In this document: positions 1-64,000 of the stretch, piece after piece | Position numbering within the stretch: position 1 is the stretch's first letter | Layout: each line of letters starts with the position of its first letter | Assembly (NCBI GenBank): GCA_017305715.1 | Contig: JAFKKG010000025.1 | Location: 90,392 to 154,391, forward strand | DNA from: Hyphomicrobiales bacterium | GTDB lineage: Bacteria; Pseudomonadota; Alphaproteobacteria; Rhizobiales; Xanthobacteraceae | Length of the DNA stretch: 64,000 nt | Direction of reading: 5' to 3' | Notes under the pieces: generated by a model | Databases searched by the model: none | Told to the model about the DNA's origin: nothing | What the model saw: the letters and a program-made list of their open reading frames with translations, nothing else | Program-made: the position numbers and the translations under genes

Positions 1-486
1 CGCGAGCGCGGGATCGACGCGTGGGGTATCGAGAACAACAAGGCGATCCATGCCAAGACGCCGAAGGCGCTGCAGAAGTTCAACAAGCTCGGCTCGATCG
101 TCGATATGCCGTTCAAGGACGAGGCGTTCGATTTCGTGTTCGAAACCAGCCTCTGCCATGTCCCGGAAAAGCAGGTCTTGCGTGCGGTGTCCGAACTGAA
201 CCGTGTGATGAGCACCGGTCTGATGTTCGGTTCGGTCACCTCGGACATGGCGCCGGCGCTGATCGACCGCTACGACCTGCTGCGCGGCGTCAAGAAGCTC
301 GGCACCTGGTGGGAATGGTCGGAGTTGTTCTTCAGCAACGGATTCGACCTCTCGATGCATCGCCGCGACGTCACCGATGCGCTGTGGGCGGCGACGCTTG
401 CCGCCAACAAGGGGCCGGGGCATTGGTACGCCGACTCCGACAGCTTGCGCTATTCGTTCTTCGACAAGGTGGAATCAGAGGACTGA
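1..486 (+). CDS. SAM-dependent methyltransferase, C-terminal part (5' end outside window)
   Basis: The reading frame is open from the first base and stops with TGA at 484-486, so the gene is cut by the window edge. About 161 residues are visible. The segment DMPFKDEAFDFVFETSLCHV followed by a leucine-rich helix (LRAVSELNRV) matches the motif II/III region of class I Methyltransf_11-type enzymes (an LPF-x-D-x-SFD-x-V-type motif). The SAM-binding glycine loop would lie upstream and cannot be checked. The substrate is unknown. The family call is an inference from this one motif region; the reading frame itself is secure. Confidence 0.6.
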   Translation, partial: RERGIDAWGIENNKAIHAKTPKALQKFNKLGSIVDMPFKDEAFDFVFETSLCHVPEKQVLRAVSELNRVMSTGLMFGSVTSDMAPALIDRYDLLRGVKKLGTWWEWSELFFSNGFDLSMHRRDVTDALWAATLAANKGPGHWYADSDSLRYSFFDKVESED

Positions 487-614
487 CCGGCCGCCGCCGG
501 AGCTTCAATTGTTTTGCCGAATTCATTCTGATCGCATAGGATTGCCGCGGTAGCATCCCCCGCTATCGCATTTCGATGTGCGGTCATGCCGGCCGTGCAG
601 TATCAGTTGGTCTC

Positions 615-2666
615 ATGGCGCCAAAGCCTCCTTCTTCCGACGAGCAGAATCCCGCACCGGCGGACGATCCTGAGCTCGCGAAAAAACTCGCGCTGGAGGC
701 GCTCGCTGCCGGCGGCAAGGAGGCCGCGGCAGCCCCGGAAGACAAGGACAAAAAAGACAAAGGCAAGGAAGCCGACGAGCTGGATGATGACGATGATGAC
801 GATGATGACGACGAGGATCTCGTCGTCTTCACCGCCAAGGAAGCCGCCGGCGCGATGGCGACGGTTTACCGCTTCGTCAGGCCGTATCTTGGCACTCGGC
901 GATACAGCAAACTGATTGCGTTCGTCGCGTTCGGCGTCCTGGTCGAGACGGCGTTCAACGTCATCATGCCGCTGAGCCTGAAGTTCCTGATCGACGATGC
1001 GCTCGGCGAAGAGGATTTCCAGGCCCTGTACACCATCCTCGGCGTGCTCGCGGTCGCCGGCATCCTCACCTCGATCGTAGCGGTCTGGTATGAGCGTTGG
1101 GATGCCCGGCTGGCGGCCGGCATCATCGCCGATGTCCGGGCCAACCTGTTCCAGCATGTCCAGAGCCTGCCGGCGTCGTATTTTGCCCGCACCAAGCGCG
1201 GTGAAATTCTCTCGCGCTTCTCGATCGACCTTTCCGCCTTCGAAGGCTCGGTGAAGACCTTCGCCAACAGCGCGGCGTTGCCGTTCCTGGAACTGGTTGC
1301 CGGCATTGTGCTGATGATGTTCCTGAACTGGCAGCTTGCGGCGGTGGCGCTGCTGGTGTTTCCGATCACGCTGATCGGGCCGCGGATCCTGACCCCGAAG
1401 GCGGTGGAGGCGAATTACCAGCAGAAGCTGAACGAGTCTGCCGTGCTCGCGGTGGTACAGGAAAACGTCGCGGCCCAGGCGGTGGTCAAGGCCTTCAGCC
1501 TGCAACGCCGCACGTTCGGCTGGTTCGCCCTGCGCAATGACGATGTGCGCCGCAAGACGGCCTCGGCGGTGTTTCTGTCGACCATGGTGGAGCGCACCGT
1601 CACGATCTCGGTGCTGTTGCTGCACCTCGTGGTGCTCGCGATCGGCGCCTATCTCGCCACCAAGGGCCAGATCACCATCGGAACCTTCGTGACGTTCGAA
1701 AGCGCGTTCTGGGAGGTTTCCTACAACATCGCCCATCTGATGCACTTCATTCCGGTGTCGATCCAGGCCGCCGCGGCGGTGCGTCACATCGAGGAATTGC
1801 TGGACGAGCCGACCCGCGGGGCCGACCGCGCCGGCGCACCCGAACTGCCGCGTATCACCAACGACATCACCTTCGATCGCGTGACCTTCCAGTATGAAGG
1901 CAGCGAAACGCCGGTGCTCGACAATCTCAGCCTCAAGCTCAATGCGGGCAAGAGCATCGCGATCGTCGGTCCCTCTGGCTCCGGCAAGAGTACGCTGCTC
2001 AATTTGATTTTGCGTCTCTACCAGCCCGATGAGGGCAGGTTGACCATCGACGGTGTCGACGTCCGCCGCGTCACGCTGGAATCGCTGCGCCGAAGCATGG
2101 CGGTGGTGTTCCAGGAGAACATGCTGTTCAACATGTCGATCCGCGAAAACATCCGGCTCGGCAAGGAAGGCGCCAGCGACGAGGAGGTGGAGGAGGCGGC
2201 CAGGAAGGCCGAGATCCACCAATACATCATGAGCCTGCCGCAGCAATACGATACGTCGGTCGGTGAGCGCGGCGACACGCTGTCGGGCGGCCAGCGCCAG
2301 CGCATCGCGATCGCACGCGCGGTGATCCGCAACCCGTCCGTCCTGCTGCTCGACGAGGCGACCTCCGCGCTCGACCAGACCACGGAAGCTGCGATCAATC
2401 GCACGCTGCTGAAAGTGGCGGAAGGGCGCACCATGATCTGGTCGACGCACCGGCTGACATCGGTGGTCGAAATGGACGAGATCATCGTGATTTCAAACGG
2501 CAAGGCGATCGAACGCGGGTCACATACCGAACTGCTTGCGAAAAATGGCGTCTACCGCAAGCTCTGGGACGACCAGGGCCACAGGCCGCACAACGCGGCC
2601 GGTCAGGCCGACGACGACAATGAAGACGATGATGACGACGACGATGAGGATGACGACGAGGAGTGA
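615..2666 (+). CDS. ABC transporter, fused permease/ATPase (MsbA-like half-transporter)
   Basis: A half-size exporter of about 683 residues. It has an N-terminal cytoplasmic region with a run of about ten Asp (residues 57-66), a six-helix type 1 exporter membrane domain (roughly 95-370) and a nucleotide-binding domain. Visible motifs are Walker A GPSGSGKST (about 452), signature LSGGQRQR (about 556), Walker B LLLDEATSALD (about 576-585) and an H-loop STHR. The last 20 residues are again almost all Asp/Glu. It should work as a homodimer in the inner membrane, exporting a lipid, peptide or drug; the substrate cannot be read. An in-frame ATG at 576 adds 13 residues. Neither start has a clear Shine-Dalgarno, and 615 is preferred because MAPK looks like a natural N-terminus. 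Confidence 0.85.
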   Translation: MAPKPPSSDEQNPAPADDPELAKKLALEALAAGGKEAAAAPEDKDKKDKGKEADELDDDDDDDDDDEDLVVFTAKEAAGAMATVYRFVRPYLGTRRYSKLIAFVAFGVLVETAFNVIMPLSLKFLIDDALGEEDFQALYTILGVLAVAGILTSIVAVWYERWDARLAAGIIADVRANLFQHVQSLPASYFARTKRGEILSRFSIDLSAFEGSVKTFANSAALPFLELVAGIVLMMFLNWQLAAVALLVFPITLIGPRILTPKAVEANYQQKLNESAVLAVVQENVAAQAVVKAFSLQRRTFGWFALRNDDVRRKTASAVFLSTMVERTVTISVLLLHLVVLAIGAYLATKGQITIGTFVTFESAFWEVSYNIAHLMHFIPVSIQAAAAVRHIEELLDEPTRGADRAGAPELPRITNDITFDRVTFQYEGSETPVLDNLSLKLNAGKSIAIVGPSGSGKSTLLNLILRLYQPDEGRLTIDGVDVRRVTLESLRRSMAVVFQENMLFNMSIRENIRLGKEGASDEEVEEAARKAEIHQYIMSLPQQYDTSVGERGDTLSGGQRQRIAIARAVIRNPSVLLLDEATSALDQTTEAAINRTLLKVAEGRTMIWSTHRLTSVVEMDEIIVISNGKAIERGSHTELLAKNGVYRKLWDDQGHRPHNAAGQADDDNEDDDDDDDEDDDEE

Positions 2667-2704
2667 GCGGGCAGGGCGGCTGACGTAAAGCCACCTCGAC
2701 CGGG

Positions 2705-3910
2705 TCAGGCGAGCCGGCGGTGCCGCGGATGCCCGACGTTGCTGCGATTGTCGGCCGCCGATCCTCTCGAAGCGCGCTTGCGAACGGCCAGCAATGTTCC
2801 CTGCGCCAGCCTGACCAGGAAGCGGGCCCAGCGCTGGGCGCGCCAGGACAATCCACTATCGATCGACAGCGAGCGGAGGTGATAGGCCTTGGCCAGACAT
2901 CGCGCCTCGCAGGCCTGCTTTTCGGAGTCCTCATAGAACTGCGAGATCTTGCCGGACGCCATGCCGTCAGTGGCAAGCCATTGCGGGATGTAGACATTGC
3001 ACAGGCGTCCCACATCGGTGAACACCTTGGTGGTACCGGTGCCGGCGGCCGGGCAGGAGGTGGAGAACGCGTCACCCACCAGCACGATGCCGGGTTGCAG
3101 GTGCCCCTCGGTGACGCACAGGTCGGCCGGCCTGATCTTGATCGGACCGACGACCTTGAAGGCGCCCATCATGCGTTGCAAACCCGGCATCAGGGCGCGC
3201 ATGGTCGCTTCGGGCGCCTTGCGGAATTCGGGCAGCCAAGGGTCGGTCATATCCCGGTACACCATCAGGTTGACGCGCATCGCGCCACCGATTGGAAACA
3301 CCGAGAGATAGGCCATACGGGCGCGCGTCCGCCCCGGCCAGTAGGTCAACGCCGGAAAATCAAACTGGGCGCGGCCTTGCGGCTCGACATTGAAGCCGAG
3401 CGTGATCGAATGACATTCGCTGATGACGCGGCGCTTGATGCCCATCATATGGCGCAGGCCGATGTTCAGGCCGTTGGCGAGAACCACCAGCCGTGCCGAG
3501 ATCTCCTCGTCATTGGACAGGACGATCTTCTGCCGCTCCGCGCTGTTCGTGATCGCGGAGGCCTTGGCTAAAATGGTTTCGACGCCGGCCGGGACCTGCG
3601 CCCGCATGGTGTTGACCAGCATGTCGTACATGATGCCGTGCTGGTCGCTGGGCTTGCGGGCGACGACATGCCCGAAGCGCGCTTCCCAGACTTCGCTGTC
3701 AAGCGTCGTCGCGTGCAAGGTCTGCTCGGCAAGGCCGGTCTTGCGCAAGAGGTCGAGCTGTTCGCCGCCGATCTTCTCGCAGCGGAGTTCGGGCGGGTAG
3801 ACGGTGTGGGGATCGATCAGCAGCGCCGGAATGCCGGCGCGGCCCAGCATTGCCGCTGCGGTCGACCCGGCAAGTCCGCCGCCGACGATGGCAACATCCG
3901 TATACCGCAT
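2705..3910 (-). CDS. FAD-dependent oxidoreductase (copy 1 of a paralogous pair)
   Basis: A 401-residue flavoprotein. The N-terminus carries the dinucleotide-binding motif GGGLAGSTAA (residues 10-19) ending in an acidic ribose-binding position (LLIDP). A second FAD motif, GDAFSTSCPAAGTG, lies near residue 287. These place it in the PHBH/geranylgeranyl-reductase/halogenase superfamily. The halogenase WxWxIP motif is not present. It is roughly half identical by eye, over its full length, to the protein at 5237-6442 and has the same length. It is divergent from the acyltransferase gene between the two copies. The substrate is unknown; lipid, aromatic or polyketide oxidation or reduction are all possible. 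Confidence 0.75.
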   Translation of the reverse strand: MRYTDVAIVGGGLAGSTAAAMLGRAGIPALLIDPHTVYPPELRCEKIGGEQLDLLRKTGLAEQTLHATTLDSEVWEARFGHVVARKPSDQHGIMYDMLVNTMRAQVPAGVETILAKASAITNSAERQKIVLSNDEEISARLVVLANGLNIGLRHMMGIKRRVISECHSITLGFNVEPQGRAQFDFPALTYWPGRTRARMAYLSVFPIGGAMRVNLMVYRDMTDPWLPEFRKAPEATMRALMPGLQRMMGAFKVVGPIKIRPADLCVTEGHLQPGIVLVGDAFSTSCPAAGTGTTKVFTDVGRLCNVYIPQWLATDGMASGKISQFYEDSEKQACEARCLAKAYHLRSLSIDSGLSWRAQRWARFLVRLAQGTLLAVRKRASRGSAADNRSNVGHPRHRRLA

Positions 3911-3966
3911 CCCGTTGGCCTTTCACCCAGCGAGCCTTTCTGCGCCGAAAAGACAAAGAAACCTTG

Positions 3967-3995
3967 AAAGTGATCCCGCTAAAAAGTGATCCCGC
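3967..3995. repeat. Tandem 13-nt direct repeat in divergent promoter region
   Basis: AAAGTGATCCCGC occurs at 3967-3979 and 3983-3995 with a 16-nt period. It lies between the divergent starts of the FAD oxidoreductase (3910) and the acyltransferase. The spacing would suit a repeated regulatory site for the pair. It could also be a replication-slippage duplication. Confidence 0.5.
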
Positions 3996-4084
3996 CAAAC
4001 GGCTGCTCCGGCTCCGACTTAATGGAAAAGCAATGTCGGGAGAACACGATCCGGCTTTCGAGGCGTTTGACCGAGGCATCGATC

Positions 4085-5221
4085 TTGACGGTCGCAGTAA
4101 CGATTGATTCACCAACCCCGGACATCGGCCCGCAATGGGACGATCTGGTTCGGCGTGCCTCATCGAACGCCTTCATGAATCCCGCCGCCTTGGCGGCCGC
4201 CTGCGAAATGAATTTCGCCAAAATCCGTATGCTGCTGGCCTGGGAGATCGTGGGCGTATCGCGCAAGCTCGTCGGCGTCTGGGCGCTGCAGTTGCGCAAA
4301 CTGGCGCCGTTCTGGCCGATGGTGCTGGAAGCGCTGCCTTACAACTATGCCTTCCTGTCCAGTCCGATCGTCGATCCCGATTTCGCCGACGCGGTGATGG
4401 CGGCGTTCTTGGCTGCGATCGAGCAAACCCCGTTGCTGCCGAATGTCGTGAGCCTGAAATCCTTCGACGCGGAATCTTGCGCTTATGCCGCGATGATGAA
4501 GCTGCTGATCGGACGTGGCGGGCAGCACCTCATACTGTCCGAGACCGCGCGGCCGTGCGTGACGCGAGAGTTCGGCGTGAAGCGGGCCGGGTCCACGCGC
4601 AAGAAACTGCGCCAGGACTGGAACAGGCTGTCGGCGCTTGGCGCCGTGGAGATTGTGAACGACCGGACGCCTGCGGCCGTCGAGCGGGCTTTCGAGACGT
4701 TTCTGGCGATGGAAAAAGCCAGCTGGAAGGGCGAGCAGGGGACCGCGTTGTTGTCGGATCCCCGGGACGCGGCCTTCGTCAGGCGCTTGCTGCATCATCT
4801 GGCTGTCCGCGGCGACGCTTCGGTCGCCGTGCTGCGGATCAATGGTGAAGCCATCGCCGCCCAGGTGCTGATGTATTGCGGTCCGAGCGCCTACACCTGG
4901 AAAACCGCCTACGATGCGAAGTTCGCCAAATACTCGCCCGGTACCCTGCTGATCGACCGGGTCACCGAACAGCTGTTCGCCGGACCGGATATCATGCAGA
5001 TCGACTCCTGCGCGGCGGAGGAGAGCTTCATGGCCCAATTGTGGGCCGGCCGGCGAACCATGGTCGACATGCTGATCGACATCGGACCCGGAAAATCGCT
5101 CGATTACCGAATGGAGGCCGGCCGGCAGCTTGGCTATCAGGGCCTGAGGGACCTGCGGGACCGGCTCCGTAACCGCCATGCGGCGCGCCCGAACGCAAGG
5201 CCGCACCACGACGCGGCCTGA
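4085..5221 (+). CDS. FemAB/CelD-like GNAT-fold acyltransferase
   Basis: About 378 residues. The C-terminal half has the Acetyltransf_6 (BioF2/CelD-like) pattern: a basic RKKLRQDWNRL segment, the strand AVLRINGEAIAAQVLM, YTWKTAYDAKFAKYSPGTLL and a final acidic strand (IDSCAAEES). Such proteins transfer acyl or aminoacyl groups to polysaccharide, lipid or peptidoglycan precursors. Start choice: GTG at 3986 lies inside a direct repeat, ATG at 4022 has no clear ribosome site, and TTG at 4085 follows GAGG by 8 nt and begins the protein-like part (LTVAVTID). The real start could be any of the three. The stop is 15 nt from that of the convergent second FAD gene. The sandwich between two FAD paralogues suggests a joint tailoring function, which is an inference. 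Confidence 0.7.
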   Translation: MTVAVTIDSPTPDIGPQWDDLVRRASSNAFMNPAALAAACEMNFAKIRMLLAWEIVGVSRKLVGVWALQLRKLAPFWPMVLEALPYNYAFLSSPIVDPDFADAVMAAFLAAIEQTPLLPNVVSLKSFDAESCAYAAMMKLLIGRGGQHLILSETARPCVTREFGVKRAGSTRKKLRQDWNRLSALGAVEIVNDRTPAAVERAFETFLAMEKASWKGEQGTALLSDPRDAAFVRRLLHHLAVRGDASVAVLRINGEAIAAQVLMYCGPSAYTWKTAYDAKFAKYSPGTLLIDRVTEQLFAGPDIMQIDSCAAEESFMAQLWAGRRTMVDMLIDIGPGKSLDYRMEAGRQLGYQGLRDLRDRLRNRHAARPNARPHHDAA

Positions 5222-5236
5222 TAGGGCCGCCGGTCG

Positions 5237-6442
5237 TCAGCTTGGTCCGGTCAGGGCAGATGACGACGACGCGGCATGAATGCGGGACTCTGGTTCCGCG
5301 CTGATCGCCTTGCGCAGCCGCCGCAAATGGCCTTCGCCGAACCACGCCAGGAGGCGCGCCAGACGTTGTGCACGCCAGTAGATTCCGTGGTCCAGCGTGA
5401 CCTTGCGGAAGCTCAACGCCTTGGCCATCGACCAGCTGTCGCAGGCCTGCTTGACCGGGTCCGCGTAGTACGTCGCGATCTTGGCTTCGGCCATGCCTGC
5501 GGTGGCCAGCCAGGCCGGAATATGGACGTTGCAGAGTTGGGTGACGTCCGTGAACACCTTGTCGGAGCCGGTGCCCGTGACCGGGCAGGTCGCGGCAAAG
5601 GCGTCGCCGACCAGGACGATGCCAGGCTGGCGATAGCCGGTGCTGACGTAGAGATCGGCCGGCCTGATCTTGACGTCGCTGGACACGGAATATTCGCCGG
5701 TGATCCGGCGCAGCCGCGGCAGCGCGGCATTCATGGTCTCGGCCGGCTTCCGCCGCATCTCGCGCAGCCAGGGATCGTCGGCCTCGCGATAGGCGAACAG
5801 ATTGGCCCGCATCTTGTTGCCGACCGGAAACAGCGTCAGATAAGGGACGCGGCCGCTCGGCCGTTCCGAGAAATAGGTCATTGCCGGAAACGCGAAATCA
5901 GGGCGGCCGACCGGCTCGATGTCGAATCCGATCGAGATCGAGTGGCAGGCGCTGAGGATCTGGCGTTCGATGCCGAGATTGCGGCGCAGTCCGATATTCA
6001 ACCCATTGGCCAGCACCACCAGCCGCGCCGAGATCGTTTCGCCGCTGGCCAGCGTGAGTTTCTGGCGGTCGTCGCTGGTCGAGACATCCGTGACCTTGCC
6101 GTAGACCAATTCGGCGGGTTTGGGGATTTCGGCGCGAATCGCCATGATCAACGCGTCATACATGATGCCGAACTGGTGGCTCGGCCGCTTGTCGAGCAGG
6201 TAGCCCGCGCGCGCGATCCAGTTTTCGCCGCCATAGGTGGCCGAACGCAGCAGCGATTCGGCGAATCCGGTCCTTTGCAAAAGGTCGACCTGGGTGCCGC
6301 TGAGCTTTTCGACGCGAAAATCGAACGGATAATTTTCATGCGGATCGATCAGGAGCGTCGGAATCCCGGCGCGTCCGAGCATCGCGGCTGCGGTCGAGCC
6401 GGCGAGGCCGCCGCCGATAATTGCAATGTCGGTGTACCGCAT
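5237..6442 (-). CDS. FAD-dependent oxidoreductase (copy 2 of a paralogous pair)
   Basis: A 401-residue flavoprotein. It has the N-terminal GGGLAGSTAAAMLGRAGIP nucleotide-binding fold and the second FAD motif GDAFAATCPVTGTG near residue 287. Length and motif spacing match the protein at 2705-3910, and identity is strong in blocks such as the RLVVLANGLNIGLR segment, KIRPADL and QPGIVLVGDAF. It therefore comes from a duplication, or from co-inheritance of paralogues, around the acyltransferase gene. As in copy 1, no WxWxIP halogenase motif is seen. The upstream region is the long gap before rpsL. The substrate is unknown. Confidence 0.75.
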   Translation of the reverse strand: MRYTDIAIIGGGLAGSTAAAMLGRAGIPTLLIDPHENYPFDFRVEKLSGTQVDLLQRTGFAESLLRSATYGGENWIARAGYLLDKRPSHQFGIMYDALIMAIRAEIPKPAELVYGKVTDVSTSDDRQKLTLASGETISARLVVLANGLNIGLRRNLGIERQILSACHSISIGFDIEPVGRPDFAFPAMTYFSERPSGRVPYLTLFPVGNKMRANLFAYREADDPWLREMRRKPAETMNAALPRLRRITGEYSVSSDVKIRPADLYVSTGYRQPGIVLVGDAFAATCPVTGTGSDKVFTDVTQLCNVHIPAWLATAGMAEAKIATYYADPVKQACDSWSMAKALSFRKVTLDHGIYWRAQRLARLLAWFGEGHLRRLRKAISAEPESRIHAASSSSALTGPS

Positions 6443-7139
6443 GGGAAATCCCGGCCTCGAAACGCTAGTTTTGCGCCGGGAAAGGCAAACAAAGGCTTAG
6501 TTGGCGGCCGGCTTCGGGGCGGATTCTCCGGGAATCGTGCTTCTGGGTATATTTATCCGGGTAAAATAAGCGAGAATCGTTTATACGCCCGATTCCGCAA
6601 ACGCGAAGGGGGCTGCCGATTTTCGCGCGCAATGATTCATGCGAAGTCCTGATTCCGCTATCGCCATAGGCTTTTCCTGCACTGTCGTTTCGCTTGACTT
6701 ACCTACCCACGGCTTATAGAAGACCCCCACTTCACGACAGGCGGTGAGCGTCGCCAGCGTCGGAACGGAACACCCTTCAAATCCTCACGGACTTAAATCC
6801 TGACAGGCTGACGGGCACCAACCTCGACGAATGCCGCTCAAACGCTGTCGATCATATAGCTAGGCAATGCCAGTGCGATGTTGGTTCTCTTGAGCATGGT
6901 CTCTTGAGAGTGAACTCGGATGCATGACCTCGGTAGCAGGCCGGACAGCGAACGCTGATCGGCCTTCAGTCGCGGTCCTCTGTGGCGTCGAAGCGCTTTC
7001 CGCTCAGCAATGAGTGGTTGGCGCGATTTCGTTTTGCGTGGGTGTTTTTCGCGCAACGCGGCCGAACGGGACGGCTAGTTCCGAGAAGAATTTGCGAAGC
7101 CATTATCGGGTTCGCGCGAACTAAAGGGTGAAGGCTGAC
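6443..7139. other. Gene-free region: divergent promoters and long rpsL leader
   Basis: About 700 bases with no convincing gene on either strand. The left part must hold the promoter of the minus-strand FAD gene. An AT-rich patch (GGTATATTTATCC, about 6546-6558) lies there. The right part carries a candidate promoter (6694-6720) followed by a leader of about 400 nt before rpsL. The leader contains a direct repeat of TCTCTTGAG (about 6888-6907). The leader is long enough for regulatory RNA structure, but I cannot define a conserved fold by eye. Confidence 0.5.
6694..6720 (+). promoter_or_regulatory. Candidate promoter of the rpsL-rpsG-fusA-tuf operon
   Basis: TTGACT (6694-6699) is separated by 15 nt from TATAGA (6715-6720). 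The elements resemble sigma-70-type boxes of alphaproteobacteria, although the spacer is shorter than the usual 17. It lies about 420 nt upstream of rpsL in an otherwise gene-free region. Confidence 0.4.
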
Positions 7140-7511
7140 ATGCCGACGATCAACCAGCTGATCGCAAAACCGCGTACGGTGCAGAAGTCGCGCAAGAAGG
7201 TGCCGGCGCTGCAACAGTCGCCGCAGAAGCGCGGCGTTTGCACGCGCGTCTACACCACGACCCCGAAGAAGCCGAACTCGGCGCTTCGTAAGGTCGCAAA
7301 GGTGCGTCTGACCAATGGCTTCGAGGTGATCGGCTATATTCCGGGTGAAGGCCATAACCTTCAGGAGCACTCGGTGGTCATGATCCGCGGCGGCCGCGTC
7401 AAGGACTTGCCCGGCGTGCGCTACCACATTCTCCGCGGCGTCCTCGATACCCAGGGCGTCAAGAACCGTAAGCAGCGTCGTTCGAAGTACGGCGCGAAGC
7501 GTCCGAAGTAA
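7140..7511 (+). CDS. rpsL: 30S ribosomal protein S12
   Basis: 123 residues, the normal S12 length, from ATG at 7140 ([10 protein letters not shown]), with AAGG 5 nt upstream; the GTG at 7128 is not needed. S12 lies in the 30S decoding centre. The streptomycin-critical lysines are wild type: K43 in [10 protein letters not shown] and K88 in [12 protein letters not shown], so no classical resistance substitution is present. It is the first gene of the str operon and is followed 15 nt later by rpsG. The preceding gap of about 700 bases suggests transcription starts in that leader. Confidence 0.98.
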
Positions 7512-7997
<486 letters not shown>

Positions 7998-8028
7998 CGG
8001 CGAAACAACGGATTTTAAGGAACACCTC

Positions 8029-10101
<2,073 letters not shown>

Positions 10102-10140
10102 TTGTCGTTGGCGACAGTCAACGATTAAACGGAGAGTCAA

Positions 10141-11331
<1,191 letters not shown>

Positions 11332-11354
11332 GAAGCGAACAGGAATTGGCGGGT

Positions 11355-11374
11355 AGCGGATGAAATCATCCGCT
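11355..11374 (+). promoter_or_regulatory. Perfect hairpin between tuf and rpsJ
   Basis: AGCGGATGA and TCATCCGCT form a 9-bp perfect stem around AA, or 8 bp with a four-base loop. No T-run follows, so it is not a classical terminator. It may mark RNA processing, attenuation or transcript-end protection between the str and S10 parts of the cluster. Confidence 0.55.
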
Positions 11375-11423
11375 GCTCGTCAGCCACCATTCGCAAATAA
11401 GACGACAAAGAAAGACAGCGGCA

Positions 11424-11732
11424 ATGAACGGCCAAAATATTCGCATCCGTCTCAAGGCGTTCGACCATCGAATTCTCGATACGTCGACCCGCGAGATCGT
11501 GAACACGGCGAAACGTACCGGTGCTCAGGTTCGCGGACCCATTCCGCTGCCGACCCGCATCGAGAAGTTCACCGTCAACCGTTCGCCGCACGTCGACAAG
11601 AAGAGCCGTGAACAATTCGAGATGCGCACCCACAAGCGCCTGCTCGACATTGTCGACCCGACCCCGCAGACCGTCGATGCCTTGATGAAGCTCGACCTGG
11701 CCGCCGGTGTCGACGTCGAGATCAAGCTCTAG
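11424..11732 (+). CDS. rpsJ: 30S ribosomal protein S10
   Basis: 102 residues, normal length, starting [17 protein letters not shown]10 is part of the 30S head and also acts as NusE in antitermination complexes. The conserved [20 protein letters not shown] loop is clear. It is the first gene of the S10 operon here, 92 nt after tuf and 54 nt before rplC. The gap ahead carries a perfect hairpin but no obvious strong promoter, so read-through from the str operon is likely. Confidence 0.98.
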
Positions 11733-11786
11733 AATTTTTTTGGATCGTCCGAACGTTATCGGACAGAAAGAACAGGAAGCACGCCG

Positions 11787-12509
11787 ATGCGCTCCGGAGT
11801 GATCGCACAAAAGGTCGGGATGACACGGGTCTTTACGGAGACCGGTGAACATATCCCTGTGACCGTGCTGAAGCTGGGCAATTGCCAGGTGCTGGGCCAC
11901 CGCACGACCGAGAAGAACGGTTACGTTGCGCTGCAGCTCGGTTCCGGGACCCGCAAGACCGTCTATCTGCCCAAGGCAGAGCGCGGCCAGTTTGCGGTGT
12001 CCAAGGTCGAGCCCAAGCGGAAGGTGACCGAGTTTCGCGTGTCGGAAGACGCGCTGATCCCGGTTGGCGCCGAAATTCAGGCGGACCATTTCGTGGTCGG
12101 CCAGTTCGTCGACGTCACCGGCACCTCGGTCGGTAAGGGTTTTGCCGGCGGCATGAAGCGCTGGAATTTCGGCGGTCTGCGCGCCACCCACGGTGTGTCG
12201 GTGTCGCATCGTTCGATCGGTTCGACCGGCGGACGTCAGGATCCCGGCAAGACCTTCAAGAACAAGAAGATGCCCGGTCACATGGGCGTCGACCGCATCA
12301 CCACGCTCAATCTGCGCGTCGTGCAGACCGACGTCGAGCGTGGCCTGATCCTCGTCGAGGGCGCCGTTCCCGGCTCCAAGGGCGGATGGATCTCGGTGCG
12401 CGACGCCGTCAAGAAGCCGCTGCCGAAGGAAGCTCCGAAGCCCGGCAAGTTCAAGGTCGTGGGCGGAGCCGAGCAGGCTCAAGCGCCGGCCGAGCAGGAG
12501 GGCGCGTGA
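11787..12509 (+). CDS. rplC: 50S ribosomal protein L3
   Basis: 240 residues beginning [17 protein letters not shown]3 binds near the 3' end of 23S rRNA and its long loop reaches the peptidyl-transferase centre. The loop sequence [15 protein letters not shown] contains the Gln that the PrmB methylase modifies in other bacteria. A low-complexity Ala/Pro/Gln/Glu tail (about residues 227-240) extends beyond the compact core, as is usual in alphaproteobacteria. It is separated by a single base from rplD. Confidence 0.98.
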
Positions 12510-12510
12510 G

Positions 12511-13131
12511 ATGGAACTGAAAGTCACGACCCTTGAGGGCAAGGAAGCCGGTTCGGTCCAGCTGTCCGACGAGATTTTCGGCTTGGAGCCGCGCAAGGAC
12601 ATCATCCAGCGTTGCATCCAGTGGCAGCTCAACAAGCGCCAGGCCGGAACGCACAAGACGCAGGGCCGCGCCGACGTCTGGCGCACCGGCAAGAAGATGT
12701 ACAAGCAGAAGGGCACCGGCGGTGCTCGTCACGGCTCGGCCCGCGTGCCGCAGTTCCGCGGCGGTGGCCGTGCATTCGGCCCGGTCGTTCGCTCGCACGC
12801 GACCGACCTGCCGAAGAAGGTGCGCGCGCTGGCGCTCAAGCATGCCCTGTCGGCGAAAGCCAAGGACGGCGGCCTGATCGTGATCGACAACGCCAATCTC
12901 GAGGCTGCCAAGACCAAGGCGCTGGTCGGACATTTCTCGGGTCTCGGCCTGACCAATGCGCTGATCATCGACGGTGCCGAGGTGAATGCCGGTTTCGCGA
13001 TCGCGGCCCGCAACATTCCGAACATCGACGTGCTGCCGATCCAGGGCATCAACGTCTATGACATTCTGCGCCGTCACAAGCTGGTGCTGACCAAGTCGGC
13101 GGTGGATGCGCTGGAGGCGCGCTTCAAATGA
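12511..13131 (+). CDS. rplD: 50S ribosomal protein L4
   Basis: 206 residues starting [15 protein letters not shown]4 binds domain I of 23S rRNA and its basic loop lines the exit tunnel next to L22. The loop [19 protein letters not shown] (about residues 70-88) is typical and carries no obvious macrolide-resistance insertion or deletion. In enterobacteria L4 represses the S10 operon. Its stop overlaps the rplW start by 4 nt (ATGA), indicating translational coupling. Confidence 0.98.
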
Positions 13132-13427
13132 AGAATATCGATCCGCGCCATTACGACGTGATCGTTGCTCCGGTCGTGACCGAAAAGGCGACGATGGCGT
13201 CCGAGCACAACAAGGTTGTGTTCAGGGTCGCCTCCAAGGCGACCAAGCCGCAAATCAAGGAAGCCGTCGAAAAGCTGTTCGACGTCAAGGTGAAGAGCGT
13301 GAACACGCTGGTCCGCAAGGGCAAGACCAAGGTGTTCCGCGGCAATTTCGGTTCGCAGTCGGATGTGAAGCGGGCGGTCGTGACCCTCGAAGAGGGCCAC
13401 CGCATCGACGTCACCACCGGACTATAA
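13128..13427 (+). CDS. rplW: 50S ribosomal protein L23
   Basis: 99 residues starting [22 protein letters not shown]23 sits at the exit of the peptide tunnel and is the docking site for trigger factor and SRP. The VTEKA segment and the [15 protein letters not shown] loop are the family hallmarks. The start codon overlaps the rplD stop (ATGA). rplB follows after 12 nt. Confidence 0.98.
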
Positions 13428-13439
13428 GGCGTTACGACG

Positions 13440-14273
13440 ATGGCATTGAAAACATACAATCCGACGACGCCGGGCCAGCGCCAGCTGGTGATGGTCGACC
13501 GTTCGGCGCTGTACAAGGGCAAGCCGGTCAAGGCGTTGACCGAGGGCAAGCAGAGCAATGGCGGCCGCAACAACACCGGCCGTATCACGGTTCGCTTCCG
13601 CGGCGGTGGCCACAAGAAGGCCTACCGGATCGTCGACTTCAAGCGCAACAAGGTCGATGTTCCCGCGACCGTGGAGCGGCTGGAATACGATCCGAACCGC
13701 ACCGCGTTCATCGCGCTGATCAAGTATACGGATGGTGAGCAGGCCTACATCCTGGCGCCGCAGCGGCTGGCCGCGGGCGACACGGTGGTTGCCGGCAATT
13801 ATGTCGACGTGAAGCCCGGCAATGTCATGCCGCTCGGCAACATGCCGGTCGGCACCATCGTCCACAATATCGAGATGAAGATCGGCAAGGGCGGCCAGAT
13901 CGCGCGTTCCGCCGGCACCTACGCCCAGATCGTCGGCCGCGACCAGGATTACGTCATCCTGCGCCTGAACTCGGGCGAACAGCGCTTGGTGCACGGCCGC
14001 TGCCGCGGCACCATCGGTGCGGTGTCGAACCCCGACCACATGAACATCTCGATCGGCAAGGCCGGCCGTACCCGCTGGCTCGGCTGGCGTCCGCATAACC
14101 GCGGCGTCGTCATGAACCCGATCGACCATCCGCACGGCGGCGGCGAAGGCCGCACCTCGGGCGGCCGCCACCCGGTCACCCCGTGGGGCAAGCCGACCAA
14201 GGGCAAGAAGACCCGTTCGAATAAGTCGACCAATCGATTCATCCTCCTAAGCCGCCACAAGCGGAAGAAGTAA
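13440..14273 (+). CDS. rplB: 50S ribosomal protein L2
   Basis: 277 residues starting [18 protein letters not shown]2 is needed for subunit association and peptidyl-transferase activity. The functionally important C-terminal sequence [20 protein letters not shown] (about residues 224-243), with its conserved His, is intact. It lies 12 nt after rplW and 12 nt before rpsS. Confidence 0.98.
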
Positions 14274-14285
14274 GGAACGCCGGAC

Positions 14286-14564
14286 ATGGTTCGTTCAGTC
14301 TGGAAAGGCCCGTTCGTCGAAGGCTCTCTGCTCAAGAAGGCAGATGCCGCGCGCGCGTCCGGCCGTCACGACGTCATCAAGATCTGGAGCCGCCGCTCGA
14401 CCATCCTGCCGCAGTTCGTCGGCCTGGTCTTCGGTGTCTACAACGGCCAGAAGCATGTGCCGGTCTCGGTCAACGAGGAAATGGTGGGCCACAAGTTCGG
14501 CGAGTTCTCGCCGACCCGTACCTTCCATGGCCATTCTGGCGACAAGAAAGCCAAGAAGGCTTGA
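14286..14564 (+). CDS. rpsS: 30S ribosomal protein S19
   Basis: 92 residues, standard length, starting [14 protein letters not shown]19 forms a complex with S13 in the 30S head near the A-site tRNA. The [13 protein letters not shown] and [21 protein letters not shown] segments are diagnostic. It is tightly packed between rplB and rplV (gaps of 12 and 10 nt). Confidence 0.98.
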
Positions 14565-14574
14565 GGAATAGACG

Positions 14575-14961
14575 ATGAGCAAACCAAAGCGCGAACGTAG
14601 CCTCGCGGACAACGAGGCCAAGGCGGTGGCCCGGATGCTGCGCGTGAGCCCGCAAAAGCTCAATCTTGTCGCGCAGCTGATTCGCGGCCGGAAGGCATCT
14701 GCGGCACTTGCCGACCTGCAGTTCTCGCGCAAGCGGATCGCGGTCGACGTCAAGAAGTGCCTGGAATCGGCGATCGCGAACGCCGAAAACAACCACGACC
14801 TCGAGGTCGACGATCTGGTCGTCGCCGAGGCCCATGTCGGCAACGGCATCGTGATGAAGCGCTTTGCGCCGCGCGGCCGTGGCCGTTCGGGTCGTATCTA
14901 CAAACCGTTCTCGCACCTGACCATCGTGGTTCGTCAGGTCGAGGCCGAGGCTGGCGCTTAA
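14575..14961 (+). CDS. rplV: 50S ribosomal protein L22
   Basis: 128 residues starting [16 protein letters not shown]22 contacts all 23S rRNA domains; its beta-hairpin lines the exit tunnel beside L4. The hairpin tip region [19 protein letters not shown] (about residues 94-112) is intact, with no macrolide-type insertion visible. The rpsC start follows after 17 nt. Confidence 0.97.
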
Positions 14962-14978
14962 GGGCGCGGGAGAAAACG

Positions 14979-15677
14979 ATGGGTCAAAAGATCAATCCAA
15001 TCGGACTGCGTCTCGGCATCAACCGTACGTGGGATTCCCGTTGGTTCGCCGGCAAGAACGAGTACGGCAAGCTGTTGCACGAGGACGTCCAGATCCGCGA
15101 GATCCTGCACAAGGAGCTCAAGCAGGCGGCCGTCGCCCGCATCGTGATCGAGCGTCCGCACAAGAAGTGCCGCGTGACGATCCACTCGGCGCGACCGGGC
15201 GTCGTGATCGGCAAGAAGGGCGCCGACATCGACAAGCTGCGCAAGCGGGTTGCCGACATCACGGCTTCCGACGTCGTCATCAACATCGTCGAAATCCGCA
15301 AGCCCGAACTCGACGCCACCCTGGTCGCTGAATCGATCGCCCAGCAGCTCGAGCGCCGCGTCGCATTCCGCCGCGCCATGAAGCGCGCGGTGCAGTCGGC
15401 GATGCGTCTTGGCGCCGAAGGCATTCGTATCAACTGCTCGGGCCGTCTCGGCGGCGCCGAAATCGCGCGCATGGAATGGTATCGCGAAGGTCGCGTGCCG
15501 CTGCACACGCTGCGCGCCGACGTCGATTACGGCGTAGCGACCGCTTTCACCACGTTCGGTACCTGCGGCGTCAAGGTCTGGATCTTCAAGGGCGAGATCC
15601 TCGAGCACGATCCGATGGCCCAGGACAAGAAGATGGCCGAAGGCGACAATACCCGTCCGCGTCGCGACGCTGCTTGA
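14979..15677 (+). CDS. rpsC: 30S ribosomal protein S3
   Basis: 232 residues from ATG at 14979 ([14 protein letters not shown]), the universal S3 N-terminus. The frame continues upstream through rplV but that part is not S3. The KH domain carries [16 protein letters not shown] (about 70-85). S3 binds mRNA at the entry tunnel of the 30S head and contributes to helicase activity. A short charged tail ([14 protein letters not shown]) ends the protein. An AGGGCGCGGGAG stretch provides the ribosome site. Confidence 0.98.
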
Positions 15678-15707
15678 GACATTAGAGAAGGTTTGAGGGC
15701 GTAAGCC

Positions 15708-16121
15708 ATGATGCAACCAAAGAAAACGAAGTTCCGGAAGGCGCATAAGGGCCGTATCCACGGCGTTGCGACTTCGGGCGCGACGTTGTCGTTCGGACAA
15801 TTCGGCCTGAAGGCGATGGCGCCCGAGCGCATCACCGCCCGTCAGATCGAAGCCGCACGGCGCGCGCTGACCCGTCACATGAAGCGCGCCGGCCGCGTCT
15901 GGATCCGCGTGTTTCCGGACCTGCCGGTGTCGAAGAAGCCCGCCGAAGTCCGCATGGGTTCCGGCAAGGGTACGCCGGAATTGTGGGTGGCGCGGGTCAA
16001 GCCCGGCCGTGTGATTTTCGAGATCGACGGCGTCACGGTGCAGACCGCCAAGGAAGCGCTGTCGCTCGCCGCCGCCAAGCTGCCGATCAAGACGCGCTTC
16101 GTCGCGCGCATTGCGGAGTAA
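15708..16121 (+). CDS. rplP: 50S ribosomal protein L16
   Basis: 137 residues starting [19 protein letters not shown]; the second ATG (15711) is an equally good start. L16 organises the A-site tRNA pocket of the 50S subunit. The GFG-like [21 protein letters not shown] and [17 protein letters not shown] segments identify it. It is followed 5 nt later by rpmC. Confidence 0.98.
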
Positions 16122-16126
16122 CGTTC

Positions 16127-16333
16127 ATGGCCGAGATGAAAACCGCCGACATTCGCGCGATGAGCGACGATCAGAGGGAGGACGCTGTCCTCAACCTGAA
16201 GAAAGAGCGCTTCAACCTGCGTTTCCAGCGCGCCACCGGGCAGCTGGAGAACACCTCGCGGCTGCGTGAAGCCCGCCGCGATATCGCCCGCATCAAGACC
16301 ATCGCCGCGCAAGCGCGCGCGAAGAAGAAGTAA
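16127..16333 (+). CDS. rpmC: 50S ribosomal protein L29
   Basis: 68 residues from ATG at 16127 ([16 protein letters not shown]). The longer upstream reading overlaps rplP and is rejected. L29 is a two-helix protein next to L23 at the tunnel exit. The [20 protein letters not shown] helix and the [10 protein letters not shown] helix are typical. It is encoded 5 nt after rplP and 10 nt before rpsQ. Confidence 0.97.
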
Positions 16334-16343
16334 GAGGCCGGAT

Positions 16344-16592
16344 ATGCCGAAACGAACCCTTCAGGGCGTGGTGGTGAGCGACAAGCAAGCCAAGACGGTG
16401 GTGGTGCGCGTCGATCGCCGCTTCACCCATCCGATCTACAAGAAGACGATCCGCCGCTCCAAGAACTACCACGCGCACGACGAGAACAACCAGTTCAAGC
16501 CGGGCGACATGGTGTGGATCGAGGAGAGCAAGCCGATCTCGAAGTTGAAGCGCTGGACGGTTGTCCGGGGCGAACAGAAGAAAACGGCCTGA
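16344..16592 (+). CDS. rpsQ: 30S ribosomal protein S17
   Basis: 82 residues from ATG at 16344 ([15 protein letters not shown]). S17 is an OB-fold primary binder of 16S rRNA. The sequences [18 protein letters not shown] and [18 protein letters not shown] are diagnostic. An 80-nt gap to rplN follows, the usual boundary between the S10 and spc operons; no clear promoter or terminator is seen in it. Confidence 0.97.
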
Positions 16593-16672
16593 AGCAAGTC
16601 TGGTATCACCAGGCTGATTTCGGGAAATTTTAAGCGCGTTCCAGCGCATCAGAAAGAGGACGAGGTGCATCA

Positions 16673-17041
16673 ATGATTCAGATGCAGACCAACCTCGACG
16701 TGGCCGATAATTCAGGCGCACGCCGTGTCATGTGCATCAAGGTGCTTGGGGGCTCCAAGCGCCGCTATGCCACCGTGGGCGATGTTATCGTTGTGTCGAT
16801 CAAGGAAGCGATTCCGCGCGGCAAGGTGAAGAAGGGCGACGTGATGAAGGCTGTCGTGGTGCGGGTCCGCAAGGACATCCGCCGCGCCGACGGCTCGGTC
16901 ATCCGCTTCGACCGCAACGCCGCCGTGCTGATCAACAATCAGTCGGAGCCGGTCGGCACCCGTATCTTCGGGCCCGTGCCGCGCGAGCTGCGCGCCAAGA
17001 ACCACATGAAGATCATCTCGCTTGCGCCGGAGGTGCTGTGA
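16673..17041 (+). CDS. rplN: 50S ribosomal protein L14
   Basis: 122 residues, standard length, starting [19 protein letters not shown]14 contacts 16S rRNA helix 14 at a subunit bridge and is the binding partner of the silencing factor RsfS. The [16 protein letters not shown] and [11 protein letters not shown] segments are clear. It opens the spc operon. AGAGGACGAGG upstream gives a strong ribosome site. The stop overlaps the rplX start by one base. Confidence 0.98.
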
Positions 17042-17355
17042 TGGCTGCCAAGATCCGCAAGGGTGACAAGGTCATCGTGCTGAACGGCCGCGACAAGGGC
17101 CGTACCGGCGAAGTATTCGAAGTCCGTCCCGACGAGAACAAGGCTCTCGTTCGCGGCGTCAACATGGTGAAGCGTCACCAGAAGCAGACCCAGTCCCAGG
17201 AAGGCGGCATCATCTCCAAGGAGGCGCCGATCCACCTGTCCAACATCGCGTATCTCGGCAAGGACGGCAAGCCGACCCGCGTGGGTTTCAAGATTCAGGC
17301 CGATGGCAAGAAGGTACGCATTGCCAAGAGCTCGGGAGCAGAGATCGATGGCTGA
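17041..17355 (+). CDS. rplX: 50S ribosomal protein L24
   Basis: 104 residues from ATG at 17041 ([20 protein letters not shown]), a KOW-motif start typical of L24. L24 initiates 50S assembly near the tunnel exit. The start overlaps the rplN stop (TGATG), and its end overlaps rplE by 8 nt, so the three genes are translationally coupled. Confidence 0.97.
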
Positions 17356-17905
17356 TACCGCTTACGTGCCGCGCCTGCGCGCGGAGTATGACAAGAGCAT
17401 CCGCAGCAAGCTGACCGAACAGTTCGGCTATGCCAACGTCATGCAGGTGCCGCGTCTCGACAAGGTCGTGCTCAACATGGGCGTCGGCGATGCCGTCAAC
17501 GACCGCAAAAAGGCCGAGACCGCAGCCGGCGACCTGTCGCTGATCGCCGGCCAGAAGGCGATCGTGACCTATTCGCGGATCGCGATCGCGACCTTCAAGC
17601 TGCGCGAGAACCAGCCGATCGGCTGCAAGGTCACGCTGCGCAAGGCCAAGATGTACGAGTTCATCGACCGCCTGGTGAACGTGGCGCTGCCGCGCGTGCG
17701 CGACTTCCGCGGCCTCAATCCGAAGAGCTTCGACGGCCGCGGCAATTATTCGCTCGGCCTCAAGGAGCACATCATTTTCCCCGAAATCGACTTCGACAAG
17801 GTTTCGGAAGCCCGCGGCATGGACATCACGGTTTGCACCACGGCGCAGACCGACGATGAGGCGCGGGCCTTGTTGACCGCTTTCAATTTCCCGTTCCGGC
17901 AGTGA
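17348..17905 (+). CDS. rplE: 50S ribosomal protein L5
   Basis: 185 residues from ATG at 17348 ([16 protein letters not shown]), inside the last codons of rplX. L5 binds 5S rRNA and forms a bridge to S13. Diagnostic segments are [33 protein letters not shown] and [15 protein letters not shown]. rpsN follows after 44 nt. Confidence 0.98.
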
Positions 17906-17949
17906 GACGCCCTTAAAGCCTCTCAAACGCGGAAACCCAGGAGCCAAGC

Positions 17950-18255
17950 ATGGCAAAGAAGAGTTCGATCGAGAAGAACAACCGGCGCAAGCGGATGACC
18001 AAGAATGCCGCCCCGCAGCGCGCCAAGCTGAAGGCGATCATCGCCGACAAGACCAAGCCGATGGAAGAGCGCTTCGCCGCGACGCTGAAGCTTGCCGAGA
18101 TGCCGCGCAACTCGTCGGCGACGCGCATCCGCAACCGCTGCGAGCTGACCGGCCGTCCGCGTTCGGTCTATCGCAAGAACAAGCTCAGCCGCATCGCGCT
18201 GCGTGAACTCGGCTCCAAGGGCCTGGTTCCCGGGCTCGTGAAGTCGAGCTGGTAA
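17950..18255 (+). CDS. rpsN: 30S ribosomal protein S14 (zinc-free form)
   Basis: 101 residues starting [16 protein letters not shown]. This is the long form of S14: it has one cysteine ([11 protein letters not shown]) and lacks the CxxC...CxxC zinc ribbon of the short form. It binds the 30S head near S3 and S10. It sits in the spc operon between rplE and rpsH; a GGAG precedes the start. Confidence 0.98.
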
Positions 18256-18270
18256 GGGGAGGGTCGTCAG

Positions 18271-18669
18271 ATGTCTACACACGATCCGATCAGCGATCTC
18301 ATCACCCGCATCCGCAACGCGCAGATGCGTTCGAAGTCCAAGGTCTCGACCCCGGGCTCGAAGATGCGCGCCAACGTGCTCGAAGTGCTGAAGTCCGAGG
18401 GTTACATCCGCGGCTATGCCAGCGTCGAACACGCGTCGGGCCGCAGCGAGCTCGAGATCGAGCTGAAATATTTCGACGGCGAGCCGGTCATTCGCGAAAT
18501 CGAGCGGGTGTCGAAGCCCGGCCGTCGGGTTTACGCTTCGGTGAAGAACCTGCCGCGCGTGAACAACGGTCTCGGTATTTCGGTTTTGTCGACGCCGAAG
18601 GGAATCATGGCTGACCACGACGCGCGTGACGCGAATGTGGGCGGCGAAGTTCTCTTCACGGTGTTCTGA
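18271..18669 (+). CDS. rpsH: 30S ribosomal protein S8
   Basis: 132 residues, standard length, starting [19 protein letters not shown]8 binds the central domain of 16S rRNA and, in enterobacteria, represses the spc operon at the L5 mRNA. The C-terminal [16 protein letters not shown]...GGEVLF motif is complete. It is preceded by GGGGAGGG and followed 15 nt later by rplF. Confidence 0.98.
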
Positions 18670-18684
18670 GGAAGGATTTTAGCC

Positions 18685-19218
18685 ATGTCACGTGTTGGCA
18701 AACGGCCCGTGCCGATCCCGTCCGGTGTGACGGCGACCGTCGAAGGGCAGACCGTCAAGATGAAGGGGCCGAAGGGCCAGCTTCAGTTCGTCGTCCATGA
18801 CGACGTCGAGGTGAAGTTCGAGAACGGCGCGGTCAAGGTCGCGCCAAGGCTGGAAACCAACCGGGCGCAGGCCATGTACGGCACCGCGCGCGCGCAGGTC
18901 GCCAACCTGGTCGAGGGCGTCACCAAGGGTTTCGAGAAGAAGCTCGAAATCACCGGCGTCGGTTACCGCGCCGCGTTGCAGGGCAAGAACCTGCAGCTCG
19001 CGCTCGGCTACAGCCATGACGTCGTCTACGCGATCCCGGAAGGCATCACCATCGCGGTGCCGAAACCGACCGAGATCACGATCACGGGCAACGATTCCCA
19101 GCGCGTCGGTCAGGTCGCGGCCGAGATCCGCAGCTACCGTCCGCCGGAGCCCTACAAGGGCAAGGGCGTGAAGTACGCCAACGAATTCATCTTCCGCAAG
19201 GAAGGCAAGAAGAAGTAA
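18685..19218 (+). CDS. rplF: 50S ribosomal protein L6
   Basis: 177 residues starting [16 protein letters not shown]6 lies near the sarcin-ricin loop and the factor-binding site. Two homologous halves are visible, and the C-terminal motif [20 protein letters not shown] is diagnostic. rplR follows after 11 nt. Confidence 0.98.
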
Positions 19219-19229
19219 CGGAGCCGGCC

Positions 19230-19589
19230 ATGTCACTGAAAGTTACAAATGCCCGGCGCAAGCAGCGTGTGAGGAATTCACTGCGCCGCTCCGCCAATGG
19301 ACGTCCGCGTCTGTCGGTGTTCCGCTCGTCGAAGCACATCTACGCCCAGGTCATCGACGACCTGAAGGGCGAAACGCTGGCTTCCGCGTCCTCGCTGGAG
19401 AAGGCGATGCGCGAGAGCGGCAACACGGGTGCCAACATCGATGCGGCCAAGGCTGTCGGCAAGCTGCTGGCGGAACGCGCCGTGCAGAAGGGCGTCAAGG
19501 AAGTGGTGTTCGATCGCGGTCAGTATCTCTATCACGGGCGCGTCAAGGCGCTCGCGGATGCGGCCCGCGAAAGCGGATTGAGCTTCTAA
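19230..19589 (+). CDS. rplR: 50S ribosomal protein L18
   Basis: 119 residues starting [21 protein letters not shown]18 binds 5S rRNA together with L5 and L25. The segments [17 protein letters not shown] and [21 protein letters not shown] are typical. A 61-nt gap precedes rpsE. Confidence 0.98.
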
Positions 19590-19650
19590 CAACCGGTTTT
19601 GAACGAAGAGAAGGACAGGGGCATCAGGCTCCCTGAGATTGGAAAACACC

Positions 19651-20226
19651 ATGGCAGGTGAACGCGAACGCGGCGGACGCGAACGGAGCAGGGATCGCGA
19701 AGAGCGCGACAGCGAGTTCGTCGACAAGCTGGTCCACATCAATCGCGTGGCGAAGGTCGTCAAGGGCGGCAAGCGCTTCGGCTTTGCGGCGCTGGTGGTG
19801 ATCGGCGACCAGAAGGGTCGGGTCGGTTTCGGTCACGGCAAGGCGCGCGAAGTTCCCGAGGCGATCCGCAAGGCGACGGAATCGGCGAAGCGCAACCTGA
19901 CGCGCGTGGCTCTGCGCGAAGGCCGCACGCTGCATCACGACATCGCCGGCCGTCATGGCGCCGGCCGCGTCTATCTGCGTGCAGCTCCGGCCGGTACCGG
20001 CATCATCGCCGGCGGCCCGATGCGCGCGGTGTTCGAGACGCTCGGCATCCAGGACGTGGTGGCCAAATCGATCGGTTCGTCGAACCCCTACAACATGGTT
20101 CGCGCAACCTTCGACGCGCTGAAGCATCAGGATTCGCCGCGTTCGGTGGCGGCACGCCGCAACATCAAGGTGTCCACGCTGCAATCGCGCCGCGTCGGTG
20201 GCGATGCCGAAGTGGTGGCTGAATAA
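19651..20226 (+). CDS. rpsE: 30S ribosomal protein S5
   Basis: 191 residues from ATG at 19651 ([15 protein letters not shown]); a TTG at 19639 would add four residues and has no advantage. After a charged Arg/Glu/Asp N-terminus comes the double-stranded-RNA-binding fold with [20 protein letters not shown], then [16 protein letters not shown]5 lies at the mRNA entry site and affects fidelity. rpmD follows after 41 nt. Confidence 0.98.
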
Positions 20227-20267
20227 ACAACCAGGCGCATCTTTCCGCGCTATTCGGAGTCAAGACG

Positions 20268-20462
20268 ATGGCCAAGGCCGCAAAGACGATCAAGGTCGAG
20301 CAGACCGGCAGCGCGATCCGCCGCCACCACTCGCAGCGTTCGACGCTGATCGGCCTCAAGCTCAACAAGATCGGCCGGGTTTCCGAGCTTCAGGATACGC
20401 CTGAGGTTCGCGGCATGATCAGCAAGGTTCAACATCTCGTCCGCGTCGTCGGCGAGAAGTAA
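20268..20462 (+). CDS. rpmD: 50S ribosomal protein L30
   Basis: 64 residues starting [20 protein letters not shown]30 is a small two-strand/two-helix protein of the 50S subunit. The sequence [19 protein letters not shown] and the final [12 protein letters not shown] are typical. It is encoded 16 nt ahead of rplO. Confidence 0.97.
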
Positions 20463-20478
20463 TTAAGGAGACAGGGCG

Positions 20479-20967
20479 ATGAAGCTCAGCGATATCGCCG
20501 ACAATGCCGGCTCGCGCAAGAAGCGCATGCGCGTCGGCCGTGGCATCGGTTCAGGCAAGGGCAAGACGGCGGGCCGCGGCGGCAAGGGCCAGACCGCGCG
20601 TTCGGGCGTGCGCATCAAGGGCTTCGAGGGCGGCCAGATGCCGCTGCATCGGCGCCTGCCGAAGCGCGGCTTCAACAACATCTTCAAGCTCGACTTTGCC
20701 GAGATCAACCTCGATCGCCTCCAGGAAGCGATCGATGCCAAGCTGGTCGACGCCAAGGAAACCGTCACCGCCGAATCGCTGGTGAAGGCCGGTGTGCTGC
20801 GGCGCGCCAAGGATGGCCTGCGGCTGCTCGGCCGCGGCGAAATCAAGGCCAAGCTCGCCATCGAGGTGCATGGCGCCTCGAAATCCGCGATCGCGGCGGT
20901 CGAAAAGGCCGGCGGTTCGGTGAAGGTGCTGGCTCCGGCCAAGAAGGAAGATGGCGAGGCGGCGTAA
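20479..20967 (+). CDS. rplO: 50S ribosomal protein L15
   Basis: 162 residues starting [18 protein letters not shown]15 is a late-assembly protein that contacts many 23S rRNA helices. The Gly/Arg-rich [21 protein letters not shown] (about residues 19-39) and [18 protein letters not shown] are diagnostic. A 146-nt gap with a perfect hairpin separates it from secY. Confidence 0.98.
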
Positions 20968-20977
20968 CATCTGCGTC

Positions 20978-21001
20978 ATTGCCCGCTGACCTGCGGGCAA
21001 T
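20978..21001 (+). promoter_or_regulatory. Perfect hairpin between rplO and secY
   Basis: ATTGCCCGC and GCGGGCAAT form a 9-bp perfect stem with a six-base loop (TGACCT), 11 nt after the rplO stop. No T-run follows. It may attenuate or process the transcript at the step from ribosomal proteins to SecY. Confidence 0.55.
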
Positions 21002-21113
21002 CCGCCGATAGAACGATGGACTTATCGAAGCCGAGCACCAAATAATGTCCGGCGTCTGCTGACGGCTCCGCCCGGGGCTTAAGGCGTGAGGGGCGACGGG
21101 AGAAAGCCTAGAC

Positions 21114-22445
21114 ATGGTCTCAGCAGCAGAACAACTTGCGGCAAACCTCAATTTCTCTGCGCTCGGCAAGGCCGACGAACTGAAGAAGCGCATCTGGTTC
21201 ACACTGGGTGCGCTGCTTGTTTATCGGCTCGGCACCTATATTCCGCTGCCCGGCATCGATCCCGCCATCTGGGACCAGGTGTTCAAGTCGCAGGCCGGCG
21301 GCATCCTCGGCATGTTCAACATGTTCGCCGGCGGCGGTATCAACCGCATGGCGATCTTCGCGCTGAACATCATGCCGTATATCTCGGCATCGATCATCAT
21401 CCAGCTTCTGACCACCGTCTCCCCGCAGCTCGAAGCGCTGAAGAAGGAAGGCGAGGCCGGCCGCAAGACGCTGAACCAGTATACCCGCTATCTCACGGTG
21501 ATTCTGGCCGCGTTCCAGTCCTACGGCATCGCCGTCGGCCTGCAGGGCGCCGGTAACGTCGTCAGCGAGCCCGGGCCGTTCTTCCTGATTTCGACCGCGG
21601 TCACCCTGACCGGCGGCACCATGTTCCTGATGTGGCTCGGCGAGCAGATCACCTCGCGCGGCATCGGCAACGGTATTTCGCTGATCATCCTGTCCGGCAT
21701 CGTCGCCGAATTGCCCTCGGCGCTCGCCAACATGCTGGAACTTGGCCGTCAGGGCGCGCTGTCGACCGGCCTGATCCTGGTCGTGATCGTGATGGCGGTC
21801 GCCGTGATCGCCTTCATCGTGTTCATGGAACGCGCGCAGCGCCGGCTTCTGATCCAGTATCCGAAGCGCCAGGTCGGCAACAAGATGTTCGAGGGCCAGT
21901 CCTCGCATCTGCCGCTCAAGCTCAATACCTCCGGCGTGATCCCGCCGATCTTCGCCTCGTCGCTGCTGCTGCTGCCGACGACGGTCGCCAACTTCAACGC
22001 CGGCAAGGGCCCGGAATGGTTCCAGTGGCTCAACACCCAGCTCAGCCACGGTCGCCCGCTGTTCCTGTTCTGCTACCTCGCATTGATCGTGTTCTTCGCG
22101 TTCTTCTACACCGCGATCGTGTTCAACCCGACCGAGACCGCCGACAATCTGAAGAAGCATGGCGGCTTCATCCCCGGCATCCGCCCGGGCGAGCGCACCG
22201 CCGAATATATCGATTACGTGCTCTCGCGCGTCACGGTGCTGGGCGCGGTCTATCTCGCCATCGTCTGTCTGATTCCCGAAATTCTGATTTCCTATGCCGC
22301 GGTGCCGTTCTACTTTGGCGGAACCTCGCTTCTGATCGTCGTCAGCGTGACGATGGATACGGTGGCGCAGGTGCAGGGCTATCTGCTCGCCCATCAGTAC
22401 GAAGGGTTGATCAGGAAATCCAAGCTCAAGGGCCGCCGCCGCTAG
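21114..22445 (+). CDS. secY: Preprotein translocase subunit SecY
   Basis: 443 residues with ten predicted membrane helices, the central pore of the Sec translocon. Typical sequences are RLGTYIPLPGIDP in the first periplasmic segment, GGINRMAIFALNIMPYISASI (plug/TM2), GNGISLIILSGI and the cytoplasmic loop ERAQRRLLIQYPKR. The C-terminus is LIRKSKLKGRRR. It lies between rplO and adk, the usual alphaproteobacterial arrangement. Confidence 0.98.
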   Translation: MVSAAEQLAANLNFSALGKADELKKRIWFTLGALLVYRLGTYIPLPGIDPAIWDQVFKSQAGGILGMFNMFAGGGINRMAIFALNIMPYISASIIIQLLTTVSPQLEALKKEGEAGRKTLNQYTRYLTVILAAFQSYGIAVGLQGAGNVVSEPGPFFLISTAVTLTGGTMFLMWLGEQITSRGIGNGISLIILSGIVAELPSALANMLELGRQGALSTGLILVVIVMAVAVIAFIVFMERAQRRLLIQYPKRQVGNKMFEGQSSHLPLKLNTSGVIPPIFASSLLLLPTTVANFNAGKGPEWFQWLNTQLSHGRPLFLFCYLALIVFFAFFYTAIVFNPTETADNLKKHGGFIPGIRPGERTAEYIDYVLSRVTVLGAVYLAIVCLIPEILISYAAVPFYFGGTSLLIVVSVTMDTVAQVQGYLLAHQYEGLIRKSKLKGRRR

Positions 22446-22520
22446 GCGGGAAATTTCACGGTCTGAAATAACAGTCACAGGTGCGCGGGGTTCGCTCACC
22501 AAGCCGGGGGGCGAATTGTC

Positions 22521-23354
22521 ATGAGATTGATCCTTTTGGGACCGCCGGGTGCGGGCAAGGGGACCCAGGCGCAACGGCTGGTTCACAAGCACGGCATCGT
22601 TCAGCTCTCGACCGGCGAGATGTTGCGCGCCGCGGTCGCGGCGGGAACACCGATCGGCCTGCAAGCCAAGGAAGTCATGGCGAGCGGCGCGCTGGTGCCG
22701 GACGAAGTCGTGATCGGCATCATCTCCGACCGCCTCGACCAGCCGGACATGAAGAACGGTTTCATCCTCGACGGCTTCCCGCGCACGGTGCCGCAGGCCG
22801 CGGCGCTGGATGAACTCCTGAAGAAGAAGCACATCAAGCTGGATGCGGTGGTCGAACTGCGCGTCAACGAAAGCGCGCTGCTCAATCGCGTCGAGACGCG
22901 GGTCGCCGAGATGCGGGCGCGGGGCGAGGAAGTGCGAATCGACGACACGCCCGAGGTGCTGTCGAAGCGCCTGGCGAGCTATCGGACCCTGACCGAGCCG
23001 CTGATTCACTACTATTCGGAGCGCCGCAAGCTTTTGACCGTGGATGGCATGATGACCATCGAGCACGTCACGCGGGAAATTAACCGGATCCTGTCCGCGA
23101 TCGGCGCGACGGAACCCAAGGCGACGCCGAAGGCCGCGGCCACGGCGGGCGCCAGGAAGGCCGCCAAGCCAGCGGGCAAAAAGCCGGCCAAAACCGCCAA
23201 GAAGGCCGCCAAAGCCGCTCCCAAGGCCCGCAAAGCGGCCTCCAAGACGCCTAAGAGGGCGGCCAAGAAGGCCAAGAAGCCTGCCAAGAAGATGAGCAAA
23301 AAGACCGCCAAAAAGGCCGTGAAAAAGGTCACGAAAAAGCGAGCTAAACGTTAG
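22521..23354 (+). CDS. adk: Adenylate kinase with a long histone-H1-like C-terminal tail
   Basis: 277 residues. The first 192 or so form a short-type adenylate kinase (AMP + ATP to 2 ADP): P-loop [10 protein letters not shown] (7-16), [12 protein letters not shown]-binding segment, LDGFPRT (83-89), and a short LID region around [16 protein letters not shown] with no zinc cysteines. From about 198 to 277 the protein becomes a Lys/Ala/Pro tail (repeats such as [18 protein letters not shown]) resembling eukaryotic histone H1 or bacterial AlgP/PhaF tails. The reading frame is continuous with no sign of frameshift. Its place between secY and rpsM is normal. The tail may bind nucleic acid or ribosomes; this is an inference. 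Confidence 0.96.
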
Positions 23355-23360
23355 AGACGG

Positions 23361-23389
23361 TTGACGAAACCGAGTTGAATCCTTTAATA
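23361..23389 (+). promoter_or_regulatory. Candidate internal promoter for rpsM-rpsK-rpoA-rplQ
   Basis: TTGACG (23361-23366), a 17-nt spacer and TTAATA (23384-23389) form a good sigma-70-type promoter, 7 nt after the adk stop and about 150 nt before rpsM. It would allow the alpha operon to be expressed independently of the upstream ribosomal genes. Confidence 0.5.
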
Positions 23390-23539
23390 AGCCCCGCATC
23401 CAAGTCGGATAGTTTCAGACGATGCCGGGCCCCGAGGAATCTGAGGGGACGGGCGTCGTGTTCGCGTTTGTGAACACCTGCCCGAGTTAGCAAAGAACAT
23501 GGTCCGGTCCGCGAGGGATCGGCGACAGGAGAGAAGTCC

Positions 23540-23908
23540 GTGGCCCGTATTGCCGGCGTGAATATTCCAACCAACAAGCGCGTGCTGATCGCGCTCCAGT
23601 ACATCCATGGCATCGGCCAGAAGAACGCCGCGGAGATCATCGAGAAGGTGAAGATCCCCGCCGAGCGTCGGGTCAGCCAGCTCAGCGACCAGGAAGTTCT
23701 GCAGATCCGCGAAGTCATCGACCGCGACTATCTGGTCGAGGGCGATCTTCGTCGTGAAGTCGGCATCAACATCAAGCGTCTGATGGACCTCGGCTGCTAC
23801 CGCGGCCTGCGCCATCGCCGCGGCCTGCCGGTGCGCGGTCAGCGCACCCACACCAATGCGCGCACGCGCAAGGGCCCGGCCAAGTCGATCGCCGGCAAGA
23901 AGAAGTAA
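23540..23908 (+). CDS. rpsM: 30S ribosomal protein S13
   Basis: 122 residues with a GTG start at 23540, preceded by AGGAGA at 7 nt; the N-terminus ([15 protein letters not shown]) is canonical. S13 contacts P-site tRNA and the 50S A-site finger. The C-terminal [19 protein letters not shown] is diagnostic. It is the first gene of the alpha operon. The gap to rpsK holds a REP-like palindrome. Confidence 0.98.
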
Positions 23909-23912
23909 ATTT

Positions 23913-23984
23913 GGCGAATTGTGAGTGGCGAATGGCGAGTAGGGGCAATCCTTACCATTCGCTATTCGGCATTCACTAGTCGCC
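23913..23984. repeat. REP-like imperfect palindrome between rpsM and rpsK
   Basis: The left arm (GTGGCGAATGGCGAGTAGG) is near-complementary to the right arm (CCATTCGCTATTCGGC plus flank), giving a long imperfect stem-loop. The core GGCGAATRGCGAATGG is shared with a second element at 25579-25649, so the two belong to one repeat family. It fills most of the rpsM-rpsK gap. Confidence 0.7.
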
Positions 23985-24042
23985 TCTTAGGTGTAGCCGC
24001 TGGCACTACGGCGGCGTTTGAGATCACAGGAAAGGTTTTGGA

Positions 24043-24432
24043 ATGGGCAAGGAAGCCACCCGCATACGCCGCCGCGAACGCAAGAACATCGCCTCCGGCA
24101 TCGCGCATGTGAATTCGTCGTTCAACAACACGACCATCACCATCACCGACGCGCAGGGCAACACCATTGCCTGGTCGTCGGCCGGCACGATGGGTTTCAA
24201 GGGTTCGCGCAAGTCGACCCCTTATGCCGCACAGGTCGCGGCGGAAGACGTTTCCAAGAAGGCGCAGGAACACGGCATGCGCACGCTGGAAGTGGAAGTA
24301 GCCGGCCCCGGTTCGGGCCGCGAGTCGGCGCTTCGTGCGCTGCAGGCGGCGGGCTTCACCGTCACATCGATCCGCGACGTGACGACGATCCCGCACAATG
24401 GCTGCCGTCCGCGCAAGCGCCGGCGGGTTTGA
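24043..24432 (+). CDS. rpsK: 30S ribosomal protein S11
   Basis: 129 residues, standard length, starting [16 protein letters not shown]11 forms the 30S platform near the E site. Diagnostic segments are [30 protein letters not shown] and the final [13 protein letters not shown]. It is followed by rpoA after 114 nt. Confidence 0.98.
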
Positions 24433-24546
24433 TATTCGATGGCGGGCGCACGTGTCGCCCGCGGTTGTTTTGGAATGGCAAGCGCGGACTGATCCGCGAT
24501 CTCCAACGTCAGTTGCGGGCAATCGACTGGCCCAAAGGACTGACCC

Positions 24547-25578
24547 ATGGGTGACACAGTGACGATCCAGAAAAATTGGCAAGAACTCATTCGACCGAAC
24601 AAGCTGCAGGTAACGCCGGGCACCGACGCGACCCGGTTCGCGACCGTCGTCGCCGAACCGCTCGAGCGCGGTTTCGGCCAGACGCTCGGTAACGCGCTGC
24701 GCCGCATCCTGTTGTCGTCGCTGCAGGGCGCCGCGGTGCAGTCGGTGCATATCGACGGTGTGCTGCACGAGTTCTCCTCGATCGCGGGCGTTCGCGAGGA
24801 CGTCACCGACATCGTGCTCAACATCAAGGACATCTCGATCAAGATGCAGGGCGAAGGCCCCAAGCGGATGGTCGTGAAGAAGCAGGGGCCGGGCGTCGTC
24901 ACCGCCGGCGACATCCAGACCGTCGGCGATGTCGTGGTGCTCAACCCCGACCTGCAGCTCTGCACGCTGGACGAGGGCGCTGAAATCCGCATGGAATTCA
25001 CCGTCGCCGCCGGCAAGGGCTACGTCGCCGCCGAGCGCAACCGTCCCGAGGACGCGCCGATCGGCCTGATCCCGGTCGACAGCCTGTTCTCCCCGGTCCG
25101 CAAGGTCTCCTACAAGGTCGAGAACACCCGCGAGGGCCAGATCCTCGACTACGACAAGCTGACCATGACGATCGAGACCAACGGCGCGATCACCCCGGAT
25201 GACGCGGTGGCCTATGCCGCGCGCATCCTGCAGGATCAGCTCAACGTGTTCGTGAACTTCGAAGAGCCGCGCAAGGAAGTCGCGCAGGAGATCATCCCCG
25301 ATCTCGCCTTCAACCCGGCGTTCCTCAAGAAGGTCGACGAACTCGAATTGTCGGTGCGTTCGGCAAACTGCCTGAAGAACGACAACATCGTCTACATCGG
25401 CGACCTCGTGCAGAAGTCGGAAGCGGAAATGCTGCGCACCCCGAACTTCGGCCGCAAGTCGCTGAACGAGATCAAGGAAGTGCTGGCCCAGATGGGTCTG
25501 CATCTCGGCATGGAAGTGCCGGGCTGGCCGCCGGAGAACATCGACGAGCTCGCCAAGCGCTTCGAAGACCACTATTGA
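24547..25578 (+). CDS. rpoA: DNA-directed RNA polymerase subunit alpha
   Basis: 343 residues. The N-terminal domain (to about 235) carries the dimerisation motif [22 protein letters not shown] and assembles the core enzyme. The C-terminal domain (about 260-343) has the helix-hairpin-helix region [22 protein letters not shown] and [14 protein letters not shown], which binds UP elements and activators. The start [11 protein letters not shown] at 24547 fits other rhizobial sequences. A REP-like palindrome follows the stop before rplQ. Confidence 0.98.
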
Positions 25579-25649
25579 GCGAATGGGGAGTGGCGAATAG
25601 CGAATGGAAAGAGAAACCATTTGCTACTCGCTATTCGCCACCCTGGGCG
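25579..25649. repeat. REP-like palindrome between rpoA and rplQ
   Basis: GTGGCGAATAGCGA (25590-25603) and its exact complement TCGCTATTCGCCAC (25628-25641) form a 14-bp perfect stem with further pairing around it. It shares the GGCGAATAGCGAATGG core with the element after rpsM. It starts directly after the rpoA stop. Confidence 0.75.
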
Positions 25650-25720
25650 AACGCAGGCAGCCCACCTGAGCATCACGTCCGACGAACCGTCGCGACAGAC
25701 CGAGTATTGAGGAATTTCAC

Positions 25721-26137
25721 ATGCGTCACGGCAAGGTTCATCGCAAGCTCAACCGCACCGCCGAGCATCGGCGTGCCATGTTCGCCAACATGTGCGCGGC
25801 GCTGATCAAGCACGAGCAGATCGTCACCACGCTGCCGAAGGCCAAGGAGCTGCGCCCGATCGTCGAGAAGCTCGTCACCCTCGGCAAGAAGGGCGGTCTC
25901 GCGCTGCGCCGCCAGGCGATCTCCGAGATGCGCGACAAGGATCAGGTCAAGAAGCTGTTCGACGTGCTGGCGCCCCGCTACAAGGACCGTCAGGGCGGCT
26001 ACACCCGCATCATCAAGGCCGGCTTCCGCTACGGCGACAACGCGGCCATGGCCGTGATCGAATTCGTCGACCGCGACGTCGATGCCAAGGGCCAGGATTC
26101 CGGCCCGGTGCAGGAAAAGTCCGCCGAAGCGGCGTAA
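25721..26137 (+). CDS. rplQ: 50S ribosomal protein L17
   Basis: 138 residues starting [18 protein letters not shown]17 binds near the tunnel exit of the 50S subunit. The conserved helix [28 protein letters not shown] and [14 protein letters not shown] are clear. It is the last gene of the ribosomal block and is followed by a strong intrinsic terminator. Confidence 0.98.
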
Positions 26138-26162
26138 GGTTCTCGAAAAATCGAGTTTCAAG

Positions 26163-26189
26163 AGCGGCGCCTTCGGGCGTCGCTTTTTT
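26163..26189 (+). terminator. Intrinsic terminator of the ribosomal operon
   Basis: A 9-bp stem (AGCGGCGCC / GGCGTCGCT, one G-T pair) closes a TTCG tetraloop and is followed by TTTTTT, 26 nt after the rplQ stop. This is a textbook rho-independent terminator. Confidence 0.92.
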
Positions 26190-26241
26190 ATTGGGCATCA
26201 CCGGCAGGTGAGCAGCGGTTGCAGCCGGGCCTGCCGCTCCC

Positions 26242-26271
26242 GATATCTCCATCGTCCAATTTGGAGATATC
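26242..26271. promoter_or_regulatory. Perfect 10-bp inverted repeat covering the SDR ribosome-binding site
   Basis: GATATCTCCA (26242-26251) and TGGAGATATC (26262-26271) are exact complements separated by 10 nt. The right arm contains the GGAG ribosome site of the next gene, whose ATG is at 26274. It could be a repressor operator or an RNA hairpin hiding the ribosome site. Confidence 0.6.
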
Positions 26272-26273
26272 TC

Positions 26274-27068
26274 ATGAACATCGATCTTTCAGGCAAGACG
26301 GCGCTGGTCACAGGCTCGACGGCCGGCATCGGACACGCCATCGCCAAGGGCCTCGCAGTCACCGGTGCCAGTGTGGTGATCAACGGCCGCTCGCAAGGCA
26401 AGGTCGATAGCGCGGCCGCCGCCATCGCCAAGTCCGTGCCCGGCGCCAAGGTCCGCGGCGTGGCCGCCGATGTCTCGACCGCCGCGGGATGCAAGGCGTT
26501 GCTGGCCGCGCTGCCCGATGTCGATATCCTGATCAACAATGCCGGGATATTCGAACCGAAGGGCTTTTTCGATATTCCCGACGAGGACTGGAGCCGCTTC
26601 TACGAGGTCAACGTGATGTCGGGCGTGCGGCTGTCGCGCGCTTATATGCCCGGCATGCTGAAACGCAATTGGGGCCGCATCGTCTTCATCTCCTCGGAAT
26701 CCGCGCTGAACATTCCAAAGGAGATGATCCATTACGGCATGACCAAGACCGCGCAGCTCGCGGTCGCGCGGGGCCTCGCCGAACTGACCCGTGGCACCGC
26801 GGTCACGGTCAATTCGGTATTGCCGGGGCCGACGATGTCGGAAGGCGTCGAGACCTTTGTGAAGGATCTGGCGAAGCAGAACGGCCAATCCATCGCGGAA
26901 GCCGCGTCGAACTTCGTCAGGCAGCATCGCCCGAGCTCGCTGGTGCAGCGTTTTGCCAGCGTCGATGAAATCGCCAACATGGTGGTCTATGTCAGCTCGA
27001 AGGAAGCCTCCGTTACCAATGGCGCGGCGCTGCGCGCCGAGGGCGGCATCATCCAGACGATTGCGTGA
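26274..27068 (+). CDS. Short-chain dehydrogenase/reductase (SDR family)
   Basis: 264 residues from ATG at 26274 (MNIDLSGKTALVTG). The classical SDR motifs are present: TGSTAGIG nucleotide-binding loop (about 12-19), NNAG, the catalytic Ser in ISSESA, and YGMTK with catalytic Tyr and Lys. It is an NAD(P)-dependent oxidoreductase of unknown substrate. A ribosome site (GGAG, 8 nt) lies within a perfect inverted repeat, suggesting its own regulation. It is separated from rplQ by a terminator. Confidence 0.9.
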   Translation: MNIDLSGKTALVTGSTAGIGHAIAKGLAVTGASVVINGRSQGKVDSAAAAIAKSVPGAKVRGVAADVSTAAGCKALLAALPDVDILINNAGIFEPKGFFDIPDEDWSRFYEVNVMSGVRLSRAYMPGMLKRNWGRIVFISSESALNIPKEMIHYGMTKTAQLAVARGLAELTRGTAVTVNSVLPGPTMSEGVETFVKDLAKQNGQSIAEAASNFVRQHRPSSLVQRFASVDEIANMVVYVSSKEASVTNGAALRAEGGIIQTIA

Positions 27069-27128
27069 AATCGTGGAATCGTGGGGCGGGCAAAGCGAAA
27101 GCGTGCCCGGCACTCACGATCAGTTTCC

Positions 27129-27202
27129 GTCATTGCGAGAAGCGAAGCGACGAAGCAATCCATTTATCGGAGATGGATTGCTTCGCTTCGCTCGCAATGA
27201 CG
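27129..27202. repeat. Dispersed palindromic repeat (CATTGCGAG family), copy 1
   Basis: The left arm GTCATTGCGAGAAGCGAAGC continues to GAAGCAATCCAT. The right arm ATGGATTGCTTCGCTTCGCTCGCAATGACG is its near-exact complement. A related copy lies at 56450-56531. The element sits between two convergent genes and could form a long hairpin that acts as a bidirectional terminator. Confidence 0.8.
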
Positions 27203-27216
27203 AAGGTAGCGGCCGC

Positions 27217-28230
27217 CTACCAGCCCTCCAGCACGATCTTGCCACGCGACTTCCCGCTCTCCAGCAGCGCATGCGCGCGCTTGAGGTTGGCGGCGTTGAT
27301 GGTGCCGAAGGTCTGGTCGAGCGTGGTGCGCAGCACGCCCTTGTCGAGGAGATCGGCGACGTCGTTGAGCAGCATGTGCTGGGCGATCATGTCCGGCGTC
27401 TGGAACGACGAGCGCGTGAACATCGATTCCCAGTGCACCGAGATCGCTTTGCCCTTGAAGGCGCTCATGGTGAATTCCGGGGGATCGTCGATCAGGCCGA
27501 ACTTGCCCTGCGGCGCCATGATGTCCGCGATCGCCTTGTAGTGCTGCTCGGTGTAGGTGAGGCTGGCGACCAGCCCGACCGGCGGCAGCTTCAGCTTTTC
27601 GATCTGTTCCTTCATCGGCTGGCCGTGATCGATCACGGCATGCGCGCCGAGATCGAGGCACCATTTTTGCGATTCCGGCCGGGTCGCGGTCGCAATCACC
27701 GTCAGCCCGGTGAGGCGGCGGGCGAGCTGGATCAGGATCGAACCGACGCCGCCGGCGCCTCCCGTGATGAGAAGCGTGCGCGGATCGACGCTCTTGCCCG
27801 GCACCGCGCCGAGCCGGTCGAACAGCAATTCCCAGGCGGTGATCGAGGTGAGGGGCAGGGCGGCGGCCTGCGCAAATGACAGCGACTTCGGCTTGCGACC
27901 GACGATGCGCTCGTCGACCAGGTGAAATTCCGAATTGGTGCCCTGGCGCAGGATCGAGCCGGCGTAGAACACTTCATCGCCCGGCTTGAACAGGGTGACA
28001 TCGGGACCGACGGCGTCGACGACGCCGGCCGCGTCATAGCCGAGGATTTTGGTCTCACCCTCCGGCGGGGCGGCGCGTTTGCGGACCTTGTAATCGACCG
28101 GGTTGGCCGAGATCGCCTTCACGGCGACCCTGACGTCGCGGCCTTTGGGTCCGGGTTTGGCGGCCTCGAAATCGATCAGCGAATTCGCGTCCTCGATAGG
28201 GAGCGATTTTTTGTATCCGACGGCCTTCAT
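27217..28230 (-). CDS. MDR-superfamily zinc-free alcohol dehydrogenase/quinone oxidoreductase
   Basis: 337 residues starting MKAVGYKKSLPIED. The GroES-like N-terminal domain (SANPVDYKVR, ILGYDAAGVV) and the NADPH-binding GGAGGVGSI motif (about residue 157) place it in the quinone oxidoreductase branch of medium-chain dehydrogenases. The zinc-ligand cysteines of true alcohol dehydrogenases are not evident. It is divergent from an HxlR-type regulator 132 nt away, an arrangement often seen where the regulator senses quinones or aldehydes. Such a role here is an inference. Confidence 0.87.
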   Translation of the reverse strand: MKAVGYKKSLPIEDANSLIDFEAAKPGPKGRDVRVAVKAISANPVDYKVRKRAAPPEGETKILGYDAAGVVDAVGPDVTLFKPGDEVFYAGSILRQGTNSEFHLVDERIVGRKPKSLSFAQAAALPLTSITAWELLFDRLGAVPGKSVDPRTLLITGGAGGVGSILIQLARRLTGLTVIATATRPESQKWCLDLGAHAVIDHGQPMKEQIEKLKLPPVGLVASLTYTEQHYKAIADIMAPQGKFGLIDDPPEFTMSAFKGKAISVHWESMFTRSSFQTPDMIAQHMLLNDVADLLDKGVLRTTLDQTFGTINAANLKRAHALLESGKSRGKIVLEGW

Positions 28231-28305
28231 GGCTGCTGTCTCCTGCTGCCTTTGACGAATTGAGCCTACGTGTCGTGCTGGCGTTCATTTGGCAAGTACT
28301 GTAAA

Positions 28306-28334
28306 TTCAGGGAACTAGTCCCTGTTTGTATACT
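28306..28334 (+). promoter_or_regulatory. Candidate promoter with embedded operator for the HxlR gene
   Basis: TTCAGG (28306-28311), a 17-nt spacer and a perfect TATACT (28329-28334) form a promoter. The palindrome CAGGGA-N5-TCCCTG (28308-28324), itself centred near ACTAGT, lies across the -35 and spacer. It is a likely binding site of the HxlR dimer for autoregulation and possibly for the divergent oxidoreductase. Confidence 0.55.
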
Positions 28335-28362
28335 ATTGGAAAATCACCCAGGAAAACGGCAA

Positions 28363-28740
28363 ATGAAGCGGCGAAATTTTGCCCATCGGCCCGGTTGCGC
28401 CGTGGAAGCGACGCTCGATCTGATCGACGGCAAGTGGAAGGGCGTGATCTTGTTCCACCTGCAGGCCGGCACCCAGCGATTTGGGGAGTTGCGGCGGCGG
28501 ATGCCCGGCATTACCCAGCGCATGCTGACCAAGCAGTTGCGCGCGCTGGAGGACGACAGACTGGTGATCCGCAAGGTCTATGCCGAGGTGCCGCCCCGGG
28601 TTGAATATACGCTGTCGGAAATCGGCGAGAGCCTGCGCCCGGTGATCGACACGCTGAAGGCATGGGGCGAGAGCCACCGGGACCGGCTGTCCTGTGGACC
28701 CGCGCCCGAAACCATCGAGGCGCCGGATCGCGCCGCCTAA
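28363..28740 (+). CDS. HxlR-family transcriptional regulator
   Basis: 125 residues from ATG at 28363 (MKRRNFAHRPGCAVEATLD), with AGGA at 9 nt; upstream in-frame codons run through the promoter and are rejected. The winged-helix signature is clear: GCAVEATLDLIDGKWKGVIL, then FGELRRRMPGITQRMLTKQLRALEDD and the wing VEYTLSEIGESL. The conserved N-terminal Cys is the redox-sensing position in several family members. Divergence from the oxidoreductase gene and the palindrome in between suggest local control. Confidence 0.9.
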   Translation: MKRRNFAHRPGCAVEATLDLIDGKWKGVILFHLQAGTQRFGELRRRMPGITQRMLTKQLRALEDDRLVIRKVYAEVPPRVEYTLSEIGESLRPVIDTLKAWGESHRDRLSCGPAPETIEAPDRAA

Positions 28741-28824
28741 GCTGCCGCAGTTGTGTAGCGCTTCATCTTCTCTCGCCTTTGCCTCCGGCCTATATGGAAG
28801 GCCATCAATTCCGGGATTCTCTGC

Positions 28825-30219
28825 ATGAAATTGATTCGTTCCCTTGCCCTGCTGCTGGTTTCCGCCGTCGTCGCCGCGCCGGCGCTGGCGCAGGATCGCC
28901 GCGTACCCTCTTCGGCGGGCGAACTGCGGCTGTCCTATGCGCCGATCGTGCAGCGGGTGCAGCCCGCCGTGGTCAACGTCTACGCCGCCAAGGTGGTGCA
29001 GAACCGCAATCCCTTGCTGGACGATCCGATCTTCCGCCGCTTCTTCGGCGTGCCGGGCCAGCAGCCGGAGCAGATGCAGCGCTCGCTCGGATCGGGTGTG
29101 ATGGTCGACGCCTCCGGCCTCGTCGTCACCAACAACCACGTCATCGAAGGCGCCGACCAAGTCAAGATTTCGCTGGCCGACAAGCGCGAATTCGAGGCCG
29201 AGATCGTGCTGAAGGACAGCCGCACCGATCTTGCGGTACTGCGCATCAAGGACACAAAAGAGAAATTCACGACGCTCGATTTCGCCAATTCCGACGAATT
29301 GCTGGTCGGCGATGTCGTGCTCGCGATCGGCAATCCGTTCGGCGTCGGCCAGACCGTGACCCATGGCATCATCTCGGCGCTGGCGCGCACCCAGGTCGGC
29401 ATCACCGATTATCAGTTCTTCATCCAGACCGATGCGGCGATCAACCCCGGCAATTCCGGCGGCGCGCTGGTCGACATGACCGGCAAGCTCGCCGGCATCA
29501 ACACCGCGATCTTCTCCCGCTCCGGTGGATCGCAGGGCATCGGCTTTGCGATCCCGGCCAACATGGTGCGCGTCGTCGTGGCCTCCGCCAAGAGCGGCGG
29601 CAAGGCGGTGAAGCGTCCGTATCTCGGCGCCAAGCTGCAGGCGGTGACGCCCGAGATCGCCGAGACGCTCGGGCTGAAGCTGCCGACCGGCGCGCTGGTC
29701 GCCAATGTCGCGCCGAACAGCCCGGCCGCGCGCGCAGGGCTCAAACTGTCCGACCTGATCGTCGCCATCGATGGACAGGTGATCGACGATCCCAACGCCT
29801 TCGACTACCGCTTCGCCACCCGCCCGCTCGGCGGTGTCGCGCAGATCGACGTGCAGCGCGCCGGCAAGACGATCAAGCTGAATGTGCCGCTGGAAACCGC
29901 CCCCGATACCAACCGCGATGAAATCGTGCTGACCGCGCGCTCGCCGTTCCAGGGCGCCAAGGTCGCCAACATCTCGCCGGCGGTGGCTGATGAACTTCGT
30001 CTGGATGCCTCGACCGAAGGCGTCGTCGTCGTCGATCTCGAAGATGGCGGTACCGCCGCCGGCGTCGGCTTCCAGAAGGGCGACATCATTCTGGCGGTCA
30101 ATAATCAGAAGATCGCCAGGACCAGCGATCTCGAGAAGGCCTCCAAGACCGCGTCGCGGATCTGGCGCATTACCGTGGTGCGCGGCGGCCAGCAGATCAA
30201 CGTGACGCTCGGCGGATGA
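28825..30219 (+). CDS. Periplasmic Do/HtrA-family serine protease
   Basis: 464 residues with a cleavable signal peptide (cleavage near residue 22, APALA-Q). The trypsin-like domain has the catalytic triad His105 (VTNNHVIEGA), Asp135 (RTDLAVLR) and Ser211 (NPGNSGGAL). Two PDZ domains follow (about 245-335 and 375-460), as in DegP/MucD. It should act as a protease or chaperone for misfolded envelope proteins. Its stop overlaps the rarA start by 4 nt (ATGA), so the two are co-translated. Which of several rhizobial Deg paralogues this is cannot be decided here. Confidence 0.93.
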   Translation: MKLIRSLALLLVSAVVAAPALAQDRRVPSSAGELRLSYAPIVQRVQPAVVNVYAAKVVQNRNPLLDDPIFRRFFGVPGQQPEQMQRSLGSGVMVDASGLVVTNNHVIEGADQVKISLADKREFEAEIVLKDSRTDLAVLRIKDTKEKFTTLDFANSDELLVGDVVLAIGNPFGVGQTVTHGIISALARTQVGITDYQFFIQTDAAINPGNSGGALVDMTGKLAGINTAIFSRSGGSQGIGFAIPANMVRVVVASAKSGGKAVKRPYLGAKLQAVTPEIAETLGLKLPTGALVANVAPNSPAARAGLKLSDLIVAIDGQVIDDPNAFDYRFATRPLGGVAQIDVQRAGKTIKLNVPLETAPDTNRDEIVLTARSPFQGAKVANISPAVADELRLDASTEGVVVVDLEDGGTAAGVGFQKGDIILAVNNQKIARTSDLEKASKTASRIWRITVVRGGQQINVTLGG

Positions 30220-31559
30220 GCCCGAAGCAGACACGCGAAGCTGCCAACCTGTTTGCCGCGGCAGGGATGGAGCAGGACGCGCCGCGTCCGCTGCCCGACC
30301 GGTTGCGTCCGCAGTCGCTCGGCGACGTCGTCGGCCAGGATCACATCCTCGGCCCCGACGGCGCGCTGACGCGGATGCTGGAGACGCGCACGCTGGGTTC
30401 GCTGGTGTTCTGGGGGCCGCCCGGCACCGGCAAGACCACGGTGGCGCGGCTGTTGGCTGACGCCACCGAACTGCATTTCGAGCAGATTTCCGCGGTATTT
30501 TCCGGCGTCGCCGATCTGAAAAAAGTGTTCGACGCCGCACGGGCCCGCCGCGAAATGGGCAAGGGCACGCTGCTGTTCGTCGACGAGGTGCATCGCTTCA
30601 ACCGCGCGCAGCAGGATTCGTTTCTGCCCGTGATGGAAGACGGCACGGTGGTGCTGGTCGGCGCCACCACGGAAAATCCCTCGTTCGAACTCAATGCGGC
30701 GCTGTTGTCGCGGGCGCGCGTGCTGGTGTTTCATTCGCTCGATCCGGCCGCGGTGGAAAAGCTCTATGCCCATGCCGAAAAGATCGAAGGCAAAAAGCTG
30801 CCGCTCGACGCGGAGGCCCGCGCCGTGCTGGTGCGGATGGCCGATGGCGACGGCCGCGCCGCGCTGACATTGGCCGAAGAGGTCTGGCGCGCCGCACGCA
30901 AGGGCGAAGTGTTCGACGCCGCGCAGTTGCAGGATATCCTGCAGCGCCGTGCGCCGATCTACGACAAATCCGCCGACGGTCATTACAATCTGATCTCGGC
31001 GCTGCATAAGGCGGTGCGCGGCTCCGATCCGGATGCGGCGCTGTACTACCTCGCGCGCATGATGGACGCCGGCGAAGACCCGCTGTTCCTGGCGCGCCGC
31101 GTGGTGCGCATGGCGGTCGAGGACATCGGCCTGGCCGATCCGCAGGCGCTCGTCATCTGCAACGCGGCCAAGGACGCCTATGATTTCCTCGGCCATCCCG
31201 AAGGGGAACTGGCCATCGCGCAGGCCGTGATCTATCTCGCCACCGCGCCGAAATCCAACGCCGCCTACAAGGCCTTCGGTGCTGCGATGCGCACGGCAAA
31301 GGAGGGTGGTTCGCTGCTGCCGCCAAAGCACATTCTGAATTCGCCGACCAGGCTGATGAAGTCCGAAGGTTATGGCTCCGGCTACCAATACGATCACGAC
31401 GCGCCCGATGCGTTTTCGGGCCAGGACTATTTCCCGGAAGCGCTCGGACGCCAGACTTTTTACGACCCGCCGGACCGCGGCTTTGAGCGCGAAATCCGCA
31501 AGCGGCTGGATTACTGGGCGAAGCTGCGGCGCGAGCGCGGTGGAGGAAGTGCTGAATGA
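30216..31559 (+). CDS. rarA: Replication-associated recombination protein RarA (MgsA-like AAA+ ATPase)
   Basis: 447 residues. It has an AAA+ domain with Walker A GPPGTGKTT (67-75) and Walker B FVDEVHRFN (121-129), then the MgsA C-terminal region with PRIYDKSADGHYN-like (here APIYDKSADGHYN), ALYYLARMMDAGEDPLFLARR and a final YQYDHDAPDAFSGQDYFPE. RarA acts at stalled replication forks with SSB and RecA. It overlaps the HtrA gene at its start and the TPR gene at its end (both ATGA), so it is the middle gene of a coupled three-gene unit. Confidence 0.95.
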   Translation: MSPKQTREAANLFAAAGMEQDAPRPLPDRLRPQSLGDVVGQDHILGPDGALTRMLETRTLGSLVFWGPPGTGKTTVARLLADATELHFEQISAVFSGVADLKKVFDAARARREMGKGTLLFVDEVHRFNRAQQDSFLPVMEDGTVVLVGATTENPSFELNAALLSRARVLVFHSLDPAAVEKLYAHAEKIEGKKLPLDAEARAVLVRMADGDGRAALTLAEEVWRAARKGEVFDAAQLQDILQRRAPIYDKSADGHYNLISALHKAVRGSDPDAALYYLARMMDAGEDPLFLARRVVRMAVEDIGLADPQALVICNAAKDAYDFLGHPEGELAIAQAVIYLATAPKSNAAYKAFGAAMRTAKEGGSLLPPKHILNSPTRLMKSEGYGSGYQYDHDAPDAFSGQDYFPEALGRQTFYDPPDRGFEREIRKRLDYWAKLRRERGGGSAE

Positions 31560-32275
31560 TGAGTCGTGGTCGCTTGTTTTCTTTTGCGCCGGCAGTGTGG
31601 GCATTCGCGTTTCTGGCCGTGGGATTTGTACGCCCCGCCATGGCGGACACCGTCGAAATTGCGCCCGGCGTGCAAGTGACGAAGCGCACTTACCCCGTGC
31701 CCAGCAAGGAACAGCCGTTCTTCGGTTTCGCGGACAAGACCGCCGCGCAACGCGAAGAGGACGACAAGTTCGTAAAAGCCCTGGTGCAGGCGGCCGGGAC
31801 GCGCGAAAAGGCCCTGGACGAGGTGGTCAAGCGTGGCTGGCGCGCGCTCGGATCGGGCAAGTATCCCGAAGCTGCACTCAGATTCAACCAGGCGTACCTC
31901 GTGGCTCCCGAACAGAGCGTCGTCTATCACGGCCTGGCGGCGATCGCCCAAATCCGCTTCAATGACCTCGACTATGCCGAAGAGCTGTTCCGGATTGCGG
32001 GCAAGCAACCCAATCCGTTGAAGATGCTGAACGCGGATTATGGCCGCGTGCTTCTGGTCGCCAAGCGGCCAAAAGACGCGCAGCCGGTGCTAGAGCAGGC
32101 GGTCAAGGACACGCCGGACTTTGGCGACGCCTGGGTCAATCTCGCCCATGCCCGCCTGCAGAATGGCGACCGCGAAGCCGCCTGCGCCGCAGCGAACGAG
32201 GCGATGAAGCAGCGCCCGTCCAGCAATGCGAGCGTCGATCTCGTCCGATTGAGGAACGACGCGCAGTGCAAGTGA
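31556..32275 (+). CDS. Secreted TPR-repeat protein (copy 1 of a pair)
   Basis: 239 residues, signal peptide ending near AMA-D (residue 30). The mature part begins with VEIAPGVQVTKRTYPVPSKEQPFFGFADKT and is followed by TPR-like helical repeats (ALGSGKYPEAALRFNQAYLVAP, AEELFRIAGKQP, AQPVLEQAVKDTPDFGDAWVNLAHARLQNGD). TPRs mediate protein contacts; a periplasmic location is expected. It overlaps the rarA stop by 4 nt. The protein at 33365-34069 has the same layout and clearly shared sequence, with an esterase gene between the two. Confidence 0.75.
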   Translation: MMSRGRLFSFAPAVWAFAFLAVGFVRPAMADTVEIAPGVQVTKRTYPVPSKEQPFFGFADKTAAQREEDDKFVKALVQAAGTREKALDEVVKRGWRALGSGKYPEAALRFNQAYLVAPEQSVVYHGLAAIAQIRFNDLDYAEELFRIAGKQPNPLKMLNADYGRVLLVAKRPKDAQPVLEQAVKDTPDFGDAWVNLAHARLQNGDREAACAAANEAMKQRPSSNASVDLVRLRNDAQCK

Positions 32276-32281
32276 AGGCAG

Positions 32282-33232
32282 CTACTTCCCCGTCTTCACG
32301 AACTCTATAATCTCATCGGTCAGCCGTGTATCCGACGTGTTGATCGCATACACTTCCGAGATGTGACTGTGCTGCGGCAGCATAAAGGTGCGCGCGCAGC
32401 CGATGGCGCGTTTGCAGGCGGCCTGTTTCAGCAGCTCGTATTGCTCGACGAAGCGGGGTGGATCGAGTTCGGCGGCGGTGACCATCAGCGGGATTTTGGT
32501 CTCCAGCAGGCCTTGCAGCGAAGATCGCTCGCGGTAGCGCGAGGGGTCCGAACCGAAATAGGTGATCTCGGCATCGCCAACCGGCGAAGCCGTGAGATCA
32601 TAGAGGCCCGAGACCATGATCGCGCCGGCAAGTCCGCCGCCTTTCACTTTGTGCAGCTCGGGATGCGAGACGTAGTTGGCGACATGCACCGCGCCGGCGG
32701 ATTGCCCCATCAGGAAAATTTTTGAGGGATCGCCGCCGCGCTCGCCGATCTTCTCTGTGACCCATTGCACAACAGAGGCGAGATCTTCGGCGCCGGCGGG
32801 ATAGGGGAATTGCGGCGCCAGCCGGTAGGTGGCGTTGACGCCGACAAAACCGCTCTTCACCGCCCACAGCATGATGTTGTCGTAGAACGGGCTGCCGGGG
32901 TTGCGCTTGTTGCCGGCGACAAAACCACCGCCGTGGATGAAGATCAGCACCGGCCTGGCCGCTGAATTGGTCTCCGGCGTGAAGACGTCGAGCAGATGGC
33001 GTTCGGCGGTGCCGTATTTGACATCGCGTTCGATCTTGACGCCCTGATACGGTTCCTTCTGCTGCATCGGCGCATAGAGCGCGGCGGTCTTGGGCACCTC
33101 GATGACGCGCCCCAGTTCAAGGAGCTTCCATGCCAGATCTTCGGACATCGGCGGCTGCTGCGCGGACGCCGTGCCCGCCATCGCCGCAATCACGGCCAAG
33201 AAGGCGTTGAAGGCCCATATCGTTGGTTTCAT
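32282..33232 (-). CDS. Secreted alpha/beta-hydrolase (carboxylesterase/lipase-like)
   Basis: 316 residues from ATG at 33232 (MKPTIWAFNAF), chosen because it begins a signal peptide (to about ASA-Q) and has AGGGA upstream; a longer in-frame start at 33289 is less likely. The oxyanion motif HGGGFVAGN and nucleophile elbow GQSAGA, with a late PQHSHISEVY histidine region, are those of the hormone-sensitive-lipase/BD-FAE group of serine esterases. It sits on the opposite strand between the twin TPR genes. The ester substrate is unknown. Confidence 0.85.
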   Translation of the reverse strand: MKPTIWAFNAFLAVIAAMAGTASAQQPPMSEDLAWKLLELGRVIEVPKTAALYAPMQQKEPYQGVKIERDVKYGTAERHLLDVFTPETNSAARPVLIFIHGGGFVAGNKRNPGSPFYDNIMLWAVKSGFVGVNATYRLAPQFPYPAGAEDLASVVQWVTEKIGERGGDPSKIFLMGQSAGAVHVANYVSHPELHKVKGGGLAGAIMVSGLYDLTASPVGDAEITYFGSDPSRYRERSSLQGLLETKIPLMVTAAELDPPRFVEQYELLKQAACKRAIGCARTFMLPQHSHISEVYAINTSDTRLTDEIIEFVKTGK

Positions 33233-33364
33233 CCCCGTATCCCTGCTTGCTTCTTGCCGCGTTCGATCCAGCATGGCCGATCTCGACACGAATTCATACC
33301 GATTTAACCAAGACGCTTCGCCGCATTTGCGCTAGGGAATCCGCGTGCGGAGCCCGAAGACACC

Positions 33365-34069
33365 TTGAACCGTCGCCTCGTTGCACTGGCTGCATTCGTC
33401 GTCCTTCTTGGACTGCCGCTCGCCGCGGCGGCCGAGACCGTGGAGGTCGCGCCGGGCGTCATCGTAACAAAGAAAACCTATGGAGGGCCGGACAGCGAAG
33501 CGCCGTTTTATGGCTTTGCGGAGAAATCCCCGATTCTTCGTCAGACCGACGACATCTTCATTTCGATGGCCCTGCAAGTCTATGGCTCGCGCGCGAAAGC
33601 GTTTGAGCACCTGGCCGCGCGCGGCTGGGAGGCGCTCGCGGCGGATGATTTCAAGCAGGCGGGCACAAGCTTCAATCAGGCCGCGCTGTTTGCGCCCGCA
33701 CAGAGCCAGATCTTTCACGGCTTTGCCGTCATCGCCTACACCTGCTTCAACGATCCGCAATTCGCGGACGAATTGTTCAAGGTTGCGTTGAAACAGCCGG
33801 GCGCGCGGGCCACGCTCAAGGCCGATTACGGCCATATGCTGCTGGCCGCCAACCGGCCCGGGGACGCCGAACCCGTCCTGGAACAGGCCATCAGGGACAC
33901 GCCGGAAGCGGGCGATACCTGGACGAATCTGGGCCTCGCGCGCCTGCGCAACGGTAATCCGGCCGGCGCCTGCCTTGCTGCCGACCAGGCCGACAAGCTG
34001 CCACACGCGACCCACGCCCACACCAGCATCAGGTGGATTTGGCGCGAGGCCAAATGCAGCGGGCATTGA
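33365..34069 (+). CDS. Secreted TPR-repeat protein (copy 2 of a pair)
   Basis: 234 residues with a TTG start at 33365 and a signal peptide ending near AAA-E. The sequence VEVAPGVIVTKKTYGGPDSEAPFYGFAEKS parallels copy 1 (VEIAPGVQVTKRTY..., PFFGFADKT), as do the repeats (FKQAGTSFNQAALFAP, AEPVLEQAIRDTPEAGDTWTNLGLARLRNGN). Both end in a cysteine-containing tail (EAKC here, DAQC in copy 1). The duplicates flank the minus-strand esterase gene. No function is known from sequence beyond protein-protein contact. Confidence 0.72.
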   Translation: MNRRLVALAAFVVLLGLPLAAAAETVEVAPGVIVTKKTYGGPDSEAPFYGFAEKSPILRQTDDIFISMALQVYGSRAKAFEHLAARGWEALAADDFKQAGTSFNQAALFAPAQSQIFHGFAVIAYTCFNDPQFADELFKVALKQPGARATLKADYGHMLLAANRPGDAEPVLEQAIRDTPEAGDTWTNLGLARLRNGNPAGACLAADQADKLPHATHAHTSIRWIWREAKCSGH

Positions 34070-34168
34070 GGCCGGACTGGCCGAATACCCGCCAAACAGG
34101 CTGATTAAACCGTGACGATTCGCTGCATTTGGGCTACCTGAGGGCCTCATCCGGAGCCGCCAGCCATC

Positions 34169-35362
34169 ATGAGCCGTCGCGTCAAAAAACCTCTCCGCCC
34201 GGCGGGCGACCGTCCCAAGGGCGCGCGTCCCTATCGGGGTTCGAAAGCCGAGCGGCCAGCCCATCGTCCGGGCGGCAAGCCGCCGGCGCGCTTTGCGGCC
34301 GCGGCGCCCCGCGCCCCGAAGCCGTTCGTTCCCGAGCCGGAGAAGGTTGTCGCCGAGGCGCCACCACTGCCGACCAAGGTCCAGACGGTCGTGGTGACCG
34401 CCGACGAGAACAACATGCGCGTCGACCGTTTTCTGGAGGCGCGTTTCCCCGGCCTGTCATTCTCCCATATCCAGCGCATCGTTCGCAAAGGCGAACTGCG
34501 CGTCAACGGCAAGCGCGCCGACAGCAAGGACCGGATCGAGGAGGGGCAGAGCATCCGCATTCCGCCGCTGAAGCTCGATACGCCGAAGGTTGGCGGCCAG
34601 CTCTCGGAAGCTGCGACCAAGACGTTGCAGGCGCTCAAGGACATGATCCTTTATGAGGACGCCGACGTCATGGTGCTGAACAAGCCGGCGGGCCTCGCCG
34701 TGCAGGGCGGTTCCGGCATCACGCGCAATGTCGATGACATGCTGGAAGTGATGCGCGACGCCAAGGGACAAAAACCGCGTCTGGTGCACCGGCTGGATCG
34801 CGAAACGTCAGGCTGTCTCCTGATCGCGAAAACCCGCTTTGCGGCCACCGCGCTGACCGGCTCGTTCCGCCATCGCTCGGCGCGAAAAATCTACTGGGCG
34901 CTGGTGGCGGGCGTGCCGAAGCCGAAGCAGGGCCGTATCTCGACGTATCTCGCCAAGGAAGAGAGCGAGGACGACACCATCATGCGGATCGCCAAGCATG
35001 GCGACGAAGGCGCCAGCCACGCCGTGACGTATTATGCGGTCGTCGAAACGTCGGCGCAAAAACTCGCCTGGGTGTCGCTGAAGCCGGTCACCGGGCGTAC
35101 CCATCAATTGCGTGCGCATATGGCCCATATCGATCACGCCATCGTCGGCGATCCCAAATATTTCAACAAGGAGAACTGGGACCTGCCGGGCGGCCTGCAA
35201 AACCGCCTGCATCTCCTGGCGCGCCGGATCGTGATCCCGCATCCGCGCGGCGGCGTGATCGATGCGACCGCGCCCTTGCCGCCGCATATGCTGCAATCCT
35301 GGAACCTGCTCGCGCTGGAAGCCGACCGGTTCGACCCGATCGAGAACGCGCCGGAGGAGTGA
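34169..35362 (+). CDS. RluC/RluA-family 23S rRNA pseudouridine synthase
   Basis: 397 residues. A basic, Pro/Arg-rich extension (1-75) is followed by an S4 RNA-binding domain (about 80-130: MRVDRFLEARFPGLSFSHIQRIVRKGELRVNG) and the catalytic domain with HRLDRETSGCLL, where Asp210 is the nucleophile. VTGRTHQLRAHMAHIDHAIVGDPKY is also diagnostic. It converts specific uridines of large-subunit rRNA to pseudouridine. The S4 domain favours the RluC/RluD type over RluA. The exact target sites cannot be read from sequence. Confidence 0.92.
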   Translation: MSRRVKKPLRPAGDRPKGARPYRGSKAERPAHRPGGKPPARFAAAAPRAPKPFVPEPEKVVAEAPPLPTKVQTVVVTADENNMRVDRFLEARFPGLSFSHIQRIVRKGELRVNGKRADSKDRIEEGQSIRIPPLKLDTPKVGGQLSEAATKTLQALKDMILYEDADVMVLNKPAGLAVQGGSGITRNVDDMLEVMRDAKGQKPRLVHRLDRETSGCLLIAKTRFAATALTGSFRHRSARKIYWALVAGVPKPKQGRISTYLAKEESEDDTIMRIAKHGDEGASHAVTYYAVVETSAQKLAWVSLKPVTGRTHQLRAHMAHIDHAIVGDPKYFNKENWDLPGGLQNRLHLLARRIVIPHPRGGVIDATAPLPPHMLQSWNLLALEADRFDPIENAPEE

Positions 35363-35481
35363 GCCGGGTGGCTTGACCCATCGGCGACGCCTTCGATTTT
35401 CGCGGGAAGCGCAACAACGATCAAATCGCGGGCGAGCCAGCCGGATATGATTGTTTTGGCATGCACTCAAAGGATCATGGA

Positions 35482-36696
35482 ATGATCGGCAAACCGCTCC
35501 GCGCTGCGCTTTTCTGCTTCCTGCTGGCCTTCAGCGCCGCCGCCAATGCGCAAACCCTCGCCCTCGTGGGTGGCCGCGTCTACGCATCGCCGGATGCCGC
35601 GCCGCTTGCGGACGCGGTGGTCGTCGCGACGGATGGCATCGTCACCGCCATCGGCAGCCGCAGCGAGGTGCAAATCCCACCGGGCGCACGCGTGATCGAT
35701 TGCAGCGGCAAGACCGTCGTTGCCGGCTTCTGGAACAGTCACGTCCATTTCACACAGGCGGCCTGGAAGAACGCCGCCGGTGCGCCGGCCGCCGCGCTCG
35801 AAGAATCGATGCGGGAGATGCTCACCAAATGGGGTTTCACCACGGTGTGGGATCTCGGCTCCGATCCGGGCGAATCGCTTCCGCTGCGCGGCCGCATCAA
35901 CGCGGGTGAAGTCGCAGGCCCCACGATCTTGCTGGCCGGAAATATGTATCCCGAGGGCGGCCATCCCATCTATGTGCCCCGTGAAGTACAGCTTCCCGAA
36001 GTGGCGACACCGGAGGAATCCGCAAAGTGGGCGCGCGATTTTCTCGCCATGGGCCACAACGGCATCAAGCTGTTTACCGGCGCATTCATGGGCGACAAGC
36101 CCGTCGTGAACATGGACACCGCGGTCGCCAAGGGCGCTGTCGATGTCGCCCACGCGCAAGGCAAACCGGTATTCGCCCATCCGCAGAACAGGACCGGCGT
36201 CGAAACCGTGATCGCCGCCGGCGTGGACGTGATGGCGCACACCGTTCCCAGCCAACCCGACGGTTACACGGGCGAGCAGCTCGCGCGGTTCAAAGCCCAG
36301 GGAATTGCGCTAACGCCGACATTGTCGCTGTTCACGACCGTCGTTCTCGACCCCGCCGTTACGGCCCGGATCGTCGCGGCCACGGTCAATCAGCTCAAGC
36401 AGTTTTCGGATAATGGCGGCGTCGTGCTGTTCGGGACCGACGTCGGTTTTATCAAGCTCTATGACACCACGCTCGAATACGAATTGATGCATCGCGCGCT
36501 CAGCGAACGTCAGGTGCTAGCTACCCTCACCACAAATCCCGCCTCGTACTTCAAGGCGGCCAGGAAGGGCCGGATCGAGAAAGGATACGACGCCGACTTT
36601 GCGGTTCTTGACGGCGACCCCATCACGGATGTCCGCAACCTGGCCAAGGTCGCCTACACCATCCGTGCAGGCAGGGTGATCTATCAAAAACCCTAA
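35482..36696 (+). CDS. Secreted amidohydrolase-family protein
   Basis: 404 residues from ATG at 35482 (MIGKPLRAALFC), preceded by AAAGGA; an ATG at 35461 adds seven residues. The signal peptide ends near ANA-Q. The metal-dependent amidohydrolase pattern is visible: GKTVVAGFWNSHVHF (HxH metal site), a carboxylated-Lys candidate in GHNGIKLFTG, HPQNR, and GTDVGF with the last metal Asp. The end (DADFAVLDGDPITDVRNLAKVAYTIRAGRVIY) is the composite beta domain of imidazolonepropionase/prolidase-like members. The substrate is unknown; hydrolysis of a cyclic amide or a peptide in the periplasm is likely. Confidence 0.85.
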   Translation: MIGKPLRAALFCFLLAFSAAANAQTLALVGGRVYASPDAAPLADAVVVATDGIVTAIGSRSEVQIPPGARVIDCSGKTVVAGFWNSHVHFTQAAWKNAAGAPAAALEESMREMLTKWGFTTVWDLGSDPGESLPLRGRINAGEVAGPTILLAGNMYPEGGHPIYVPREVQLPEVATPEESAKWARDFLAMGHNGIKLFTGAFMGDKPVVNMDTAVAKGAVDVAHAQGKPVFAHPQNRTGVETVIAAGVDVMAHTVPSQPDGYTGEQLARFKAQGIALTPTLSLFTTVVLDPAVTARIVAATVNQLKQFSDNGGVVLFGTDVGFIKLYDTTLEYELMHRALSERQVLATLTTNPASYFKAARKGRIEKGYDADFAVLDGDPITDVRNLAKVAYTIRAGRVIYQKP

Positions 36697-36697
36697 G

Positions 36698-37144
36698 CTA
36701 GCGCTTGAACTGCGCGAGAAACAGCCGCAGTGAATCGTGCGGGCTTTCGACGTCCGATATGACCCAGCCGTCCGGTCCCTTGACGGCGATGAAGTTCAGC
36801 ATCACGGCCTTGCCGTTATTGTCGAAGCTGGCGGTGACATAGGTCTTGTCGAATTCGGTGCGCAGGATCCTGGTCGTGACCGGTCCGATTTTCCAGGTCG
36901 GGCTCTGCACCATGAAGTCGTAGGGCGCCTCACGCGGGGCAATCCATGCACTGCGCAAATTCCGGTCGAAGAACTGTTCCGCGATCTCGGCGCTGCGCGG
37001 CAACCCCTTGGAGAGATCCGCAGAGCCCTTGCCGTAATAGGCGTAGACGTTGCGGACCAGCGATTCCGGCGTGCGGAACCCGGCTTGCGCGGGCAGGGCG
37101 GCGAGCGTCGCCATCGAAAGCAGGATCGCGACAAGGAATTTCAC
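36698..37144 (-). CDS. Secreted protein of unknown function (DUF3828-like)
   Basis: 148 residues with a clear signal peptide (cleavage near AQA-G, residue 22). The mature part has an N-terminal helix (TPESLVRNVYAYYG) and a beta-rich end (TYVTASFDNNGKAVMLNFIAVKGPDGWVISDV), a layout that recalls DUF3828/NTF2-like secreted proteins. It is convergent with the amidohydrolase, with stops 2 nt apart. The family assignment is tentative. Confidence 0.65.
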   Translation of the reverse strand: MKFLVAILLSMATLAALPAQAGFRTPESLVRNVYAYYGKGSADLSKGLPRSAEIAEQFFDRNLRSAWIAPREAPYDFMVQSPTWKIGPVTTRILRTEFDKTYVTASFDNNGKAVMLNFIAVKGPDGWVISDVESPHDSLRLFLAQFKR

Positions 37145-37287
37145 GGAATCTCGGGCCTCATTTTGGTTTCAACGGGCCTATTTTGACGGCAAATGAACCC
37201 GAACGAAAGCCTTGCGCGGGGCGCGAATCGAAGCGTTTTCTGGCTTGAACCGGTGTCCATTTCACCGAAAAACGCTATAAGGCGCCC

Positions 37288-38070
37288 ATGCGTGAATTAT
37301 TCGACGAAGTCGCCGGCCAGTCTCCGTTCGATCCCGAGGAGGCGGTGCGGCGCGCGACGCGCGTGCCACAGCGCAAGCGCTTTTACGCCAGTGCCGGCGT
37401 CGGCGAGGCCGATGGCGGCTTTACCGTCACGCTCGACGGCAAGCCGATCCGCACGCCCTCCGGCCGTCATGTCGTCGCCCCCAATCACGAGATCGCAAAC
37501 GCGATCGCAGCGGAGTGGAACGCGCAAGTCGAGACCATCAACCCGCTCACCATGCCGCTGACGCGCTTTGCCAACAGCGTCGGCGAAGGGGTCGTCGATC
37601 GGGTCGACGCCGTCGCCGATGACGTCGAAAAATATCTCGGCACTGATTTGCTGTTCTATCGCGCCGGTCATCCCGAGGCGCTGGTGGCCAGGGAAGCCGC
37701 GCATTGGGACCCCGTGGTGTTCTGGGCCGCCAACGAACTCGGCGCCCATTTCATGCTGGCCGAGGGCATCGTGCATGTGGCCCAGCCGCAATCGGCGATC
37801 AAGGCCGCGCGCGGCGCCTTTCCCTCGGATGCCTGGTCGATCGCGGCGCTGCATGTCGTGACGACGCTGACCGGCTCGGCGCTGCTGGCGCTGGCGCTCT
37901 ACCACGGCGTCCGCACCGCCGACGAGGTCTGGGCCGCCGCCAATGTCGACGAGGACTGGAACATCGAAAAATGGGGCCTCGACGAGGAAGTCGCGGCCCG
38001 CAGGGCCGCCCGGCTGGTCGATTTCACCGCGGCGGTGACCATTCTGAAGGCGTTGAAGCCTTCGAAATAA
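37288..38070 (+). CDS. ATP12-family F1-ATPase assembly chaperone
   Basis: 260 residues. The block FTVTLDGKPIRTPSGRHVVAPNHEIANAIAAEWNAQ and MPLTRFANSVGEGV are the hallmark of ATP12 (PF07542). The chaperone binds the F1 alpha subunit during ATP synthase assembly in mitochondria and alphaproteobacteria. Its presence supports an alphaproteobacterial source. It stands alone here, between a convergent hypothetical gene and the FliK-like gene. Confidence 0.92.
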   Translation: MRELFDEVAGQSPFDPEEAVRRATRVPQRKRFYASAGVGEADGGFTVTLDGKPIRTPSGRHVVAPNHEIANAIAAEWNAQVETINPLTMPLTRFANSVGEGVVDRVDAVADDVEKYLGTDLLFYRAGHPEALVAREAAHWDPVVFWAANELGAHFMLAEGIVHVAQPQSAIKAARGAFPSDAWSIAALHVVTTLTGSALLALALYHGVRTADEVWAAANVDEDWNIEKWGLDEEVAARRAARLVDFTAAVTILKALKPSK

Positions 38071-38135
38071 GGGTCGGTTAACGAGAGGTTTACGACGCCG
38101 GGGTAGCCTGATGACCTCAAGGCGAGACCCCGACC

Positions 38136-39713
38136 ATGGCGATCTCTATCAATCCTGTGCTTCCGGTGCTGGCCGCCAAAGAGGCGGGCGGCGTTGCGCC
38201 CGAGCTCACGCTTCAGCCCGGCAGCGTGGTCAATGCGCAGGTCTTGAAAGTTCTCGACGCCAATCTGGTGCGGATCGCAATCGCGGCGCTGTCCATCGAT
38301 GTGCTCACGGAAATTCCGCTGCAGGCGGGGCAGTCGCTGCAACTCGCGGTGTCGCAGACCAAGGACGGGATCCGGCTTGCGCTGGTCGGGCAGGGCGGCG
38401 ATTCCGGTGACGCCGTCACGCTGTCACCGCAGGCGCTGGTCGATGCCGCGGACAGCCGTCCGACGATCGTGGCACCTTCCAAAAACGTGCTGACGCCAGT
38501 GGAGCGCGCGGCCGTATCGGTCGCGGCGCAGAGTGCGGCGACCGAGCAGGAGAGTCTCGCGCCTCTGTTCGCCAATCTCGGTGCGGCGGCTTCATCCGGC
38601 AGCCTGCCGCCGAAATTGCAGCAGGCGATCGCGCAGGTGCTGGCGCAACAGACCAGTCTCGACCAGAATCTCGACGGCGGCGACATCAAGACGGCGTTCC
38701 AGAAATCCGGGATCTTCCTCGAGGCATCGCTGGCCGCTGGCTCCGTGCCGTCGTCCGGCGTACCCGATCTGAAGGCCGCGCTGATCGTGCTGCGCCAGAC
38801 GCTGCAATCGGCGCTCGGCGCGGATGGGACGGTGGCCGCCAAGGCGACGCCGGCACAGCCCGGCCTGCCGAATGCCACACCCGGCCTCGCGCCTTCCGCT
38901 GCTGCCGATCCCGACACCCACGAAATCCTGCTGCCGCAGGCGCGGCTGCCGGTCGCCGAAGACATCTTGCAACCGCGCGGCGGCCTGCAGGGTACGCTCG
39001 CTTCAGCACTCAATTCGGGACCGAGCGCAGGCGGCACGCTGAACCTGCTGCAGGAAGCGTTGCAGGAACTCGGCAATCCCGCCCGGGCCATCGCCACGCA
39101 TGCGGCGGCTCCCGGCGATGACGTCACCGTTCACACCAACACGCCGCCGCCGCCCTTCCGCGGCGCCGCGCCGACCGCGCAGCCCATTGCTTCGCCTTCG
39201 ATCGCGCCCGACGCACCGCTTGCCACGGCGGCGCATCATCTGCTCGACGATACCGACGCCGCGATCGCGCGCCAGACGCTGCTGCAGGTCGCCTCGCTGC
39301 CGGACCGCATCGATGTTACCGGGCCCAGGATCGACGCGATGACGCCGCGCTGGAATTTCGAAATTCCGTTCGTGACGCCACAGGGCACGGCGATGGCGCA
39401 GTTCGAGATTTCCCGTGACGGCACTGCTGCCGAAGCCGAGGCCGCCAAGCGGGTGTGGCGCGCGCGGTTTTCGCTCGATGTCGAGCCAACAGGGCCGATC
39501 CATGCGCTGGTGGCGCTGGTCGGGGAAAAGACCTCGGTGCGGATATGGGCGGAGCGGCCCGCGACCGCCGCCCAACTGCGCGCCGGTGCGTCGGACCTCA
39601 GTCAGGCGCTCGCCAGGGCCGAATTACAGCCCGGCGAGATCGTGATCCGCGACGGCGCGCCGCCGCAGGCCGCCCCCGCCAAAGCCGGGCATTTCCTGGA
39701 CCGCGCGCTATGA
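38136..39713 (+). CDS. FliK-like protein (flagellar hook-length-control C-terminal domain)
   Basis: 525 residues. The N-terminus is a beta-rich segment (LTLQPGSVVNAQVLKVLDANLVRIAI), and the middle (about 100-380) is Ala/Pro/Gln-rich and low in complexity, as in FliK secreted rulers. The end (about 400-525: WNFEIPFVTPQGTAMAQFEIS..., ARFSLDVEPTGPIHALVAL..., VRIWAE, LRAGASDLSQALARAELQPGEIVIRDG) matches the Flg_hook domain. It overlaps the FlhB-C-like gene by 4 nt. No flagellar gene lies nearby, so this is an orphan pair resembling Bacillus ylqG-ylqH. A role in flagellar length control is possible but unproven. Confidence 0.78.
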   Translation: MAISINPVLPVLAAKEAGGVAPELTLQPGSVVNAQVLKVLDANLVRIAIAALSIDVLTEIPLQAGQSLQLAVSQTKDGIRLALVGQGGDSGDAVTLSPQALVDAADSRPTIVAPSKNVLTPVERAAVSVAAQSAATEQESLAPLFANLGAAASSGSLPPKLQQAIAQVLAQQTSLDQNLDGGDIKTAFQKSGIFLEASLAAGSVPSSGVPDLKAALIVLRQTLQSALGADGTVAAKATPAQPGLPNATPGLAPSAAADPDTHEILLPQARLPVAEDILQPRGGLQGTLASALNSGPSAGGTLNLLQEALQELGNPARAIATHAAAPGDDVTVHTNTPPPPFRGAAPTAQPIASPSIAPDAPLATAAHHLLDDTDAAIARQTLLQVASLPDRIDVTGPRIDAMTPRWNFEIPFVTPQGTAMAQFEISRDGTAAEAEAAKRVWRARFSLDVEPTGPIHALVALVGEKTSVRIWAERPATAAQLRAGASDLSQALARAELQPGEIVIRDGAPPQAAPAKAGHFLDRAL

Positions 39714-39976
39714 GCGTCGAGGTTCGAAACCGGCTTGCGGTCGCCCTGCATTACGACAAGCAAGGCGCGCCCCGCGTCGTCGCCAAGGGCAAAGGCACGA
39801 TCGGCGCCCGGATCATCGAACTCGCCAGGGCCCACGACATCCCGATCGAGGAGAACGAGGTGCTGGCGGGCGCGCTCTCGCATGTCGAGATCGGCGATGA
39901 AATCCCGGAAGAACTCTACAAGGCGGTGGCCGAAGTGCTGATCTTCGTGCTGCGGCTGTCGGGGCGGATTCGCTGA
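39710..39976 (+). CDS. FlhB C-terminal-domain-like protein (YlqH/FhlB type)
   Basis: 88 residues from ATG at 39710, overlapping the stop of the FliK-like gene (ATGA). The sequence LAVALHYDKQGAPRVVAKGKGTIGARIIELARAHDIPIEENEVLAGALSHVEIGDEIPEELYKAVAEVLIFVLRL is the type III export switch domain of FlhB/YscU without the membrane part. The autocleavage NPTH motif is absent; VRNRLAVAL stands in its place. In FlhB this domain works with FliK in substrate switching, so the fused pair of short genes may be a modular version of that switch or a modulator of it. Confidence 0.82.
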   Translation: MSVEVRNRLAVALHYDKQGAPRVVAKGKGTIGARIIELARAHDIPIEENEVLAGALSHVEIGDEIPEELYKAVAEVLIFVLRLSGRIR

Positions 39977-40055
39977 TCCAGCGGCCTGCGCCATTGTTTT
40001 ACCACGATGCCATCCGCATCCTCCGCCGTCCCCGCAACCAGCCCGGATATCCACC

Positions 40056-40871
40056 GTGATCAATCGCCGCCATGCGCTCGGACTTCTTGCCGCCGCGAGC
40101 ATACCTTCGCGCGCCTTCGCCAATGTCTCGTACCAGCGCAACGAATTTCGCGACAGTCTCGCAAAGCGGTTTTACGATCTCGGCACGGTCGGCACTTTTG
40201 TCGGCTACAAGATCGACGATTACCTGATGATCGCCAGCGACAAGGTCCGCTCCGGGGAGGACAAACTGCCGGCCTCCACCTTCAAGATTCCGAATTCGCT
40301 GATTGCGCTGGAAACCGGCGTGGTCGAGGACCCGGACAAGGACATCTTCAAGTGGGACGGGGTGACCCGCAGCATCGAGGCCTGGAACAAGGACCACACG
40401 CTGCGCTCGGCGATCGCGGTCTCCGCGGTGCCGGTCTATCAGGAGATCGCCCGGCGCATTGGCGCGGAGCGGATGCAGAAATATCTCGACTTGTTCGAGT
40501 ATGGCAACCGCGACATCGGCGGCGGCATCGACCAGTTCTGGCTGACCGGCAATCTGCGCATCGACCCTGTCCAGCAGATCGATTTCGTCGACCGGCTGCG
40601 GCGCGGCGTGCTGCCGGTCGGCAAGCGCAGCCAGGAACTGGTGCGCGACATCCTTCCCGTGACCAAGGTCGGCGACGCCATCATCCGCGCGAAAAGTGGC
40701 CTGCTCGGCGCCGAGCAGGGCAAGCCGTCACTGGGCTGGATGGTCGGTTGGGCCGAGAAGGGCAACATGCAGACCGTGTTCGCGATGAACATGGATTGCA
40801 AGGAGCCCGCCCACATCGCCGCGCGCATGACGGTGACGCAGCAATGTCTGACGGACATCGTCGCGATTTGA
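40056..40871 (+). CDS. Class D (OXA-type) beta-lactamase
   Basis: 271 residues with a GTG start and a signal peptide (to about AFA-N, residue 22). All class D motifs are present: STFK with Ser74 nucleophile and Lys77, SAV (113-115), YGN (139-141) and KSG (213-215). Other family positions include FWLTGNLRI (about 161-169) and a WMVGW segment. KSG is a known variant of KTG. It should hydrolyse beta-lactams in the periplasm. It lies alone with no resistance-gene neighbours or mobile element, so it looks like a resident chromosomal enzyme. The activity spectrum cannot be predicted. Confidence 0.9.
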   Translation: MINRRHALGLLAAASIPSRAFANVSYQRNEFRDSLAKRFYDLGTVGTFVGYKIDDYLMIASDKVRSGEDKLPASTFKIPNSLIALETGVVEDPDKDIFKWDGVTRSIEAWNKDHTLRSAIAVSAVPVYQEIARRIGAERMQKYLDLFEYGNRDIGGGIDQFWLTGNLRIDPVQQIDFVDRLRRGVLPVGKRSQELVRDILPVTKVGDAIIRAKSGLLGAEQGKPSLGWMVGWAEKGNMQTVFAMNMDCKEPAHIAARMTVTQQCLTDIVAI

Positions 40872-40887
40872 TGGGTTGGCTTTTTCT

Positions 40888-41011
40888 TCCCTTCTCCCCT
40901 TGCGGGAGAAGGTGGCGCGAAGCGCCGGATGAGGGGTCCTTATCCGAATCGTAGAGTCATCGTGAGGAGAGAACCCCTCACCCCAACCCTCTCCGACAAG
41001 GGGAGAGGGGG
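40888..41011. repeat. Composite intergenic palindromic repeat
   Basis: A string of nested hairpins: CTTCTCCCCTTGCGGGAGAAG, GGCGCGAAGCGCC, the outer pair GATGAGGGGT / ACCCCTCACC, and CCCTCTCCGACAAGGGGAGAGGG. The arrangement matches the CT-rich intergenic repeats common in Rhizobiales genomes. It lies between convergent genes. Confidence 0.75.
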
Positions 41012-41058
41012 CCCACCGTCATCGACGGAGCATCGAACCAAAACGTTTGACGGAGGAG

Positions 41059-42060
41059 TCACCCCAGCTTGAACAACGCCTGCAAGAAATCGCTCACGGC
41101 CTTGCGCGCTTCCGCGGCTGTCGCCGGGTTGCCGCCGACATGCGGGTTGAGCTCGATGCAGGCATCCTGGTAGCTGAACGGGGCTTTGGTGTCGGCGTTC
41201 ATCAGGACGCCGCCTTCGCCCTCTCTGAGGTGGCAATTGCGCGCGGTCTGCGCATTGGTGGAGACGGCGATCGTGTTGCTGCCGAGCAGGCCGGCGTCAA
41301 AACCGTGTTGCGAATCCGGGTATTCGGTCAGCACCACGTCGCGTTTGGCTTCCTGCAGCCGCGCCAGATAGGCCTTGCAGCTGGCGACCGGGTTATAGTC
41401 GTCGGGCGTGCCGTGATAGATCCGGATCGGGCGGGCCGCGATGTCGGTATCGGTGGCATAGGTCGTCGAGCAGTCCGGATAGAACGGGATGTAGGCGGCG
41501 AACTGCGCGCCAGATTTGTTCCACAGCTTGTTGAAGCGATCGAGGCTGGCATAGAGCGCGGCCTGTCCGCCGCGCGAAAATCCCATCAGCACGATGCGGT
41601 CGGGATCGACGCGCGGATGGTGAGCGAGGATTTCCAGCGAACGATAGATGTCCACGATGAAATTGAGCCGGCCGAGCAGCGCCTGGTTGGGGCCAACCGC
41701 GGTCAGGCCGCGGCCCGAAAAACCGTCGATGACGAAGGTCGAAATGCCCATGGCGTTGAAATGCCGTACCCACGGATCCATGCCGGAGCCGACGCCGCTC
41801 GAGCCGTGCATCAGCACCACGACGGGAAGTTTTCCGGTGCCTTGCGCGATGCGGAATTCGCCGGCGACGGTGACCTGCTTGCCGTTGGCGTCGCCGGTCA
41901 GGAACTGCTGGTCCGAAATCGTCAGCGACGGGATGGCGTAGATTTCGGTGCGGCTGGCAACATCCCGCGGGATCGATTGGGCGCTGGTCTCGAGGCAACT
42001 GACCAGGATTCCGATACAGAAGATCGCCGCCGTGACGACGAAGCGCCAGTCCCTGAGCAT
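41059..42060 (-). CDS. Dienelactone-hydrolase-like alpha/beta hydrolase, probable lipoprotein
   Basis: 333 residues from ATG at 42060 (MLRDWRFVVTAA); a start 12 nt upstream is possible. The N-terminal hydrophobic segment ends in LVSC, a plausible lipobox. The alpha/beta hydrolase elements are HGSSGVG (oxyanion), MGFSRGG with the nucleophile Ser, TPDD and QHGFDA as Asp and His. This is the DLH-type order. The substrate is unknown. A composite repeat lies just past its stop. Confidence 0.82.
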   Translation of the reverse strand: MLRDWRFVVTAAIFCIGILVSCLETSAQSIPRDVASRTEIYAIPSLTISDQQFLTGDANGKQVTVAGEFRIAQGTGKLPVVVLMHGSSGVGSGMDPWVRHFNAMGISTFVIDGFSGRGLTAVGPNQALLGRLNFIVDIYRSLEILAHHPRVDPDRIVLMGFSRGGQAALYASLDRFNKLWNKSGAQFAAYIPFYPDCSTTYATDTDIAARPIRIYHGTPDDYNPVASCKAYLARLQEAKRDVVLTEYPDSQHGFDAGLLGSNTIAVSTNAQTARNCHLREGEGGVLMNADTKAPFSYQDACIELNPHVGGNPATAAEARKAVSDFLQALFKLG

Positions 42061-42127
42061 TGGCTCCCCCAATGTTTTTTCGTTGAGGAGTGAACTAGAT
42101 CAAGCAGTATTTTGCCTGTCAAACCGG

Positions 42128-42547
42128 TTAATTGGGGGACGGCTTCTTCCCGATCCGCCCGAGATGGGTCAGGCCGAACCCGCTGGCATATTTCAGCCCG
42201 TAGCCGAGCGCGCGGTCGAAGCCGATATGGGCGAGCCAGATCATCGCGATCGACAGCACCAAAGGCTCGGCGGTGGCAAAGCCCACCGTCATCAGCGCCA
42301 TCGGCACCATGTAGGTATGGGCGGCGTTGTAGAGCATCGCGCCGAAACGCGGTCCGAAAAAATAGGCCGCAAAGCTGAGGTCGGGCGCCAGGAACAGGGC
42401 GGCATAGACCCACCACGATCCGTCCCAGACCCAATAAAGCAGTGTCATCCCCGAAAACAGCGCCAGGCCTTCCAGGCGGAGCAGGGTGCGCAGGCCCCCG
42501 GTCACCGTCCCGGCGGGCTCGGCGGTCGCAGTATCCGTCAATGGCAT
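42128..42547 (-). CDS. DUF4260-family membrane protein
   Basis: 139 residues from ATG at 42547 ([13 protein letters not shown]); the frame stays open further upstream but that part overlaps pccB and is rejected. Several hydrophobic helices are visible ([74 protein letters not shown]), with PDLS and [14 protein letters not shown] typical of DUF4260. It is divergent from pccB with a 133-nt gap. The function is unknown. Confidence 0.8.
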
Positions 42548-42680
42548 CCCCTCATGCACGGTCGGCCGGCATATAGGGGCATTTCCGGGCGGTACCAGAG
42601 GGCCCGTGAGGGGTGTTTCCGGTTCGGAAAAGGCCGTGTTAGAACCCGCCCAAATCGGGACCATAGATGGGCGGGAGCAG

Positions 42681-44213
42681 ATGAAAGACATCCTTGATAC
42701 CCTCGAAGAACGGCGCGCCGGCGCCAAGCTCGGTGGCGGCGAGAAGCGCATCGAGGCGCAGCACGCTCGCGGAAAATTGACCGCGCGGGAGCGCATCGAA
42801 TTGCTGCTCGACAAGGGGTCATTCGAGGAGTTCGACATGTTCGTCGAGCACCGCTCCACCGAATTCGGCATGGAGAAGAACAAGATCCCCGGCGACGGCG
42901 TCGTCACCGGCTGGGGCACCGTGAACGGCCGCAAGACCTTCGTGTTCGCCAAGGATTTTACCGTGTTCGGCGGCTCGCTGTCGGAGACCCATGCGCTGAA
43001 GATCACCAAGCTGCAGGACATGGCGATGAAGGCGAGGGCGCCGATCATCGGCCTCTATGACGCCGGCGGCGCGCGCATCCAGGAAGGCGTCGCGGCCCTG
43101 GCCGGCTATTCCTACGTGTTCCGCCGCAATGTCATGGCCTCGGGCGTGATCCCACAGATCTCCGTCATCATGGGCCCCTGTGCCGGCGGCGACGTCTATT
43201 CGCCCGCGATGACCGATTTCATCTTCATGGTGAAGAACACCAGCTACATGTTCGTCACCGGGCCCGACGTGGTGAAGACGGTGACGAACGAGGTGGTCAC
43301 CGCGGAAGAACTCGGCGGGGCATCCGTCCACGCCACCAAATCCTCGATCGCGGACGGCGCGTTCGACAACGACGTCGAGACGCTGCTGCAGATGCGCCGG
43401 CTGATCGACTTCCTGCCCTCGAACAACACTGACGGCGTGCCGGAATGGCCGAGCTTCGACAATATCGAACGCCTCGACATGTCCCTGGATACGCTGATCC
43501 CCGACAATCCGAACAAGCCCTACGACATGAAGGAACTGATCCTGAAGGTCGTGGACGAGGGCGACTTCTTCGAGATCGCCGAGACGTTTGCCAAGAACAT
43601 CGTCACCGGGTTTGGCCGCATCGCCGGCCGCACCGTCGGCTTCGTCGCCAACCAGCCGATGGTGCTGGCGGGCGTGCTCGACAGCGACGCCTCGCGCAAG
43701 GCCGCGCGCTTCGTGCGTTTTTGCGACGCCTTCAACATCCCGATCGTAACCTTCGTCGACGTGCCGGGCTTCCTGCCGGGCACCGCCCAGGAATATGGCG
43801 GCCTGATCAAGCACGGCGCCAAACTGCTGTTCGCCTATTCGCAATGCACGGTGCCGCTGGTGACGATCATCACCCGCAAGGCCTATGGCGGCGCGTTCGA
43901 CGTGATGGCGTCCAAGGAAATCGGCGCCGACATGAACTACGCCTGGCCGACCGCCCAGATCGCGGTGATGGGCGCCAAGGGCGCGGTGGAAATCATCTTC
44001 CGGAGCGACATCGGCGACGCCGACAAGATCGCCGCGCGAACCAAGGAGTATGAAGACCGTTTCCTGTCCCCCTTCATCGCCGCCGAACGCGGCTACATCG
44101 ACGACGTCATCATGCCGCATTCGACGCGAAAGCGGATCGCGCGGGCGCTGGCGATGCTGAAAGACAAGAAGGTCGAGATGCCGGCGAAGAAGCACGACAA
44201 TTTGCCGTTATGA
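42681..44213 (+). CDS. pccB: Propionyl-CoA carboxylase beta chain (acyl-CoA carboxyltransferase)
   Basis: 510 residues from ATG at 42681 ([14 protein letters not shown]), with GGGAG at 3 nt. This is the carboxyltransferase subunit that moves CO2 from biotin to propionyl-CoA. Family blocks include [41 protein letters not shown], and [29 protein letters not shown]. Alpha chain and mutase genes are not in the window. The TGA stop overlaps the start of the following AT-richer gene (ATGA). Confidence 0.93.
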
Positions 44214-44860
44214 CAATCGACACCCGAAATATTGCGGACGCCGTCTGTCACTGGTTAGAATACAAGCGGCTGACTGGGCTAGAAGCAATGCTAGGCGAAG
44301 GATTGCTAACTCACGCAGTCGCGGAATACTTAGTTGCGCATGGATGGAAGGTTTCAGCCGAAAGAGAATTGTCCACTATCGAGAATGCTCCCAATCATCA
44401 GATGGGCTATATCAGCTACGACCTTATTGCGAAAAGGGGGAATGTTGATTGCGATGGCGGTGTAGCGATTGAAGTCAAATTTTTGAAGACGCGAGGAAGT
44501 GGCGCTCCAAGTCAGTCAATCGAGCGAATTACGGACGACGTCGTCAAGCTGTCTTGCATTAAACAAGGGACTTGGTCTCGATATTTGATTGTCGGGTATG
44601 GCTCTTCGGTTCAATTTTACGATCAGATGCCCAAGGAGGGTGAGCAATCGTGTATCAAATTTGGCACGGAAGGTGATCTGAGAAGCGGCACGATCGTCCC
44701 GTCCGTGAGTCTTAGGAATAGGATTGAGCCTAGTTTTTTTGACACAACGGCCGAATGCTCGCTCAGTCACTCGAGATCCCAGCATGGTAGGATGGTAGTT
44801 TCAGTATTCAGCATTCACCCGAAGCGCATCTATCCAAATGGAGCCGCCTTGCCGGCGTGA
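44210..44860 (+). CDS. Putative PD-(D/E)XK-fold protein of unknown function
   Basis: 216 residues. Base use differs from both neighbours: many A/T third positions and about half GC by eye, against a clearly higher value around it, which suggests transfer. The order helix with Glu (E30/E39), SYDLIAKRG (Asp71), VAIEVKF (Glu88-x-Lys90), helix with basic residues, then YLIVGYG fits a restriction-endonuclease-like fold. The C-terminal third is not recognisable. The start overlaps the pccB stop by 4 nt, so expression may be coupled to pccB. No methylase or helicase partner lies beside it. Function unknown; nuclease activity is an inference from the motif. Confidence 0.6.
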
Positions 44861-44931
44861 CGTGTCTGTCTTTCGCGGCGGGTTATGGCTTCGGCTAATT
44901 TACCTGCCCGATCCTGGCGAGCTTGTGTCTG

Positions 44932-45270
44932 ATGTCTGAAAGCGACCCCACCGACGAGATTTCGCGGGTCGAGGCCCAGCTCGAGGAGCTTGCCGAGGCC
45001 GCCGAGCGATGCCGGAAATACATCCTGGCATCCAAAGCGGCCATCGCCGGCGGTCCCGCCTTGCTGCTTGCGACGATGCTCGGCCTGTTCGGATTCACCG
45101 CGGCGCTCGGATCGATTGCCCTGATCCTGGGCGGTATTGTTTCGCTCGGCTCTAACGTCAGCACCCTGCGGCAGACGGAAGCGGAAATTGCTGCCGCCGA
45201 GCTGCTCCGTTCGGATCTGATCAGCCGGATCGACCTGCGGATGGTCGACGATGCGCTGAAACTGGTCTGA
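44932..45270 (+). CDS. Small membrane protein with coiled coil, unknown function
   Basis: 112 residues from ATG at 44932 (MSESDPTDEISRVEAQ). An acidic amphipathic helix (about 8-34, EISRVEAQLEELAEAAERCRKYI) is followed by two hydrophobic segments (about 38-76, PALLLATMLGLFGFTAALGSIALILGGIVSLG) and a final helical region rich in Glu, Arg and Asp. It looks like a hairpin-type inner-membrane protein with cytoplasmic helices. I do not recognise the family. Confidence 0.65.
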   Translation: MSESDPTDEISRVEAQLEELAEAAERCRKYILASKAAIAGGPALLLATMLGLFGFTAALGSIALILGGIVSLGSNVSTLRQTEAEIAAAELLRSDLISRIDLRMVDDALKLV

Positions 45271-45308
45271 CGGGCGCCGGACGCCGCCGCTCCGAAAGGT
45301 CGCAGCTT

Positions 45309-45397
45309 CGTAGGGTGGGCAAAGGCGCACTTGCGCCGTGCCACCATGCACCTATCCGGACGGTATGGTGGGCACGCTGCGCTTTGGCCACCCTACG
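45309..45397. repeat. Dispersed palindromic repeat (TAGGGTGGGCAAAG family)
   Basis: CGTAGGGTGGGCAAAGGCGC with GTGCCACCAT on the left, and ATGGTGGGCAC with GGCCACCCTACG on the right, form a long near-palindrome. It fills the gap between two convergent genes. Elements of this type recur in Bradyrhizobium genomes. Confidence 0.75.
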
Positions 45398-45413
45398 ATT
45401 CCGGCGATTGCCG

Positions 45414-46418
45414 CTACCGCTCCGCAAGAAAGCCCAGCACCAGCTCCTTGTATCTCGCCGGCGCCTCGAGAAACACCAGATGCCCGGTATCCGGGATCAC
45501 CTCGGCGCGCGCGTTCGGCATGTTGGCGGCGATTGCTTTGGCGAGTTCGGCGTTGTGGCCCATCTTCGCGCGCAGCGCTTCGGGCGCGTTGGCCTTGCCC
45601 GGGGCGTTGTGATCGTCGGCGCCCATGATGAAGAGGGTGGGCCGCGTGATCAGCGGAATTTCGTGCGCCACCGGCTCGCGGTAGATCATCTGCGCGGAGC
45701 TGACGAAGGCGCGCAGCCAGTGCGGATATTCGGCGCTGCCCTTGATGTTGAAACGCGCATCGATGAACGGCGTCACCTGGTCCGGCGGCAGTTTCAGCGC
45801 ATAATTGGTCTCGAGCTGCTTGCGATAGCCGTCAGCGGTCAGCCGGTCCTCATTCTCCAGGATCTTTTCGGTCGGCGTCGGCGGCACATAGAGCCGGTAA
45901 TCTTCCAGCCCGATCGGCGCGGTCAGCACGAGATGATCGACCCTGTCGGGATAGGCGCGGGCGATCCGCACGCCGAGCATGCCGCCGAGCGAATGGGCGA
46001 CGATATCGGCTTTCGCGATCTGCAGATGATCCAGCAGCGCGATCGTGTTGCGCGCCAGGGTGTCGAAATGCAGTTCGCCCTGCGGCTTTGTGGATTTGCC
46101 GAACCCGATCTGGTCCGGCACCACCACGCGGTAACCGGCGTCGGTCAAGTTCTTGATGACCGGCGCCCAATAGCTCGACGGAAAATTGCGGCCGTGGAGC
46201 AGCACCACGGTGCGCCCGTTCGGCTGCGCCGATGCGACATCCATATAGGCCATCCGCGCCGGCTCGCCGTCGTTTGTGAGCGGCAGCAGGCTGACCGGAT
46301 AGGGATAGGCAAATCCTTCGAGGCCGATGCCATAGGGATCGCGTTCGGCGGCGCCCGCTGGTGCATGAAGCAAAGCGAGCAGGGCGCTGGCCAGCGCCGC
46401 GGCACAAAGACGGTTCAT
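45414..46418 (-). CDS. Secreted alpha/beta-fold hydrolase
   Basis: 334 residues from ATG at 46418 (MNRLCAAALASALL), with GGAG at 8 nt and a signal peptide (to about AGA-A). Motifs are VVLLHGRNFPSSYW (oxyanion), AHSLGGMLG (nucleophile Ser), GADDHNAP and DTGHLVFLEAP (Asp and His). This is the haloperoxidase/C-C hydrolase type of fold. DQIGFGKSTKP is also typical. The substrate is unknown; periplasmic ester or C-C bond hydrolysis is likely. Confidence 0.85.
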   Translation of the reverse strand: MNRLCAAALASALLALLHAPAGAAERDPYGIGLEGFAYPYPVSLLPLTNDGEPARMAYMDVASAQPNGRTVVLLHGRNFPSSYWAPVIKNLTDAGYRVVVPDQIGFGKSTKPQGELHFDTLARNTIALLDHLQIAKADIVAHSLGGMLGVRIARAYPDRVDHLVLTAPIGLEDYRLYVPPTPTEKILENEDRLTADGYRKQLETNYALKLPPDQVTPFIDARFNIKGSAEYPHWLRAFVSSAQMIYREPVAHEIPLITRPTLFIMGADDHNAPGKANAPEALRAKMGHNAELAKAIAANMPNARAEVIPDTGHLVFLEAPARYKELVLGFLAER

Positions 46419-46642
46419 CGAAAACTCCGGCAGTTTCGCCTGCGTGGCAGCGCGCATCGCGATGCGGTGTCCACTCTGGGCAACGATGCTGCGACGCTAT
46501 GGCTTCTCATGGAAGCAGGCAATGTGCAGCGATCGGTCTGGCCGTTCGCGACACGTCACCTTTGCTTGATGGGATCACTCCGCTCCATGAGCTGGCGCGG
46601 GCAAGCCGCTCCGCCGATCCGGCGTACCGCTACGATCCGCAA

Positions 46643-47155
46643 CTACTGCTTGGATCCGGTCCAGGTTCCGACGCATCCGTCGGAGCGCCGGAATGTACCG
46701 GAGCCGCTGCGGCCCGAGAAACGGCCGGACATGGTCCAGCTCAGGCTCCCGGCGCGACCGACTCCGGACACGGAGCCGTTCGGGCTAACCTGACCGGTGC
46801 CATATTGGCCCACCATCTTGCCGCTGGTGACGACCACTGCATCGTTGGAGCCGCCGCAAGGCGTGCCGGCGCTGGTCAGAACCCAGGCGCCGTCAAAATT
46901 GCCCCCGCCGCCGCCCCCGCCGCTCTTTCGCGAGGCACGGCGCGGCGCCTCCGTTTCGGGCTTGCTGCGTCGCGCCGGCGTTGCACGTTCAACCGTGCGG
47001 GGCGCCTGGCGCGAACCCGACAGCGATTTTTCGTCATTGCCGATGCTGCCACCGGTACTCCCCGATTGTGCGCCCGCCACATCGGGCAAGGCGAGAATGG
47101 CAAGGGCGGCGGACAGCAGGGCGGCCGTGACGGGGGATCGAATGACTTTTTGCAT
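46643..47155 (-). CDS. Secreted Gly/Ser-rich protein of unknown function
   Basis: 170 residues from ATG at 47155 (MQKVIRSPVTAAL), with a signal peptide ending near AGA-Q (residue 29). A basic, Ser/Arg/Pro-rich linker and a run of seven Gly precede a C-terminal beta-type domain (FDGAWVLTSAGTPCGGSNDAVVVTSGKMVG... GRFSGRSGSGTFRRSDGCVGTWTGSKQ) with two Cys. The end resembles small extracellular beta-barrel domains with a FDG-W start, but I cannot assign a named family. The product is probably periplasmic or surface-exposed. Confidence 0.65.
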   Translation of the reverse strand: MQKVIRSPVTAALLSAALAILALPDVAGAQSGSTGGSIGNDEKSLSGSRQAPRTVERATPARRSKPETEAPRRASRKSGGGGGGGNFDGAWVLTSAGTPCGGSNDAVVVTSGKMVGQYGTGQVSPNGSVSGVGRAGSLSWTMSGRFSGRSGSGTFRRSDGCVGTWTGSKQ

Positions 47156-47328
47156 AATGCACAGGTTCTCGGGAAAAGGATCTTGGGCTGGACCTGTCGG
47201 CAAACAGCGCGCCGACCTGCCGCGAGCTTTGCCGGTCGCGCCGCTGTCGTCAAGATCGGCGGCACGCTCGCTCTGGGCGGTTCAGCGCTGAACCGGCGAT
47301 CGGTATCATCGCCCTACGATTCCGCCCC

Positions 47329-48576
47329 TCACTTCATCCCCATGCAGCTCGCATAGAACGTGGTGGTGGCCGGCCAGTCCGAGAACATGCCGCGGACGCC
47401 GACCTGCTTTGCGAGTACATCCAGCACCGTCAGCGTATCGCCGTCGCGGTCGATCGCAGCCTTGACGGAGGAATGATAGAACGTGCCGCCCTTGTTGAGC
47501 GGGCCGTCGCGCTCCAGCGACCAGCCGATCAGATCGAGGCCGGCGGTCTTCGCGGCCTTGGCGTATTCGGAAGGGACAATTTCCTTTTTGTCGTTCAGCG
47601 TCAGCATGGTCCAGATCGGCGGCGCCAGGATTCTCACGCCCGATGATTTCAGCTCCGCCATCGAAGGCTTCCAGGTTTCCGGCTTGCCCGGATCAAGGCC
47701 CTGCTTCTCGTAGCGGTCCTCCAGATACACGGCCTGCGCGGCGAAATCGGGTTCGGTCTTCACCCAGTACAGGATGTCGGCGAGGCTAAAACTCTGCGCG
47801 AAGACGTCGCTCGCGGGAATGCCGGCGGCCTTGTACGCCTGCAGCATCTGCGTGGCGTATTTCTCCTGGCTGTAGTCGCCGTCGAACGGCATCGGCACTT
47901 CGGGCGCCTTCAGCTCCGGCGTGAACTTTGCGCCAAGGCTCTTGATCAGCGCGATGCTCTCGTCATGCGTCATCAGCGTGCCGGAAGTGGCGTAGAGGTC
48001 GGTGCGCCAGCGCGGCGTGCCGTTCTGGTATTCTTCCGCCGTCTTCGCATCCGGATTGAAGCCATCCATCTTCGCCGTCAGCGTCTTGAACTCGGCGAGC
48101 GTGATATCGCTGGTGCAGCATTTGGCCGACGCCTTCCTGCCGGTGGCGGGATCAGCCGGGCTGAAACCTTGCGTGCATTTCGCCGCGAGCGCGGGCACGG
48201 AGAGGATGTTGGTCGTGGTGTGCAGGTCGCATTGCGAGTGCCGGCAGACCAGTTGGCGGTCCTTTGTAAATGTCACGTCGCATTCGATCACGCCGGCGCC
48301 CATGCGCGCCGCGGCGGTGTAGGATTCCTTGCTGTGTTCGGGAAACATCAGCGCGGCACCGCGATGGCCGATCGAGAAATCGCTCTTGAGGAACGGCCCG
48401 GTGCATTGGCCGAGTTTTTCCTTGAGCGGACCATCCTTCATCTTGTCGACGAGATAGAACGGGCGCGGGCCGATCTGCGCCTCGCGGGGCAGCGCCACGC
48501 CTTGCGCCGCGGCGGGAACAGCGGGCGCAACCAGCGCAAGTGCGAAAAGTGCAAAAAAGCTGCGGCCGATGGACAT
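47329..48576 (-). CDS. Periplasmic glycerophosphodiester phosphodiesterase
   Basis: 415 residues with a signal peptide (to about AAA-Q, residue 25). The GDPD TIM-barrel motifs are clear: [18 protein letters not shown] (HRG at 71-73 and metal Glu), [19 protein letters not shown] (metal Glu/Asp and His), FTPELKAPE and the final MFSDWP. It hydrolyses glycerophosphodiesters to glycerol-3-phosphate and alcohols for phosphate and glycerol salvage, as periplasmic GlpQ does. It is longer than GlpQ and has extra Cys pairs (CTSD, CTQGF) that could form disulfides. Confidence 0.88.
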
Positions 48577-48707
48577 GAACGATAACCCCCGGGGGATGGC
48601 GATTGGCGCAACGATATCATCATGACAATGTGACGTCTGCGTGTGGGGTTGCGCTGGTTCGGCTTTTATCTACAGTCTGGCGGCGCAACGGGGCGGCACA
48701 GCCCAGC

Positions 48708-48731
48708 GAAAATCACTTGGAAAATCACTTG
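48708..48731 (+). repeat. Perfect tandem duplication of 12 nt
   Basis: GAAAATCACTTG occurs twice back to back (48708-48719 and 48720-48731), 11 nt before the start codon of the next gene. The second copy ends at the GAGGGG ribosome site. It looks like a recent slippage duplication in the 5' leader. Confidence 0.7.
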
Positions 48732-48742
48732 AGGGGAACACA

Positions 48743-49057
48743 ATGCCCAAAGCCCTTTTCATCGTGCGCGCCACCGTGACTGATAGCTCCAAACGCGCCG
48801 CGTTCGACGCCTGGTATTCGCGCGAGCATCTGCCCGATGCCGTGAAATCGTTCCGCGCCGAGAAGGCGTGGCGGTACTGGAGCCTTACCGATCCCGCGCT
48901 GCATCACGCGATGTATCAATTCCCTGATGAGGCCGCACTCGAGCGCGCCACCCAGGCGCCCGACATGGTCAGGCTGATCGCCGATTTCAACCGCGACTGG
49001 CCCGACGTGACCCGCACGCGCGAGACGCTGGTGTTGGCCGAGGAGTTTGCGACATAG
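48743..49057 (+). CDS. Small dimeric alpha/beta-barrel (EthD-like) protein
   Basis: 104 residues from ATG at 48743 (MPKALFIVRATVTD), with a strong GAGGGG ribosome site at 6 nt. The pattern (beta strand, AFDAWYSREHLPDAVKSF helix, KAWRYWSL strand, MYQFPDEAALERA) fits the ferredoxin-like dimeric alpha/beta barrel of EthD and related proteins, in which the YxxEHxP segment forms part of the pocket. The ligand or reaction is unknown. Confidence 0.7.
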   Translation: MPKALFIVRATVTDSSKRAAFDAWYSREHLPDAVKSFRAEKAWRYWSLTDPALHHAMYQFPDEAALERATQAPDMVRLIADFNRDWPDVTRTRETLVLAEEFAT

Positions 49058-49059
49058 CT

Positions 49060-49165
49060 GTCGTCCCGGCGAAGGCCCGGACCCATAACCACCGGCGGTG
49101 ATTGCCTGGCTCGCTGATCGTTGTCTTCTTTTTCCAGCAACGACCGGCTCAAGGCCGGGACGACA
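49060..49165. repeat. Dispersed inverted repeat (TGTCGTCCCGGC family)
   Basis: TGTCGTCCCGGC (49060-49071) and GCCGGGACGACA (49154-49165) are exact 12-nt complements at the ends of a 106-bp element. The interior includes GGACCCATAACCACCG, a sequence often seen in such Bradyrhizobium intergenic repeats. Confidence 0.75.
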
Positions 49166-49267
49166 ACGGCGCGCTTCACCTACCTGAACGCGCAGTTCAG
49201 CGAACATTCATCCCGGCGCGCTGAAACTCTTCCTCTCAAATCAACCGATCGCAGAGGAGGAGATGTC

Positions 49268-49591
49268 ATGGAACGCCGGCACTTTCTGAAACTCGCCTTT
49301 GGATTTGCGGCAGGCGGCGCAGCACTTGTCGCGAGCGCGCAGGCCGCGCCCCTGACGCCGCAGCCGCTGGTTCCGGATGGTCAACTGCCTGTTCAGGATG
49401 CCCATCCCGCGGTCACCACAGGTGATGAAGTCGATCGGCTCAAGCCGGAAGAAGTGCGCTGGGGCCGCCGTCGCTGGCGTCGCAGACATTGGGGCTGGCG
49501 TCGCCGCCGCCATTGGGGTTGGCGCCGCAGGCGTTGGGGCTGGCGTCGCCGCTGGCACCGTCGCCGCTTCTGGCGCCGCCGCCGCTGGTGA
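49268..49591 (+). CDS. Tat-signal mini-protein with Trp/Arg-rich C-terminal tail
   Basis: 107 residues from ATG at 49268, with GAGGAG 7 nt upstream. The N-terminus ERRHFLKLAFG fits the twin-arginine consensus (RRxFLK), followed by a hydrophobic stretch and cleavage near AQA. A Pro-rich linker (about 28-63) leads to a 44-residue tail (64-107) made of 25 Arg, 11 Trp, 4 Gly, 3 His and 1 Phe, with HWGWRRRR repeated. Such composition is typical of membrane-active cationic peptides. Export by Tat is an inference. The role, whether structural, RNA- or heme-binding, or antimicrobial, is unknown. Confidence 0.8.
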   Translation: MERRHFLKLAFGFAAGGAALVASAQAAPLTPQPLVPDGQLPVQDAHPAVTTGDEVDRLKPEEVRWGRRRWRRRHWGWRRRRHWGWRRRRWGWRRRWHRRRFWRRRRW

Positions 49592-49598
49592 GGCGAGG

Positions 49599-49621
49599 GG
49601 GGATTGCCTTTCGCAATCCCC
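49599..49621 (+). terminator. Hairpin downstream of the Trp/Arg-rich gene
   Basis: GGGGATTGC and GCAATCCCC form a perfect 9-bp stem with a CTTTC loop, 7 nt after the stop codon. Only a short pyrimidine run follows (GCTTCTCC), so it is a weak or factor-aided terminator candidate. Confidence 0.55.
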
Positions 49622-49686
49622 GCTTCTCCAATGGCCTTGATGCCAAACCGTGCCGACGTCGTTTCGAATACTGGTAGATCCCTGAT

Positions 49687-50715
49687 TCAGGGAACCCAGT
49701 GGACCATGGGTAGCCCTGGAACCGGAGAGCGGAAATACGGGATGCGTGTGCCGAGCAGGCTGCCCAAATACACGGTTTGCAAATCCGGCCCGCCGAAAGT
49801 GACGCTGGCCATCCACGGCGCGATCTGCCCTTGCGTGCGCTGCATGTCCTCGGCGCGAACCGTACCCTCGTGCATGCGCTTCATAAGATTGGCGCTCGCT
49901 TCGGGATCTCCGTCATCCAGCAGCAGGAGCTTGTCGCCCTGCGGCGTCAGCGCAATCAACTGGTCGACCTGGATGAGTGTGCACCAGAGATTCCCGTATG
50001 CATCGAAGGCAATGCCGTCGGGATTGCCGCCCAGGTGCGACGGACCGAATGTCTCACGATCGGTCAACCGCACGCCAGAGCGGTCTGACTCGTCCAGCCG
50101 CATGCGGGTGATATGCGGGCCGGTGGTCTCGACGATGTAAAGCCATTCCTCCTTTTCATCCAACCGGACCTCATTTGTGAAATAGAAATTGTCCGCGACC
50201 ACCCGCAGACCTCCCTCGTCGACAACGGCTACATAACCGTCACGAACACGGCTGCTCACGGCGGCCGTCCAGGGGTTCACGCGGGTCGAGACCGTCAGCC
50301 AGATGCGGTTGCGCGAGTCGCGCAGCACGAAATTCACTTTGCCGATCGGCATGCCGTCGATCCGGTCATATAGCGTGCGTGTACGGCCGTCCCTGGTCAT
50401 GACCTCCAGCAGGTCCGTGCCGAAATTCGAGATCAGAATGTCGCCGTTGGCGGCGAAGGCCAGGCCATTCGGCAAGGTGCCTTGCGTGAAGCTGGTCCCG
50501 ACGTCGTTCTTGTCCGCGGCCAGGTCCATGCGCTGGCCGATGAACTGCTGCGAGCCATCGGGCGCAATTCGCATGACGCCGCCACGGCCGTCCGCCGACC
50601 ACAGGGTGCCGTCGCGCTCGGCCAGGATGCACTCGGGCCGCTGCAGGTCCGTGCCGATATATCGGATGGCGGCGCGGTCCACCGAGAAGCCGGTGAGGGG
50701 GTTGAGGTCGGTCAT
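49687..50715 (-). CDS. SMP-30/gluconolactonase-family protein
   Basis: 342 residues. Six-bladed propeller signatures are visible: LQRPECILAERDGTLWSADGRGG (metal Glu), LPNGLAFAANGDILISNFGTD, WLTVSTRV, NFYFTNEVRLDEKEEWLYIVET (metal Asn/Asp region) and GGNPDGIAFDAYGNLW (metal Asp). The family hydrolyses lactones with a divalent metal. Its start overlaps the hydrolase stop by 4 nt (ATGA, 50712-50715), so it is the last gene of a tctC-hydrolase-lactonase operon. The physiological lactone is unknown. Confidence 0.85.
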   Translation of the reverse strand: MTDLNPLTGFSVDRAAIRYIGTDLQRPECILAERDGTLWSADGRGGVMRIAPDGSQQFIGQRMDLAADKNDVGTSFTQGTLPNGLAFAANGDILISNFGTDLLEVMTRDGRTRTLYDRIDGMPIGKVNFVLRDSRNRIWLTVSTRVNPWTAAVSSRVRDGYVAVVDEGGLRVVADNFYFTNEVRLDEKEEWLYIVETTGPHITRMRLDESDRSGVRLTDRETFGPSHLGGNPDGIAFDAYGNLWCTLIQVDQLIALTPQGDKLLLLDDGDPEASANLMKRMHEGTVRAEDMQRTQGQIAPWMASVTFGGPDLQTVYLGSLLGTRIPYFRSPVPGLPMVHWVP

Positions 50716-51902
50716 TCCTGCGATACTCCTTCGAGGCTGCGAGCGAGGCCAGGTCGGCTTGCGCCCAGCACGTCGACGATCCAGTCCGCCATGTAGTCGA
50801 CGCCAACCGTGGCATTGTCAATTTGACAATGCTCGCAGCCGCCTTCGTCTTCCGTAAAGATCTTGAGCTTCCGGTTGGGGCTATTCACGGCGCCGTCATA
50901 GGTGCGATGTGCGTGTTCGACCGGAATTTGCCGATCCTTCTCGCCATGAACCACCAGAAGGGGGCATGTGATCTTGTCGACCACACCCTCGAGCGTCATT
51001 CTCCTGGTCACCGCGAGTACGCCTTCCACTGTCTCCTGGCCGAATACCCATTTGACATGAGCGGCCCAGTCGGAAACCGACAAGGCCGAACGCGCGCCAC
51101 GCACGCGCTGCTGGGTTATCTCGCCGTAATCGAACAATGCTCCCCATGCGACGCAGCACGCAAATCGCTTCTCGAAGGCGGCCGCGCGGGGCGCGTAATA
51201 CCCGCCAAGGCTGAGGGCGATCATGCCGATCCGCCCGCGGTCGACGTCGGATCGGGTTTCCAGATAGTCCACGCAGGCCTTTGCGGGCTGCTCGGTTTCC
51301 GGCTCGCTCGTCATGTTCCGCAGTCGTAGCGCTTCGCCCACCCCGGGATGATCAACCAGCAGAACGGATATTCCGCGTTCGGCGAGCTGGCTGGCCACGC
51401 CGCGCATATGCAGCAGTTCTTTTGTGACATCGAGACCGTCGAAATGGACCATGCACGGCGCCGGACTGCTCACGCCTTTCGCCTTCACAAAGAGGGCAGG
51501 CATGCTTGCGCCGCGAAACGGCACCTCGACGAATTCGATGTTCTCCCCGGCCAGCTCGGTGCTCTTCCTGAAATAGGCCAGCGCCTGTTTGTATGTCTCC
51601 AGCCGTTCCGCGCCCGCGTCGGCATTACGTTCCGACATGAACGAATAAAGGCTTGCCCGCTGGTAGCGTCTGGCCGCACTGCGGTGATGACCGGCCGCCT
51701 CTTCGATTTGAGCATAACCTGCGACCCTGTTCGCAAGTGTCGCCCACGATGCAGACCATGCAGCATTGGCTTTTGCACCTTCCTTCTCGCGGGGCAGAAG
51801 CGGCCGGCACACGGTATCGATCTCCGACATCACGCCGCCGGCATTGATCGCCATCACCACAGCCAGGTTCCAGGCATAATTGGTCGGAAAATATTCGAAC
51901 AT
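50712..51902 (-). CDS. FrsA/DHPON-hydrolase-like alpha/beta hydrolase (operon copy)
   Basis: 396 residues. A helical N-terminal cap region (about 1-130) precedes an alpha/beta hydrolase core with CMVHFDGLDVTKE (oxyanion), DHPGVGEALRLRN, the nucleophile elbow ALSLGGYYAPR, HGEKDRQIP (Asp) and a late His in the ENEGGCEHC-like segment (EDEGGCEHC). The layout resembles 2,6-dihydroxypseudooxynicotine hydrolase and FrsA, enzymes that cleave C-C or ester bonds. It lies between tctC and the lactonase. AGAGGA precedes the start. A second, more distant family member is at 54127-55179. Confidence 0.82.
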   Translation of the reverse strand: MFEYFPTNYAWNLAVVMAINAGGVMSEIDTVCRPLLPREKEGAKANAAWSASWATLANRVAGYAQIEEAAGHHRSAARRYQRASLYSFMSERNADAGAERLETYKQALAYFRKSTELAGENIEFVEVPFRGASMPALFVKAKGVSSPAPCMVHFDGLDVTKELLHMRGVASQLAERGISVLLVDHPGVGEALRLRNMTSEPETEQPAKACVDYLETRSDVDRGRIGMIALSLGGYYAPRAAAFEKRFACCVAWGALFDYGEITQQRVRGARSALSVSDWAAHVKWVFGQETVEGVLAVTRRMTLEGVVDKITCPLLVVHGEKDRQIPVEHAHRTYDGAVNSPNRKLKIFTEDEGGCEHCQIDNATVGVDYMADWIVDVLGASRPGLARSLEGVSQE

Positions 51903-51974
51903 GTCTTGCGTGTCCTCTGTTTGGCGGCAGGGGCCGAAGATCGGCGGCCGCTGGGATGATCGTAGAAAACGGCG

Positions 51975-52937
51975 TCAGTCGAGGGATATGCCAAGTGGCG
52001 CGAGCTGCTTCCTGTAGCGCTCGATCTCCGCTGCCACGTAGGCCGAGAGCTCCGCGGGCGTCGACGCTACCGGCGTCAGCCCCAATATCCGTGTCCTGGC
52101 GAGGTATTCCGGCCGCCGGATCGCGGCGGCGACATCCGCCTGCAGCTTCTGCGCCGTCTCCGCGGGCATGCCAGCGGGACCAAAAAGGCCGGTCCAGGCC
52201 GCAACGTCAGCCTCCGCGAATCCCAATTCGGCAAAGCTCGGTACGTCCGGAAGGTCACTGACCCGCGCGGTCCCGGAGATCGCAAGCGCCTTGGCCGTTC
52301 CTTCCTGCAGGTAGGGCCGGGCCAGGGTCGTTCCAAGGAAGATCGCATCGATGCGACCCGCGATCAGGTCTGTCATCGGAGAACCCTTGTAAGGTACGTG
52401 CAGCATATCGATGCCGGCTGCCCGCGCGAACAGCGCACCCACCAGATGCGTCGTATTGCCAATACCGGCTGAAGCGTAAGTGAGCGCACCCGGCTTGTCG
52501 CGCGCCGCCTGAATGAACTGTTGGACGGTCTTGTACGGAGATTCCGGTCCGACCAGCAAAAGGAATCCCGGAGATTCGCTGACCTGCGTAATGGCCGTGA
52601 AGTCACGCATCGAGTCATAGGGAAGTTTCTTGTAGAGCACCGCGTTGGTCGTGTGTCCGCCCGTCGTGAGAAGCAGTACCGATCCGTCGGGTTTGGCGCG
52701 CGCAACTTCGCTTGTTCCGATGATGCCGCCTGCTCCGGGCTTGTTGTCGACAATATACGTGCGGCCGGTGACGAGCCGCAGACTCTCGACCAGCGCGCGC
52801 GTCGGAACATCCAATGGACTGCCGGCAGCAAACGGTACGACGATCCGAACCAGATCGCGCTGGGCTTCAGCCGGCGTCGAGACGAGCGCCGAGACCAAGG
52901 CGGCTGCCGCGAACAGAAAACCCGGGATATTTCGCAT
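51975..52937 (-). CDS. Bug-family (TctC-like) periplasmic substrate-binding protein
   Basis: 320 residues with a signal peptide (to about AEA-Q). Bug signatures are seen: IVVPFAAGSPLDVPTRAL, YIVDNKPGAGGIIGTSEVARAKPDGSVLLL, TYASAGIGNTTHLVGALFA, HVPYKGSPMTDLIAGRIDAIF. Such proteins bind carboxylates or aromatic acids, and many are orphans without TctAB membrane partners, as here. It opens the minus-strand operon with the hydrolase and the lactonase. A 17-nt motif shared with another promoter lies 84 nt upstream. Confidence 0.9.
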   Translation of the reverse strand: MRNIPGFLFAAAALVSALVSTPAEAQRDLVRIVVPFAAGSPLDVPTRALVESLRLVTGRTYIVDNKPGAGGIIGTSEVARAKPDGSVLLLTTGGHTTNAVLYKKLPYDSMRDFTAITQVSESPGFLLLVGPESPYKTVQQFIQAARDKPGALTYASAGIGNTTHLVGALFARAAGIDMLHVPYKGSPMTDLIAGRIDAIFLGTTLARPYLQEGTAKALAISGTARVSDLPDVPSFAELGFAEADVAAWTGLFGPAGMPAETAQKLQADVAAAIRRPEYLARTRILGLTPVASTPAELSAYVAAEIERYRKQLAPLGISLD

Positions 52938-53021
52938 GACAAGCCGTCCTCCCCGATCGCAGGTCGCCTGGAACGTTGCGCCGCGTTGGAGACAGGATGC
53001 TCATCTATCGAGACATATTAA

Positions 53022-53038
53022 AAATAGATATTGGTGAT
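53022..53038 (-). promoter_or_regulatory. Candidate LysR operator upstream of the tctC operon
   Basis: AAATAGATATTGGTGAT on the plus strand, i.e. ATCACCAATATCTATTT read towards tctC. The identical 17-mer lies in the LysR/hydrolase promoter region at 54045-54061, in the same orientation relative to its downstream hydrolase gene. It contains T-N11-A, the LysR-box pattern. Confidence 0.65.
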
Positions 53039-53078
53039 GGCTTGGATAGTATTCGGCGATATCTGAATTCCCGATGCT

Positions 53079-54008
53079 TCAAGCTCGCTCGGGAATCGGC
53101 AACGCCCGCAGCATATCGGGCCGGGAAGCGCACAATTGCTGGACTTCCTGATTGATCATTTCCGTCAGGGCGCGGGCCGCCTGGGTCAATGGCCGGTCCC
53201 GGTGATGAAAGAGGCCTCGAGAAATGGAAAGGCCGTTGAGCGGGGCGCCGGTGAATTTTGGTGAAGCAAGTTCTCGATCGATCGGCGACGGCGGCGTTAC
53301 GAGGAACCCCACGCCGGCGTAGAGCGCCGCCCTGGCAGCCGTGAAGGAGTCGGCCTCGGCGATGACCCGAAGACGGAAGTCGGATTTGGCTTGATGCCGC
53401 TCGAGCAAGGTTCGCATGAAGCTTCCGATAACGAGCGGAAGGTCATTCAAGGCTTTCGGCTCAAGCCGCCGCCGCTTGCGGAACGGCCAAGCCTCCGATC
53501 TCCCTATCAGCCACATCGTTTCTTCGAATAGCGGTTTAAAAACAAGATCGGGATGCTGGGCCTCGCAGCTCATGATGCCGATATCGATCCGGCCGGCGAG
53601 CAACGCTTCGCGGACGGCTGGAGAATAATCCTCCTGCAGGTGCAACTCGACGCGCGGATACCGAGCGACGCTTTTGGTAAGCAGGCTGCCGATAAACAGG
53701 CTTCCGACTGAGGGCGGGAATCCAATTCCGACCTGGCCCGCCGGCACGCCTCGCTGCGAACGGACCTCGGTTTCGAGCTGCGTTGTCATTCGCAGGATCA
53801 ACTCGGCCCGTTCGAGAACGAGGAGGCCGGCCTCGGTCGGCTCGACTCCGCGCCTGTGGCGCATCAGGAGAGGTTCTCCGAGTCTCTCTTCGAGCAGTTG
53901 AATGCGCCGGGAGAGTGCCGGCTGAACCACGCCAAGCGAAACGGCTGCCTTGGAGATGCTCCGCTGCCGTGCGGTCTCGACGAAGTAACGCAGCGATACG
54001 AAATCCAT
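53079..54008 (-). CDS. LysR-family transcriptional regulator
   Basis: 309 residues from ATG at 54008 (MDFVSLRYFVETARQRS); the in-frame codons upstream cover the promoter region and are rejected. The N-terminal winged helix has SISKAAVSLGVVQPALSRRIQLLEERLGEPLL, the classic LysR helix-turn-helix. The effector domain (about 90-300) follows. It lies upstream of the tctC operon on the same strand and divergent from the second hydrolase gene. A shared 17-nt motif in both target promoters makes it the likely regulator of this module. The inducer is unknown. Confidence 0.9.
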   Translation of the reverse strand: MDFVSLRYFVETARQRSISKAAVSLGVVQPALSRRIQLLEERLGEPLLMRHRRGVEPTEAGLLVLERAELILRMTTQLETEVRSQRGVPAGQVGIGFPPSVGSLFIGSLLTKSVARYPRVELHLQEDYSPAVREALLAGRIDIGIMSCEAQHPDLVFKPLFEETMWLIGRSEAWPFRKRRRLEPKALNDLPLVIGSFMRTLLERHQAKSDFRLRVIAEADSFTAARAALYAGVGFLVTPPSPIDRELASPKFTGAPLNGLSISRGLFHHRDRPLTQAARALTEMINQEVQQLCASRPDMLRALPIPERA

Positions 54009-54044
54009 CAGGCGCTCCAGATATGCCGGTGTAGCATGTGTAAT

Positions 54045-54061
54045 ATCACCAATATCTATTT
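54045..54061 (+). promoter_or_regulatory. Candidate LysR operator between lysR and the second hydrolase
   Basis: ATCACCAATATCTATTT, 66-82 nt upstream of the hydrolase ATG and 37-53 nt upstream of the lysR start on the other strand. It is identical (as complement) to 53022-53038. It sits in an AT-rich patch with a preceding AATATC repeat (54042-54047) and a downstream GATATC. Confidence 0.65.
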
Positions 54062-54126
54062 CCAAGATATCAAAAATGCTGCGAATGGTCCCGTGCTCCA
54101 GCAAGGAGCGGGGAGCCGAGCAAAAC

Positions 54127-55179
54127 ATGAGCTACGAGTGGCCGATTGATCCCGCCGAGTTTTTCACTGAGCGTCGTCCGCAGATGCTGCGAATGGGCCT
54201 GTCGGAGGCTGACGTGAATAGCGTTCAGCACGCGGTGAAAGAGATGTGGAAGGATTCACCTGGCGGGTGGGTTTACGAATGGTCGGAGCTGGCCCGCAAG
54301 TATGCCGAGGCCGGACGAAGCGACATGGCGGCCCAAGCCTATGGATGGGCCAAGTTTCCGACGCTGGCCAACGCGGCAATGCGCACCGCGCTGGCCAATC
54401 AATTGGAGCAATATTTACGCGCTGCCGCAGACTTTCCCGTGCGCTTCGAACGTCGCGTGCTCGATCTTCCGCACCAGGGCGAAAGCACGCCCGTTCCCGT
54501 TCACATCTTTGCCGCCGAAGGGCTGGCGGCGGATGCGCCTGCGATCGTCGCGAGCGGAGGCGTCGATAGTTGGAAAATGGACCTTCACGGTATCTTTGTC
54601 GCTCTGGCGACGACCAAAATCGCGCGCATCGTGACTTTCGATATCGCGGGCACGGGGGAATCCCGCGTTCCCATGACCCCTGCCGGCGGGGCGCAGATCG
54701 TTGACGGTCTTGTCGCGGAAGCGCGCAGGATGGGGGCGCGAAAGGTCGCCCATCTCGGCATTTCGATGGGCGGCTATTATTCGGCGAGATCCGGCCTTGC
54801 CGGAAAGGTCGATGCTGCCATCGTCCTTGGAGGACCTGTGGAGTCAGCCTTCACGTCGGATCGCCGTTACCAGTTTGGGATGTACGATATCGTGGGCAAC
54901 GCGTTGGGCTTCAACCAAAGGCCCGAACCGGCCGAGATCCAAACCCGCCGCAGCGAATTTTCGCTCCGTCCATTGCTCGATCAGGATCTCAATGCGCCCA
55001 TGCTGGTGATCAATGGCGCCGACGATGTGCATATTCCGCAACAGGATACGCTGGTGTTCCAGGGACGCCGCGACACCGACGTTCACCTGCTCCCGGACAC
55101 GGGCCACTGCGCCGTAACGAAGCTTCCGGAGGCGATGATGATCATGATGGGCTGGCTGACAGAGAAGCTCAAGGTCTGA
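54127..55179 (+). CDS. FrsA/DHPON-hydrolase-like alpha/beta hydrolase (divergent copy)
   Basis: 350 residues from ATG at 54127 (MSYEWPIDPAEFF), with GGGGAG about 12 nt upstream. A helical cap region (1-115) is followed by the hydrolase core: VASGGVDSWKMDLHG, FDIAGTGESRVPM, nucleophile elbow LGISMGGYYSARSG, INGADDVHIP (Asp) and PDTGHCAVTKLPE (His). The layout and the SxGGYY elbow relate it to the hydrolase at 50712-51902, although the two differ much in sequence. It is divergent from the LysR gene and ends at a strong terminator. Confidence 0.83.
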   Translation: MSYEWPIDPAEFFTERRPQMLRMGLSEADVNSVQHAVKEMWKDSPGGWVYEWSELARKYAEAGRSDMAAQAYGWAKFPTLANAAMRTALANQLEQYLRAAADFPVRFERRVLDLPHQGESTPVPVHIFAAEGLAADAPAIVASGGVDSWKMDLHGIFVALATTKIARIVTFDIAGTGESRVPMTPAGGAQIVDGLVAEARRMGARKVAHLGISMGGYYSARSGLAGKVDAAIVLGGPVESAFTSDRRYQFGMYDIVGNALGFNQRPEPAEIQTRRSEFSLRPLLDQDLNAPMLVINGADDVHIPQQDTLVFQGRRDTDVHLLPDTGHCAVTKLPEAMMIMMGWLTEKLKV

Positions 55180-55219
55180 CCGCGGCTGCCGAACAAGCCG
55201 CCATGTTCGGGGCCCAAAT

Positions 55220-55247
55220 AAAAAGCCCCGCCGGAGCGGGGCTTTTT
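55220..55247. terminator. Bidirectional intrinsic terminator
   Basis: AAAAAGCCCCGC and GCGGGGCTTTTT form a 12-bp perfect stem with a CGGA loop; the A-run and T-run make it work on both strands. It separates the plus-strand hydrolase from the convergent mini-protein gene. Confidence 0.93.
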
Positions 55248-55261
55248 CGAACCGTGGAGGT

Positions 55262-55504
55262 TCAGAAGGGGCGGCAACGTCCGTAACGCCACGCAAAGCC
55301 GCGGGGGCAGACGCGGCCCGGACGCACCACGACAACCGGTGGCGCCACAACGCGCGGCGGAACTACGACGACACGGCCGCGATTGGGCTGGCAGCCGCCA
55401 TAGGGACCGCGATGATACCCGGGGCCGCATCCGCCCGCGGCGTTGGCCGCGCTGAAGCTTGCAAAGGACGCCGCGACCAAAACTGCTGCGAAAAGGTATT
55501 TCAT
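55262..55504 (-). CDS. Small secreted GCG_CRPN-like protein
   Basis: 80 residues with a signal peptide (to about ANA-A, residue 22). The mature chain begins GGCGPGYHRGPYGGCQPNRG, close to the GCG...CRPN prefix motif of short secreted rhizobial proteins (with Gln for Arg). A Val/Pro-rich middle (VVVVPPRVVAPPVVVV) follows, and the end has CPRGFAWRYGRCRPF with two more Cys. Four Cys suggest disulfides in the periplasm or outside the cell. The function is unknown. Confidence 0.8.
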   Translation of the reverse strand: MKYLFAAVLVAASFASFSAANAAGGCGPGYHRGPYGGCQPNRGRVVVVPPRVVAPPVVVVRPGRVCPRGFAWRYGRCRPF

Positions 55505-55683
55505 GTTTTCTCCGATTTTTCGCCGCCACGCGGCACGGTCCCGAACCTAGTCAGGGAGACCTGAATGGAAAATGAATGTTGTTGATTCGGGACGGCGCGG
55601 CAACAAATCGCCGGTTGCGTCGCCGTCACAAAACATTGGCTGCGCCTTATTTGCGGCCAATTCGTAAACGGGTTCGACTCGAA

Positions 55684-56382
55684 CTAGGCTTCGCTCGCAC
55701 CGAACAACGCCGAAAATTTCTTCTCGCCGGTGCGGGTGAAATTGACGACGCGGCTGCCCGGCGCCGGATCGCGCGCAGCCCAGTTCAGTTCGGTGAAGCG
55801 GCTCATCACGGCAGCGCCCAGCGTGCCGGCGAGGTGATGGCGCCGTTCGCTCCAGTCGAGGCAGGCCTTGCAGACCGGCCGGCGTGGATGGGCCAGCGTA
55901 TCGGCATCGATCTGCAGCGCCTTCGCCATGAATCGCTTGCCTTCTTGGGTCAGCTCGATGGCTTCCTTGGTTTGCCGGACCAGCTTCTGCTTCTTCATGC
56001 TGTCGAGCATCTGCACGCCGAGATCGCCGGCGAGATGGTCGTAGCAGATCCGCGCGCGCCGCAGCGCCGGTTCCTTCGGCCCGGTGCGCACGCGCGTGTG
56101 ACCGGCGCGCTCCGCGAGCCCGGCCAGGCCTTCGAGCACGCCGGCGACATCGGGGTCGGTCAGGCGATAATAGCGGTGCCGGCCCTGCTTCTCCTGCTCG
56201 ATCAGGCCGCCGGCTTCCAGTTTGGCCAGATGCGAACTCGCCGTCTGCGGCGTGATCCCGGCCTCATGCGCGAGCTCGGTCGCGGTCAGCGCGCGGCCGG
56301 TCATCAACCCCGTCAGCATGTTGGCGCGCGCGGGATCGCCGACCAGGGAGGCGACCATCGCGATATCGGGACCTGCTTTCAT
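55684..56382 (-). CDS. ArsR-family transcriptional regulator
   Basis: 232 residues. The N-terminal winged helix (about 10-75) has SLVGDPARANMLTGLM, LTATELAHEAGITPQTASSHLAKLEAGGLIEQ and the wing GRHRYYRLTD, typical of ArsR/SmtB. The long C-terminal extension (about 95-232), with ARICYDHLAGDLGVQML and CKACLDWSERRHHLAGTLG, is found in a subset of ArsR-like regulators. The CxxC in the tail could bind metal or sense redox state. It is divergent from the NIPSNAP gene; a palindromic repeat lies in between. Confidence 0.88.
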   Translation of the reverse strand: MKAGPDIAMVASLVGDPARANMLTGLMTGRALTATELAHEAGITPQTASSHLAKLEAGGLIEQEKQGRHRYYRLTDPDVAGVLEGLAGLAERAGHTRVRTGPKEPALRRARICYDHLAGDLGVQMLDSMKKQKLVRQTKEAIELTQEGKRFMAKALQIDADTLAHPRRPVCKACLDWSERRHHLAGTLGAAVMSRFTELNWAARDPAPGSRVVNFTRTGEKKFSALFGASEA

Positions 56383-56449
56383 AGTTCGATGATAGCCGAA
56401 GCATCGACGTCCGGCAAGCGGCTATTCTCGACGGCGCAACACAGGCTCG

Positions 56450-56531
56450 GTCATTGCAAGCGAAGCGAAGCAATCCATCGCGCGACACGCGGAGAATGGA
56501 TTGCTTCGTCGCTTTGCTCCTCGCAATGACG
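56450..56531. repeat. Dispersed palindromic repeat (CATTGCGAG family), copy 2
   Basis: GTCATTGCAAGCGAAGCGAA with GCAATCCAT on the left arm, and ATGGATTGCTTCGTCGC with TCGCAATGACG on the right, form a long imperfect hairpin. The arms match those of the element at 27129-27202. It ends about 10 nt before the ribosome site of the next gene. Confidence 0.8.
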
Positions 56532-56551
56532 CGGACAGACAGGAGAGAAGC

Positions 56552-56860
56552 ATGACCGTCACCGTTTTCATCCGCTACCAGCTCGATCCGTTCAAGCGCG
56601 CGATGTTCGAGGAATATTCGAAAAACTGGCTCAGCATCATTCCGAAATGCGGCGGCGACCTCGTCGGCTACTGGATGCCGCATGAAGGCACCAACAACAT
56701 CGCCTTTGCGCTGATCTCGTTCGACAGCCTTGCAGGCTACGAGAACTACCGGGCGCGGCTGCGCGCCGACAGGGAAGGCATGGCCAATTTTGACTTCGCC
56801 GAGGAGAACAAATTCATCCTCGCCGAGGAGCGCACGTTCCTGCGCAAGGTCTTGGCGTGA
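56552..56860 (+). CDS. NIPSNAP-family protein
   Basis: 102 residues from ATG at 56552 ([13 protein letters not shown]), with AGGAGAG 5 nt upstream; a longer upstream start runs through the repeat and is rejected. The sequence [42 protein letters not shown]...[15 protein letters not shown] is typical of NIPSNAP dimeric alpha/beta-barrel proteins. The function in bacteria is unknown. It lies upstream of the PEP-mutase-family gene. Confidence 0.85.
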
Positions 56861-56942
56861 AAGCTGTTGGCGTGATGCGTCTGGCAGAGAAGGCGTGGCG
56901 TCACTATGTTGGCGGCGCCAACAAACAACCCGGGGAATGAAC

Positions 56943-57755
56943 ATGCTGACAACTGCTGACAAGCGCGCCGCCTTCAGGAAACTGCACGAGAGCGGCTGCT
57001 TCATCATCCCCAATCCGTTCGATGCCGGCAGCGCAAAGGCGTTGCAGCATCTCGGCTTCAAGGCGCTGGCCTCCACCAGCGCCGGTTTCGCCTGGACCAT
57101 CGCGAAGGCCGACAACCGCGTCACCGTCGACGACGTCTGCGATCATCTCACTGCGATCTCTGCGGCGGTCGACATTCCCGTCAACGCCGATTTCGAGGAT
57201 GGTTTTGCGCATGAGCCGGACAAGGTCGCCGTCAACGTCGCCCGCGCGGTCAAGACCGGCGTCGCGGGGCTCTCGATCGAGGATTATACCGGCGACAATG
57301 CCAAGCCGCTGTTCGAGCGTGAGCTGGCGATCGATCGCATCCGGGCCGCGCGCAAGGCGATCGATGCCGACAACAGCGGCGTGCTGCTCACCGGCCGCTG
57401 CGAGGCGTTCTTGCGCGGGGTGAAGGATATGAAGCTGGTGATCGACCGGCTCACGGCCTATGCCGAGGCCGGCGCTGACGTGCTCTATGCGCCCGGCGTC
57501 GCGACGGCGGAGGAAATTTCAACCGTGGTGAAGGCGGTCGCACCCAAGCCCTTCAATCTGCTGGTCGGCGCGGCCGGCCCGTCGTTGAAAGTGGCCGGCG
57601 ATCTCGGCGTGCGCCGCATCAGCGTCGGCGGTGGGCTGGCGCGGACGGCGTGGAGCGGCTTCATGAAGGCGTCGAAGGAGATGGCCGAGCAGGGCACGTT
57701 CACCGAAATCGCCAACGGCTATCCCGGCGGCGAACTCAACAAGATGTTCAGCTAG
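56943..57755 (+). CDS. Isocitrate lyase/PEP-mutase superfamily enzyme
   Basis: 270 residues from ATG at 56943, with GGGGA 6 nt upstream; an in-frame ATG at 56937 would add two residues. The TIM-barrel pattern is clear: FIIPNPFDAGSAKALQHLGFKALASTSAG, VNADFEDG (metal Asp/Glu), GLSIEDYTG and LLTGRCEAF. The KKCGH loop of isocitrate and methylisocitrate lyases is not seen, so it belongs to the broader PEP-mutase/oxaloacetate-hydrolase-like branch that makes or breaks C-C or C-P bonds. The substrate is unknown. Confidence 0.85.
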   Translation: MLTTADKRAAFRKLHESGCFIIPNPFDAGSAKALQHLGFKALASTSAGFAWTIAKADNRVTVDDVCDHLTAISAAVDIPVNADFEDGFAHEPDKVAVNVARAVKTGVAGLSIEDYTGDNAKPLFERELAIDRIRAARKAIDADNSGVLLTGRCEAFLRGVKDMKLVIDRLTAYAEAGADVLYAPGVATAEEISTVVKAVAPKPFNLLVGAAGPSLKVAGDLGVRRISVGGGLARTAWSGFMKASKEMAEQGTFTEIANGYPGGELNKMFS

Positions 57756-57762
57756 GCCGACA

Positions 57763-57797
57763 TAAAAAAGCGCAGCGGGTGCAATGCCCGCTGCGCT
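57763..57797 (-). terminator. Intrinsic terminator for the minus-strand gene
   Basis: AGCGCAGCGGG (57769-57779) and CCCGCTGCGCT (57787-57797) form an 11-bp stem. The A-run on its left becomes the T-run for the minus-strand gene at 57817-58236. It may also stop the plus-strand gene ending at 57755. Confidence 0.85.
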
Positions 57798-57816
57798 GTC
57801 GAGAGTGGCTCGGCCG

Positions 57817-58236
57817 TTACTGCTTGGCCGGTGCGTTATCGGCTGGAGCCGGCGCCGGGCGGGCTGGTGCCGCACCGGTCGTCATGCCGGGCTGACCGTT
57901 GGTCATGCCGGGCTGGCCGGGCTGATTGTTGCGGCCGGGCGTCACGTCACGCATGCCCGGAGGCGCCGCGGGCGTAGCCGGCTGCGTCTGCGCGGTCTGG
58001 CTGGTCGGCGAGGTGCCGGCCTGATTTACGCTGGTATTGTTCAAGCCATAGAACAGCGCGCCCATCACCACCGCGATCGCTACCGCGAACATCGCGACCT
58101 TGGCGCCACTGGCAGGACCTTCAGCGAGTTCCGGGTCGGCCTGAACCTCGTTGTCGAGGCTGTTCAGACGCGCCTGACGGCGGATTTCGTCATCGGTCAG
58201 GTTGGCACGATACGGGTCGTTCGGATTGTAGGTCAT
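57817..58236 (-). CDS. Single-pass membrane protein with Pro/Gln/Gly-rich tail
   Basis: 139 residues from ATG at 58236 (MTYNPNDPYRANLTDDEIRR); the frame is open further upstream but that part is antisense to the TRIC gene. A short cytoplasmic N-terminus (1-45) is followed by one membrane helix (KVAMFAVAIAVVMGALFYGL) and a low-complexity periplasmic tail with NQPGQPGMTNGQPGMTTG. The MTYNPNDPYR start recurs in small rhizobial membrane proteins. The function is unknown. Confidence 0.75.
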   Translation of the reverse strand: MTYNPNDPYRANLTDDEIRRQARLNSLDNEVQADPELAEGPASGAKVAMFAVAIAVVMGALFYGLNNTSVNQAGTSPTSQTAQTQPATPAAPPGMRDVTPGRNNQPGQPGMTNGQPGMTTGAAPARPAPAPADNAPAKQ

Positions 58237-58389
58237 TGAACTGGTTCCTCCGTTTGAACCCAAAGCATTCAAGCGGGGATACAACCGCTGGCGCGGGGGT
58301 ATGTTCCGCGCCAATCTTGCAAGCTCGTAATGTTGGAACCCGTGATTCCCGGTTTCCAGCTCCGAATCAGACGTTGCCAGGAGGTTGCC

Positions 58390-59031
58390 ATGTGGACCCT
58401 GCCGCCGAGCGATACCGTGCTGCATTTGCTGTCCTATGTGGCGCTGACCGCGCAGGCGATGACGGCGGCGCTGGCCGCGGGGCGCCGCAGCATGGATTGG
58501 GCCGGCGTCTGCATGCTCGGCTGCATTACGGCGCTTGGCGGCGGCACCATCCGTGACGTGCTGCTCGGGCACTATCCGCTGGTCTGGGTCAAGAACCCGT
58601 CCTACCTGGCACTGACGGCGGTTGCAGCCTTCGCAACCATCCTGCTCGCGCGCCACGTGCACCGGCTCAACCTCGCTTTCCTGGTGCTGGATGCGATCGG
58701 GCTCGTCGTGTTCACGATGGCCGGCTGCGATGTCGCCTGGCAGGTCGGCGCGCCGCTGCCGATCGTGATCGTCGCGGGCATGATCACCGGCTGCGCCGGC
58801 GGCGTGCTGCGCGATATCCTCTGCAACGACGTGCCGCTGTTGTTCCGTGCCGAACTCTATGCCAGTGTTTCCGTCGTCACCGGGCTGTTCTATGCCACCG
58901 CCTTCGGGCTGACATTGAACAACGAACTCTGGACCGCGCTGACCTTCGTGTTGGGCCTGACGCTGCGGCTGCTCGCGATCCGCTACAAATGGGAAATGCC
59001 GAAATTCGTCTTCAGCGGCGACCAGCGCTGA
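58390..59031 (+). CDS. TRIC/UPF0126-family membrane protein (cation channel-like)
   Basis: 213 residues from ATG at 58390 (MWTLPPSDTVLHLLSYV), with AGGAGG 6 nt upstream. Seven hydrophobic segments form an internal repeat, each half with a glycine/Arg-Asp motif: ALGGGTIRDVLLG and GCAGGVLRDILCN. These are the signature of bacterial UPF0126/TRIC homologues, trimeric cation (potassium) channels. A long gene-free stretch follows. Confidence 0.9.
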   Translation: MWTLPPSDTVLHLLSYVALTAQAMTAALAAGRRSMDWAGVCMLGCITALGGGTIRDVLLGHYPLVWVKNPSYLALTAVAAFATILLARHVHRLNLAFLVLDAIGLVVFTMAGCDVAWQVGAPLPIVIVAGMITGCAGGVLRDILCNDVPLLFRAELYASVSVVTGLFYATAFGLTLNNELWTALTFVLGLTLRLLAIRYKWEMPKFVFSGDQR

Positions 59032-59389
59032 CGAGCGCAGCGCACAATAAAGCATCTTCAAGCGAAGCGGAGCCGGTTCGCGTGAAGAAAACGCGTCAAA
59101 CCAGAATCGAGCCCGCCGGCCGGAATCGCCCGCACCGGCGACGCCTGATCCCCAAAAGCGGGCAGGAGCCCCGTCACGCCATTGCGCGCCGGGGCGCCCG
59201 GACGACACAAAGCGAAACCGGCCGGCGTTCCCTTCGGCACGAAATTGCGATCTTTGGCCGCGCGGCGCGATAGCCCAGATTTATGGTGCGGGAAGCGGAA
59301 CATCCGACATAGACTGGTTCTAACAAGTTCGGATCACTAGCTAAAACATAGCGGCCGCGATCAAGACGGCCGCGGCAAAGAGGGCTTAG
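59032..59389. other. Gene-free region upstream of the indolepyruvate oxidoreductase
   Basis: 358 bases without a supported gene. It contains AGCGGAGCCGGTTCGCGTGAA followed by AAAACGCGTCAAA (about 59059-59099), which looks like part of a dispersed rhizobial repeat. It also contains a GC-rich near-palindrome (GCGGCCGCG...CGGCCGCGG, about 59351-59376) about 15 nt before the start codon of the next gene. The promoter of that gene must lie here, but I cannot name one box with confidence. Confidence 0.5.
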
Positions 59390-62300
59390 ATGGGAATCAA
59401 CCAGGGTCCGATCAGTCTCGATCAGAAATACACCCAGGGAAGCGGCCACGTCTTCCTGACCGGCATCCAGGCGCTGGTGCGGCTGCCGATGGCGCAGATC
59501 CGCCGCGACCGCGCGCAGGGGCTGAACACCGCGGGCTTCATATCCGGCTATCGCGGCTCACCGCTCGGCGGCTACGACCAGCAACTCTTCGCCGCCCGCA
59601 AACACCTCGAACAATACAACATCAAATTCCAGCCCGGCGTGAACGAGGATCTGGCGGCAACCGCCGTCTGGGGCTCGCAGCAACTCAATCTCTCGCCCGG
59701 CGCCAACTATGACGGCGTGGTCGGCATCTGGTACGGCAAGGGCCCCGGCGTCGACCGTTGCGGCGACGTCTTCCGCCACGGCAACGCGGCGGGCTCGGCC
59801 AAGAACGGCGGCGTCCTCGTGCTGGCCGGCGACGACCACGGCGCCAAATCCTCCACCGTCCCCCATCAATCCGACCATGCCTTCATGTCGGCGCTGATGC
59901 CCTATCTCTATCCCTCCAGCATCCATGAAATGATCGAGATGGGTTTGCTGGGCATCGCGATGTCGCGTTACTCAGGGTGCTGGGTCGGCATGAAGGTGAT
60001 CACCGAGACGGTGGAAACCACCGCCGAGATCGACCTCACCGACGAGATGACGCCGTTCGTTATTCCTGCCGACTTCGAAATGCCCGAGGGCGGCCTCAAT
60101 CTGCGTTGGCCCGACGACCGTTTCGCGCAGGATCGGCGCCTGCAGGACTACAAGGGCTTTGCCGCGATCGCCTTTGCCCGCGCCAACAAGGTCAACCGCG
60201 TCACCATGGACTCGCCGAACGCCCGTTACGGCATCATGGCATCCGGCAAGAGCTACGAGGATATCCGCCAGGCGCTGCGCGAACTCGGCATCACGCCTGA
60301 TGTCGCCGCCAAGATTGGCCTGCGGCTCTACAAGATCGGCATGCCCTGGCCGCTCGAGCCGGAAGGGGTCAGGCAATTCGCGGTGGGTCTGGAAGAAATC
60401 TTCATCATCGAAGAGCGCCGTGAGATCGTCGAGAACCAGGTCAAGCAGGAGCTGTTCAACTGGCGCGACGATGTCCGTCCCCGCATCATCGGCAAGATGG
60501 ACGATCACGACAAGCGCTTCCTCCCCTTTGCGGAAGAACTCAGCGTCGCCTCGCTGGCAAGCTCACTGACCGAGCGGCTGCTTCGACTCAATCTCAACCC
60601 CGAAATCGCTGCCATGCTGCGCGCCAAGGCCGACTGGTTCAACGGCCGGCAGGCGACGCAGATGCAGGCGGTGGCGCCGATCACCCGCACGCCGTATTTC
60701 TGCTCGGGCTGTCCGCACAACACCTCGACCAAGGTCCCCGAAGGCAGCCGCGCCTTCGCCGGCATCGGCTGCCACTTCATGGCGCTGTGGATGGACCGCT
60801 CGACCGAGACCTTCACCCATATGGGCGGCGAGGGCGTGCCGTGGGTCGGCGTCGCCCCCTTCACCAAGGAAGAACACGTGTTCGCCAATCTCGGCGACGG
60901 CACCTATTTCCACTCCGGCAGCCTCGCGATCCGCCAGGCGGTCTCCTCCGGCGCCAACATCACCTACAAGATCCTCTACAACGACGCGACCGCGATGACC
61001 GGCGGCCAGCATGTCGATGGCGAATTGTCGCCGCAGCAGATCACCTTCCAGCTTCACGCCGAAGGCATCCGAGAAATCTACCTGGTTTCGGAAAATCCCG
61101 ACGCCTATCCGGCGAGCGAAATCGCGCCCGGCGTCAAGACCGCGCACCGCGACGACCTCGACGCGGTCCAGAAGACGCTGCGCAAGGTGAAGGGCGCCTC
61201 CGCCATCGTATTCGTGCAGACCTGCGCCGCCGAAAAGCGCCGCCGCCGCAAACGGGGAACGCTGGAAGATCCGGCGCGCCGTGTCATGATCAACCCCGCG
61301 GTCTGCGAAGGCTGCGGCGACTGCTCGGTGCAGTCGAACTGCATCTCGGTCGAGCCGCTGGAAACCGAAATGGGGCGCAAGCGCACCATCAACCAGTCGA
61401 CCTGCAACAAGGATTATTCCTGCGTTAAAGGCTTTTGCCCGTCCTTCGTCACCATAGACGGCGGCAAGATGCGCAAGCGCGCAGCCGCCGGCGTCGGTGA
61501 TATCGGCGAACTGCCGGAGCCCGCCTCACGGCCGACGCTGGAGCGGCCTTACAACGTCGCGGTCGGCGGCGTCGGCGGCACCGGCGTGCTGACGATCGGC
61601 GCCTTGCTCGGCATGGCCGCCCATATCGAGGGCAAGGCCAGCATGATCCTCGACATGTCCGGCCTCGCGCAAAAGGGCGGCGCGGTGCTGAGCCACGTGC
61701 GTCTCTCCGAACACACCGCCGACGTCACCTGTTCGCGCATCGTCACCGGCACCGCCGATCTCGTGCTCGCCGCCGACGAAGTGGTGGCCGTCTCCAAGGA
61801 AACCATCACGCTCTGCGAATCCAGCCGCACCACCGGGATCATCAACACCCACCTCATTCCGATCGCGGACTTTATCCTCAACCGGGATTTCAATTTCCAG
61901 GCCCGCAAGGTCAACCACGTGCTGGAGACCGCGCTGCGCAAGGATTCGTCGTTCTTCGATTTCACGAAGCCTGCCGAAAAGCTGCTTGGCGATTCCATCG
62001 CCACCAACATGATGATGATGGGCTTTGCCTATCAGAAGGGCCTGCTGCCGCTCTCGGCCAAGGCCATCGAGCAGGCGATCGAGGTCAACGGCGTCGCGAT
62101 CAAGCTGAACATCCAGGCGTTCCAGCTCGGCCGTCTCGCCGCGCACGATCCGGCAAAACTGATCGCGATGATGAAGGATCAGGATGAAACCGTTGCGCCG
62201 AAGACGCTGGATGCGATGTCGCTCGACGAGATCATCGCCCACCGCAGCAAGCTCCTGACCGATTATCAGGACGCCAAGCTCGCCGCGCGCTATCAGGCGC

Positions 62301-62881
62301 TGGTCAAGCGGGTCCGCGACGCGGCCATCGACGGCGGTTATGACGAGGCCTTGCCGCGCGCGGTCGCGATCAATTATGCCAAGCTGCTCGCCTACAAGGA
62401 CGAGTACGAAGTCGCGCGCCTCTTCACCGACGGCCGCTTCGAAAAGCAGTTGCGCGACCAGTTCGAGGGCGATTTCAAGTTCTCGTTCAACCTCGCGGCC
62501 CCCCTGCTGGCCGGCAAGCCGGACGCGTCAGGGCGCCCGGGCAAGCGCAATTTCGGCGCCTGGATGATGCCCTTGTTCCGGATGCTGGCAAAAATGAAGG
62601 GCCTGCGCGGCACCGCCTTGGACGTCTTCGGCTACAGCGCCGACCGCAAGCTGGAACGCGACCTGATCGCCGGTTACGAGAAGGATGTCGCGACCGTGCT
62701 CGGCCTGCTGTCGCCGGTGACGCTGGACACCGCGATCGAAATCCTCTCGCTGCCCGACCGCATCCGCGGCTACGGCCCGGTCAAGGAAAAGGCCGTGCAC
62801 GACGCCAAAGCCCGCTACGCCCAACTCGCCGCCGACCTCGTCAACCCGCCACCCGCACCAAGGCAGATCGCGGCGGAGTAG
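59390..62881 (+). CDS. Indolepyruvate ferredoxin oxidoreductase, fused alpha-beta-gamma
   Basis: 1163 residues in one chain. The N-terminal pyrimidine-binding part (FISGYRGSPLGGYDQQL, about 46-62) is followed by a TPP-binding part (CSGCPHNTSTKVPEG about 438; GDGTYFHSG and ITYKILYNDATAMTGGQ). A cysteine-rich 4Fe-4S segment (CEGCGDCSVQSNC, about 640) comes next, and the last third is a gamma-type domain starting AVGGVGGTGVLTIG (about 722). The enzyme oxidatively decarboxylates aryl or branched 2-oxo acids to acyl-CoA with transfer of electrons to ferredoxin. The fused form is common in aerobic proteobacteria. Substrate range is not readable from sequence. Start ATG at 59390 is supported by GAGG. 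Confidence 0.93.
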   Translation: MGINQGPISLDQKYTQGSGHVFLTGIQALVRLPMAQIRRDRAQGLNTAGFISGYRGSPLGGYDQQLFAARKHLEQYNIKFQPGVNEDLAATAVWGSQQLNLSPGANYDGVVGIWYGKGPGVDRCGDVFRHGNAAGSAKNGGVLVLAGDDHGAKSSTVPHQSDHAFMSALMPYLYPSSIHEMIEMGLLGIAMSRYSGCWVGMKVITETVETTAEIDLTDEMTPFVIPADFEMPEGGLNLRWPDDRFAQDRRLQDYKGFAAIAFARANKVNRVTMDSPNARYGIMASGKSYEDIRQALRELGITPDVAAKIGLRLYKIGMPWPLEPEGVRQFAVGLEEIFIIEERREIVENQVKQELFNWRDDVRPRIIGKMDDHDKRFLPFAEELSVASLASSLTERLLRLNLNPEIAAMLRAKADWFNGRQATQMQAVAPITRTPYFCSGCPHNTSTKVPEGSRAFAGIGCHFMALWMDRSTETFTHMGGEGVPWVGVAPFTKEEHVFANLGDGTYFHSGSLAIRQAVSSGANITYKILYNDATAMTGGQHVDGELSPQQITFQLHAEGIREIYLVSENPDAYPASEIAPGVKTAHRDDLDAVQKTLRKVKGASAIVFVQTCAAEKRRRRKRGTLEDPARRVMINPAVCEGCGDCSVQSNCISVEPLETEMGRKRTINQSTCNKDYSCVKGFCPSFVTIDGGKMRKRAAAGVGDIGELPEPASRPTLERPYNVAVGGVGGTGVLTIGALLGMAAHIEGKASMILDMSGLAQKGGAVLSHVRLSEHTADVTCSRIVTGTADLVLAADEVVAVSKETITLCESSRTTGIINTHLIPIADFILNRDFNFQARKVNHVLETALRKDSSFFDFTKPAEKLLGDSIATNMMMMGFAYQKGLLPLSAKAIEQAIEVNGVAIKLNIQAFQLGRLAAHDPAKLIAMMKDQDETVAPKTLDAMSLDEIIAHRSKLLTDYQDAKLAARYQALVKRVRDAAIDGGYDEALPRAVAINYAKLLAYKDEYEVARLFTDGRFEKQLRDQFEGDFKFSFNLAAPLLAGKPDASGRPGKRNFGAWMMPLFRMLAKMKGLRGTALDVFGYSADRKLERDLIAGYEKDVATVLGLLSPVTLDTAIEILSLPDRIRGYGPVKEKAVHDAKARYAQLAADLVNPPPAPRQIAAE

Positions 62882-62890
62882 GGACCAGAC

Positions 62891-62994
62891 CCTCACGGTG
62901 AGGAGGCGCGCAGCGCCGTCTCGAACCATGAGGCCCCGATCTCGCCTGTGGCCATCCTTCGAGACGACCGCTTCGCGGTCTCCTCAGGATGAGG
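62891..62994. repeat. Dispersed intergenic repeat (CCTCAGGATGAGG family)
   Basis: The element runs from CCTCACGGTGAGG (itself a palindrome) through ATCCTTCGAGACGACCGC, with hairpin GACCGC-TTC-GCGGTC, to CTCAGGATGAGG. It follows the oxidoreductase stop directly. Such sequences recur in Bradyrhizobium intergenic regions. Confidence 0.7.
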
Positions 62995-63130
62995 CGCGAG
63001 CAGGAGTAGGGCCGTTCGCTTAACCCGCCATTTTGCGCGGGTCGACGGATGTGACGGCAATCACATACGGCGCGTGCGGACGCATGATCCTGTTCTCGCG
63101 CGGCAATCGTCCGCGAGGGGGGCCGCAACC

Positions 63131-63670
63131 GTGTTTTCTCGTATTTCTCTGTTCCTGTTCGGTGTGCTGCTGACGGCAGGCTTTCACGCCACGACCGTCG
63201 AAGCCGCAACGTTCACGCTGCTGTCGCCGCAGGTCGTCGTCATCAATGGCGATATCGAGCTTGGCGATTGCGAGCGGTGGAAGTCGGCGGTGGGGCCTAC
63301 CGCGCATACGGTTATCCTGAATTCCCGCGGCGGCCGAAGCGGCCAGGGTCAATGCATCTCGCGCTCGATCGCCGCGAAGGGCATGAAGACATTCGTGCAA
63401 GGCAGATGCGCCAGTATCTGCTTCCTGATGTTTGCCGCAGGCGCGACCAGGCAGGCCTGTGAAGGCGCCAAAATAGGCGTCCATCGTCCCGTCGACGTCG
63501 CCACAAAGCAGGAGAGTGCCGATCCGATATTCCTTCAAACGATCATGGACTACACGACCCGGTATGGCGTGCCCCGTGCCATCCAGCAACGGCTCTCGGA
63601 AACGCCGCCGAAGGAGATGTATTGGCTGAATGACACCGATCTTGCGTCAATGAACGTGAAACGATGCTGA
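63131..63670 (+). CDS. Secreted ClpP/crotonase-fold-like protein (COG3904 type)
   Basis: 179 residues with a GTG start at 63131 (MFSRISLFLFGVLL) giving a clean signal peptide (to about VEA-A); a longer start at 63074 is less likely. The core has VILNSRGGRSGQGQCISRSIAAKG and FVQGRCASICFLMFAAGATRQACEGAKIGVHRP, which mirror the ClpP-type NSxGG oxyanion segment, a Ser in CASxCxxxxAAG and a downstream His. It resembles predicted periplasmic ClpP-like proteins. Five Cys may form disulfides. Protease activity is not proven. Confidence 0.72.
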   Translation: MFSRISLFLFGVLLTAGFHATTVEAATFTLLSPQVVVINGDIELGDCERWKSAVGPTAHTVILNSRGGRSGQGQCISRSIAAKGMKTFVQGRCASICFLMFAAGATRQACEGAKIGVHRPVDVATKQESADPIFLQTIMDYTTRYGVPRAIQQRLSETPPKEMYWLNDTDLASMNVKRC

Positions 63671-64000
63671 TGCGATGACGGCGCTCGCGTAGCGCGGGCT
63701 TTCTTTAACGCGCGCAACAACGTTCGAACGCGATGGGTGCGACAATGCAACCCGACGGGCAAATCACCACTTCCGATTTACGGAAGTCATGTCAAGTCCC
63801 GGAATAAAAAATATTTCGCTTTTATGGAATGGCAAATCAGTGGCACGTATCTGCCCATCCCGTCCTGGTCAGAAGGGCGTCGGCCGTCGTCACGGACGTT
63901 GGGCGGGGAGCGGTGGACGCAAGGGTTGTCGCCTGACGAGCGCGGCCGAAGCGTACGGCAAAGACGTGTGGTCCTGACGCCGCGTTGCTGGCGTCCATGC
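63671..64000. other. Gene-free end of window, probable start of a dispersed repeat
   Basis: No supported gene in 330 bases. The right part (about 63800-64000), with GCGGGGAGCGGTGGACGCAAG and AAGACGTGTGGTCCTGACGC, recalls a mosaic sequence found many times in Bradyrhizobium and Rhodopseudomonas genomes. That is from memory and not verified. A 62-codon open frame at 63789 lacks any protein feature. Confidence 0.4.

What the first reader, a model, noticed from the sequence alone, without database searches (positions are those of the whole stretch)
49687..55179. A LysR-linked hydrolase/lactonase/Bug-protein module with a shared 17-nt operator
The perfect 17-mer ATCACCAATATCTATTT occurs 84 nt upstream of tctC and 66 nt upstream of the divergent hydrolase, in the same orientation relative to both genes, and holds a T-N11-A LysR box. 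The genes are a Bug binding protein, two FrsA/DHPON-type hydrolases and an SMP-30-like lactonase. Together they look like an uptake-and-cleavage route for an unidentified carboxylated compound, perhaps one cleaved at a C-C bond and then at a lactone. I know no described pathway with this exact set.
Basis: partly seen in the sequence, partly recalled or inferred. Interest (0 to 1): 0.78.

Follow-up and report, generated by a model that had tools for sequence, protein, structure and literature searches.

The report
Imported hydrolase island under LysR control
A soil bacterium carries a small inserted block of genes, probably for taking up and breaking down an unknown acid, and two matching DNA switches for the block's own LysR regulator sit before its two transcription units, so the substrate can now be looked for.

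Summary
The 17-mer occurs exactly twice in the 7.45-Mb genome, both times here. It is the core of a 54-bp operator with two invariant T-N11-A boxes 22 bp apart; the same element stands before six other genes for kin of this LysR (55-66% identical), one of them a paralogue in this genome. A model from those six outside sites finds only the two reported sites in the window (scores 53.5, 44.1; next -3.4). LysR/HYD1 and tctC-HYD2-SGL are therefore very probably one regulon. The genes are a mosaic of about 5.6 kb, absent at 4 of 4 relatives' junctions aligned. HYD1 is actinobacterial in type; SGL and HYD2 have kin that share catabolic clusters, some resembling flavonoid-ring degradation. HYD1 and HYD2 models match Ayg1p/AntI/DHPON-type C-C hydrolases and keep triad and loop acid. 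Substrate and chemistry are inferred; no binding or activity is shown. Rated a new variant of a known kind.

The parts
49687..50715 (-). SGL: SMP-30/gluconolactonase-like protein (342 aa)
   Evidence: Pfam SGL 64.5 bits against cut-off 26.3; overlaps the end of HYD2 by 4 nt
50712..51902 (-). HYD2: DHPON-hydrolase-like alpha/beta hydrolase (396 aa); Ser231, Asp323, His358, loop Asp158
51975..52937 (-). tctC: Bug/TctC periplasmic binding protein (320 aa), first gene of the tctC-HYD2-SGL unit
   Evidence: Pfam TctC 210 bits; nearest solved kin terephthalate-binding TBP 8hka E 3e-52
53012..53065 (-). operator copy 2, 54 bp, holding the 17-mer 53022-53038; lower edge 74 nt before tctC
53079..54008 (-). 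LysR-type regulator (309 aa; start set by alignment to kin, the 349-aa reading runs into the operator)
   Evidence: Pfam HTH_1 and LysR_substrate; kin align from residue 1 or 2
54018..54071 (+). operator copy 1, 54 bp, holding the 17-mer 54045-54061; 9 nt from the LysR start and 55 nt from the HYD1 start
54127..55179 (+). HYD1: Ayg1/FrsA-fold alpha/beta hydrolase of actinobacterial type (350 aa); Ser213, Asp300, His327, loop Asp147
49595..55220 (.). approximate extent of the inserted segment; relatives have 23 to 615 bp here
   Evidence: junction alignments to 4 relatives; flank search

Best explanation
This is a small catabolic island run by its own LysR regulator. The LysR protein binds a 54-bp operator made of two T-N11-A boxes 22 bp apart. 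One copy lies in the LysR/HYD1 divergent promoter, so that LysR controls itself and HYD1; a second full copy lies before tctC and controls tctC-HYD2-SGL (operator: shown by comparative sequence; binding and activation: inferred). TctC captures a carboxylated compound and hands it to a TctAB permease encoded elsewhere (inferred). HYD1 and HYD2, two branches of the Ayg1p/AntI/DHPON-hydrolase fold, cleave a beta-diketone or acyl-aromatic-type substrate at a C-C bond by serine retro-Claisen chemistry, and the SMP-30-like protein opens a lactone before or after (inferred from fold, residues and gene company). The set is a mosaic: a regulator and operator from a family-wide LysR clade that elsewhere stands beside tctC and/or an S15/PepX_C hydrolase gene, an actinobacterial-type hydrolase, and an SGL/HYD2 pair whose kin sit in aromatic catabolism clusters.
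Confidence: 0.7

Rival explanations
1. The two copies are a 17-nt (27-nt imperfect) inverted repeat around lysR that serves as an invertible or mobile segment, not as operators.
For: The arms 53012-53038 and 54045-54071 flank the regulator gene as an inverted repeat, 85% over 27 nt.
Against: The six outside LysR genes have the element on the promoter side at nearly the same distance, and in the pattern searches of this genome the paralogue shows one place only. The conserved unit is 54 bp with fixed internal spacing. No recombinase gene showed in the open frames of the segment.
Confidence: 0.04
2. The regulon is real, but the enzymes are ester or amide hydrolases that release a carboxylic acid, like the S15/PepX_C hydrolases that stand in the same place beside the LysR kin; no C-C cleavage and no lactone route.
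For: Two of the six kin loci were tested by Pfam and hold S15 plus PepX_C hydrolases next to tctC; the others show open frames with a like start. SMU_737 peptidase is the top hit of the HYD2 model. Pfam also hits Hydrolase_4 and Peptidase_S9 in HYD2.
Against: Both proteins keep the loop acid that the C-C cleaving members use and that AbyA5 lacks in the alignment; SGL and HYD2 relatives share clusters with dioxygenase and FAH-type genes.
Confidence: 0.3
3. The 17-mer match is a chance or neutral repeat.
For: None found.
Against: 0.01 matches expected in the window, two exact copies in the genome, independent conservation of the blocks outside the 17-mer.
Confidence: 0.01

Closest known systems
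LysR-type regulators with paired recognition and activation sites (T-N11-A boxes)
   Same: LysR domains, divergent promoter, T-N11-A boxes, two boxes in one site
   Different: This 54-bp element is described here from comparison only; no effector or footprint known; a second full copy before a second transcription unit on the other side of lysR
Ayg1p/Wdyg1p/AntI/DHPON hydrolase fold group (serine C-C trimming hydrolases)
   Same: Full-length fold, Ser-Asp-His, loop with acid
   Different: Only 13-22% identical in the structure alignments; two branches side by side; catabolic setting with TctC and SGL
fde/ifc flavonoid A-ring degradation clusters (Herbaspirillum, Variovorax)
   Same: HYD2-type hydrolase like that of DHPON; kin clusters of HYD2 and SGL hold VOC, FAD, cupin and FAH genes
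   Different: None of the VOC, FAD or cupin genes is in this module; the identity of kin clusters with fde/ifc is from gene names, not sequence comparison
Pseudonocardia plasmid pBCI1-2 operon HYD1-SDR-SGL-FAH-ADH
   Same: HYD1 51% and SGL 52% in one unit
   Different: TetR instead of LysR; no TctC or HYD2; SDR, FAH and ADH are extra; not characterised as far as seen here
tctC plus S15/PepX_C hydrolase loci under the LysR kin
   Same: Same LysR clade, same operator, divergent tctC in 5 of 6
   Different: Other hydrolase family; single operator

Membership tests
LysR-type transcriptional regulator | HTH_1 plus LysR substrate-binding domain | tested here: met
   73.6 and 119.7 bits, above both cut-offs
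LysR-type transcriptional regulator | T-N11-A site in a divergent promoter | tested here: met
   two invariant T-N11-A pairs in 8 of 8 sites
LysR-type transcriptional regulator | binds the site and answers to an effector | not testable with these tools
   needs protein
Ayg1/DHPON hydrolase group | full-length two-domain fold | tested here: met
Ayg1/DHPON hydrolase group | Ser-Asp-His triad | tested here: met
   invariant in 20 of 20 (HYD1) and 9 of 9 (HYD2)
Ayg1/DHPON hydrolase group | GLDx specificity loop with acid (PMC11165489) | tested here: met
   HYD2 GLDV; HYD1 GVDS, Leu to Val, acid kept
Ayg1/DHPON hydrolase group | C-C bond hydrolysis | not testable with these tools
   needs enzyme and substrate
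FrsA proper | NCBIfam equivalog score | tested here: not met
   53.9 and 34.2 bits against cut-off 477
SMP-30/gluconolactonase | SGL domain | tested here: met
   64.5 bits, cut-off 26.3
SMP-30/gluconolactonase | metal ligands Glu, Asn, Asp | tested here: inconclusive
   E28, N181, D233 lie in fitting motifs but the ligand positions are recalled and were not aligned
TctC/Bug binding protein of a tripartite tricarboxylate transporter | TctC domain | tested here: met
   210.1 bits
TctC/Bug binding protein of a tripartite tricarboxylate transporter | TctA and TctB permease genes beside it | tested here: not met
   8 TctA in the genome, none in the module; TctB not searched
fde/ifc flavonoid degradation cluster | VOC dioxygenase, FAD monooxygenase and cupin genes in the cluster | tested here: not met
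   none among the five genes

The most novel reading that the evidence does not exclude
Regulatory capture: a native LysR-tctC circuit, in kin linked to an S15 hydrolase, was given a second operator and took over an actinobacterial-type retro-Claisen hydrolase plus an SGL/HYD2 pair, making a compact, self-regulated route for a plant-derived (flavonoid-like or acylphloroglucinol-like) keto-acid in which two different Ayg1/DHPON-type hydrolases and a lactonase work in series.
Probability: 0.25. Interest if true: 0.55.

Novelty: new variant of a known kind. Interest (0 to 1): 0.4.

Why it matters
It gives a sharply defined 54-bp operator for a LysR clade without a known effector, with three sites in one genome and clear reporter constructs, so the inducer, and through it the substrate, can be screened for directly. 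It also puts two C-C trimming-type hydrolases and an SMP-30-like protein in one regulon, which ties orphan enzymes of several phyla (HYD1 in Actinobacteria, HYD2 and SGL in Proteobacteria and Deinococcus) to one testable pathway. For rhizosphere bacteria a route for plant polyketide-type acids would be of ecological interest. If it proves to be one more ester-acid catabolic operon, it is ordinary.

Tried and rejected
Invertible or mobile segment: set aside, see rivals. Recent duplication of the whole operator: not supported, the two copies agree in 17 of 17 core bases but differ at 14 of 27 in the left block and 4 of 10 in the right block. Half-site swapping by inversion at the 17-mer: considered, dropped once the left block proved conserved in both copies. 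Compositional sign of import: none, GC of the module 61.2% against 62.8% for the window, so import, if any, is not recent or is from a similar donor. Target-site repeats or a recombinase at the junctions: I looked only at repeats and open frames and saw none; the ends lie in a repeat-rich gene, so they are approximate. Plasmid copies of the LysR (E <= 1e-60): no match. Papers: searches gave no description of this gene set in the listings shown; one search found no paper, and the four listed papers do not mention SMP-30. The library leaves out most subscription journals. Papers beyond listings: PMC11069340, PMC4440368, PMC11303751, PMC11165489 and PMC11739112, passages only.

Not done: genus name of the host not tested; TctB not searched; SGL structure not predicted; fde/ifc sequences not held, so the link to flavonoid clusters rests on gene names and on PMC11069340 passages. 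The C-glycoside reading of the GMC, isomerase and DUF6379 genes in Deinococcus is recalled, from no call.

Full report
What was checked. The 17-mer ATCACCAATATCTATTT is present at 53022-53038 (-) and 54045-54061 (+); no other place in the window matches at up to 3 mismatches, with 0.01 expected. In the whole genome there are two exact copies, these, and 11 places at 3 mismatches. Pfam confirms the five gene types.

The operator. A search of the genus for the LysR protein found a second copy in the same genome (59%, contig 15) and one in G101 (66%); family searches added G277, G310 and G236 and then G782 (55%). In the paralogue, G101, G277, G310 and G236 the best match to the 17-mer, at 1 to 5 mismatches, lies 33-46 nt from the LysR start; shuffled copies of each region reached it at rates of 0 to 0.011 of 2000. 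Leave-one-out models found the right place in 7 of 7 regions; random 180-nt stretches drawn from loci that include the sites themselves reached the score 1 to 10 times in 800. G782 was found after the model was made: its best site is 38 nt from the LysR start at 26.8 bits, the next best in 14 kb is 1.9, and 5 of 800 random stretches (again from loci holding true sites) reached 26.8.

Laid on the 17-mer, the eight sites agree without gaps over 54 bp. Seventeen columns are invariant, among them two T-N11-A pairs 22 bp apart. A model built only from the six outside sites scores 53.5 (tctC side) and 44.1 (HYD1 side) in the window and -3.4 at the next best place. The blocks outside the 17-mer support this on their own: the left block puts the tctC copy first and the HYD1 copy within the best 5 of 127,948 positions, the right block within the best 2 and 13 of 127,982. 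In the genome the extended pattern (up to 3 mismatches) and the 17-base invariant pattern (up to 1 mismatch) each find three places: the two here and the promoter of the LysR paralogue. In 195 genomes of the genus the invariant pattern finds 13 places in 11 genomes; besides these three and G101 there are nine, of which four lie at the start of another LysR-type gene (two by BLAST at 24%, two by eye) and a fifth has nearly the same site but its gene was not identified. Paired LysR sites, recognition and activation, are established for the family (PMC11739112, passages seen).

Anatomy. The HYD1-side operator (54018-54071) lies between the LysR start (54008) and HYD1 (54127). The tctC-side operator (53012-53065) lies between the end of lysR (53079) and tctC (52937). 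HYD2 and SGL overlap by 4 nt and follow tctC on the same strand, so tctC-HYD2-SGL is probably one unit. No sigma-70-like promoter was found by the simple scan.

Origin. Relatives of the genus carry both flanks with little between them: 615 bp in G012, 228 in G031, 53 in G019 and 23 in G023, the four junctions aligned. The segment in the window is about 5.6 kb. HYD1 has no close match in 194 other genomes of the genus (nine weak matches at 24-34%) and none at E <= 1e-25 in 298 others of the phylum. A scan of species genomes gave 25 loci at 44-66%, all titled as Actinobacteria (L009-L033), and the nearest plasmid hits are Streptomyces, Rhodococcus and Pseudonocardia. The tree sets HYD1 among actinobacterial rows, as all other rows are actinobacterial; it is unrooted, so the direction of transfer is inferred from distribution. 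In 20 of the 25 loci a TetR gene stands divergent to HYD1. SGL relatives occur in 2 of 189 other genomes of the genus, HYD2 relatives at E <= 1e-60 in 9 of 184. Module GC is unremarkable.

Gene company. Of 13 plasmid records with an SGL match, 9 are at 51% or more. Three of these nine hold a HYD2 relative within 11 kb (Deinococcus, Azospirillum, Massilia), and two Pseudonocardia plasmids hold a HYD1 relative within 2 kb (one of the two opened). In the other four (Aminobacter, Chelatococcus, Methylobacterium, K84) I saw no such gene in the annotated stretch, K84 having one 27 kb away. The kin clusters hold VOC, Rieske, FAD, cyclase, FAH, cupin or epimerase genes in varying sets. In G175 of the same genus SGL (59%), an ADH, a cupin and HYD2 (52%) lie together. 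The Variovorax isoflavone cluster has a DHPON-like hydrolase, a FAD monooxygenase, a glyoxalase-type dioxygenase and cupins, but loss of that hydrolase did not affect daidzein degradation (PMC11069340, passages seen). Next to the LysR kin stand tctC (5 of 6; none found at G310) and a long hydrolase; Pfam names S15 plus PepX_C in the two tested, the others look alike at their starts.

Verdict. A LysR regulon of two transcription units is very probable; the pathway is a reasoned guess. Interest 0.4: clean and testable, not startling.

Noticed in passing
L075 (own genome, contig 15, 36000-54000), site at contig 44883-44909: Paralogous LysR (59%) divergent from tctC and a 568-aa S15/PepX_C hydrolase, with the same operator: possible cross-talk with the module.
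   Followed up: partly
L120, L122, L124, L125, L127: The operator pattern also finds a related element in five other genomes of the genus, at the start of a different LysR-type gene in four of them.
   Followed up: partly
L097 9049-12792: Pseudonocardia ant-symbiont plasmid operon HYD1-SDR-SGL-FAH-ADH, an uncharacterised-looking pathway with two of the same parts.
   Followed up: partly
L114 (Deinococcus aetherius plasmid): SGL and HYD2 kin beside GMC oxidoreductase, sugar phosphate isomerase and DUF6379 genes, which I recall from C-glycoside cleavage; suggests a plant glycoside pathway.
   Followed up: no
window 49121-49591: Open frame ending in a long Trp/Arg/Gly/His repeat directly left of the insertion.
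   Followed up: no
window 55220-55247: GC-rich hairpin with A and T runs on either side, likely a two-way terminator, at the right end of the insertion and kept in G019 and G023.
   Followed up: no
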